Positions 1-35,700 of a stretch of DNA of 35,700 nt are shown here, one piece after another. A program made the position numbers and the translations under genes. A model generated the notes under the pieces. It was not told the DNA's origin. It ran no database searches and was given only the letters and a program-made list of their open reading frames with translations. Origin of the DNA: an uncultured Myxococcales bacterium (lineage in GTDB: Bacteria > Myxococcota_A > UBA9042); contig CAJBNH010000114.1 in the NCBI GenBank assembly GCA_903955385.1, positions 1 to 35,700 of the forward strand, in the 5' to 3' direction. Numbering within the stretch: position 1 is the stretch's first letter; every line of letters starts with the position of its first letter.

Positions 1-348
1 GAACAAATATTCGCCGCCAATCCCCAATTCGATGCGATCGCCCAACAGCCTTGCGGCCCGGAAGTGCGCCATCGACCCCAGATAGATCTGGCCCGGTTGG
101 CCCGCCTCGCGGCGCTGCGACGTCGTGGTCAGGTACGCCTGACTCCAGCCCCCCTCGATCAGCGTCTCGCCGCGCTGGGGAAGGTCGCCGGTGCCGCGAG
201 GTCCAGTCGGCGGCGCGACCAACCCTGCCTGACGCACCGTGTACACGCTGTTCGTCGTCGTGATGGTCGTCTCTGTGGGCACGCCGGCGCACGAGGCGAC
301 CACCAGTCCCAGCAGGGCAATGGCGGCAGGGGAGGAAGGGTGGGGCAT
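1..348 (-). CDS. Putative outer-membrane lipoprotein, N-terminal part (cut by window edge)
   Basis: The first 116 residues of a protein continue past the left edge. The start ATG at 348 follows a good Shine-Dalgarno (GGAGG, 4 nt spacing). The N-terminus is a short hydrophobic signal ending in a lipobox, V17-A18-S19-C20, so lipidation at Cys20 is predicted. After a Thr/Pro-rich linker the chain has alternating polar and hydrophobic residues (for example ELGIGGEYLF at the cut end), which suits the start of an outer-membrane beta-barrel or a surface lipoprotein. No family is recognised and function is unknown. The signal peptide is seen directly; the envelope location is inferred. Confidence 0.7.
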   Translation of the reverse strand, partial: MPHPSSPAAIALLGLVVASCAGVPTETTITTTNSVYTVRQAGLVAPPTGPRGTGDLPQRGETLIEGGWSQAYLTTTSQRREAGQPGQIYLGSMAHFRAARLLGDRIELGIGGEYLF

Positions 349-613
349 GGCGCCTCCGGATGGCTCGCTCGAACGGGAGGTGTCGGACGTTCGCGGCTGC
401 ACTGGACCCACGCTAGCGATTCTCCACGGCCTGCGTAAAGGGGTCGTCGTGTCGGAGGTCAGGTGGACGGACCGCCGGCCGGTTCGGTAGTCGGTGCTAC
501 ACTTCGGCGACGACCGATCGCTGGGTCTACGCGGCGGCCATCACCACCCTGATGCTGATCGCCTCGCCGCGAAGCTCGGCCGTGCTGCGCAAAGCACTCG
601 CGCCCAACCCCGG

Positions 614-760
614 CCAACGTTGGGCGACATCGCTGACCGGCTGAGGAAGAACGTCACGACCGTCGGGCCGTTGCGCGGCGCGCTGACCGAGAAGGGCAGG
701 ATCTACGGTCCGGCCCACGGCGGCTTGACCGGCACGCCTCCCTTCAGCCCACTGCACATC
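614..760 (+). pseudogene. Relic of the C-terminal tail of an AAA-type ATPase
   Basis: The translation here contains GDIADRLRKNVTTVGPLRG followed by LTEKGRIYGPAHG. This closely resembles the winged-helix end of Orc1/Cdc6-like AAA ATPases, where a KxVxxVxPxRxxLxxKGxIYxPxHG block is followed by a FTVPLFxxFMRR ending. Here the ending is blurred (LTGTPPFS) and no upstream ATPase domain, Walker A or Walker B is visible. The spacer 349-905 holds nothing else I can identify. The match is by motif memory, so it is moderately uncertain; the fragment is not expected to be expressed. Confidence 0.45.
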
Positions 761-905
761 GTCCGACACGCCACGAACATTGCCATGGCAAACCGCGTGG
801 TTGCGCAGCTCCGCTTGCCACCGGGGGCGACTCGCGCCAGAACCGACACACCCCCTTCCCCCGCCCAATCACCTGCCCGAACGACAGGCGCAACAGGAGA
901 ACACG

Positions 906-1550
906 ATGAAGATTGGCATGCTCGGTACCGGCGAGGTTGGTCAGGTGCTCGGCTCGGCGTTCGTCACCCTCGGCCACGAGGTGTGCATGGGCGGCCGCGA
1001 CGCCGGCAACGAAAAGGCGACGGCATGGGCGAAACAGGCGGGTCCGTCAGCCTCGCACGGCACCTTTGCCGACGCGGCGCACTTCGGCGAGGTGCTGGTG
1101 TTGGCGACGCTGGGTCAGGCCACGCTCGGCATCCTGGAGCAGGCGGGGCCGCTCGAGTTCTCGGGCAAGATCGTCCTCGACGCGACAAATCCACTTGATT
1201 TCTCTCAGGTTTTCCCTCCCACCCTCTTCGTGGGCACGACCGACTCGCTGGGCGAACAGATCCAGCGCAAGCTCGCTGGGGCGCACGTGGTCAAGTGCTT
1301 CAACACCGTGGGCAACGTCTCGATGTTCCAGCCCCAGTACCAGGCCGGGCCGCCCACGATGTTCATCTGCGGCGACGACGACGGCGCCAAGGCCACGGTC
1401 ACGGCGCTGCTCCGCGACTTCGGGTGGGAAGCGGCCGACCTGGGCGACATCCGCGGCGCGCGTGCCATGGAACCGTTGTGCCTGGCGTGGGTGCTGTATG
1501 GCGTCAAGGCCGGTACCTGGCTGCATGCGTTCAGGATGTTGCGGCGGTAG
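906..1550 (+). CDS. NADPH-dependent F420 reductase-like oxidoreductase (COG2085)
   Basis: A 214-residue protein starting at ATG 906, behind AGGAG at 895-899. The N-terminus MKIGMLGTGEVGQVLG is a Rossmann dinucleotide-binding loop (GxGxxG at residues 7-12) followed by GHEVCMGGRDAGN, where the Arg after the second strand is usual for NADP binding. The DATNPL stretch is typical of the F420-dependent NADP oxidoreductase family (Pfam F420_oxidored). Length fits the family (about 200-230 residues). Many bacterial members do not use F420 but other quinones or metals, so the substrate is open. It is a single gene, and a partial copy of the dispersed repeat (1659-1711) lies after its stop. Confidence 0.85.
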   Translation: MKIGMLGTGEVGQVLGSAFVTLGHEVCMGGRDAGNEKATAWAKQAGPSASHGTFADAAHFGEVLVLATLGQATLGILEQAGPLEFSGKIVLDATNPLDFSQVFPPTLFVGTTDSLGEQIQRKLAGAHVVKCFNTVGNVSMFQPQYQAGPPTMFICGDDDGAKATVTALLRDFGWEAADLGDIRGARAMEPLCLAWVLYGVKAGTWLHAFRMLRR

Positions 1551-1658
1551 CACCGGCGACCCGCTGCCGTTGAACGAAGCAAAGGCCACGGCCGGAAGAC
1601 GCCACAGGCCGTTGCGCTGGAGCACGGCCGTCCGCACTACCAAGAATTCGTAAGCCGT

Positions 1659-1711
1659 GTCGGCCGCTCAGCTGCCCGCGTCGTTCAGCGGGTCGTCCCG
1701 GAACGGGCGAC
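1659..1711 (+). repeat. Dispersed intergenic repeat I, partial copy E (3' end)
   Basis: The stretch from TGTCGGCCGCTCAG to the GTCGTCCCGGAACGGGC ending matches the 3' ends of the copies near 34389-34437 and 24930-24985. It ends in a strong stem: GGTCGTCCCG, loop GAA, then CGGGCGACC, with one bulged base. It lies between the reductase stop and the convergent porin stop. Confidence 0.55.
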
Positions 1712-1794
1712 CGGCTGCGGCGTGCGCCACGCAGACGCTTGGCGCGCTGTGATCAGGGCCAGGCGGGTCCGCGTCGAGGGCAAAAGCGTCTGAA

Positions 1795-2949
1795 CTACAG
1801 GAAGAACTGGCCTTGCAGCGTGACCGTGCGAACGGAGGGTCCGTCCTCCAGGTTTCCGGTCTTCTCGAAGGCGAAGTCCAGCTTCACGTTCGTCGCGTGC
1901 TTGGCCATCCACCAGTTCAGGCCGACATGCGCGCCCATGTAGTCCGCCTTGGGCACTTCGCTGTCGAAATAGTCCAGTGCGACGACGGGTTCGAGGCTGT
2001 GCCAGCGATACCCCACCTCAGTCAGTGCGCCGACGCCAGACGTCTTCGCCTTGGGGCCATCGTCGTAGTACAGCGCCGTGCCCTGAAACACGACCTCGTT
2101 GTCCGCATCCAGCGGGTACTCCACAAAGACGTCGCCCGCTGCTCCCATGTGGTCGCCGAGTTGGCCCTTGGCCGTCACCACGTTCGACCCGTCCAGAACG
2201 GCGGCTTTGGTGAGGACCGCGTCCGGAACGTAATCCACGCCCACGCCGACCGACACGATGGGCGTGGGGCTGAAGTAGATGCCCTTGGCGAAGAAGTCGG
2301 TCTCGGTCCCTGAGATGGCATAGCGAACGTGGCCGGTGACGCGCGGCAGGTCGCCAGGGTTGGACGAAGTGACCGCCTTGCCCGTCGCATCCTTCTGCAA
2401 TGCCAGGTTTTGCGACCCACCGAACAGCCCCACGCGGTACTGCAGCTTCTGCTCGGCCAGGTAACCGCGCGCCTGAACGCCCGCGTCGCGCCAGATCTTG
2501 TGGGTGCCGTCTGGGAACTTGATCATCTTGCTGTGGTAGTCGATGCCGTTCAGGCCGATGGCGCCCGTCATGCTGTGACGCGTGAAGGGCAGCAGGACCA
2601 TGCCGGAATCCACCATGAACGCGTCCGACACCTTCACCGTCATGAACGCATCCTGCACGAAGAGCGGCGCGGCCCAGTCGCCGTTCTTGCCCAAGTTCGG
2701 CTGGTCCGTCTCGAAGAAGAAGCTGACGTTCTTGGACAGGCTGCCGAACGCAAGCAACCGAATGCGCCTGAGAAAGAGGTCCTTGGACCAACTGGCGTCG
2801 GGCGCCGCCTTCTCGGTGGATTGGGCCTGCGACTGGCCCAGGACGTCCAGGTTGAGAAAGGCATCCTCGGAGATCTGGACCTTGTACGCGAAGGCCGGCG
2901 ACGCAACGGCCAGTATCAGCAATGGGAGCATCCACTTCACACAGCGCAT
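1795..2949 (-). CDS. Outer-membrane porin, phosphate-selective porin O/P-like
   Basis: A 384-residue precursor. I chose the ATG at 2949 because AGGAGA precedes it and it opens directly into a signal peptide, MRCVKWMLPLLILAVASPAFA (21 residues, AFA cleavage site); the upstream in-frame extension has no such support. The mature protein carries the LRRIRL ... FFFETD block found in porin O/P-type 16-strand barrels, many short amphipathic strands, and ends in an aromatic/hydrophobic residue series (GQFFL) as expected of a barrel beta-signal. It is 50 nt downstream of the sodium:solute symporter, so it probably lets the same small anion cross the outer membrane. The carboxylate substrate is inferred from context only. 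Confidence 0.8.
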   Translation of the reverse strand: MRCVKWMLPLLILAVASPAFAYKVQISEDAFLNLDVLGQSQAQSTEKAAPDASWSKDLFLRRIRLLAFGSLSKNVSFFFETDQPNLGKNGDWAAPLFVQDAFMTVKVSDAFMVDSGMVLLPFTRHSMTGAIGLNGIDYHSKMIKFPDGTHKIWRDAGVQARGYLAEQKLQYRVGLFGGSQNLALQKDATGKAVTSSNPGDLPRVTGHVRYAISGTETDFFAKGIYFSPTPIVSVGVGVDYVPDAVLTKAAVLDGSNVVTAKGQLGDHMGAAGDVFVEYPLDADNEVVFQGTALYYDDGPKAKTSGVGALTEVGYRWHSLEPVVALDYFDSEVPKADYMGAHVGLNWWMAKHATNVKLDFAFEKTGNLEDGPSVRTVTLQGQFFL

Positions 2950-2999
2950 GGGTATCTCCTCTCTTGAATACGGGGGACGTGACGAAGGGGCGACGCTCG

Positions 3000-4928
3000 T
3001 CAACCGACGGCGAGCTCGGCGTTCGCCTTCGCGTCGGGCTTCTTGGCCGTCATCAGCGACACGACCACCAACGTCAGGAAGCTCATGGGGATTGAGAACA
3101 GGCCCGGGTTGGCGAACGGAATCGGCGCGTCGGACCGCACCTTGCCATAGAGCTCGTACATGTCGGGCGAGAACAGGATGATCCCGATCGACAGGGTGAT
3201 GCCCACCAGAATGGACGCCACGATGCCCTGCGGTGTCGTCCGCTTCCAGAACAGCAACATGATGATCGAAGGCAGGTTCGCCGAGGCCGCCACTGCGAAC
3301 GCGAGACCGACCAGGAACGTCACGTTCACCCCTTGGAACAGGATGCCGAGGATGATCGCGATGATGCCCACCACGAACGCGGCTATCTTGCCCATGCGGA
3401 CCTTCTTGCGATCGTCCAGCTTGAGCCCCATGTACCGGTCCATCACGTCATGAGCCACCGCACCCGAGGCCGCGACAATGAGGCCGGCGACCGTGCCCAA
3501 GACCGTAGCGAAGGCGATGGCCGAGATGACCGCGAACAGGATGGGACCGAACGACTTGGCAAGCAGCGGACCCGACATGTTGTTGTCGGCCGGATTCACC
3601 ACCGCGTTCACCATCGCGCCAAGGCCCATGTAGAGCGTCAGAACGTAGAAGAAGCCGATCGCCGCGATGGCCACGATGGTCGACTTGCGCGCGGCGGCCG
3701 GCGTCGGGACGGTGTAGTACCGGATCAGGATGTGCGGCAACGCGGCCGTGCCCAGGAAGAGGGCGAGCATCAGAGAGATGAAGTCCAGCTTCTCGATGGG
3801 CGTGCCCTCGACCTTGAACTTCTGGCCGGGCCGCATGATCTTGCTTCCCGCCGTGATCGACGGGTAGTAGGCGGTCACCTTGGCGTCGCCATCGTCGAAC
3901 TTCGCAGGCTTCCAGGTACGCACCTGCGTGCCCGGCGAGCCGATCTTGGCCAGGAATTCGAACGGCCCGACGGATCCCGTGGTGGCCTCGGCACCCGTCT
4001 TGCCGTCGATCGCCTCGAGGTTGCCGACCTGCCGCAGTTGGTTCTCCTTGGAAGCGGGCGCCCCGTTGATCACTTTGGAGCCGTCGGCCAGCACGACAAC
4101 GGACTGCAACTCGACCAGGCTGACCTTGCCCTCCTTCTCGATCTGCTTCCACCATCCCAGCTTGCCCGCGTTCTCGAGCTTGACGAAATGGCTACCCGAG
4201 GCCTCTTTGGCGTCCAGGAATCGAAACGCCGGATCGGACGGGATGGCCTTGCCGTCGGCCACTGTCGCCTCGATCGTGGCGTACTTGTGGTAGGGGACCG
4301 TGCCGTCCTGGTCAGGCGTGGTCGAGAGCCCGCGCAACAGCACCGCGCCCGTGACGATGACCGAAAAGATCACGAGCAGCCCCCCCTTGAGAAACTGCAC
4401 GTAGGTCGTCGACGTCATCCCCGCAGTGGCCACGATGACGATCACGATCGAGCCCACCAGGATGACGCCAACCCAGTGGGGCAGGCCCAACAGCGGAGTC
4501 ACGAGCACACCCGCCCCGACCATCTGCGGAATCAAGTAGAAGATCGACACTACCAGGGTGCTGACCGCCGCTGCCAGTTGGATTCCCTTGTGGTTGAACT
4601 TGCTGTCCAGCGCATCGGTGAAGGTGTACTTGCCCATCCGCTTCATCGGTTCGGCAACCACGAATAGGGCAACGATCCAACCGGCAAGGTAGCCGATGGA
4701 ATACAGGAACCCGTCGTAGCCGGCCGTGGCGATCATCCCGCAGATTCCCAGGAACGACGCGGCGGAAAGGTAATCTCCCGCAAAGGCGATGCCATTGACC
4801 GCCCAGTGGATGTTGCCGCCCGCGGCGTAATAGCCGGCAGCCGACTTGGCCTTGCGGGCGAAGAAGAAGGACAGGCCGAGCACGAACGCGACGAAGAACA
4901 CGAAGAGAGCGATCGAGATGGTTTCCAT
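3000..4928 (-). CDS. ActP-like sodium:solute symporter (acetate/carboxylate permease) with a large soluble insert
   Basis: A 642-residue inner-membrane protein of the SSS family. The N-terminal helices include GNIHWAVNGIAFAGDYLSAASFLG, and helix 5 is YLIPQMVGAG, both hallmarks of the ActP branch, as is the later LPHILIRYYTVP. The ATG at 4928 lies 2 nt beyond the TAA of the DUF485 gene, an arrangement usual for yjcH-actP pairs. Residues about 202-381, between helices of the membrane core, form a long hydrophilic block with charged and Gly-rich segments; E. coli ActP has only a short loop there. The probable role is sodium-coupled uptake of acetate or a related monocarboxylate. The family call is firm and the exact substrate inferred. 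Confidence 0.9.
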   Translation of the reverse strand: METISIALFVFFVAFVLGLSFFFARKAKSAAGYYAAGGNIHWAVNGIAFAGDYLSAASFLGICGMIATAGYDGFLYSIGYLAGWIVALFVVAEPMKRMGKYTFTDALDSKFNHKGIQLAAAVSTLVVSIFYLIPQMVGAGVLVTPLLGLPHWVGVILVGSIVIVIVATAGMTSTTYVQFLKGGLLVIFSVIVTGAVLLRGLSTTPDQDGTVPYHKYATIEATVADGKAIPSDPAFRFLDAKEASGSHFVKLENAGKLGWWKQIEKEGKVSLVELQSVVVLADGSKVINGAPASKENQLRQVGNLEAIDGKTGAEATTGSVGPFEFLAKIGSPGTQVRTWKPAKFDDGDAKVTAYYPSITAGSKIMRPGQKFKVEGTPIEKLDFISLMLALFLGTAALPHILIRYYTVPTPAAARKSTIVAIAAIGFFYVLTLYMGLGAMVNAVVNPADNNMSGPLLAKSFGPILFAVISAIAFATVLGTVAGLIVAASGAVAHDVMDRYMGLKLDDRKKVRMGKIAAFVVGIIAIILGILFQGVNVTFLVGLAFAVAASANLPSIIMLLFWKRTTPQGIVASILVGITLSIGIILFSPDMYELYGKVRSDAPIPFANPGLFSIPMSFLTLVVVSLMTAKKPDAKANAELAVG

Positions 4929-4930
4929 GG

Positions 4931-5227
4931 TTACACCCCCGCCTTGTCGCTTGCGGGCGCTTCCAGTCGGCGCTCCTCTACGAGACACATCCTGTTGTAG
5001 ATCACGGCCATCACAAGGGCGACGACGATCAGCCCAAGACCGTAGACGACCGCCAGGTTCAGGCCCATCAGCACCGTCTTTTCCATCATCGACGGGTCGA
5101 TCAGGTTGATCGCCACGAACAGAACGTAGACGAGTGCGTAGACAAGAAACATCCATACGCCAAGGCGCGTCTTGTAGGCCATGGCCAAATCCTTGACCTG
5201 GCTCTTCTCCGCCGGTTCGTGGAACAT
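4931..5227 (-). CDS. DUF485 small membrane protein (YjcH-like)
   Basis: A 98-residue protein with ATG at 5227 behind GGAGGT at good spacing. Two hydrophobic helices are clear: one starting at MFLVYALVYVLFVAINL and one at LAVVYGLGLIVVALVMAVIY, followed by the YNRM-type cytoplasmic tail found in DUF485. Members almost always sit directly upstream of an acetate/solute symporter, as here (stop 2 nt before the symporter ATG). It is thought to assist or form part of the transporter; the mechanism is not known. A shorter start at the later Met (MAYKTRLG) is possible. Confidence 0.88.
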   Translation of the reverse strand: MFHEPAEKSQVKDLAMAYKTRLGVWMFLVYALVYVLFVAINLIDPSMMEKTVLMGLNLAVVYGLGLIVVALVMAVIYNRMCLVEERRLEAPASDKAGV

Positions 5228-5288
5228 GCGCTACCTCCGATGCTTTTCGGGGAATTCGCGCGGAGGGGTCGCGCGTCTTCTGGGGGGA

Positions 5289-5310
5289 AAGTGGCCGCCC
5301 CCGGCCACTT
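5289..5310 (-). other. GC-rich hairpin in the leader of the transporter operon
   Basis: AAGTGGCC (5289-5296) pairs with GGCCACTT (5303-5310) over a 6-nt loop. On the minus strand it lies about 50 nt after the stop of the sensor gene and about 60 nt before the DUF485 ribosome-binding site, and it is followed by TTTCCCCCC rather than a U-run. It could be a weak terminator or attenuator between sensor and transporter genes. Only the pairing is seen. Confidence 0.3.
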
Positions 5311-5361
5311 CGCCGCGTGTAGCATTGAATGGGTTCGTCCCGCAACGGCCCATCGTGCAAA

Positions 5362-8280
5362 TCAGCCGGCTCCCAAGAAGTCGTAGCCGACCTTCTTGAG
5401 CAGGATGCCGACCTGGCCGAAGGTCTTGCGCAGGAGCGCTTCTTCCAAAGGAGTCAGGGCCTTGGGGTCGAGTTGGTTGCCCGGAATTGCGCCTGCACCG
5501 ACGGCCGCTGCTTGACGCTTGAGGCGCGCCTCCATCAGGAAGGCATAGGCCTCAGTCACCTCGTCGAGGCTCGAGCGCGTCAGAGCGTTCTTTTCGTGCA
5601 GGCGGCGCAGCCGGTCGAACGTATTGGTTTCGGCGACGTCATGACGCAGCGCATACAGTCGCGCGAAGTTCACGATCGGCATCATCGCGTCCTTCAGGCT
5701 CAGCGTCTTCGGCCCGCGCCCCTCCGACTCGGCGACGATGTGCCCGAACAGCCCCAGCGGCGGCCGGTACGTTTGGGCGTTCTGCGCAAACAGGGGGAAG
5801 AACGCGGGGTTCTCGGACAGTTCCTCGCGGATGTGACGCCGAAGCTCCTCAGTCAGGGTCCGCTCGCCGACCACACAGCGGAAGTCGAAGAAGATTTGGA
5901 CAGCCAACAGGTCCTGAGGATTGCGCGTGCGGATCCAGCTGCTGAACGACGCCTTCCACGACGACAGCGGGCGGCACCAATTCGGGTTGCGAGCCATGAC
6001 CTCGCCTGGGCAGAACTGATACCCGGCGTCGTTCAAGCCCTGGCAGACCTTGACGCCCAGCGCGCGAAACCACGCCTCTGCGCTGGGGTCGGCGTCGCCA
6101 CCCGAATCCTCGTAGACGATGGCGTTGTCCTGGTCGGTGGCGAGCGTCTGCTCCTCGCGGCCCTCGCTTCCCAGCGCGACCCAACAGAATCGCCTCGGCG
6201 GAAGCCCCATTTCCTCGATGGCCAGCGCCACCAACCGTTCCGTCACAGCGTCGGAAACCGCCGTCACGACCCGGTTGACGTTTCGGGGCCGTGCGCCGCT
6301 GGCGATGAGCGTTCGAACCTGCTCGGGAAGCCGCGCCCGACATCGGGCCAGGACTTCAGGACTCTCCGCGCGTCGGATCTCCTCGATCAGGACCGCAGCC
6401 GAGTACCGGTGCAGCTGCGACAAGTCGGCCTGCCGGACAAGTCCCTGTATCTGCCCACCTTCATCCCGAACCGCCAAGTGCTGAATGCCGCGTTCGCGCA
6501 TCCGCTGCAACGCCTCGTAGACCAGAGCGCGGTTGTCGATGGTGATGAGTGGCGAACTCATGATTCGGAACACGGGCGCCGCCGGATCGAGCCCCGCCAC
6601 TACGACCCGCTCGCGCACGTCGCGGTCGGTGACGATACCGATTGGCTCTCGCCCGTCTGCCGTGACCAGCAGGGCTCCGGGCTCACCGACTGTCATCTGC
6701 GCCGCGGCCCGAAGCACCGGAGTCCCCATCTCGCAAGTTGCGGCCGGCCGCACGAAGCGAAGAATCGGTTCGTTGAGGAAGAGGAGTGACGCTTGCAGCT
6801 CCGCCAGCAGCGCCTCGCGCTCGGACTCGGCCTGGCGCTCGCGGGTCACGTCCTCGACCAACCCCTGACAAGACGGGGGTCTGCCGTCCTCGCCGGGTGC
6901 CAACACTGCCGACAGCGACACCGTCACTCTTGACGCGTCGCGCCGCCGCAACACAAGCAGTCGGTTCTTCACGACACCGTCCGTGGCGAGCGACCGCGCG
7001 AGGGCGGTCGCCTCGGCGGGGTCCACGCACATTGCTTGCAGATCCAGCTTGCCCGGATCGTCGCCATCCACGAGTCCGAGGATGCGACGTGCCGCCGGGT
7101 TCAACTCGACCAGCCGCGGGTGCTGGCCCACGGTCGTTCGCACGACGCCTACGTCCAACGTCGCCCGCAAGGCCTCGTAGCCCCCGACCCCGTCGCCGCC
7201 GGCCGCCAGACGCTGCCTGGCCATGTCGCGGACATTGACGATGACGCCCTCGCGTCCACCGAACGTGACGCGAGTGGCCGACAACAGCACGTCGAGGTCG
7301 GTCGAACCGTCGCCGCGTCGCAGCCACGTCTCGACTTGCATCGGCGCCGGTTGCCCTGCGGCTACGGCACGCAGATAGGCCCGACCGGTTTCGCCCTCCA
7401 CGCCGGGCGCCACAAGGTCCAACCAATCACGGTGCTCCATGTCCTCTGGTGTCAGGTCGAGCATCCACTGCAGCGTTCGGTTCGAGAACGCGCATCTGCC
7501 CTCGACCGCCAGTAGCGTGCCCTCGGTCGCGGCCTCGACGAGCGCACGGTATCGCTCGTGCGACTCGGTCAGGGCATCCTCGGCCGCCGTGCGTTGCCGT
7601 TCGATGCGCAGGCTTTGCAGCACAACGGACGCGAAGATCATCGACACAATCGCGACGATCACGATGGAAATCCATAGGATACGTGCCGAAAGTGCTGAAA
7701 TCTCCCGCCGCACGTCGTCGGTGTAGAGGCCCGTGCCGATGATCCAACCCCATGGTTTGAACCCCTGCACGTAGGACTCCTTGAGCACCAGCCGGCTCGG
7801 GTCGTCCTTCCACTGCCAAACGTAGTCGACGTAGCCGCTGCCGCGCTCACGGACGACGCGGGCGAACTCGACGAAGACCCGGTTTCCCAAGGGATCCGTG
7901 AAGCTCGTGACGTCCTTGCCGTTCAGGTCGGTCCGGAACGGGTGCATGACCATGACGGGCGTCTGGTCCGTGATCCAGAAGTAGTCTTTGCCTTCCGGCC
8001 CATAGCGCAGGTCACGCACGCGCTTGGCGGCGGCACTCTGGGCCTCGGCCCGGGAGAAGCGTCCTTCCAGTTCCTCTTGGTGGTGCTCTGCCAGGATGCT
8101 CGTGGCGGATCGCGTCAGTTCGCGAATTGTTTCGCGCTTTCGTTCCAAAAGGTTCTGCTCGAACTCCGGTAGAACCACGCCGAAAATCAGGCCAACGAAC
8201 AGGCAGATGGCCAAGCCGGTCGGCAACAGGATTCGGACCAGAAATCGCTTCCACTGCAACGGGGTATGGGATGACTTCAT
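5362..8280 (-). CDS. Membrane sensor: sCache_2, two PAS domains, CBS pair, DUF294 nucleotidyltransferase
   Basis: A 972-residue protein with ATG at 8280. Order: TM1 about 17-38; periplasmic single-Cache sensor about 42-195 (DYFWITDQTPVMVMHPF is a typical sCache_2 core); TM2 about 200-222; PAS-like segments about 240-355 and 366-482; a CBS pair about 505-625 (GIVTDRDVRERVV); DUF294 with the nucleotidyltransferase signature GSEGREEQTLATDQDNA at about 704-720, including the TDxD metal-binding pair; and a DUF294_C helical end to 970. CBS-DUF294 proteins are regularly encoded beside acs/actP genes, and the four-gene minus-strand block fits that. It probably senses a small carboxylate outside and reports it by modifying a nucleotide or protein; the target is unknown. 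Confidence 0.88.
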   Translation of the reverse strand: MKSSHTPLQWKRFLVRILLPTGLAICLFVGLIFGVVLPEFEQNLLERKRETIRELTRSATSILAEHHQEELEGRFSRAEAQSAAAKRVRDLRYGPEGKDYFWITDQTPVMVMHPFRTDLNGKDVTSFTDPLGNRVFVEFARVVRERGSGYVDYVWQWKDDPSRLVLKESYVQGFKPWGWIIGTGLYTDDVRREISALSARILWISIVIVAIVSMIFASVVLQSLRIERQRTAAEDALTESHERYRALVEAATEGTLLAVEGRCAFSNRTLQWMLDLTPEDMEHRDWLDLVAPGVEGETGRAYLRAVAAGQPAPMQVETWLRRGDGSTDLDVLLSATRVTFGGREGVIVNVRDMARQRLAAGGDGVGGYEALRATLDVGVVRTTVGQHPRLVELNPAARRILGLVDGDDPGKLDLQAMCVDPAEATALARSLATDGVVKNRLLVLRRRDASRVTVSLSAVLAPGEDGRPPSCQGLVEDVTRERQAESEREALLAELQASLLFLNEPILRFVRPAATCEMGTPVLRAAAQMTVGEPGALLVTADGREPIGIVTDRDVRERVVVAGLDPAAPVFRIMSSPLITIDNRALVYEALQRMRERGIQHLAVRDEGGQIQGLVRQADLSQLHRYSAAVLIEEIRRAESPEVLARCRARLPEQVRTLIASGARPRNVNRVVTAVSDAVTERLVALAIEEMGLPPRRFCWVALGSEGREEQTLATDQDNAIVYEDSGGDADPSAEAWFRALGVKVCQGLNDAGYQFCPGEVMARNPNWCRPLSSWKASFSSWIRTRNPQDLLAVQIFFDFRCVVGERTLTEELRRHIREELSENPAFFPLFAQNAQTYRPPLGLFGHIVAESEGRGPKTLSLKDAMMPIVNFARLYALRHDVAETNTFDRLRRLHEKNALTRSSLDEVTEAYAFLMEARLKRQAAAVGAGAIPGNQLDPKALTPLEEALLRKTFGQVGILLKKVGYDFLGAG

Positions 8281-8341
8281 GGCACGTCCTGCGGGGAGGT
8301 GACGATCCCACGGTCAGGGCTGCCCTGTCCAGCCGTCCGGC

Positions 8342-8371
8342 TTCAAGCGCGCCGCCGCTCCGTGCTATGGT
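8342..8371 (+). promoter_or_regulatory. Possible sigma70-type promoter for the second DUF294 gene
   Basis: TTCAAG (8342-8347), an 18-nt spacer and TATGGT (8366-8371), preceded by TG two bases upstream, lie about 33 nt before the GTG start at 8404. The 123-bp spacer between the two divergent DUF294 genes must hold both promoters. The match is weak in such GC-rich DNA. Confidence 0.3.
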
Positions 8372-8403
8372 CTTCCGGGCCGAAAGGGACCAGGGGGCGC
8401 GCC

Positions 8404-10227
8404 GTGCTGGAAGAACTGACTCGCGATCTGTCGGCCTGGCCGCCCTGGAACACGCTGCCTCAGGCCGTCGTGCGGGCCGCCGCCGGGTCGTTTCACATCG
8501 AGTACCTGCCCGCGGGGACGCCCCTCGACCCTGGCCGGGCGACCGCGGACGCACTGGTGTCCATCCGAACCGGTCACGTGGACTTCCTGAGGCCCGACGG
8601 GACGTTGCGAGACCGAATGATGCCCGGCGACACCCGCCTGCTCGCCTCGGCTTTCGAACCCAACGGGTCGGTGCAGACGGGGGCAGACACCCTGGCCTGG
8701 TTTCTGCCGCGGCCGGCGTTCGATGCGCTGCTGGGCGACACCGCGTTCGCTCGCGCGTTCGATCCCCACGCCCGTGCCATGCGCCTCTCGGCGCCCCGCA
8801 CACTTCGCGCGGCCCCTGAGGCGCTCGACCTGACTCGCAGTCGCGCGGGCGACGTGGCACGGCAGCCGACGCTCGTGCTGCCCCCCGACACACCGATCTC
8901 GACGGCCGCGCAGGCGATGCGCCGCGAGGACTGCTCTTGCGTGCTGGTCACTAGCGAGCCGCCCTCCCTCGTCACGGACCGCGAACTGCGCAATGAAGTG
9001 GTCGCGGGCGGACTGCCCCCCGAAGCCCCCCTGTCGGCGTTGCACGTGCCCGCAGTCGTCCTCGACGCAGAGGCATCGATGCTGGACGCGCTGCTGCGGA
9101 TGATGGACCGCGGCGTGCGCCATGTGCTGGTGCCGCGGCGAGACGGGGGCCTCGGCGTGCTGACCGATGCGGACCTGTCTCGTGGTCCACGGCAAGGTTC
9201 GCTGTTGCTGGCCTGGGGCGGTCACCCAAGTCGTGACGAACCAGCCGTTTTCGGCGACCGGGTCACTCAGGTGGTCGCATCCCTGCTGGACGAGGGATAC
9301 GACGCGAGCGTCGTCGGCCAGGTAGCTGCGGCCGCGCACGACGCCAGGGTCGCCAGCCTGATCGCCCATGCGCGTGCAGAGTTGGGCGCGCCACCCGTGC
9401 GATTCGCTTGGGTCGCCGTCGACGCGATTGGCCGCTGCGACCCGGTGGTGCTCCCCGTTCCCGACCATGTACTGGCCCACGAGGAGGGTGCGCGGCCCGA
9501 AGCGGCGGCTTGGTTCCAGGCCTTCGCGCGGCTCGTGGGCGACCGTCTGGACGCCGACGGTCTGCCCAACGGTCTTGGCCGCACGCGCGCCACCAATCCG
9601 CTCTGGTGCCGACCCACGACCTCCTGGCGGCGCTATGTCGCCGACTGGACGGCCGAGCGCGGCCCGGATGCGCCAACGGCCACGGTCGGTCCGTTTCTCG
9701 ACGCACGTGTCGTCGCAGGCGACGCAGACATGGCAGCGCCCCTCATGCTCGGCCTTCGCCAAGCCGCCGTCCGCCCGCCGTTCCTGCGTCGGCTGGCGCG
9801 CGCTGCCCTCACTGTCCAGCCTCCCGTGACTTGCCTGGCCACAGGATTCTTGCGTGCTGACGGCGAGACCGTTGCGACCCTGGATGCCGCGGCAGCGTTG
9901 GCCGCGCCGATCGCAGACCTCGCGAGGATCGCAGCGCTTTCTTGTGGCAGCGACGCACGATCCACGGCCGAGCGTCTCCGGTCCCTCGACCGCAGCGCGC
10001 CGGTCGACGCCGCCCTGGCCCAGGACCTCGCCACGGCATTCGACTGGGTGTCGCGGCAGATCCTTCGGGCCTCCCTCGCCCGCCCAGGATGTCCGCAGCA
10101 CCTCCACGCGGTCGATCTGGACCCGTCGGACCGGGCGCACTATCGGGACGCCGCCGCCGTCGTCCAAGAGGCCCGGGCCACCCTGGTGCGCCTGACCGGC
10201 GACGACCCAATCAGGAGAAACCGTTGA
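8404..10227 (+). CDS. CBS-DUF294 protein with a degenerate nucleotidyltransferase motif
   Basis: About 607 residues from GTG 8404 (purine-rich AGGGGG upstream); an in-frame start at 8299 is possible but reads into the divergent spacer. The N-terminus (to about 140) looks like a cyclic-nucleotide-binding fold; residues about 150-260 form a CBS pair (DRELRNEVVAGGLPPEAP resembles the neighbouring sensor's TDRDVRERVVVAGLDPAAP); then DUF294 and DUF294_C. Where the sensor has GSEGREEQTLATDQD, this protein reads VDAIGRCDPVVLPVPDHVL (about 339-357): the GS, the Glu-Gln pair and the TDxD are gone. The NPLWCRPTTSWRR segment is still conserved. It therefore looks like a non-catalytic paralogue, perhaps a regulatory partner of the sensor. 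It overlaps the exonuclease by 4 nt. Confidence 0.83.
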   Translation: MLEELTRDLSAWPPWNTLPQAVVRAAAGSFHIEYLPAGTPLDPGRATADALVSIRTGHVDFLRPDGTLRDRMMPGDTRLLASAFEPNGSVQTGADTLAWFLPRPAFDALLGDTAFARAFDPHARAMRLSAPRTLRAAPEALDLTRSRAGDVARQPTLVLPPDTPISTAAQAMRREDCSCVLVTSEPPSLVTDRELRNEVVAGGLPPEAPLSALHVPAVVLDAEASMLDALLRMMDRGVRHVLVPRRDGGLGVLTDADLSRGPRQGSLLLAWGGHPSRDEPAVFGDRVTQVVASLLDEGYDASVVGQVAAAAHDARVASLIAHARAELGAPPVRFAWVAVDAIGRCDPVVLPVPDHVLAHEEGARPEAAAWFQAFARLVGDRLDADGLPNGLGRTRATNPLWCRPTTSWRRYVADWTAERGPDAPTATVGPFLDARVVAGDADMAAPLMLGLRQAAVRPPFLRRLARAALTVQPPVTCLATGFLRADGETVATLDAAAALAAPIADLARIAALSCGSDARSTAERLRSLDRSAPVDAALAQDLATAFDWVSRQILRASLARPGCPQHLHAVDLDPSDRAHYRDAAAVVQEARATLVRLTGDDPIRRNR

Positions 10228-10901
10228 GTGGGCCGACTGAAAGCACCGAGGCGCTAGCCGCCCGCGTTCGCGAGTGGGCCGCGTCTCCGCTGGACTTGCG
10301 CTGCTCGTGGCGCATGGCCCGGTGGACCGCGCTGGATCTCGAGACCACCGGCCTGGATACGCGGACGGATGCCATCCTCTCCGTAGGCCTCGTCGACATC
10401 GAAGGCGGTCGCGTGCTTCTCGACACCGCGTGGAATTCGCTCGTCCGTCCGCCGCTTGGCGCGGTCTTCCGACCAGAGTCTGTCCTGATCCACGGATTGA
10501 CGCCGGACGGTCTGGTCGACGCCCCTACACAAGCAGAGATCCTTCCCACCCTGGTCACGCGGTTGCGGGGTCGGGTCGTCATCGCCCACTCCGGCCAGGA
10601 GTTCGATGGCCCGTTGCTGGATCGGGCCTTTCGCGAAGTGTGTGGTGAGCCGTTTCCTGGACCTGTGCTCGATACCGCCCGCCTCGCCCATCACCTGCAC
10701 GATCAGGCTGTCCCCGGCAGAGCTCCGGCAGATCCGTCCGTACGCCTCGCGGATCTGGCCACCCGACACGGGGTTCCGTCCGGCCGCGCCCACGATGCCC
10801 TCGACGACGCCCTGACTTGCGCCCAAGTGTTTCTGGTGCTTGCGACCCGTATGGAGGCCTTGGGGCAAGGCTCTGCGGCGCGGCTCCTCAAGTGCGGATA
10901 G
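10224..10901 (+). CDS. DEDDh 3'-5' exonuclease, DNA polymerase III epsilon-like
   Basis: A 225-residue protein. The start is taken as TTG 10224, inside the stop of the DUF294 gene (TTGA overlap), because AGGAGA lies just before it at 10213-10218 and no other start fits. The three exonuclease motifs are present: ExoI ALDLETTGLD with D38 and E40; ExoII IAHSGQEFDGPLL with D128; ExoIII RAHDALDDAL with the catalytic His and Asp. The conserved IHGLTPDGL also fits. Exonucleases of this kind are repeatedly linked to DUF294 genes near acetate-uptake loci, so a role in nucleotide signalling or cleanup, rather than replication proofreading, is a reasonable inference. The substrate is unknown. Confidence 0.88.
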   Translation: MSGPTESTEALAARVREWAASPLDLRCSWRMARWTALDLETTGLDTRTDAILSVGLVDIEGGRVLLDTAWNSLVRPPLGAVFRPESVLIHGLTPDGLVDAPTQAEILPTLVTRLRGRVVIAHSGQEFDGPLLDRAFREVCGEPFPGPVLDTARLAHHLHDQAVPGRAPADPSVRLADLATRHGVPSGRAHDALDDALTCAQVFLVLATRMEALGQGSAARLLKCG

Positions 10902-11057
10902 TCCCCCAGCGGCCGCGGTCTTGCACAGTTGACCGCCACCGAACCGCCGGGTACGTGCTGGACGGGATCAGTCCGCAGTCACCGTGAAGCCTGGCCGTGC
11001 ACGGATCTATCCTGCCGGGATGCCAGGCCCCGAGGGCAACACATCAACGTCGACGGA

Positions 11058-11205
11058 CTCAAGGTCAATAGCGCGCGGTTGCGCGACACGCTCGAAACCA
11101 TGGCAACGATCGGCGCGACGCCGGCCCGGGGGCGTGTCGCGCGTGGCCTGCAGCAAGTAGCCGTCGGGCAGGCGCAGGCTCGAGAACGATTCGCGTTATC
11201 TCTTC
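11058..11205 (+). pseudogene. Relic of the N-terminus of an M20-family amidohydrolase
   Basis: The frame reads VNSARLRDTLETMATIGATP then ARGRVARGLQQ, ending in a blurred VGQAQARERFAL. This matches the start of N-carbamoyl-L-amino-acid/allantoate amidohydrolases (I-N-x-x-R-L-W-x-x-L-x-x-x-A-x-I-G-A-T-P, then G-V-x-R-L). No metal-binding domain follows; the minus-strand B12-like gene begins its stop at 11250. The rest of the spacer 10902-11249 shows no gene. Confidence 0.5.
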
Positions 11206-11249
11206 AAACCTACTGGGCTCTTCCAGGAGGCGGCGCCGCTCACGGTGGC

Positions 11250-12035
11250 TCACGTCGCCAGTGACCGCAGCAGCGGGCCAATGTCGGTCATCAACTCTGC
11301 GCCCGGAATCGCCGCCACGAGCCCAAGTTTGATGGCATTGCCGCCCACGATCAGCCTTGGGCGCGTGGCCTCCGGCCAGGCGGCGATGCGCGCGGCAATG
11401 TCCAGCACCCCCGGAATCTGCTCCGGCAGCGCCACCGACACGAGCAGGGCCCGCGGCGACGCGTGCCGGATCAGGGTCAGCAACGCCTCCAGAGGCGGCG
11501 TCGGCAATAGCGCGTGTGCGTCGACGCCGTGGCTGGCGAGCCACAGCGCAAGAAGCCGAATCCCGAGCGTATGGCAGTTGCCCGGCGCGTTGACCAGGAC
11601 CACATGCGCCCGGTCCGGACGGGTCGAGTCCTGAGCACCTGAAGCGCTGGTCCGGGCGACAATCGCCGCGTACACGCGCTCGCAGAAGTTGCTGAAGCGG
11701 TGTTCGTCCGCCACGGTGATGGCGCCGCGCTCCCAGTCCTTGCCGATCTCGAACAACAGCGGCGCGAGGAGGCCCACCAGCACGTCCACGGGCCGCACGT
11801 TGATGTGCGCGGCCCGCAGGATCATCGCTTCGGCTTCCCCGACATCGCCGCGCCGCCCTGCGGCCGCGAACTCGCCCTGCAGCTCGGCCAGGAACCTGAC
11901 CCGGGCAAGATCCGGCTCGGAATCGGCGAGCATCGAGGACTCGCAGGTCGCGCAGATGCCGTGCGTTATCTGCAGCACCTCATACGGCTCAGTCTCGCCT
12001 TGAAACTGCTGACAGTAGGCGCACCAGTTCAGCAT
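11250..12035 (-). CDS. Cobalamin-binding-like sensory protein with N-terminal CxxC pair
   Basis: A 261-residue protein from ATG 12035, overlapping the preceding gene by 7 nt (ATGCTGA), so translation is probably coupled. Residues 1-31 hold C5xxC8 and C28xxC31 (WCAYCQ ... HGICATC), a likely zinc or redox site. Residues about 40-130 form the four-helix B12-binding_2 region with the conserved W101 and E111-H112 in EIGKDWERGAITVADEH. Residues about 143-260 form a Rossmann half whose ligand loop is PGNCHTLG (151-158): H155 is in the cobalamin-binding His position, but Asn replaces the usual Asp/Glu of DxHxxG/ExHxxG. This resembles CarH- and AerR-type photoreceptor domains and the heme-binding SCHIC variant. 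The cofactor is unproven. Linkage to heme oxygenase suggests tetrapyrrole or light sensing. Confidence 0.8.
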   Translation of the reverse strand: MLNWCAYCQQFQGETEPYEVLQITHGICATCESSMLADSEPDLARVRFLAELQGEFAAAGRRGDVGEAEAMILRAAHINVRPVDVLVGLLAPLLFEIGKDWERGAITVADEHRFSNFCERVYAAIVARTSASGAQDSTRPDRAHVVLVNAPGNCHTLGIRLLALWLASHGVDAHALLPTPPLEALLTLIRHASPRALLVSVALPEQIPGVLDIAARIAAWPEATRPRLIVGGNAIKLGLVAAIPGAELMTDIGPLLRSLAT

Positions 12036-12934
12036 GGCGCGAAACCGAAGGCATCGAGTCGTGACATGTACTCCGCGACCAGCGCAGTCCACTCCGGCGA
12101 GAACCGCAGCGGATCGGTGAGCCAGCCGCTGGTGGCCGCCAGCCCGCCCCGAACGCCTGAGCGCTCGTCCAACCATGCCGACGCCAAGAGCGCGGCTGCA
12201 GATGGAATCACCAGCCCTGGGCACGCGCCCAGTCGGGCGTCGAAATCGCGCACCAGTCGCGCCCGTCCCTCGCCCCCAGTCAACTTCGTATCGCGCTCGG
12301 CCTGCAGATGGGCCAGGAACGGCATCAAGCGTGCCGGCTGCTCCGGCCGCTCCGGGAACTCGGCCGCCAGCGCGGTCTGGATCGCGCGCAGATGGCTCTC
12401 CAGAATCACGGTCGGGATGCCGCGGCTCGCAAGGACGCTTCGCAGCCAGACAAGGCTTCGCGTCGCCGTCTCCGCCGGCATGTGCGTCAACGCCACCAGC
12501 CAACAGCTGTCGCTCCTGGTGAAGCGCAGGCCGCGTTCGCCGAAGCGCAAGCCCAGGTACGGGAACTGGTTCCAGGCGTCATGACCGGCGCGCAGGGCCA
12601 ACGCGACCTCCATCGGGTCCTGCGGCATGGCGTGGTCGCCCGCCTCAGCGTTGACGGCCACGACATGGTGCCGCAGGTCCGTGTCCGCGAAGGGGAACAG
12701 CGCCGCACACAGCGACGCCAGCTGCTCGAAACACAAGACGGCTGCGTCGGAGACCTGCCTGCCTTGCGCAGCGTCGCATGGGAGCGCGTTCAGCAGCCCG
12801 ACGAAGGTGTGCCAGTGTGCCGCCGTGTCCTTGCCGTAGCAGCCGAAGTACGACAGGCGTTCTGGGGTCACCCCCAAGCAGCGGGCGTAGGCGCCGCGCA
12901 GCACGAGTCCGCCGCGCTGCGAGCCCTCGAGCAC
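12029..12934 (-). CDS. Heme oxygenase C-terminal half fused to an unknown domain (downstream of in-frame TAG)
   Basis: This frame is continuous with the N-terminal heme oxygenase half (12971-13300), separated only by a TAG at 12971-12973. The first codons after the stop read AESPHHLAGILYVLEGS, then GG...GVTPERLSYFGCYGKD, which is the second half of a bacterial biliverdin-producing heme oxygenase (LYVLEGSxxGG, FxGYG). Past the expected heme oxygenase end there are about 230 further residues that I do not recognise, including SDSCWLVALTHMPAE and WLRSVLASRGIPTVILESHL, which look alpha-helical. No good ribosome-binding site precedes 12934, so it is probably expressed only by readthrough, or the stop is an error or a recent mutation. 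It overlaps the B12-like gene by 7 nt. Confidence 0.7.
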   Translation of the reverse strand: MLEGSQRGGLVLRGAYARCLGVTPERLSYFGCYGKDTAAHWHTFVGLLNALPCDAAQGRQVSDAAVLCFEQLASLCAALFPFADTDLRHHVVAVNAEAGDHAMPQDPMEVALALRAGHDAWNQFPYLGLRFGERGLRFTRSDSCWLVALTHMPAETATRSLVWLRSVLASRGIPTVILESHLRAIQTALAAEFPERPEQPARLMPFLAHLQAERDTKLTGGEGRARLVRDFDARLGACPGLVIPSAAALLASAWLDERSGVRGGLAATSGWLTDPLRFSPEWTALVAEYMSRLDAFGFAPC

Positions 12935-12970
12935 ATAGAGGATGCCGGCGAGGTGGTGGGGGGACTCCGC

Positions 12971-13300
12971 CTAGACCAAGGTTTGCGCTGCGCACGCCAG
13001 AGCGTGCTCGATCGCCGCCGTGATGCTCGGCACGCCCGATGACGCTACCAGTTCGAGGTCGGCGTTCAGCAACGGGACCTTCGGTCTGGTGTGGCTGGCC
13101 AGCCGGGCCAGGGCCGGGTCGGAGGCACCGGCAAGCGTCCGTTCCAGCAGCGCGTGCACGACCGCGAGGCCGCGCAGGAAGCTGACGATGGCCACCTTGG
13201 GCAGTGCGCCTGCGTGCAGGGCCTGAAAGTACGGCAGCGACTCCAGTCGCTTGTGGAGGCTGGCCGTCTCGCTGCGCACCTGCTCGCCCAAGTCTGGCAC
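12971..13300 (-). CDS. Heme oxygenase N-terminal half, ending at an in-frame TAG
   Basis: A 109-residue frame starting at GTG 13300, chosen because GGGGAGG lies 5 nt upstream; the longer frame runs into the dispersed repeat. The heme-ligand region EQVRSETASLHKRLESLPY places the proximal His at residue 16, exactly as in bacterial HemO/BphO proteins, and SFLRGLAVVHALLERTL fits the next helix. The protein stops at codon 110 (TAG 12971-12973), but the same frame continues as good heme oxygenase sequence. Full length would be 423 residues, about twice a normal heme oxygenase. Heme oxygenase opens heme to biliverdin, the chromophore of bacteriophytochromes. Alone, this half cannot form the heme pocket. 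Confidence 0.72.
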   Translation of the reverse strand: MPDLGEQVRSETASLHKRLESLPYFQALHAGALPKVAIVSFLRGLAVVHALLERTLAGASDPALARLASHTRPKVPLLNADLELVASSGVPSITAAIEHALACAAQTLV

Positions 13301-13370
13301 GCCGACCTCCCCACCTGCGCCAGACCAGCAGCGGGCCGAGGCATAGCCCATGCCGAAGGCATAGATCCTA

Positions 13371-13546
13371 TGCAAACACGGTACCCGGCCCAGACCCGCC
13401 GTCGCACACCGCCAGACCGACCCCAAGTCGGCCCATCCCGGGCGTCAAACCGTCAGTCTGCGCCGCCAGATCCCCCCGGTCAACCTCTCAAAACGGCGGC
13501 AATCACTCGAATTTTCGCCCAGCGAACGCACCTGTCCGTGCGAAGT
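13371..13546 (+). repeat. Dispersed intergenic repeat I, copy A
   Basis: Begins TGCAAACACGGTACC and shares with copy B a perfect 37-nt block (13400-13436 equals 16507-16543). The match continues less perfectly through CGTCAGTCTGCGC and GATCCCCCCGGTCAAC to the ACCTGTCCG end. It lies in the spacer between heme oxygenase (minus) and the srkA-like gene (plus), about 70 nt upstream of the heme oxygenase start. It lacks the 3' third found in copies B and C. Confidence 0.8.
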
Positions 13547-13662
13547 CAGCGTCCGAAGATGACAGCATGGAGGCTTCCATCGGTGTGTCTGCTGCGACGC
13601 AGGAAGACAACCACGAGGACGGGGGGTTCCCTGCGGCCGCCGTTCGGCGCATCGTCCCCCCC

Positions 13663-14709
13663 ATGACCGACGCTGCCGCCACCGACCTGTTCCTCGGCCT
13701 GACCCCCGACGTGGTGTTCGACGCCATCGAGGCGACCGGCCTGCGCTGCCGGAACCTGTGCTTCGCGCTGAACTCGTTCGAGAACCGGGTGTTCGAGATC
13801 GAGCTCGCCGACGAGGCGCGCACCCGCCGCGTCGCCAAGTTCTACCGCCCCAACCGCTGGACCGAAGCCCAGGTGCGCGAGGAGCACGCGTATCTGCGCG
13901 CCCTGATGGCGGCCGAGGTGCCCGTCTGCGACGTCGTCACGCTGCCCGACGGCGACACGGTGGGACGCGCCGGCCATATCCTGTTCTGTCTATTCGAGCG
14001 GCAGGGCGGGCGCGCGCCCGAAGAGATCGACGACGCGCTGGCCGAGCGGTTGGGCGCGCTCGCCGGTCGCACGCACAACGTCGGCGCGGTCCTGGACGTC
14101 CGCCACCGCCTGACGCTCACCGCCGACCGGCTCGACGACTCGCTCGACTGGCTGCTGCAGCGCGGCCTGGTGCCACAACGCCTGCGCCGCCGCTACGAAG
14201 CCGCCGCCCGCACCCTGTCCCGCGCCGCCCGCGAGCGGTTCCGCGACGTCCCGCTGCGTCCCATCCACGGCGACCTGCACGCGGGCAACCTGATCCTGCG
14301 CGAAGGGGTGCTGCACGTCCTCGACTTCGACGACATGGTCGTGGGACCGGCGGTGCAGGACCTGTGGCTGCTGCTGCCCGGGCGCGACGTCGAGACCGTG
14401 CGGCTGCGCGAGCGTTTCCTGACGGGGTACGAGCGGTTCCGGGCGTTCGACCGCCGCACGCTCGACCTGATCGAGCCCCTGCGCGGGATCCGCACGGTGG
14501 ACTACTCGGCCTGGCTCGCGCGGCGCTGGCACGACCCGATCTTCCCCGCGACCTGGCCGCAATTCGGCACCGACGACTGGTGGACCGGGGCTACGGACGA
14601 CCTGGAGGATGCCGTCGAGCACCTGAACGCGCCCCCGACCGCCGCGCCGGCGCCGGAAGAGGACGCCGCAGAGCTGACGCGCAAGAACTACTTCTGGGAC
14701 CTCGACTGA
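13663..14709 (+). CDS. srkA: Stress-response Ser/Thr kinase, YihE/SrkA family
   Basis: A 348-residue protein from ATG 13663 (MTDAAATDLFLGLTPD). An in-frame upstream ATG at 13567 gives 32 extra residues with no family similarity; neither start has a clear ribosome-binding site. Diagnostic segments are LNSFENRVFEIE and RRVAKFYRPNRWTEAQVREEH (nucleotide-binding lobe, Lys in VAKFYRP), HGDLHAGNLI with catalytic D204 and N209 (about 202-211), and DFDD at 221-224 (metal-binding). E. coli SrkA is 328 residues. The family is an APH-like protein kinase that limits stress-induced killing. It stands alone and is convergent with the rhomboid gene (28 nt between stops). Confidence 0.9.
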   Translation: MTDAAATDLFLGLTPDVVFDAIEATGLRCRNLCFALNSFENRVFEIELADEARTRRVAKFYRPNRWTEAQVREEHAYLRALMAAEVPVCDVVTLPDGDTVGRAGHILFCLFERQGGRAPEEIDDALAERLGALAGRTHNVGAVLDVRHRLTLTADRLDDSLDWLLQRGLVPQRLRRRYEAAARTLSRAARERFRDVPLRPIHGDLHAGNLILREGVLHVLDFDDMVVGPAVQDLWLLLPGRDVETVRLRERFLTGYERFRAFDRRTLDLIEPLRGIRTVDYSAWLARRWHDPIFPATWPQFGTDDWWTGATDDLEDAVEHLNAPPTAAPAPEEDAAELTRKNYFWDLD

Positions 14710-14737
14710 CGCCAGGCGACACGCTCGGTCGTCCGGG

Positions 14738-16417
14738 TCAGCCGCCGCGGACGCCGCGGACCCAGCGTTCCGGGTCCTCGGTCCAGTCGTCGTCGGAGTC
14801 GGGGGCCAGCGAGACCTCGACGTCCACCGCGGACTTGCCGACGTAACCGAACCAGCGGGGCAGGTGTTCGCCGTCGGTCGACTCGAGGTCCAGGAAGACC
14901 CAGGGCCGGCCGCCGACGGTGACCACTTCGGGCGGCTGGAGCGCCTTGCGGTCCTTGGGCGGGTGGGCGACGAAGTCCTGGCGGTCGAGCTCGATCTGGG
15001 CCGCCAGCGCCTGCCCCTCGGGCACGCTCTCGCGTCCCAGCACCGACACCTCGACGAGCACCGGATCGACCCAGGGGTCGCCGTAGCCGTGCGCCGTCCA
15101 CTCGCCCAGTTGGCGGACCGCGTGGCGTTTCGCCATGCCGCGGGGCAGGTCGCAGGACAGGTCGGTTCCGGGGATGGTCACCCGCTCGACCTCGACCGAC
15201 TCGAGATCCCAAGGCCGCCCCTGCTGCCACGCGAGCCCCAGCGCAGCCGCGTGCAGCCCCAGCGAGCCCACCGCGAGCACCGCCAAGGTCCGTTCGAGCC
15301 AGACGTGGCCGTCGAACAGCGCCCACGGCCTGGGCATCCGCAACGTCAGGACACCCGTGGCGGCCAGCAGCGCCCCGGTCGCGAGGCCCCCCAGATGGGC
15401 CGCCATCCCGACACCTGGCAAGAGCGAGGCGAGCAGGTTGTAGGCGAGGTACACGCCGGAGTGAATGGCCACGGCCTTGCGCTCGAGCCGAGGCAGGCCG
15501 TCCGACCGGAACGAGAGCACGAAAAGCGCCCCCATCACACCGAAGACGCCGCCCGACGCGCCGATGCCGAGCTGCTCCGGGCCGACCACGGCCGCCAAGA
15601 GCTCCGAGCCGGCGATCGAGACGCCGTACAGCAGCAGGAACCGCCACGTCCCGACGAGCTTCTCGAGCAGAATGCCGAGCAGGAGTAGACCGTACAGGTT
15701 GCCCACAGCGTGACGGATGCCCGAGTGGAGCCAGCCGGCGGCCAGCAGGCGCCACCATTCGCCGGCGAAGACCCACTCGCCGCGGTTGCCGCCCATGCGG
15801 GCGAGCGTCTGCGTGCTCTCCGAAGCGCCCCACAGCACCTCGAGGAACCACAGCAACGCGATGGCGACAGCGATGCCCGCGACGCCCCAGGGCGTGCCGT
15901 CGAGCGAGAAGCGGCCTTCCTCACCCAGGTCGCGCTCGCCGGCGCGCTCGGCTGCTCGCAGCGCTTCGGCCGTGGGGGAAGGGCCCGTCAGCGCGCGGGC
16001 GACGGCGCGGTCCAGCCCCGGGACGACCTGGCCCTCGGCGAGCTTCAGCGTGCCGTCGAGCAGAACCTGGCCGAAGGTCACGCCGTAGTTGTCGAGCGCG
16101 GTGGGGCGCCGGGGGTCGAGGGGGATGTCAGGCCCGCCGACGAAGATCACCTCCCGGTGCAGTCCCTTGACGATGCCGACGATTTCGGGCGCGTCGCGGG
16201 CGGTCAGGTCGAACCAACACGACCGGACCGTCGAGTTGTCGGGCAGGGCGTCGGCGCCACTCGCGATCAGCAGCACCGCCGCATCAGCCGCCGCCGTCAC
16301 CAGCAGCGCGGCTCGCTCGGACCGCTCGACCAGCATGGCGGCGGGAGTTCCGCCGTCGGGGGCGATCGCCAACGCGCCGCAGATGCGGTTCAGGAATTGC
16401 TGAGCGGGTTCGTCCAA
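14738..16417 (-). CDS. Rhomboid intramembrane serine protease with extra N- and C-terminal domains
   Basis: A 559-residue protein. The start is placed at TTG 16417 because GAGGAG lies 6 nt upstream; the longer frame runs into the dispersed repeat. Residues about 1-190 form a soluble domain without recognised family (CWFDLTARDAPEIVGIV, FVGGPDIPLD). Residues about 195-375 are the rhomboid core: HAVGNLYGLLLLG, GIGASGGVFGVMGAL with nucleophile Ser288, and GMAAHLGGLATGA with catalytic His341. A further helix near 395-415 is followed by about 140 soluble residues starting around the DLSCDLPRGMAKRHAV segment, probably outside the membrane. Rhomboids cut single-pass membrane proteins; the substrate here is unknown. 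Confidence 0.88.
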   Translation of the reverse strand: MDEPAQQFLNRICGALAIAPDGGTPAAMLVERSERAALLVTAAADAAVLLIASGADALPDNSTVRSCWFDLTARDAPEIVGIVKGLHREVIFVGGPDIPLDPRRPTALDNYGVTFGQVLLDGTLKLAEGQVVPGLDRAVARALTGPSPTAEALRAAERAGERDLGEEGRFSLDGTPWGVAGIAVAIALLWFLEVLWGASESTQTLARMGGNRGEWVFAGEWWRLLAAGWLHSGIRHAVGNLYGLLLLGILLEKLVGTWRFLLLYGVSIAGSELLAAVVGPEQLGIGASGGVFGVMGALFVLSFRSDGLPRLERKAVAIHSGVYLAYNLLASLLPGVGMAAHLGGLATGALLAATGVLTLRMPRPWALFDGHVWLERTLAVLAVGSLGLHAAALGLAWQQGRPWDLESVEVERVTIPGTDLSCDLPRGMAKRHAVRQLGEWTAHGYGDPWVDPVLVEVSVLGRESVPEGQALAAQIELDRQDFVAHPPKDRKALQPPEVVTVGGRPWVFLDLESTDGEHLPRWFGYVGKSAVDVEVSLAPDSDDDWTEDPERWVRGVRGG

Positions 16418-16479
16418 GCGTGACTCCTCGGGCTCCTGCGGGCTGCGGCCTCGCGTGGTGGATGTTGGGCATGGCAACC

Positions 16480-16712
16480 GCAAACACGGCCCTGCCCCCA
16501 AGCCACCGTCGCACACCGCCAGACCGACCCCAAGTCGGCCCATTTTGAGCGTTCAACCGTCAGTCTGCGCGGCCAGATCCCCCCGGTCAACGTTTCGAAC
16601 CTCAGACAATCTCTGGAATTTGCGTCCAGCAAGCACACCCGTCCGGCGCAGCACCGTGGGGTCCCTCGCAGGTGCGTCTGTCCTGATCTTGTCGGCCGCT
16701 CAGGGGCCCGTG
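16480..16712 (+). repeat. Dispersed intergenic repeat I, copy B
   Basis: Runs from GCAAACACGGCCC through the 37-nt block shared with copy A, then GATCCCCCCGGTCAACG, ATTTGCGTCCAGC, GCAGCACCGTGGGGTCCCTCGCAGGTGCG and TTGTCGGCCGCTCAG, the later parts matching copy C. It fills the gap between the rhomboid start (16417) and the TerC stop (16720). On the minus strand it therefore begins at the TerC stop and ends about 60 nt before the rhomboid start. Confidence 0.85.
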
Positions 16713-16719
16713 CCGGGAG

Positions 16720-17673
16720 TCAGCGGTCGTCGGAACCCGCGCGAGCCGCTTCCCTGCGCGACACGATCAGGGAGGCCGCGATCGAAGTGCCCAGGATCAG
16801 ACCGATCACTGCAAGCGACACGACGGGAGCGACCTTGACGAAGTCGATGGCCGTCATCTTGGCGCCGACGAACACCAACACGGCGGCCAGGCCCACCTTC
16901 AGGTAACGGAACTTGTCGATCACCCCGGCCAACAGGAAGAAGAGCGACCGCAAGCCCATGATCGCGAAGATGTTCGACGTGAACACGATGAAGGGATCCG
17001 TAGTGATGGCGAAGATGGCCGGGATCGAGTCGACGGCGAAGATCACGTCGGTCACTTCGACCAGCACCAGGGCCATGAACAGGGGCGTGGCCAGGCGCTT
17101 GCCCTGCTGCACCGTGAAGAATCGCTCGCCGTCGAAGTCGGGCGTCGACGGGATCAGCCGCCGCGCCAGGCGCAGCGCGAAGCCGTCTTCGGGGTGCTGT
17201 TCCTGGCTCCGCTGCGCGAACATCTTGATGCCGGTCAGCACCAGAAACGCGCCGAACACGTAGATGAGCCAGTGGAACTTCGCGAGCAACGCGGCGCCGG
17301 CAAAGATCATCACGGCCCGCATGACCAGCGCCGAGAGGATGCCCCAGAACAGCACGCGGTGCTGGTAGAGCGGCGGAATGCCAAGCGCCGAAAACACCAG
17401 GACGAACACGAAGATGTTGTCAACCGAAAGCGACTTTTCGACCAGATAACCGGTCAGGAACTCCAAGCCGCGTTGCGCCCCGAACTGCCACCACAGGACG
17501 GCGTTGAAGACGAGGGCAAGCGCGATCCAGACGGCGCTCCAGCCGGCCGCCTCGCGCAGCCCCACCACGTGCGACTTGCGGTGGAAGATGCCGAGGTCGA
17601 TGGCCAGCATGGCGAACACGAAGGCCAGGAAGCCGAACCACAGGGTGGGGCTGCCGATGGTCTCGAGGGGCAT
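16720..17673 (-). CDS. TerC/Alx-family membrane transporter
   Basis: A 317-residue protein with ATG 17673 behind AGGAGG. About nine hydrophobic helices are visible. The acidic helix motifs of the family are present: VEKSLSVDNIFVFVLVFSA and VEVTDVIFAVDSIPAIFAI, in which the Asp/Glu residues are the proposed metal-binding sites. The N-terminus TLWFGFLAFVFAMLAIDLGIFHRK is typical of Alx-type members. The family exports manganese or other divalent ions and has been linked to tellurite resistance and protein secretion. The leader (17674-17806) lacks the conserved parts of the yybP-ykoY manganese riboswitch often found before such genes, so regulation is unclear. Confidence 0.92.
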   Translation of the reverse strand: MPLETIGSPTLWFGFLAFVFAMLAIDLGIFHRKSHVVGLREAAGWSAVWIALALVFNAVLWWQFGAQRGLEFLTGYLVEKSLSVDNIFVFVLVFSALGIPPLYQHRVLFWGILSALVMRAVMIFAGAALLAKFHWLIYVFGAFLVLTGIKMFAQRSQEQHPEDGFALRLARRLIPSTPDFDGERFFTVQQGKRLATPLFMALVLVEVTDVIFAVDSIPAIFAITTDPFIVFTSNIFAIMGLRSLFFLLAGVIDKFRYLKVGLAAVLVFVGAKMTAIDFVKVAPVVSLAVIGLILGTSIAASLIVSRREAARAGSDDR

Positions 17674-17806
17674 GAGAGAGGATCCTCCTGACGATGACGT
17701 TGAGGGGAAGGCCGCGTCCGGGCCAAAGCGCCGCGGGGCTATTGGCCTTTTAGATGCTTGGTGGCCGAAAAGGTTGCGGTGGATGGCGTAACACAGGGGG
17801 CACGTA

Positions 17807-17884
17807 GTGCCAAGTGCCAGATGCGCGACACGGTGGTTCTCGCCGCTGCCCCCACGCCAGTCGGCGATGCCGTACCGACGGCGA
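17807..17884 (+). repeat. Dispersed intergenic repeat II, copy 1
   Basis: The block GCCAGATGCGCGACACGGTG, GTTCTCGCCGCTGCC and ACGCCAGTCGGCGATGC recurs at 32938-33014 with only a few changes over about 78 bp. It lies about 130 nt upstream of the TerC start. The minus strand has an open reading (IADWRGGSGENHRVAHLALG) that I could not tie to any family, so it may be the end of a lost mobile element. Apart from it, the spacer 17674-18119 shows only the TerC ribosome-binding site. Confidence 0.75.
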
Positions 17885-18119
17885 CAGCAGGACTTGACCT
17901 TGGCCAGCGCGTCAGCTCCCGAACTGGCAACTGGAACTGCCTGACCCCAGGCCCCCGCACAACCGCCTCGTGCCGTTGTCATCCCCACCGAGATCCGCCA
18001 GTCTCGTCAGGTTCTCTTTCGTGGTCCGACCTTTGCACAATGCCGCTGCATCGCCCCCAGCCGCATTGCCTTTCGGACCACCGGTTCCGCGGCTTCTCCG
18101 GGCGCATCGGAGTGTGACC

Positions 18120-20309
18120 ATGGCCTCGAGTCCTTCACACCGCTGGACGTTCTTCCGTGCCGGCGGCTTCGATCAGGTGCGCATCGAGACCGGCGACGAC
18201 ATCGTCCATTTGGACACGCTGGACCAGAAGCTGTGGGTGGCCCTGAGCTGCCCGACCAAGGGCTTGTTCTTCGACGCCAAGACGCTCGAGGCGATCGACA
18301 CCGACGGCGACGGCCGCATCCGTGCGCCAGAGCTGCTGACGGCGGTTGGGTGGGCCTGCACGCTCTTGAAGGACCCCCAGGAGCTCGTCGGACCCAAGCA
18401 GGCCTTGCCGCTAGCGGCGATCGACGACCGCACGCCGGACGGCGTCGCCTGGCTCGCTGCCGCGCGTCGGATTCTGGTCCTGCAAGGGCGGCCGGACTCG
18501 CCGTCGATCACGGTCGAAGATGCTGCCAACGCCGCCACGCTGTTCGCCGCCACCCGGCTGAATGGCGATGGTGTGGTGCCCGCGGACGCAGCCGAGACGG
18601 ATGGGGTCCGCGCCGCGATCGAGGCGATGGTCGCCTCTGTGGGCTCTGTCGCAGACCGCAGCGGCAAGCCCGGCGTCACGCAGGACCACGTCGATCGGTT
18701 CTTTGCGGCTGCCGCGGCCTACGAGGCGTGGTGCCGCGCAGGCGAGGACGCCGCGGTGCGGGTCCTGGGCGTCGACACCGCAGCGGCCGCCGGAGTCCTG
18801 GCGACCGTGCGGTCCAAGATCGACGACGCGTTCGCCCGTGCACGCCTGGCAGCGTTCGATCCGCGCGCGGCCGAAGCCTTGCACCCGGACGAAAAACAGT
18901 ATCAGGCGATCGCGGCGCGCGACTTGAGCGTCACGCCCGCAGAGCTGCGCGACCTGCCGCTGGCCCGCATGGGCGCGGGGATGCCACTGCCGTTCGATGC
19001 GATCAATCCCGCCTGGACCAAGGAGATGGCGGCGTTCGTCGCGTGCGCGGTGAAGCCACTGGTGGGCGACCGCAAGGTCCTGACCGAGGCCGACTGGCAC
19101 ACCGTCCAAGATCGTCTCGCGCCTTGGTTCGCGTGGCAGGCGGCCAAGGCCGGCGCTGACGTTGAGGGCCTGGGCGTCGCACAGGTGCGCGAGCTGCTGG
19201 CAGGTTCGGCGCGCCAGGACGTGACGGATCTGATCGCGACCGACCGCGTACTCGACACCGAGTACCTGGCCATCGCAGCGGTCGAGAAGCTGCTGCGCCT
19301 GCACCGGCACCTGCACAAGCTGCTGAAGAGCTTCGTCAGCTTCGAGGACTTCTTCGCGCTGGGCGGCAAGGGCATCTTCCAGGCCGGCACGCTGTACCTC
19401 GACCAGCGCAGCTGCGACCTGTGCCTGTACGTCAACGACGTGGGCGCGCACGCCGGCATGGCGCTCGCCAGCCACACCCACCTGGCCTATTGCACGCTGT
19501 CCCGCCGTGGCTCGGGCGAGACCGGCACGATCGTGGCCGCATTCACAGGCGGCGACTCGGACTACCTGTCCGTCGGCCGTAACGGCATCTTCTACGACCG
19601 CACGGGCAAGGACTGGGACGCGACGATCGTGCGGATCGTCGAGAACCCGGTCAGCATCCGTCAGGCGGTGTGGTCGCCGTACAAGAAGTTCCTGCGGATG
19701 GTCGAGCAGCAGGTCGCCAGGTTCGCCGCGTCCAAGGAAAAGGCGGTCGACGAGGTGGCAGCCGCCAAGGCGGGCAAGATCGGCGACGGGTCGATCATGG
19801 CCCCCGCCGACCCCGCCGCCCCGGCCAAGAAAGAGGCGTTCGACGTTGCCCGGTTTGCCGGTATCTTCGCCGCCATCGGTCTGGCCATCGGCGCCATCGG
19901 CGGCATGCTGGGTGCGATGTTCGGGGCCTTCTTCAAGCTGGTGTGGTGGCAGATGCCGCTCGCCATCCTGGGCATCATGGTCGCGATCTCCGGCCCGTCC
20001 GTGCTGATCGCGTGGATGAAGCTGCGGCAGCGCAACCTGGCGCCGATGCTCGACCCCAACGGCTGGGCGGTGAACGCCCGGGCGCGGATCAACATCCCGT
20101 TCGGCGGATCACTGACTCAGGTGGCCGCGCTGCCCCGTGGCGCCAAGCGCGATCTCGTCGACCCGTACAAGAAGAAGGGTCATCCGATGCTGTGGTGGAC
20201 CGGTGCAATCGTGGTCGCACTGGCGCTTGCGTGGCTGCTGGGCGGCGTCGAGTACGTGTTGCCCGGCAAGCTGCCGGCGTCGCCGCTGGTCACCGGGCAA
20301 CCGAGGTAA
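18120..20309 (+). CDS. Large EF-hand membrane protein of unknown function
   Basis: A 729-residue protein from ATG 18120; a GTG two codons earlier is possible. Residues 60-71 are a canonical EF-hand loop, DTDGDGRIRAPE, with Asp at 1, 3 and 5, Gly at 6, Ile at 8 and Glu at 12; RLNGDGVVPADAAE near 147 looks like a second, weaker loop. A long, mostly helical soluble region follows, with the conserved-looking stretch FEDFFALGGKGIFQAGTLYLDQRSC. Hydrophobic segments occur at about 575-640 (Gly-rich, AIGLAIGAIGGMLGAMFGAF) and about 686-706 at the C-terminus. I do not know a function; calcium binding is the only supported biochemical guess. It is followed after 2 nt by a small membrane protein, a likely partner. 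Confidence 0.75.
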   Translation: MASSPSHRWTFFRAGGFDQVRIETGDDIVHLDTLDQKLWVALSCPTKGLFFDAKTLEAIDTDGDGRIRAPELLTAVGWACTLLKDPQELVGPKQALPLAAIDDRTPDGVAWLAAARRILVLQGRPDSPSITVEDAANAATLFAATRLNGDGVVPADAAETDGVRAAIEAMVASVGSVADRSGKPGVTQDHVDRFFAAAAAYEAWCRAGEDAAVRVLGVDTAAAAGVLATVRSKIDDAFARARLAAFDPRAAEALHPDEKQYQAIAARDLSVTPAELRDLPLARMGAGMPLPFDAINPAWTKEMAAFVACAVKPLVGDRKVLTEADWHTVQDRLAPWFAWQAAKAGADVEGLGVAQVRELLAGSARQDVTDLIATDRVLDTEYLAIAAVEKLLRLHRHLHKLLKSFVSFEDFFALGGKGIFQAGTLYLDQRSCDLCLYVNDVGAHAGMALASHTHLAYCTLSRRGSGETGTIVAAFTGGDSDYLSVGRNGIFYDRTGKDWDATIVRIVENPVSIRQAVWSPYKKFLRMVEQQVARFAASKEKAVDEVAAAKAGKIGDGSIMAPADPAAPAKKEAFDVARFAGIFAAIGLAIGAIGGMLGAMFGAFFKLVWWQMPLAILGIMVAISGPSVLIAWMKLRQRNLAPMLDPNGWAVNARARINIPFGGSLTQVAALPRGAKRDLVDPYKKKGHPMLWWTGAIVVALALAWLLGGVEYVLPGKLPASPLVTGQPR

Positions 20310-20311
20310 CC

Positions 20312-21016
20312 ATGGGCCTGCGCGTCTCGGTCCGCCGCTGTCACTGGTTCGACCGCCGCATCCGCGCCGGGCGGCGCGACGAACTGCCTGCTGCGATTCG
20401 CCAAATTGCCGAGCAGATCGACGCCGGGCGGGCCGTGGGGCTGGTGGTGCGGCCCACGCCGACGTTCTCGTGGATTCCCTTTGGCATCACGATGTTCCTG
20501 TTCCTGCTGTGGCTGACGCTGCTGGCGCCGCTGGTGGATGGCGGCTGGCGGCACATCGTGCCGGATGGGCCGCTTTGGCACACAGCGGCGATGGCGGCCG
20601 GGCTCGCGCTGGCGGTGGGTCTGATCGTCTACTACACGCTGTGGATCAACCTGTTCGGACCGCTGTGGCTCAAGCGCCGCCTCGACCGCCACTTTCTGCA
20701 CGTCGGCAGTGAGGGGGTGCTGCGCCGCGACGGACACCACTACGTCTTCGTGCCCTGGGCGGCGGTGGCGGGCGCCTGGACAGAGATCGGCACGGTGTAC
20801 ATGGACGACCATGGCGAACGACAGCAGACGTTGGACCTGCGGCTCGCCGGCCGGTCGTGGCTGACGGTCGCCCTGGTCAAGGGCTACGGCCCCGGAATCC
20901 TGTTTCAGGACTGGATCGAGTACGCGGAGGACGACTTGCGGCGGGTCGAGCGGCAGATCGCGGCGCTGCTTCGCGATGCGGCGGCGGCCTCACGGCCTGA
21001 CTCCGATCGTGGCTGA
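20312..21016 (+). CDS. Two-helix membrane protein of unknown function
   Basis: A 234-residue protein whose ATG lies 2 nt after the stop of the EF-hand gene, so the two are almost surely co-transcribed. Two strong hydrophobic segments are visible, one around WIPFGITMFLFLLWLTLLAPLV (about 50-72) and one around AAMAAGLALAVGLIVYYTLW (about 88-112). The C-terminal half is soluble and strand-rich (GVLRRDGHHYVFVPWAAVAG), which resembles a bacterial PH-like or YcxB-like domain, though this is only an impression. No catalytic motif is visible. Confidence 0.75.
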   Translation: MGLRVSVRRCHWFDRRIRAGRRDELPAAIRQIAEQIDAGRAVGLVVRPTPTFSWIPFGITMFLFLLWLTLLAPLVDGGWRHIVPDGPLWHTAAMAAGLALAVGLIVYYTLWINLFGPLWLKRRLDRHFLHVGSEGVLRRDGHHYVFVPWAAVAGAWTEIGTVYMDDHGERQQTLDLRLAGRSWLTVALVKGYGPGILFQDWIEYAEDDLRRVERQIAALLRDAAAASRPDSDRG

Positions 21017-21090
21017 ACAGTGACCGGTTGCGCCCGGACGAGCTTGCCCGCCGACGCACGCCGCCCCGCAGCCCCCCGACCGCCCAGAAC

Positions 21091-21633
21091 TCATCCGAAC
21101 AACGCCAACAGCTTGCGAGTGGTATTCGGGTTGCGCACGGTCATCTCCTGATACTCGCGCCGCGCCGATAGCTTGAGCATCGTCGACCGGGTCAGCGTCT
21201 CGATCCGCGCCGACCAGAACAGCACGCCTGGTGCATACGTCACGGACTCGAGTTCAGGCTTGAGGGGAAACCGCAGCACCACGCCGGGATCGTCCAGCGC
21301 ATCGGTCAGGAAACACACGTTGTGCTTCCAAGTCGCGTCGGCAAACACGGGCGGCATCGCGGCGACGGTGGCGGCCAGGTCCGCACGAGATCGCACCACG
21401 ACGCGCGCCGCGTAGCCGAAGGTCTCGGTCAGGCCGCGTTCCAGGCGCCTGGTCAGTGCCGCGCGGTCCGTCTCTGGCGTGGCCAACAGCACGTTGCCAC
21501 TCTGGATGTACGTGCGTACCGCCGAGAAGCCCATCGCCTCGACGGCGCGCGTCAGGTCCTGCATCCGGATTACGTTCTGACCGCCGACGTTGATGCCGCG
21601 CAACAGGGCGACGTGGGTGGGAGTTTCGGGCAT
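21091..21633 (-). CDS. DUF1697 family protein
   Basis: A 180-residue protein with ATG 21633 behind AAGGAG. The N-terminus HVALLRGINVGGQNVIRMQDL and the following TYIQSGNVLL are the family signature of DUF1697. The C-terminal STMLKLSARREYQEMTVRNPNTTRKL is also conserved. Length matches the family. The fold is two ferredoxin-like repeats and the biochemical role is unknown. It is convergent with the membrane-protein pair upstream and is not part of an obvious operon. Confidence 0.93.
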   Translation of the reverse strand: MPETPTHVALLRGINVGGQNVIRMQDLTRAVEAMGFSAVRTYIQSGNVLLATPETDRAALTRRLERGLTETFGYAARVVVRSRADLAATVAAMPPVFADATWKHNVCFLTDALDDPGVVLRFPLKPELESVTYAPGVLFWSARIETLTRSTMLKLSARREYQEMTVRNPNTTRKLLALFG

Positions 21634-21724
21634 GGGTCTCCTTGCCGCGCGTGCTCACCCGGGAGCGTCCCGGTCGGTCGCCCCGCAGTCGCGGCACCGC
21701 ACGGTCGCCAGGCCGCCGCGACCG

Positions 21725-22915
21725 TCAATACCCCTGCCCCCGCAACCACGCCACCAACTCGCGGTAAAACGCCTTGTGGTCAAAGGGGTTGCCGATGCCG
21801 GGCGGGTCGCCGAACAGGTGGCCGATCTCGTCGAGGTGGTCCGCCGGCACGCACCCCAGAAAGGTGCCCCACCGCGCATCGGCCACCCGCACCAGGCCGT
21901 CGTGCGGAATCGCCTTGAACAGCCCGCCGTCGACCACCTCGCGCGTGGCCCACAGCATCGCGTCCAGCGTGTCGACCTTCTTGTCGTACTTCTGCGCAAA
22001 TGGCACCGCGACCTGCGGCTGGCACTCGGACTTGGCGAGCGCAAGCGCACTTCGGCCCGCCAGCGAATAGTAGGCGACGCCAGGCTGGTCCTTCACCGTG
22101 GCGTTGAATTCCTTCATCGCGGGCGTCGACAGCTGCTGCATCGACTGGGCAAGGCTCGTCTGACCGTCCACCTCGCTCCAGACCGGCTTGCCCACGAATT
22201 GCAGCAGGCTGTCGACCAGTTTCTGCGCGCCCTTCCACGGCATCAGCCCCAGCGCGGCGTCGGCGACCGGCGTGCCCTGATGCGGCGTCGAGAACGTGAC
22301 CACGGCGGCCACCAGATCCGGGCGCTGTGCGGCCACCCACCGCGCGTCGAGACCGCCCTGCGAGTGGCCGATCAGCACGACCTTGGCGTGACCGGTCTGC
22401 GCGAGCAAGTCTTCGATCGCCTTCTGCAATTGCGCGCCGCGGTAGGGCGAGGACTGGAAAGGGTCGACGGCTGGTGTGGTCACGTGGGTTTCGCCATGCG
22501 CCAGCAGGTCCTCGCGCACGCCGTAGAAGTAGGTGGCGAACCCGATGCCCGCGAAGCTGTCCGCGCCGAAGAAGCCGTGGGCCAGCACGATCGGGTACGG
22601 GGGGCCCAGCTTGGGCGGCTGCGCAATGTCGTCGGGGGCGGCGGCGTCTGGCGCGGCGTCTGCGGCCGTGTCGGTCGCGTCTGGCGGGCTGTCGGGCGTG
22701 GCGTCCGCAGCGGGCTCTACGGCGTCGGGCGTCGGAGTGGTCGAGAAGTCGACTGCATCCGCGTCTGCCAGGTCAGCGTCTGCGACGGATGGGGTTGCGT
22801 CGGCCGCGCCCGGCTGCAGCGACGCCAGAGGCGGATCGGCACATGCCGCGAGCAGAAGCAGAAGCAGCGTCAGGGCTGACCGGCGCACGGGACCTCGGTG
22901 CAGAAGGGGAGTCAC
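21725..22915 (-). CDS. Secreted lipase lipoprotein, Pseudomonas/Burkholderia family I-like
   Basis: A 396-residue precursor from GTG 22915 (a GTG at 22888 with GAGGT just upstream is an alternative and still leaves a complete signal). The lipobox LAAC puts the lipid on Cys25. Residues about 30-100 are a low-complexity Asp/Ala/Pro/Thr linker. The alpha/beta-hydrolase part has the oxyanion segment YPIVLAHGFFG (about 107-117), nucleophile Ser185 in GHSQGG, and, by alignment with family I lipases, Asp339 in HDGLV and His360 in DHLDEIG. Cys298 and Cys355 match the disulfide that stabilises those enzymes. It should hydrolyse long-chain triacylglycerols at the cell surface. No foldase gene is seen nearby. 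Confidence 0.92.
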   Translation of the reverse strand: MTPLLHRGPVRRSALTLLLLLLAACADPPLASLQPGAADATPSVADADLADADAVDFSTTPTPDAVEPAADATPDSPPDATDTAADAAPDAAAPDDIAQPPKLGPPYPIVLAHGFFGADSFAGIGFATYFYGVREDLLAHGETHVTTPAVDPFQSSPYRGAQLQKAIEDLLAQTGHAKVVLIGHSQGGLDARWVAAQRPDLVAAVVTFSTPHQGTPVADAALGLMPWKGAQKLVDSLLQFVGKPVWSEVDGQTSLAQSMQQLSTPAMKEFNATVKDQPGVAYYSLAGRSALALAKSECQPQVAVPFAQKYDKKVDTLDAMLWATREVVDGGLFKAIPHDGLVRVADARWGTFLGCVPADHLDEIGHLFGDPPGIGNPFDHKAFYRELVAWLRGQGY

Positions 22916-23225
22916 GGCGCCGCTACCCCACGGCCGTGGTCCTGAACAGGTGCACTGTCGGGGCTGTTGCTGTCAAGTCGGGGGGCGGGGGGGGGGCCTG
23001 ATGATTGGTCACATCTTCCTCGCGTCTGCGACCGGCAGGTCTGGTCGAAACGTGTGGACATGACGACGGGGTTAGGCAAGAACATTGCATGAATACGCAC
23101 GGTTACGGAGATATGCAGGATCTCTTTGGGGGGTGCCGTGTCCGCGGTGACCATGCCCGCGGCGGAGTCTTCTGGGAGCACGCCGCGGTCACCGACAGCT
23201 GGGTCGATGCCAAGCGGCTCACCGG
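22916..23225 (+). other. Spacer with a G10 homopolymer tract; no gene seen
   Basis: GGGGGG, a C, and ten consecutive G (22987-22996) lie about 70-80 nt upstream of the lipase start. CGGTGACC (23145-23152) and GGTCACCG (23187-23194) form a dyad just downstream of the DUF2202 stop, a possible weak terminator without a U-run. No coding frame here has a credible start or family similarity. Confidence 0.5.
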
Positions 23226-23879
23226 TTACGGTGCACCTTTCTCGTGGGCCGAACTGACGATGGCGTCGTACTCTGCCTGGCTCAAGAACTGGGGCTCGTA
23301 CGTCTGGTTGCGTGCGACGAGCTGGCTGTGAAATCCGCGCAAGTGGTTGCGGGAACCCAGTGTCAGCTGGTCGTAGGTGGCGAGGATGTCCGGCTTGGTG
23401 GTGTGCGCCCGCCTTGCTCCGATGTCGACCAGGTCATACTCCTCAATCAGCGCTCCGACCTGCAGCGCTTCATCAACAGAAACGGCACCCTTAGCCAACA
23501 GCTGCGTGTCCAAAGCCTGCAACGCCGGATCCGAAAACTGGTTCGCGACATCGTTGGTGATGGGGTCCGGGATCCCGTAAGCCACGAGCAGTGTGCCGAT
23601 GGCCGCCATGTGACCGGATTCCGACGGCGGGATCGACGAGAACACCGGCAGGTCCCACTTCCCGCCAAGACTGACATAGACATCATGGGCGAGCTTTTCC
23701 TCCTCCCGGATGAACGTGAGGTCGGCGCGCTCACTTGCCGTCGCCGCGCCATTGGCTGCTTCGCCGCCGGTGGTCAGTGCCGTTCCTCCCGAAGTACCGT
23801 CGCTGGCACACCCCATGAAGGATGACAGCAACAACAGCCCAATGAAGTAACTTCCAGCAACACGGATGTCAGTTTTCAT
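23226..23879 (-). CDS. DUF2202 ferritin-like lipoprotein
   Basis: A 217-residue precursor; ATG 23879 is chosen because it opens into MKTDIRVAGSYFIGLLLLSS followed by FMGC, a signal with a lipobox-like end (Cys about 23), while the longer frame upstream is featureless. A Gly/Thr/Ala-rich linker leads to the DUF2202 domain, starting at LTFIREEEKLAHDVYVSL and continuing with the SIPPSESGHMAAI block, whose Glu and His residues are placed as in diiron ferritin-like four-helix bundles. The probable location is the periplasmic face of a membrane. Metal binding is inferred from the family; function is unknown. It stands alone between two spacers. Confidence 0.87.
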   Translation of the reverse strand: MKTDIRVAGSYFIGLLLLSSFMGCASDGTSGGTALTTGGEAANGAATASERADLTFIREEEKLAHDVYVSLGGKWDLPVFSSIPPSESGHMAAIGTLLVAYGIPDPITNDVANQFSDPALQALDTQLLAKGAVSVDEALQVGALIEEYDLVDIGARRAHTTKPDILATYDQLTLGSRNHLRGFHSQLVARNQTYEPQFLSQAEYDAIVSSAHEKGAP

Positions 23880-24454
23880 CACCGACCCCAGCGGGCCATT
23901 CTGTGGCCCTCGATTCGTAGGAGCCTGCTCCGAACATGACGGTTCAGTCTGGACCCATGGCCGCACTGCCGGCCCGCATCGGTCCTCCCGAATGCGGAAG
24001 CATGGCAGTTCTGCCAAGCCATCCTCGACCCTATCGTCGCGCGCGAATTCGTCGCATTGCGGCCGTTTCAGGGACCGCCCCACGCCACTACCTGTGGCCG
24101 CTCCTACTGTTTTGATGACGAATGGATGCCGACGTGTGGGACAGACAAGCTCCGATCCCCAACCACTCTGGCACGCGTCACCCGACTCACCGCCGCCCTC
24201 AGACCGTCCAGAGGCGCGCAGCAGGCCACCAACCGTCTACGTCCGCCCTAACCCTCTGTCAAGCCAATGATTGTTCTGAATGAAGGAATGTGCCGGGGGT
24301 CAAGTCACGACACCAGCTTCCCCAGAACGGCGGGTCGAGGTCCAAGTCGTCGGGCGGGTCTGGAGCATCGATCTCCGCCGCCGTGACACCGGCTGCCCAC
24401 CTGATGCAAACTTGCCGTCACGAACACCCCGCTCGGCAAGGAGCCTTTTGCACC
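23880..24454 (+). other. 575-bp spacer without a recognisable gene
   Basis: The only structures seen are a short hairpin GGGCCA (23893-23898) and TGGCCC (23904-23909) just upstream of the DUF2202 start, and AAGGAG near 24439, the probable ribosome-binding site of the CoA-binding gene. Base composition drops in GC around 24240-24290. Frames on both strands look like noise. Confidence 0.4.
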
Positions 24455-24889
24455 ATGGCCTCCGTCCACGAAACCTTCTGGCTGATGCAGCGCTACGCCT
24501 TCGTCGGCCACAGCGCGAGCAAACCCTTTCCCAAGCTGTCGTACAGCGCAGCCAAGGCTCGCGGCAACGTGGTCTACGCCATCGACCCAAGCGTGGCAGA
24601 GATCGACGGCGACAAGACCTGGCCAGACCTGAGCGCCCTTCCCGGGCCGGTCGATGGCGTCGTCCTCGAGGTCCCTGCCGCCGAGACCGCGGCGTGGGTC
24701 AAGGCCGCCGCCGACGCGGGCATCGCGCACGTCTGGATTCATATGGGCCGCGAGACCCCAGAAGCGCTCGCGGTCGCCAAGGAGCGCGGCATCCACGTGC
24801 GAACGGGCACCTGCGCGGTGCAATACCTCGACAAGCGATTTCCCCACAACATCCACAAGCTGCTGCGCAAGGCGACGGGAAACTGGTAG
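24455..24889 (+). CDS. CoA-binding domain protein, YccU-like
   Basis: A 144-residue protein from ATG 24455, about 11 nt after AAGGAG. The fold is a single CoA-binding Rossmann domain: YAFVGHSASKPFPKLSYSAA takes the place of the usual V-G-x-S nucleotide loop, followed by GNVVYAIDPS, DGVVLEVPAAET and the cofactor-side HVWIHMGRETPEAL, then GTCAVQYLDKRFPHN at the end. The Cys in GTCAVQYL matches the family's conserved C-terminal GxCxxxxL pattern. Such proteins bind CoA or acyl-CoA, and the function is not established. It starts upstream of a partial repeat copy and is convergent with the DUF4215 gene. Confidence 0.87.
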   Translation: MASVHETFWLMQRYAFVGHSASKPFPKLSYSAAKARGNVVYAIDPSVAEIDGDKTWPDLSALPGPVDGVVLEVPAAETAAWVKAAADAGIAHVWIHMGRETPEALAVAKERGIHVRTGTCAVQYLDKRFPHNIHKLLRKATGNW

Positions 24890-24896
24890 CCCCGCC

Positions 24897-24985
24897 GTTG
24901 GGCCCCTCGCAGGTCTTGTGCTGGTGATGTCGTCGGCTGGTCAGATGCCCGCGTCATGGTCGGGATGGTCGTCCCGGAAGGGCAG
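24897..24985 (+). repeat. Dispersed intergenic repeat I, partial copy D (3' end)
   Basis: GGGCCCCTCGCAGGT, then GTCGGCTGGTCAGATGCCCG and GGTCGTCCCGGAAGGGC, match in order the last third of copy C and the ending of copy E. It lies between the CoA-binding stop and the convergent DUF4215 stop (25023). Confidence 0.6.
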
Positions 24986-25022
24986 GCGGGTCACAGTCGT
25001 CGTCGCTTGCCCTGCCCGCCGA

Positions 25023-26990
25023 CTAGCGAACATAGCCCTCCCACTCCGACGGACTCGACGGATTGCTCCCCGAGCTGATGGGCGTGTGCCTGCCCGACAC
25101 GTACGTGGGCACGGGACCCAAGCCGCCGCCGTGGGTGATCTCGGCCCAGCCGTTGGCCATGGTGTCGGCGCCGCCGCCGGTGATGCGGATGCCCCCGCTG
25201 GCGGCCTCGAAGCCGGCGCACGTGTAGCCGCTGAGCACCGAGCTGTCGGTCTTGCCCCACCCTCCGACGGCCGGACAGATGTCGCTCTTGACCCGCATGC
25301 GGACGTCGCAGGGCACGGCCGAGCCCTTGACCGCCTGGTTCATCTCCAGGCTCATCCACCAACTCGTCGTCGGCGCCCGCATCACGTGGGTGCGGTAGTC
25401 CACTTCCTTCATCGACGACCACGCCAGGCTGGTGCTGCACGCTGCCCCTGAAATCGAGGACTTGCCGCTGCCGCAGTGGAGCATGAAGCCGCCCACGACG
25501 CCGGTGCCAAAGTCCTCGGTCTGGTTGCAGTAGACTTGGATGGCCGAGGCCATGCCGCCCCACTTCAACCAGTACTCGCCGTTGGTCTTGGTGCCGCCCG
25601 CCAGCACGGCCTTGCAGTGCTCTGCTGGCTTGGACGGGTCGGTGCCGACCGGGATCGGGCAGTCGCCGGGACAGGTGTTGGCGTTCTCGTTCTTGTCGGG
25701 CTGGCAAGTGCCGTCGCCGCAGGTCTTGCACGTCTTCGAGCAGCCGTCGCCGTCCTGCTGGTTCTTGTCGTCGCAATCCTCTTTGCCTGCCCACACATAG
25801 CCGTCGCCGCAGGTGGCGATCACGCACGCGACGCAGGCGTCGGTCGTAGTGGCGTTGCCGTCGTCGCACTGCTCGCCCGAGTCGACCACGAGGTCACCGC
25901 ACGTCGCCTTCTTGCAGGTCGGTCGGCACTTGTCGGGCAGGTTGGCGTTGTTGGCGCCGTCGTCGCACTGCTCGCCCGTGTCGGGGATGCCGTCGCCGCA
26001 CGCGGGCTTCTGGCACGTCGTGCGGCACTTGTCGGGCAGGTTGGCGTTGTTGGCGCCGTCGTCGCACTGCTCTAGCGCTTCCTGCGCACCGTCGCCGCAC
26101 ACCGGCTTGTACATCACCTCGCGCCACAGCGACTTCGACAGCACGTACACACCGCCCGTGTCCTTGCGGTACACGATCTGGCCGTCGGACTTCAGGCTCT
26201 GCATCTCGTTGGCGTTCGCGGCGATGCGCACCATCACGGCGGGCGCACCGTCGATGCACGTGGTGCCGACGCCCGACGCGAGGTCGAGTCCGCAGGCCGC
26301 CGCCGGCACCTTGCCGATGCCCACGCGCTTGCCGCTGACGGTCAGCGCGCCCGTCAAAGCGTCGAGCACGCCCTGCACCGACTGGCTGATGCCGCCCGCC
26401 GCCACGGCGACGTTGCTGGCGGTCATCACGCCGTTCGCCAGATGGTCCAGCGTCACGCAGCCGGTGCACGCCAGGTTGGCGGCCGGCCCCCCGGGAGTCT
26501 TGGCCCCCGCCGCCGCAAAGCCGAGCGCCGTCGCGGGCACCGAGCCGTCGACCAACTGCTTGCCGTCGATCTTGCCCGTGAGCGCGGCCGCGGTCAGGGC
26601 GTGAAAGGCCAGCGGAGTCGCGCCGATCCGCACGCGCGGCAGCTCCGGGTCCACGCCGATGCGCACGCCAATCCACAACTCGGGGTGCACAGAGAACAAG
26701 TCGGGCGACAGCACGGTGCCCTGGCCCAGCAGCGTAGAGAAGTGCGCCTTCTCGACCTTGACGTCGATTTGCGTCTCCTTCCACACCGACTCCTGTGCGT
26801 CGGCGGCGGAATACAGTGCAAACGTCATCACATAGCTGCCGTCGGACGCGGCACCGCCGCCCGTGGCGAACAACGCGCCCTCGACGGTCAAGACGGGGCC
26901 GGCCAACGCCGTCGCCGCGGCGAACAGGCCGAAGGCACAGGCGCACACGCACGCCCGAGCGAACGAACGGATTGCAGTGTTCTGGGTCAT
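25023..26990 (-). CDS. Secreted Cys-rich DUF4215-repeat protein with fibrinogen-like C-terminus
   Basis: A 655-residue precursor with ATG 26990 (GAGG upstream) and a signal peptide ending ATALA at residue 30. Residues about 31-140 form a beta domain (LTVEGALFATGGGAASDGSY, SVWKETQIDVKVEKAHFS) shared with the secreted protein at 31105. A stalk follows, then DUF4215 repeats at about 297-440, each with CGDGxxDxGEQCDDGN-type spacing. Residues about 445-655 have GGTKTNGEYWLKWGG and FMLHCGSGKSS, resembling fibrinogen-like C-terminal domains that bind sugars. DUF4215 repeats are frequent in Myxococcota surface proteins. A role in adhesion or surface display is inferred. Confidence 0.85.
   Translation of the reverse strand: MTQNTAIRSFARACVCACAFGLFAAATALAGPVLTVEGALFATGGGAASDGSYVMTFALYSAADAQESVWKETQIDVKVEKAHFSTLLGQGTVLSPDLFSVHPELWIGVRIGVDPELPRVRIGATPLAFHALTAAALTGKIDGKQLVDGSVPATALGFAAAGAKTPGGPAANLACTGCVTLDHLANGVMTASNVAVAAGGISQSVQGVLDALTGALTVSGKRVGIGKVPAAACGLDLASGVGTTCIDGAPAVMVRIAANANEMQSLKSDGQIVYRKDTGGVYVLSKSLWREVMYKPVCGDGAQEALEQCDDGANNANLPDKCRTTCQKPACGDGIPDTGEQCDDGANNANLPDKCRPTCKKATCGDLVVDSGEQCDDGNATTTDACVACVIATCGDGYVWAGKEDCDDKNQQDGDGCSKTCKTCGDGTCQPDKNENANTCPGDCPIPVGTDPSKPAEHCKAVLAGGTKTNGEYWLKWGGMASAIQVYCNQTEDFGTGVVGGFMLHCGSGKSSISGAACSTSLAWSSMKEVDYRTHVMRAPTTSWWMSLEMNQAVKGSAVPCDVRMRVKSDICPAVGGWGKTDSSVLSGYTCAGFEAASGGIRITGGGADTMANGWAEITHGGGLGPVPTYVSGRHTPISSGSNPSSPSEWEGYVR
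25924..26072 (-). repeat. 50-bp perfect direct repeat inside the DUF4215 gene
   Basis: The 50 bp at 25924-25973 recur exactly at 26023-26072, 99 bp (33 codons) apart, encoding the block EQCDDGANNANLPDKCR. Identity at the DNA level points to a recent in-frame duplication or gene conversion of one DUF4215 unit. Confidence 0.9.
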
Positions 26991-27171
26991 GGCAACGACC
27001 TCGTTCGGAAGTCTTCGGGCCGCCAGAACGGGGGGAAGGAGGGAGAAATGGCGGCTCCGCGCGCCGACATCTTCACACTTCTACCGATTTTGCGAAAGCC
27101 TTGGTCGAACCGCGAGGTCGCACGGCCCCCTGAACGCTCCCCTCGTCACGCCGGTCTCGTTGACCCGGACG

Positions 27172-27354
27172 ACACCTGTTTTGCGGCAGGTGATCGTGCC
27201 AATCCCGCTGCTGGCGGTGCTACCCGGCTTTCTCGTGCTCGACGGCGTGTGGGGGGCAGGGCCGATCGCCGACGGCGTCGCGGCGCTGCTGACGGGTGGG
27301 GCGCTGGTGTGGCAACTGCAAAGGTTGGGGGCGGGTCGGGGCGTCCGTCCGTAG
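27172..27354 (+). pseudogene. Relic of the C-terminus of a MATE efflux transporter
   Basis: The frame ending at TAG 27354 reads VLRQVIVPIPLLAVLPGF, then LDGVWGAGPIADGVAALLTG. This is the last-helix region of MATE/NorM transporters (R-Q, I-P-L-L, G-x-x-G-V-W-x-A-x-P-x-A-D). The upstream part of the frame is unrelated and only about 60 residues of a 450-residue protein remain. The spacer 27355-27713 has no other gene. Confidence 0.55.
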
Positions 27355-27459
27355 CGACAGGCAAGGGGAACCCGACGGGCGAGAGCCTGTCCCTACCCGC
27401 TCTACAGTGTCACGCGGCCGCCTTGCCATGGCCCTGACGCTTGCCTGCCCATCGGTTCC

Positions 27460-27486
27460 ACTGATATACAGGGCGCAGGTATCAGT
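27460..27486. repeat. 7-bp inverted repeat upstream of the DUF4402 gene
   Basis: ACTGATA (27460-27466) and TATCAGT (27480-27486) form a perfect dyad with a 13-bp centre in a locally less GC-rich patch about 230 nt before the DUF4402 start. It could be an operator or a small hairpin; only the symmetry is observed. Confidence 0.3.
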
Positions 27487-27713
27487 CGGGACTTCCTTCT
27501 CCCATGGTTGTGCGCCTCGCGCCGACCGTCTGAAGCCTCTCGTTCGCGCTCTCGGATACTTCGCGCGGCCATGGCCACCGCCTGCCCCGCCCCTTCCGCT
27601 GCCCGACAGCCGGTCCCCCCGATGCCTACGCCTCCCGCACCTTGCCGTGCGAGGTCGTCGCCGATGCGGCCATTGCGTGCCGCGCGTCGCTGGGACCCCG
27701 AAAGGACTCGCCC

Positions 27714-28250
27714 ATGATGTCCCTTTGCCGGTCGCGTCGGTCTGCCGCCGTCGTCTGTGCCGTCGGCCTCTTGCTCACGCCCGCTGCCCAGGCGGTCACG
27801 TGCACGGGAACGGCCACGCTGGTCATCGTCTCGCCGCTGTCGGTGGCCGAGCAGACGCAAGCCCACTTCGGCGCCATCACGCCGCCCACCTTCGGCGAGC
27901 AGACCTACTCGCTCTCTGCGATCACCGGCAGGGTGACCTCTGGCGACGAGGCGGATGGCGAGGTGATGGATGCAAGCGGGCGGGCGGGCGTCTTCCTCAT
28001 CCACGGCGTCGCCAACCTGGCCGTCACGGTAACGGCACGGATCCAGCCGTTCGATGCGGGGTCGATCACCGTGGATTCCACCGAGATCTTCGCGCGGAAC
28101 GCGCACGCGTTGGGCGGTGGCTCGCTCGAGGCCAACCTGGATGGCGCCGGCGGACTGTCGGTCCAGATCGGCGGGGTGATTCGGGTTTCGCCAGGGGAAC
28201 CCGAGGGTTGGCAATCCGCACAGGTCACGCTGACGGTCGTATACCAGTAG
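27714..28250 (+). CDS. DUF4402 domain secreted protein
   Basis: A 178-residue precursor. The ATG at 27714 (AAAGGA 8 nt upstream) is preferred over 27642 because it opens directly into the signal peptide SAAVVCAVGLLLTPAAQA. The mature part is strand-rich, beginning VTCTGTATLVIVSPLSVAEQ, with the AHFGAITPPTFG motif (F-G-x-I) and an ending of the form LTVVYQ, as in DUF4402 proteins, which are small beta-sandwich surface or pilus-like proteins. No chaperone-usher genes are seen nearby. Function is unknown. Confidence 0.8.
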   Translation: MMSLCRSRRSAAVVCAVGLLLTPAAQAVTCTGTATLVIVSPLSVAEQTQAHFGAITPPTFGEQTYSLSAITGRVTSGDEADGEVMDASGRAGVFLIHGVANLAVTVTARIQPFDAGSITVDSTEIFARNAHALGGGSLEANLDGAGGLSVQIGGVIRVSPGEPEGWQSAQVTLTVVYQ

Positions 28251-28362
28251 ACGTCAACGCGGAAGGGCTGCCGCGCAAGGCTACGGACAGGCCAGACCGA
28301 TCTCGACGGCCCCTCGCGCAGCTTGGGATCTGGCCGACCACGCCGGCACGCAGCGGCTGCTG

Positions 28363-29043
28363 TCACTCCATCGAATACGTGTTGCCCAGCTCGTCTTGCA
28401 CGACCGTCGCATCGCCCGCAGCCGCCAGTAGATTCAAGTTGTTAGCCAGGGTGCGCGGCGCGTAGGTCCAGCCGGTCGGTAGCCCCGTCAGCTTCGGCCC
28501 TAGACCGGCCAGATCCTCGATCGTTAGCGCCGCTTTCTGCGCGCTGTACGACTGCATCACATACGCGTGGCCACTCGGGTCGTGCAATTCGTATGCCGAC
28601 TGCCCCGCGAGCCAGTGGAATGCGCTTTGCCGGTGAATCGTGTGCAGCTGGTACGGCTGCTGCATCGTCGACAAGTCGGTCAGCGGCACATCCATCTGAC
28701 CCGCCATGCGCATGTCGATGCCGCCAAAGGATTTGACGGCCGTGTCTTGCAGAATCGACCCGGCCAGCGAATCCACCGTCCAGTACCGCGGACCGTTCAG
28801 CACCACGACAGCGGCGCCCGCAGCCGCCTTGAGCGCAGAAACTTCCAGGGCCTGCCATGCGGCGTCCGGGCAGCTGCGATCAGAAATGCGACCCGTCGTC
28901 ATTTCATTCACGATTTCAAAGTCATCGGCGCATTCTTTTAGCAACAGGGTGCGCCCTTTCTGCCACCCGGCGGACGCGTCGTTTGGCGTGGGTCGAGGCT
29001 TCGTGTAGACGGAGGTTTGACAGCTCACCCTCGACGCGTGCAC
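28363..29043 (-). CDS. Protein of unknown function
   Basis: Up to 226 residues. The start is uncertain: GTG 29043 has no clear ribosome-binding site, TTG at codon 34 has AAAGGG 9 nt upstream, and an ATG lies at codon 47 or 48. No signal peptide or membrane helix is visible. The sequence looks like a real, conserved soluble protein: VVVLNGPRYWTVDSLAG, DVPLTDLSTMQQPYQLHTIH and AYVMQSYSAQK have the mix of aromatic and invariant-looking residues seen in enzymes, and the frame is much longer than chance. I do not recognise the family. Its neighbours (DUF4402 gene and fatty-acid hydroxylase) give no hint. Confidence 0.6.
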   Translation of the reverse strand: MHASRVSCQTSVYTKPRPTPNDASAGWQKGRTLLLKECADDFEIVNEMTTGRISDRSCPDAAWQALEVSALKAAAGAAVVVLNGPRYWTVDSLAGSILQDTAVKSFGGIDMRMAGQMDVPLTDLSTMQQPYQLHTIHRQSAFHWLAGQSAYELHDPSGHAYVMQSYSAQKAALTIEDLAGLGPKLTGLPTGWTYAPRTLANNLNLLAAAGDATVVQDELGNTYSME

Positions 29044-29072
29044 GCCGACACGGGGAGAGTCGGAGGAGGACG

Positions 29073-29804
29073 ATGCAGCCGCTGGCCCAAGCAGAAGCCC
29101 TGTTGCAGCAATGGCTGCTCGGGCTGGGTCCTGTCGAGGCCGCCGGATGGGCGGTCCTGCTGAACCTGGCGCAAGTGCTGGCGTGCGTGGTCGGCGGCTG
29201 GGCGTTGCAGCGGCCGTGGCCGGACCGCCGGATCGCCCCCGCTCCGCCGGCTCTGACCGTGGCAGAGGTCCAGACCACCGCCTTGACGGTGCTGGGTAGC
29301 GCCGCCATCACCTGGCTGGGCTGGTGGGCCTTCTGCATGGGCTGGATCGTCGTTGTGCCGACCTCGGGTCCCCTGCGCGCGGTCGGGGACGCGGTCGGGC
29401 TGCTGCTGACGATGGATGCAGCGCTGTACGCAGGTCATCGGATGGCGCACTGGGGGCCCCTGTTCGGGCGGGTCCACGCCCTGCACCACCGCTATTCGCT
29501 GGTCAGACCCTTGACCCTGTTCGTCGTTCATCCCGCCGAAGTGCTGGGGTTCGGCGGGCTGTGGTTGGGGGTCCTGGCGCTGTGGCAGCCGTGCTGGAGC
29601 GGCATGATTGCCTACCTGATGCTCAACGGGATTTGGGGCACCTTGGGGCACTTTGGCATGGAGCTGCTGCCGGGAGGCCCCGCCCTGCTGACCGGGGGGC
29701 GCCACCACGCCGACCATCACCGGTACCCGCATGGCAATTTCGGATTCTATACGAACCTCTGGGACCGCCTGTTGGGCAGCCGATTGCCCCGACCAGAGCG
29801 TTAG
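29073..29804 (+). CDS. Fatty-acid hydroxylase / sterol desaturase superfamily protein
   Basis: A 243-residue membrane protein with ATG 29073 behind GGAGGA. Four or five hydrophobic helices surround the three histidine clusters of the superfamily: HRMAH (H-x3-H), HALHH (H-x2-H-H) and HHADHHRYPHGNFG near the C-terminus. These ligate a diiron centre that hydroxylates or desaturates a lipid using O2. The segment after the last cluster, FYTNLWDRLLGSR, is also typical. It is slightly shorter than most members. The lipid substrate cannot be told from sequence. The upstream gene is divergent and the downstream one convergent, so it is a single-gene unit. Confidence 0.9.
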   Translation: MQPLAQAEALLQQWLLGLGPVEAAGWAVLLNLAQVLACVVGGWALQRPWPDRRIAPAPPALTVAEVQTTALTVLGSAAITWLGWWAFCMGWIVVVPTSGPLRAVGDAVGLLLTMDAALYAGHRMAHWGPLFGRVHALHHRYSLVRPLTLFVVHPAEVLGFGGLWLGVLALWQPCWSGMIAYLMLNGIWGTLGHFGMELLPGGPALLTGGRHHADHHRYPHGNFGFYTNLWDRLLGSRLPRPER

Positions 29805-29953
29805 GGCACCCATCGGTTGCCGGCCCCGTCGCCTCGCTTGCAGAAGTGCGCCGTTCGACCTCCTGGGCCACGTACCGCTCGATGCGCTCCTGCGCGCCTT
29901 CGGAGACGTTCCGCGGGATCAAGGGGTCCACCGTGGGGCTTCGGCCGCGGCCG

Positions 29954-30439
29954 TCACGGCAAGAACCGCGCCCGCTCGCTTGGGGTCGGCAGCCGGCACG
30001 TCTCCTTGCGCCCGAACCAAGCGAAGCGATTCCGGGCGACCCAGCCGTACACCGCGTCGCGGACCGGCCGTGGCACCAGGCGCAGCACGAACAGCCCGCG
30101 CCAGACGCCGCCGAGCTGCCAGGCAATGCGCAGAGCGGCGTCAGACCCGTGCCAGACGCTACCCTGCATCGCCAAAACTACCGAGTCCGGGTCACCCTCG
30201 GGCTGCAGTCCCAACAGCGTGCGCGCCGTCTCGCCCTGCAACGGGCTGAAGCGCAGCACTTGAGCGCGGTCGTGGCGCATCAGGAATTCCATGGACCGGC
30301 TGCACAGCGCGCAATAACCGTCGAAGAACACCACGGGCGGCGGATCGACCAAGCGCTGCGGCCAGATGCGTCGTGCACCCAGCAGCAAGGCTGTCAAACC
30401 CAGCAAGCACGCGAGGACGGTCCAGAGGCAAGCGCTCAT
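29954..30439 (-). CDS. DCC-family thiol-disulfide oxidoreductase-like protein (DUF393)
   Basis: A 161-residue protein from ATG 30439; a TTG 36 nt upstream would add a Cys-rich dozen residues. Residues about 5-22 form a membrane anchor (LWTVLACLLGLTALLL). The DUF393 core begins VVFFDGYCALCSRSMEFL, with the D40-G-x-C43-x-x-C46 motif, followed by FSPLQGETARTLLG and the helical SVWHGSDAALRIAWQLGG. The YRLP-type end is RLPTPSERARFL. Proteins of this family have a thioredoxin-like fold; a redox role is inferred. The spacer 29805-29953 downstream shows no gene. Confidence 0.88.
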   Translation of the reverse strand: MSACLWTVLACLLGLTALLLGARRIWPQRLVDPPPVVFFDGYCALCSRSMEFLMRHDRAQVLRFSPLQGETARTLLGLQPEGDPDSVVLAMQGSVWHGSDAALRIAWQLGGVWRGLFVLRLVPRPVRDAVYGWVARNRFAWFGRKETCRLPTPSERARFLP

Positions 30440-30705
30440 GGCACGCAGGGAAGCAGGGCAGAGTGGGCAGGGCAAGCATCATCGCGAGTTTCCTTGTGAT
30501 TACAACGGTCAAGAGCGCGCGGCGGCCGCCGAAGTCGCCATTCCTGAACGCCGCGTGCGGGGTCGCATCACCCCGCCTGATCCTGTTGCCGCGCGGCACT
30601 TTGGCTCAGCGAGCGATCAGGGGCGATGGCCTCACGCTCGCCCACCAACTCCGCCCTCGCACCTCGCCCGCCCGCCAAGCCCGGGCCGGCGAGTCCACCA
30701 CAGCC

Positions 30706-30781
30706 GAAGGTGGCGTACGACCGCCGCCGCCCGGAGCTCACCGCGCTGCACCAGGCAGTCGCCGAGGGTTGGCCGCAACTG
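30706..30781 (+). pseudogene. Relic of the N-terminus of an IS91-type transposase
   Basis: The frame reads PKVAYDRRRPELTALHQAVA. The Y-x-R-R-x-P-E-x-T-x-L-x-x-x-V pattern is how IS91-family zinc-binding transposases begin; after about 25 residues the similarity ends where the IS66-like relic on the other strand begins. The DNA upstream to 30440 is without a gene. Weak evidence because of its small size. Confidence 0.4.
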
Positions 30782-30913
30782 CGCGAAAGCAGCGAACGCC
30801 AGTCCGCGCTGGCCTGCCGCGGCGAGGGCGGCGCGGGCCTCGGCCTCGGTCCACGGGTCACGCAGCGAAGACCGGCGCGGTTCGTAGGGAGCGATCGGGC
30901 TGACATCGAGCAC
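30780..30913 (-). pseudogene. Relic of the N-terminus of an IS66 TnpA-like accessory protein
   Basis: A minus-strand frame with GTG 30913 and a strong GAGGAGGT upstream encodes RDPWTEAEARAALAAAGQ, then GLAFAAFAQ. It resembles the helix-turn-helix start of IS66 TnpA proteins (W-x-E-A-E-A-R, S-G-L-S-x-x-x-F-A). Similarity stops near 30780, where the IS91-like relic begins on the plus strand. Confidence 0.42.
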
Positions 30914-31005
30914 AGCTGACACCTCCTCGAGGGAAGTGTCGGTCAGCGCGTGCGCGGCGGAGAGGCGGGGACTTCTGGGCGGTTACGGCGCACGCACCAT
31001 GACTA

Positions 31006-31034
31006 TTGCAATTCATGTTTATTTGTGTTAATTT
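31006..31034 (+). promoter_or_regulatory. Sigma70-like promoter of the tail-collar protein gene
   Basis: TTGCAA (31006-31011), exactly 17 nt, then TAATTT (31029-31034), within a 40-bp AT-rich island that stands out in this GC-rich window. It lies about 70 nt before the ATG at 31105. Both the spacing and the local composition support a real promoter. Confidence 0.6.
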
Positions 31035-31104
31035 ATGTGCACGTTGCGCTTGAGCCGCGATGCGGCCGGACAGTCTCGAATATGACTTCCATAGGGGTTC
31101 ATCA

Positions 31105-32847
31105 ATGTTGGGTATCCTTCCGTCATGCCGGTTCGGGACGCGCACCAGCGCACGAATTGCCGCCGTTGCGGCGGCGCTCGGTGTCTTGTGTGCCTCCGCA
31201 TCCGCAAACGCCGCCGTCCCGGCCACGGCCCAAGTCGAGGGAGTGCTGGCTACGAGCAGTGGCGGCGCGGTGGCCGACGGCGACTACGAGATGATCTTTG
31301 CCCTGTACAAGGACGCCGAGGGCGGCAGCGCCGTGTGGACCGAGGGGCCCGTCGCCACCGCGGTCCTCAATGGCGCGTTCAGCCACGAACTGGGTACCGC
31401 GTCGCCCCTGACCCAAGATGTGCTTACCGCGCTGACGGGCAAGGGTTACCTGTCACTCCAGGTGGGATCGGACCCAGAGTTGACGCGAAAGCCCTTGCGT
31501 TCTGCGCTGTTCGCGATGCGCACCGCCACCGCCGAAGCGCTTGACTGCTCCGGCTGCGTCGGTACCGGCCAGATGGACGCCGCCGTGCTCGCTCCCTATG
31601 CCAAGACGGCCGCGCTGGACGCCTACACCAAGACCGCAGACCTCGCCAAGGTCGCCACCACGGGCAAGTACGCAGACCTCGACGGCGGCCCCGACCTCTC
31701 TGCCTACGTCAAGGCGGCCTCGCTCGCCACGGTCGCCTTGTCGGGTGCGTATGCTGACCTGACCGATATTCCCGACCTGGCGGTCTACGCAAAGACCGCC
31801 GACCTGGCCAAGGTCGCAACCACCGGCCAGTACGCCGACCTCGATGGCGCCCCGACGCTGGCCAAGCTCGATGCCACCTGCGGTACGGGCCTCGTCGTCA
31901 GGGGGCTGAAGGCGGACGGTAGCTACGAGTGCGTAGTCGCGATGGACCCGGCGGCGCTGCCCAAGGACGGCCTGGACGAAATCTCGAACGGCTTGCTGTT
32001 CAACCAGTTCGACGAGGTGGCGACCAGCGCCAAGACCCCGGTCGCCATTCTCGACAACAACCCGGTGGGTATCAGCGACCTGATCGACGTGCCCGACTTC
32101 GGCGTGGCCCAGACGCTGACCATCTCAGCACACGTTGCCAACAGCGACACCAGCAATCTGGTGATCAACGTCATCGACCCGACCAGCACGAAGTTCGTGC
32201 TGTGGAGCAAGACGACCGAGGGCACGGCCGTGAAGACCACCTGGCCCACCGACACCAAGACCGTGTCCGGCGACCTGACAACCTGGGTAGGCAAGAATCC
32301 CAAGGGCAAGTGGTACATCGAGGTCATCGACACGGGGTTCCTGAACAACGGCATCGACGGCGAGATCGTCACGTGGTCGGTCAACGTCCAGACGCTCTCG
32401 GACAAGAAAGTACAGGTCAACGGCGACCTGGTCGTCACCGGGGCGCTGCTCGGCAACGCCGCGATTCCCAAGGGTGCGGTGATGCCGTTCAACCTGACGG
32501 TCTGCCCAGTGGGCTGGACCGAGCTTGTCGCCGCGCGCGGGCGTTACATCGTCGGTCTACAGGAGGGCGGCGCGGTGGCCAGTACGATTGGCAACCCGTT
32601 GGCCAACAATGAGAACCGCGCAATCGGTCAGCATTCCCACACCGCCTCCCAGGCCGCGCACACGCACGGCTACAACCGGCCGGAAGGCACGGTGCCCGGA
32701 CGTTGCTGCGGGTACACCGCGTACGCAGCCTACTTGGTCGACGCCACGACGGCCGCGGTCGCGCCTGCCGTGTCCGTCGCCGACGCCGGAACCGTGGCCG
32801 GTACCCCTGCGCCGTACATGCAGTTGCTGATGTGCACCAAGAACTGA
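31105..32847 (+). CDS. Secreted protein: shared N-domain, fibre-like repeats, P-like domain, phage tail-collar domain
   Basis: A 580-residue precursor; ATG 31105 follows AGGGGT and gives a signal peptide ending SASANA (about 36). Residues about 38-150 form the beta domain also found in the DUF4215 protein (VEGVLATSSGGAVADGDYEM, ALYKDAEGGSAVW). Residues about 170-252 hold three ~28-residue repeats (YTKTADLAKVATTGKYADLD) like those in tail fibres. Residues about 297-432 resemble a proprotein-convertase P domain. Residues about 452-580 are a tail-collar type end (IPKGAVMPFN ... CPVGW, GRYIVGL, GQHSHTASQAAHTH), with clustered His and C534-C535. There are no phage genes around it. Adhesion or surface display is inferred. 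Confidence 0.85.
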   Translation: MLGILPSCRFGTRTSARIAAVAAALGVLCASASANAAVPATAQVEGVLATSSGGAVADGDYEMIFALYKDAEGGSAVWTEGPVATAVLNGAFSHELGTASPLTQDVLTALTGKGYLSLQVGSDPELTRKPLRSALFAMRTATAEALDCSGCVGTGQMDAAVLAPYAKTAALDAYTKTADLAKVATTGKYADLDGGPDLSAYVKAASLATVALSGAYADLTDIPDLAVYAKTADLAKVATTGQYADLDGAPTLAKLDATCGTGLVVRGLKADGSYECVVAMDPAALPKDGLDEISNGLLFNQFDEVATSAKTPVAILDNNPVGISDLIDVPDFGVAQTLTISAHVANSDTSNLVINVIDPTSTKFVLWSKTTEGTAVKTTWPTDTKTVSGDLTTWVGKNPKGKWYIEVIDTGFLNNGIDGEIVTWSVNVQTLSDKKVQVNGDLVVTGALLGNAAIPKGAVMPFNLTVCPVGWTELVAARGRYIVGLQEGGAVASTIGNPLANNENRAIGQHSHTASQAAHTHGYNRPEGTVPGRCCGYTAYAAYLVDATTAAVAPAVSVADAGTVAGTPAPYMQLLMCTKN

Positions 32848-32937
32848 GGCCCTTGTACCGCAGATCCCGCCGACAGTGCCGACTTCGATGCACTCGACGA
32901 GCTTCCGCCGCTGGACCATGCCGCCTGACACTCAGGT

Positions 32938-33014
32938 AGTACCAGTTGCCAGATGCGCGGCACGGTGGTTCTCGCCGCTGCCCTCACGCCAGTCGGCGAT
33001 GCGGTGTCGACGTC
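32938..33014 (+). repeat. Dispersed intergenic repeat II, copy 2
   Basis: Matches 17807-17884 base for base over long stretches (GCACGGTGGTTCTCGCCGCT; CACGCCAGTCGGCGATGC). It lies downstream of the tail-collar gene and downstream, on the minus strand, of the nucleotidyltransferase gene ending at 33103. Confidence 0.75.
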
Positions 33015-33102
33015 GGCGGCGTGCGGAAGTGCGCGTGGTGGTTGAGGATCACTCTGGATGGTTTTCGAGGAGGCACCCACACACAGACGTCCTGCTTCGC
33101 CG

Positions 33103-33636
33103 TCAGCGCACCGTCAGCGCCAGCCGCCCCCACCGCAAAATGGTCTGGTGCATCTCTGCTTCGGACCAGTGCATCTTGCGCAGCAGCTCCGCAACGTCGT
33201 CGGGTTCCACCAGTCGGGACGCAAACAATTGCGCCACGAGCGCCTCGTCCTTGGGCCGACCCACGCGCAGCTTCACGGCAGCAACGTCGACCGCTGACAG
33301 TGCCCTGGCGTTGGTTCCGGCAACTGCTTGCGTGCGCAGGGCCCAGCCCTCGGCGAAGGTGTCTGCAATGCTCGGGCGCAAGACATCCAGATGGTACCCG
33401 AAGTGCTGGTCGAACAGGCTCCCCTCGCCCAACGCCTCGTGCAGCATCGCGGCCAGTTCCTCGTCGCAGGGCTCGAGCCACAGGTCCGCGTCCCGCGTCA
33501 ACTCGAGCGGTGCCCCGGCCTCGCCGAGCGTCGCGTGCGTCGCCAGCAGCGCCGCCGACCCCAGCACGATGACGCGGTCCGACTGCGTCAGGGAGCTGGC
33601 CGCACCTATCAGGTGGACAAGGGACGAAAGCTGCAC
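33103..33636 (-). CDS. DUF6036-like nucleotidyltransferase, probable toxin-type partner
   Basis: A 177-residue protein from GTG 33636, with GAGGG just upstream, overlapping the preceding gene by 28 nt. It has the minimal nucleotidyltransferase core: RVIVLGSAALLATH (G-S), LTRDADLWLEP with the D-x-D pair, and a later FGYHLDVLRPSIADTF strand with the third acidic residue. The ALSAVDVAAVKLRVGRPKD segment (D-x-x-x-x-K-x-x-x-x-x-x-K-D) is typical of AbiEii/DUF6036-type enzymes. Relatives act in toxin-antitoxin or abortive-infection pairs, and the translational overlap with a small upstream gene fits. Activity is not proven. Confidence 0.75.
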   Translation of the reverse strand: MQLSSLVHLIGAASSLTQSDRVIVLGSAALLATHATLGEAGAPLELTRDADLWLEPCDEELAAMLHEALGEGSLFDQHFGYHLDVLRPSIADTFAEGWALRTQAVAGTNARALSAVDVAAVKLRVGRPKDEALVAQLFASRLVEPDDVAELLRKMHWSEAEMHQTILRWGRLALTVR

Positions 33637-33944
33637 AGATCCCTCGCCTTGCGTCGCTCTTCGCGACTGAGCAGTCCCGCGAACGGCGCGAACTCTCGCA
33701 TCCGAACGTCAAGCGGAGCGTCGGACGCGAGCAGGCCCTGCAACCGCGCCATGCCGTCCGAGCCCGCCTGTGCGTCCTGGAGGATGCGATCCCAGGCAAC
33801 CAGCCGCTCTCGTGCCTGCGCGCCGGACGTGACCCACCGACGGACGTTGTCGCGAGCGACGGCGAGCAGCTCGGGTCGGGCGGCAAGCGCGCGTGCGACA
33901 AGCTGCACGTAGGTCGGCGCCTGGTCGGGTGGGGCGACGGGCAT
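33609..33944 (-). CDS. Small partner protein of the nucleotidyltransferase
   Basis: A 111-residue, mostly helical protein with ATG 33944 and no strong ribosome-binding site. Helix-rich segments include LVARALAARPELLAVARDNV and RLVAWDRILQDAQ; near the end, LDVRMREFAPFAGLLSREER resembles the conserved LRxSSPFxGxLSxxER of small proteins encoded before DUF6036 nucleotidyltransferases. Its last 28 nt overlap the enzyme gene. It is the candidate antitoxin or binding partner; this is inferred from gene order. Confidence 0.65.
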   Translation of the reverse strand: MPVAPPDQAPTYVQLVARALAARPELLAVARDNVRRWVTSGAQARERLVAWDRILQDAQAGSDGMARLQGLLASDAPLDVRMREFAPFAGLLSREERRKARDLCSFRPLST

Positions 33945-34044
33945 GGGCGAACCGTTGCGCCAACAAGGACCGGCGCGGGCTCAGGATACCCGAACGGGCA
34001 GGACTTGCCAGCGCTGCTGATCGTCAGCGCGAACGAGACTTCTT

Positions 34045-34180
34045 GTTCGATACATCAACAGCGTCGCCGAGGCTCGGCTACCCGCCGTGCATGCCGTCAT
34101 CGACAAATTCTCCCGGCACATCCTGGCCTTCCGGGTGACCGACCGCTTCGACATCAGCAGCACCATCGCCGTAGATGCAA
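34045..34180 (+). pseudogene. Relic of an rve-type (DDE integrase core) transposase
   Basis: The frame reads LPAVHAVIDKFSRHILAFRV, then TDRFDISSTIAVDANT. The A-V-I-D-x-F-S-R-x-I-L-A-x-x-V core surrounds the second-strand Asp of the integrase fold. There is no start, and the frame ends at repeat copy C, whose first bases follow directly. Only about 45 residues of the enzyme remain. Confidence 0.55.
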
Positions 34181-34437
34181 ACACGGTGCCCCCCGTATGG
34201 CCACCGTCGCCCACCGCCATACCGACCCCAAGACGCCCTTTCCGAGCGACCAACCGCGAGTCTGCGCTGCCGGCCCCCCCGGTCAGCCTCTCGAACCGCC
34301 TGCAATTCCTTGAATTCCCGCCCGACCAGCGCCCCCATCCCGCGCAGCGCTGTGGGGCCCCTCGCAGATGCGCGTGTCCTGACGCTGTTGGCCGCTCAGT
34401 GCCCGCGTCGTTCGGCGCGTCGTCCCTTGGGAAAGGC
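34176..34437 (+). repeat. Dispersed intergenic repeat I, copy C (longest)
   Basis: Runs from TGCAAACACGGTGCCC through ACCGACCCCAAG, GAGTCTGCGCTGCCGG, CCCCCCGGTCAGCCTCTCGA, ATTCCTTGAATT, CGCAGCGCTGTGGGGCCCCT and TTGGCCGCTCAGTGCCCGCG, to GTCGTCCCTTGGGAAAGGCAC. The same blocks occur in the same order in copies A and B and the 3' blocks in D and E. It ends 1 nt before the stop codon of the hydrogenase pseudogene. Confidence 0.8.
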
Positions 34438-34438
34438 A

Positions 34439-34856
34439 CTAGCCCCGCACCTTGCCCAACAACCGAAGCAACCCATCCAGAATCGTCAGCGGATGCGGCG
34501 GGCAGCCGGGCACGAACAGGTCGACGGGAACGACCGCCGCCACACCGCCCTGCTGCTCCGGGTGACCGGCGAACGGTCCGCCCGCAATCGCGCAAGCCCC
34601 CACCGCGATGCAGATCTTGGGGTCCGGAATGGCCTGCCAGGTCTTGCGCACCGCCAGCTCCATGTTCCGCGTCACCGGCCCGCACACCAACCCCGTCCGC
34701 ATGGCGCGGCGAAGCGGCGTACGAGATGCCAAAGCGCCCCAAGTCCCAGCCGATGGTGCCAGCCGCGATTGCCGCCTGACCTGCCCCAGCGACCGTGATC
34801 TGGAGTGCTGCGCGGCCGTGACGGTCCGCCAGTAGCGGCCGCAGACGGAAGCACAT
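34439..34856 (-). pseudogene. Group 4-type NiFe-hydrogenase / NuoB-like small subunit, frameshifted
   Basis: The C-terminal frame reads GPVTRNMELAVRKTWQAIP, KICIAVGACAIAGGPF and VDLFVPGCPPHPLTILDGLL, which is the 20-kDa iron-sulfur subunit of hydrogenases and formate hydrogenlyases, with the last two cluster Cys intact. The preceding part is in another frame: WDLGRFGISYAASPRHAD. The two join at about 34690-34697, where about 2 nt are missing compared with the expected HADVLLVxGPVTRNM. In the first part the expected CNGC ligand pair reads AGAGQAA, so the cluster could not form. Clearly a decaying gene; no other hydrogenase subunit is visible. Confidence 0.72.
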
Positions 34857-35174
34857 CTTCGCAAGGCATGTTGGCGGGACGGTGCCCGGCGGGCGTCAGG
34901 CTCCCCGCCCACCACTCCGCAACGACACCCACCGCTGATTTCCATGTAGTTTCTGGATTCGACGCGATTGGTCGAGCCGGCAGGTACGGGCTCGGCGTGA
35001 AGTCGTCTACGATTCGGTACGAAGAGATCGCCCGCCAGCGGCGCCGGACACATACTCAGGATCAGACAAGATTCCGCGGGCGTACGGGCTGGCAGGCCCG
35101 GCGTCCGCACGCCGCCGGCGGGCAGCTTCAGCATGGTGCAGTCGCAGCCGCCGGACAAGTCACCGGAGATAACT
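34857..35174 (+). other. Spacer before the transposase; no gene seen
   Basis: No frame on either strand has a family signature I can defend. It should contain one end of the insertion sequence whose transposase starts at 35175; GGAGA at 35165-35169 is its ribosome-binding site. The terminal inverted repeat cannot be defined because the other end is outside the window. Confidence 0.4.
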
Positions 35175-35700
35175 ATGCAACAAGAAACGACCCTGCGCCT
35201 GACACGGCGGGTCATCGGGCATGTGAGTGCACGGCTGGATGAGCTGCACCTCGACGACGTGGTCGATCCACGCAAGGGCAAGGCGACCTGGAAGATCCGC
35301 ACCTTGCTGACGGCCGCCACCGTCGGCATGGCAGCGGGATGCAAGGGCCTGGGCGATGTGGAGACCCTGACGACCTGGCTGGGTGTGGGCGCTCGCAAAC
35401 GCCTGCGGCTGTGGCGACGCGTGCCGGACACCACCCTGCGCGACTTGCTGATGGCGCTGCGGCCTGGCGAGGTGCGCAAGCTGATTCGGCAAGCGATCAC
35501 CATCGCGCACCGGCGCAAGCAGCTCCAGCACGACCTGCCGCTCCGCGCCGTGAGCATGGACGGCAAGGGCACCTCGAGCTGGCTGTTCGACAAGCCCAAC
35601 GCCAAGGAGAAGTACGGCCAGATCCAGGATTGCCGCACGGTGGTTCGCACGATCACGTCGTGCTTGGTGTCGGTGCCCGGGCGACCGTGTCTGGACGCCC
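35175..35700 (+). CDS. ISAs1-like DDE transposase, N-terminal part (cut by window edge)
   Basis: 175 residues from ATG 35175, preceded by GGAGA, open to the right edge. The N-terminal domain has the family layout: LDELHLDDVVDPRKGKATW (D-P-R), LLTAATVGMAAGCKGLGDVE (helical, A-G-x-K-x-L-x-D-x-E), RRVPDTTLRDLL (P-D-T-T) and then the first catalytic strand AVSMDGKGTSS with D129-G-K131. The remaining catalytic Asp and Glu lie outside the window. The frame is undamaged as far as it goes, unlike the other mobile-element relics here, so this may be an active insertion. Confidence 0.8.
   Translation, partial: MQQETTLRLTRRVIGHVSARLDELHLDDVVDPRKGKATWKIRTLLTAATVGMAAGCKGLGDVETLTTWLGVGARKRLRLWRRVPDTTLRDLLMALRPGEVRKLIRQAITIAHRRKQLQHDLPLRAVSMDGKGTSSWLFDKPNAKEKYGQIQDCRTVVRTITSCLVSVPGRPCLDA

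Follow-up and report, generated by a model that had tools for sequence, protein, structure and literature searches.

A candidate split photocobilin-type photoreceptor encoded by a heme oxygenase-globin fusion gene and an overlapping CxxC-B12 gene in an uncultured Myxococcales bacterium

Two overlapping genes in the window, which is the whole stretch of 35,700 nucleotides that was analysed, rather likely code for a photocobilin-type photoreceptor that is split between two proteins and brings its own chromophore supply. One gene codes for a heme oxygenase (HO) joined to a predicted bilin-binding globin domain and carries an in-frame TAG, and the other codes for a B12-binding protein with an N-terminal CxxC knuckle. 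The domains, the residue conservation, the gene overlap, and the recurrence of the unit were computed. The binding of adenosylcobalamin (AdoCbl) and biliverdin, the docking of the two proteins, the photochemistry, and the output are proposed by analogy with SasPcob (PMC10979010) and BBAG-2 (PMC10151467). The features are the following.

12029 to 13300, minus strand: HO-globin fusion gene, with a GTG start at 13300-13298, a TGA stop at 12031-12029, and an in-frame TAG within
About 12710 to 13300, minus strand: HO domain (PF01126)
12971 to 12973, minus strand: in-frame TAG inside the HO domain, at about residue 109 of HO
12032 to 12682, minus strand: predicted photoglobin/BBAG-type bilin-binding globin domain, from a nine-member family, reciprocal matches, and hhalign
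12509 to 12511, minus strand: Asp aligned with Asp270 of SasPcob, invariant in nine homologues
12446 to 12448, minus strand: Trp aligned with Trp296 of SasPcob, invariant in nine homologues
12029 to 12035, minus strand: 7-nucleotide overlap ATGCTGA between the end of the HO-globin gene and the start of the CxxC-B12 gene, with the same sequence in L008
11250 to 12035, minus strand: CxxC-B12 gene of 261 amino acids, from the open reading frame and PF02607/PF02310
11931 to 12035, minus strand: Cx2C-x19-Cx2C knuckle (C5, C8, C28, C31)
11664 to 11873, minus strand: B12-binding four-helix cap (PF02607, residues 55-124, E 4e-10)
11735 to 11733, minus strand: codon of W101 of GxxW, within the PF02607 cap
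11705 to 11700, minus strand: E111-H112, within the PF02607 cap
11334 to 11606, minus strand: B12-binding Rossmann domain (PF02310, residues 144-234, E 7e-9)
11573 to 11571, minus strand: codon of H155, the predicted lower cobalt ligand, in N153-x-H155-x-x-G158

The earlier note on this DNA had proposed a tetrapyrrole- or light-sensing unit. This is the best-supported reading, with three corrections: AdoCbl takes the place of heme as the predicted ligand of the small protein, biliverdin is assigned to the globin domain, and the HO frame contains a TAG. Its description of a heme oxygenase with an extra domain agrees with the PF01126 match and the additional C-terminal region, and the 261-residue protein does start within the last codons of the HO gene and does combine the CxxC-x19-CxxC, the B12-binding bundle, and a Rossmann domain with NxHxxG (153-158). 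As it had also stated, there is no phytochrome next to the pair, and none was detected in the genome (PF00360, E≤1).

HO-globin fusion gene and its in-frame TAG

A Shine-Dalgarno-like GGGGAGG lies directly 5' of the GTG start of the fusion gene. Profile searches with the TAG read through matched the HO domain to PF01126, above the gathering cutoff (E 7e-11), and the two halves searched separately gave E values of 0.0035 and 0.0013. The proximal histidine is in TASLHKRLE and, as seen when the intact relative is aligned with HmuO (1wnw), corresponds to H20 of HmuO; the distal-helix motif is YVLEGSQRGG. The domain is therefore recognized as a heme oxygenase by both profile and proximal ligand, in a frame that is interrupted in the window. 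The TAG, which the earlier note overlooked, is placed between the proximal histidine and the distal-helix motif. It is the single stop in 421 codons, and the frame has no frameshift. In L008 the same position is AAT (Asn), two base changes away from TAG.

No second HO was found in the genome (PF01126, E≤10), which makes the one in the window the only HO of this genome. With this TAG and no second copy, the strain may no longer have a working unit. The HO half in this genome has undergone either a recent nonsense change or loss, or else it contains a mis-sequenced codon in an assembly of 201 contigs. If the TAG is real, the genome would be left without a known biliverdin source, and the unit would be at most an AdoCbl sensor.

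Downstream of the HO domain the gene carries an extra C-terminal domain of approximately 215 residues, which was not matched by any family among the Pfam and NCBIfam models. Its distant matches include a globin-B12 fusion from G289, and a reciprocal search with the globin of this fusion returned the C terminus of the HO of G002 (35% identity, E 1.1e-5) together with globin-B12 fusions in other genomes. When compared by hhalign, the nine-member globin family matched six globins of globin-B12 fusions with an E value of 2.3e-5 and a score of 39.2, the top score of 200 column shuffles being 19.5. The HO-fused and the stand-alone subsets of the family, each taken alone, also matched the fusion globins, which themselves have matches in the globin half of photocobilin 8j2w/8j2x (6e-6) and in phycocyanin (1e-5).

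The Asp and Trp that are invariant in this family align with Asp270 and Trp296 of SasPcob, which contact biliverdin, with Trp296 located at the D-ring (PMC10979010). The SasPcob numbering takes into account an offset of +6 between chain and paper, which was checked on W61, E71-H72, and H108. The family has the invariant Asp and lacks the Cys linkage motif CXRD, as is characteristic of the BBAG-2/photoglobin lineage. On the basis of the profile links and of the Asp/Trp alignment, the domain is therefore called photoglobin/BBAG-like, with a predicted relationship that is significant but distant. When the profile of the globin family was searched directly against the PDB sequences, it gave no match and did not reach 8j2w. 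The AlphaFold model of the globin, built from a two-sequence alignment, was poor (pLDDT 45) and was not used as evidence; a Foldseek search with this model listed mostly hemoglobins, none of them significant. Biliverdin is probably held by this C-terminal domain of HO, rather than by the small protein.

CxxC-B12 protein and recurrence of the gene pair

The family profile of the CxxC-B12 protein was searched against the PDB sequences and matched photocobilin 8j2x/8j2w (6e-31), CtMerR (5e-20), and CarH (1e-18), with weak values for AppA SCHIC (E 0.05-0.18). The AlphaFold model of this protein (pLDDT 68, pTM 0.68) gave photocobilin 8j2w as the first-ranked structure in Foldseek (E 5e-9). Residues G98, W101, E111, H112, and H155 are shared without exception by five homologues. 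The signature of light response in this type of protein comprises four motifs, including GxxW, EH, GxxH, and GxxxP (PMC11796333). Three of the four (GxxW, EH, and GxxH) are complete in the CxxC-B12 protein, and GxxxP keeps the Pro without the Gly. The occurrence of NxHxxG instead of DxHxxG is normal in this clade, given that CarH and SasPcob have Glu at that position. The position of His132 of CarH is occupied by Arg, as in CtMerR, and for this reason a CarH-type bis-His light state is unexpected.

The earlier note had left cobalamin, heme, and biliverdin open as ligands of the small protein. Since the residues W101, E111-H112, and H155 of CarH and photocobilins are kept, the likeliest ligand of this protein, as judged from its sequence, is adenosylcobalamin, bound in a photoreceptor role, rather than heme; biliverdin finds its probable place in the partner. 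AdoCbl is plausible in the cell, because a gene for a PduO-type cob(I)alamin adenosyltransferase is present in the genome. A separate MerR-B12 protein of the CarH/LitR type, with the W, EH, and ExH motifs, is encoded at G000:C180:13578-14003 (L005/L024) and is predicted to be a second AdoCbl photoreceptor, unlinked to the HO-globin locus.

At the N terminus, the knuckle residues C5, C8, T24, H25, C28, and C31 are invariant in five homologues, and the knuckle is a putative metal site. No literature on the CSYCK...HGICP knuckle was found.

The ATGCTGA overlap would couple the translation of the two genes; the scan for promoters and terminators found none. The earlier note had made its proposal depend on conservation of the pair in other genomes, and the pair with its overlap recurs in an uncultured Myxococcales MAG (G002, locus L008), with a variant in G290 (L056). 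In L008 both genes are intact and share 61% (HO-globin) and 60% (CxxC-B12) identity with those of the window. In G290, which belongs to another family, an HO-globin gene with 49% identity overlaps at GTGA with the PAS-PAS-CxxC-B12 gene that comes after it (L056:1551-3160). Its knuckle comes after the PAS domains, in a long form (CSYCKKVRDDRGYW...THSICPIC) that has no Pfam entry, and the CxxC knuckle may serve more generally as an output or metal module. An HO-globin gene followed by a start-overlapping CxxC-B12 gene was thus observed in three genomes of two families. Among the 379 Myxococcota genomes sampled, the globin family is present in 10 and the HO-globin fusion in 3. The arrangement is rare but real, and more than chance.

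Other genomes contain parts of this set. G099 has a stand-alone globin gene followed by a CxxC-B12 gene, with no HO detectable in the genome, and G358 has a CxxC-B12 gene without globin or HO (L097:3452-4252), which is divergent from a MacA/MacB-like efflux operon. Four genomes of approximately 11-13 Mb, from one genus, have a stand-alone globin; in these, no related B12 gene lies close by and no HO could be detected. The stand-alone globin genomes and the lone CxxC-B12 gene of G358 show that globin, HO, and CxxC-B12 are not obligate partners. At L057 and L058, from two large genomes that belong to the same genus, the stand-alone photoglobin is found near genes for a KUP-like potassium transporter and a ferritin-like protein; it has no adjacent B12 gene, the genomes lack HO, and there is no evident chromophore supply. 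At L115 and L118 (G118 and G365), globin-B12 fusions continue in frame into histidine-kinase-like domains and are apparent photocobilin-kinases in Myxococcota.

Elsewhere in the window, positions 3000-10227 contain a sodium:solute symporter, a Cache-PAS-CBS-DUF294 gene (8280-5362, minus strand), and a divergent CBS-DUF294 gene (8299-10227, plus strand), the predicted starts of the last two being 18 bases apart. These genes probably form an uptake-sensing unit, with no relation to the HO-globin and CxxC-B12 genes.

Proposed mechanism and rival explanations

In an intact split photoreceptor, the HO domain would convert heme to biliverdin by ring opening, and the biliverdin would be bound non-covalently in the photoglobin domain fused to HO. 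This domain would dock onto the CxxC-B12 protein, which would carry AdoCbl with H155 as the lower ligand and with W101, E111, and H112 surrounding the adenosyl group. The Co-C bond could then be broken by green light acting on AdoCbl, or by red light through biliverdin coupled to AdoCbl, and this cleavage would change the quaternary structure. The signal may be passed on by protein-protein contact at the N-terminal Cx2C-x19-Cx2C knuckle. A more specific version, that the unit charges itself, with the HO-joined globin receiving biliverdin without its release and docking on the AdoCbl protein, and with the CxxC-TH-CxxC segment as the output, is put forward tentatively, as we consider it somewhat doubtful. 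If it were true, these proteins would form a distinct class of photocobilins that make their own second chromophore.

The in-frame TAG allows two other explanations. It may be a true nonsense mutation, in which case the window shows the pseudogene of a once-functional photoreceptor, with the globin and the B12 protein possibly still being made. We regard this as a serious possibility that falls somewhat short of an even chance. It would account for the stop in the genome's sole HO, a codon that differs at two bases from the Asn codon in the relative, but a single stop with no frameshift in 421 codons speaks against it, as do the dN/dS values of 0.37 before and 0.30 after the stop, compared with 0.36 for the intact B12 gene, although a recent loss would be invisible in these values. 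A base error is also possible, because the draft genome is fragmented into 201 contigs. Decay can be reconciled with the split photocobilin reading, which concerns the intact unit. Alternatively, the TAG could be read through or recoded, for example as pyrrolysine, giving a full-length HO-globin. The frame is indeed open on both sides of the TAG, but the genome has no PylS above the cutoff, and on this ground recoding through PylS was rejected; moreover, the relative has an ordinary Asn codon at this site, which is a non-conserved residue. We consider recoding extremely improbable.

The pair may also be explained without optical coupling between the two proteins. The B12 protein could be an AdoCbl-only sensor of green light or of B12 level, and the HO-globin a co-transcribed enzyme that scavenges or produces biliverdin. 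The retained light signature is consistent with this, and so are the CxxC-B12 gene without HO or globin in G358 and the globin and CxxC-B12 genes in G099, whose genome has no HO. In addition, a globin can lose most of its biliverdin binding, as reported for AbDPcob (PMC10979010). However, the Asp of the biliverdin pocket, which is lost in AbDPcob, is invariant in the globin family of the window, and a fusion of HO to a globin would be pointless without the use of biliverdin. This explanation is therefore judged unlikely. A SCHIC-type heme sensor that controls the breakdown of heme by HO is even less so: HO would make sense as its partner, and the fold is shared with AppA SCHIC, as its weak match reflects, but the matches to photocobilin and CarH are 15-30 orders of magnitude better. 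In AppA SCHIC the Trp cap is replaced and the His is shifted by two (PMC9144470), whereas here the Trp cap and EH are retained and the His occupies the cobalamin position. We hold this possibility to be very improbable.

If the split photocobilin reading is true, chromophore synthesis and light sensing would be linked in one polypeptide, photocobilins would exist also as separable subunits, and a photoreceptor in need of no added biliverdin would be at hand. The role of the BBAG-2/B12/HO clusters of Myxococcales could then be put to a direct test using two small genes, and the CxxC knuckle would point to an output module common to PAS proteins, as in G290.

Comparison with known systems

CarH and LitR have the AdoCbl-binding module and the signature residues in common with the CxxC-B12 protein; CarH carries a MerR DNA-binding domain where this protein has the N-terminal Cx2C-x19-Cx2C knuckle, and its His132 is replaced by Arg here. 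AppA SCHIC and AerR share the four-helix plus Rossmann fold, but the heme-specific changes of AppA SCHIC are absent from the CxxC-B12 protein, which keeps W101 and H155.

The joint mechanism is known from photocobilins. Similar domains occur in the photocobilins SasPcob and AbDPcob (Zhang et al. 2024, PMC10979010), for which the paper describes a CarH-like AdoCbl domain with W, EH, and the lower-ligand His, as in the CxxC-B12 protein, and a globin with biliverdin-contacting Asp and Trp, as in the HO-fused globin. The window pair has the CarH-like cobalamin domain with light-response residues, and it has the photoglobin domain, at distant similarity, on the partner gene. Photocobilins, as described there, are a single polypeptide without HO or CxxC knuckle, whereas here the two domains lie on separate, overlapping genes and the globin forms a fusion with HO. 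To judge from these sequences, the pair may work like a photocobilin, but it is not a photocobilin by architecture.

The earlier note knew of no description of the pairing. That globin, B12 protein, and HO are associated in Myxococcales has in fact been published (Rockwell et al. 2023, PMC10151467), and the part that stands is narrower: a literature search found no HO fused to a photoreceptor domain, the main text of PMC10151467 does not mention an HO fusion, and the CxxC knuckle was likewise not found described. The association of the globin with a B12-binding gene and HO is present in the window. As published there, BBAG-2 is a separate globin gene that is often accompanied by a pre-2 bilin reductase, with HO encoded by a gene of its own. 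In the window, HO and globin form a single fusion, and a search for bilin reductase (PF05996) found none in the genome of the window (G000) or in 10 relatives. Within the published accounts available, the HO-globin fusion with its CxxC partner looks like a new variant of the photocobilin/BBAG-2 theme.
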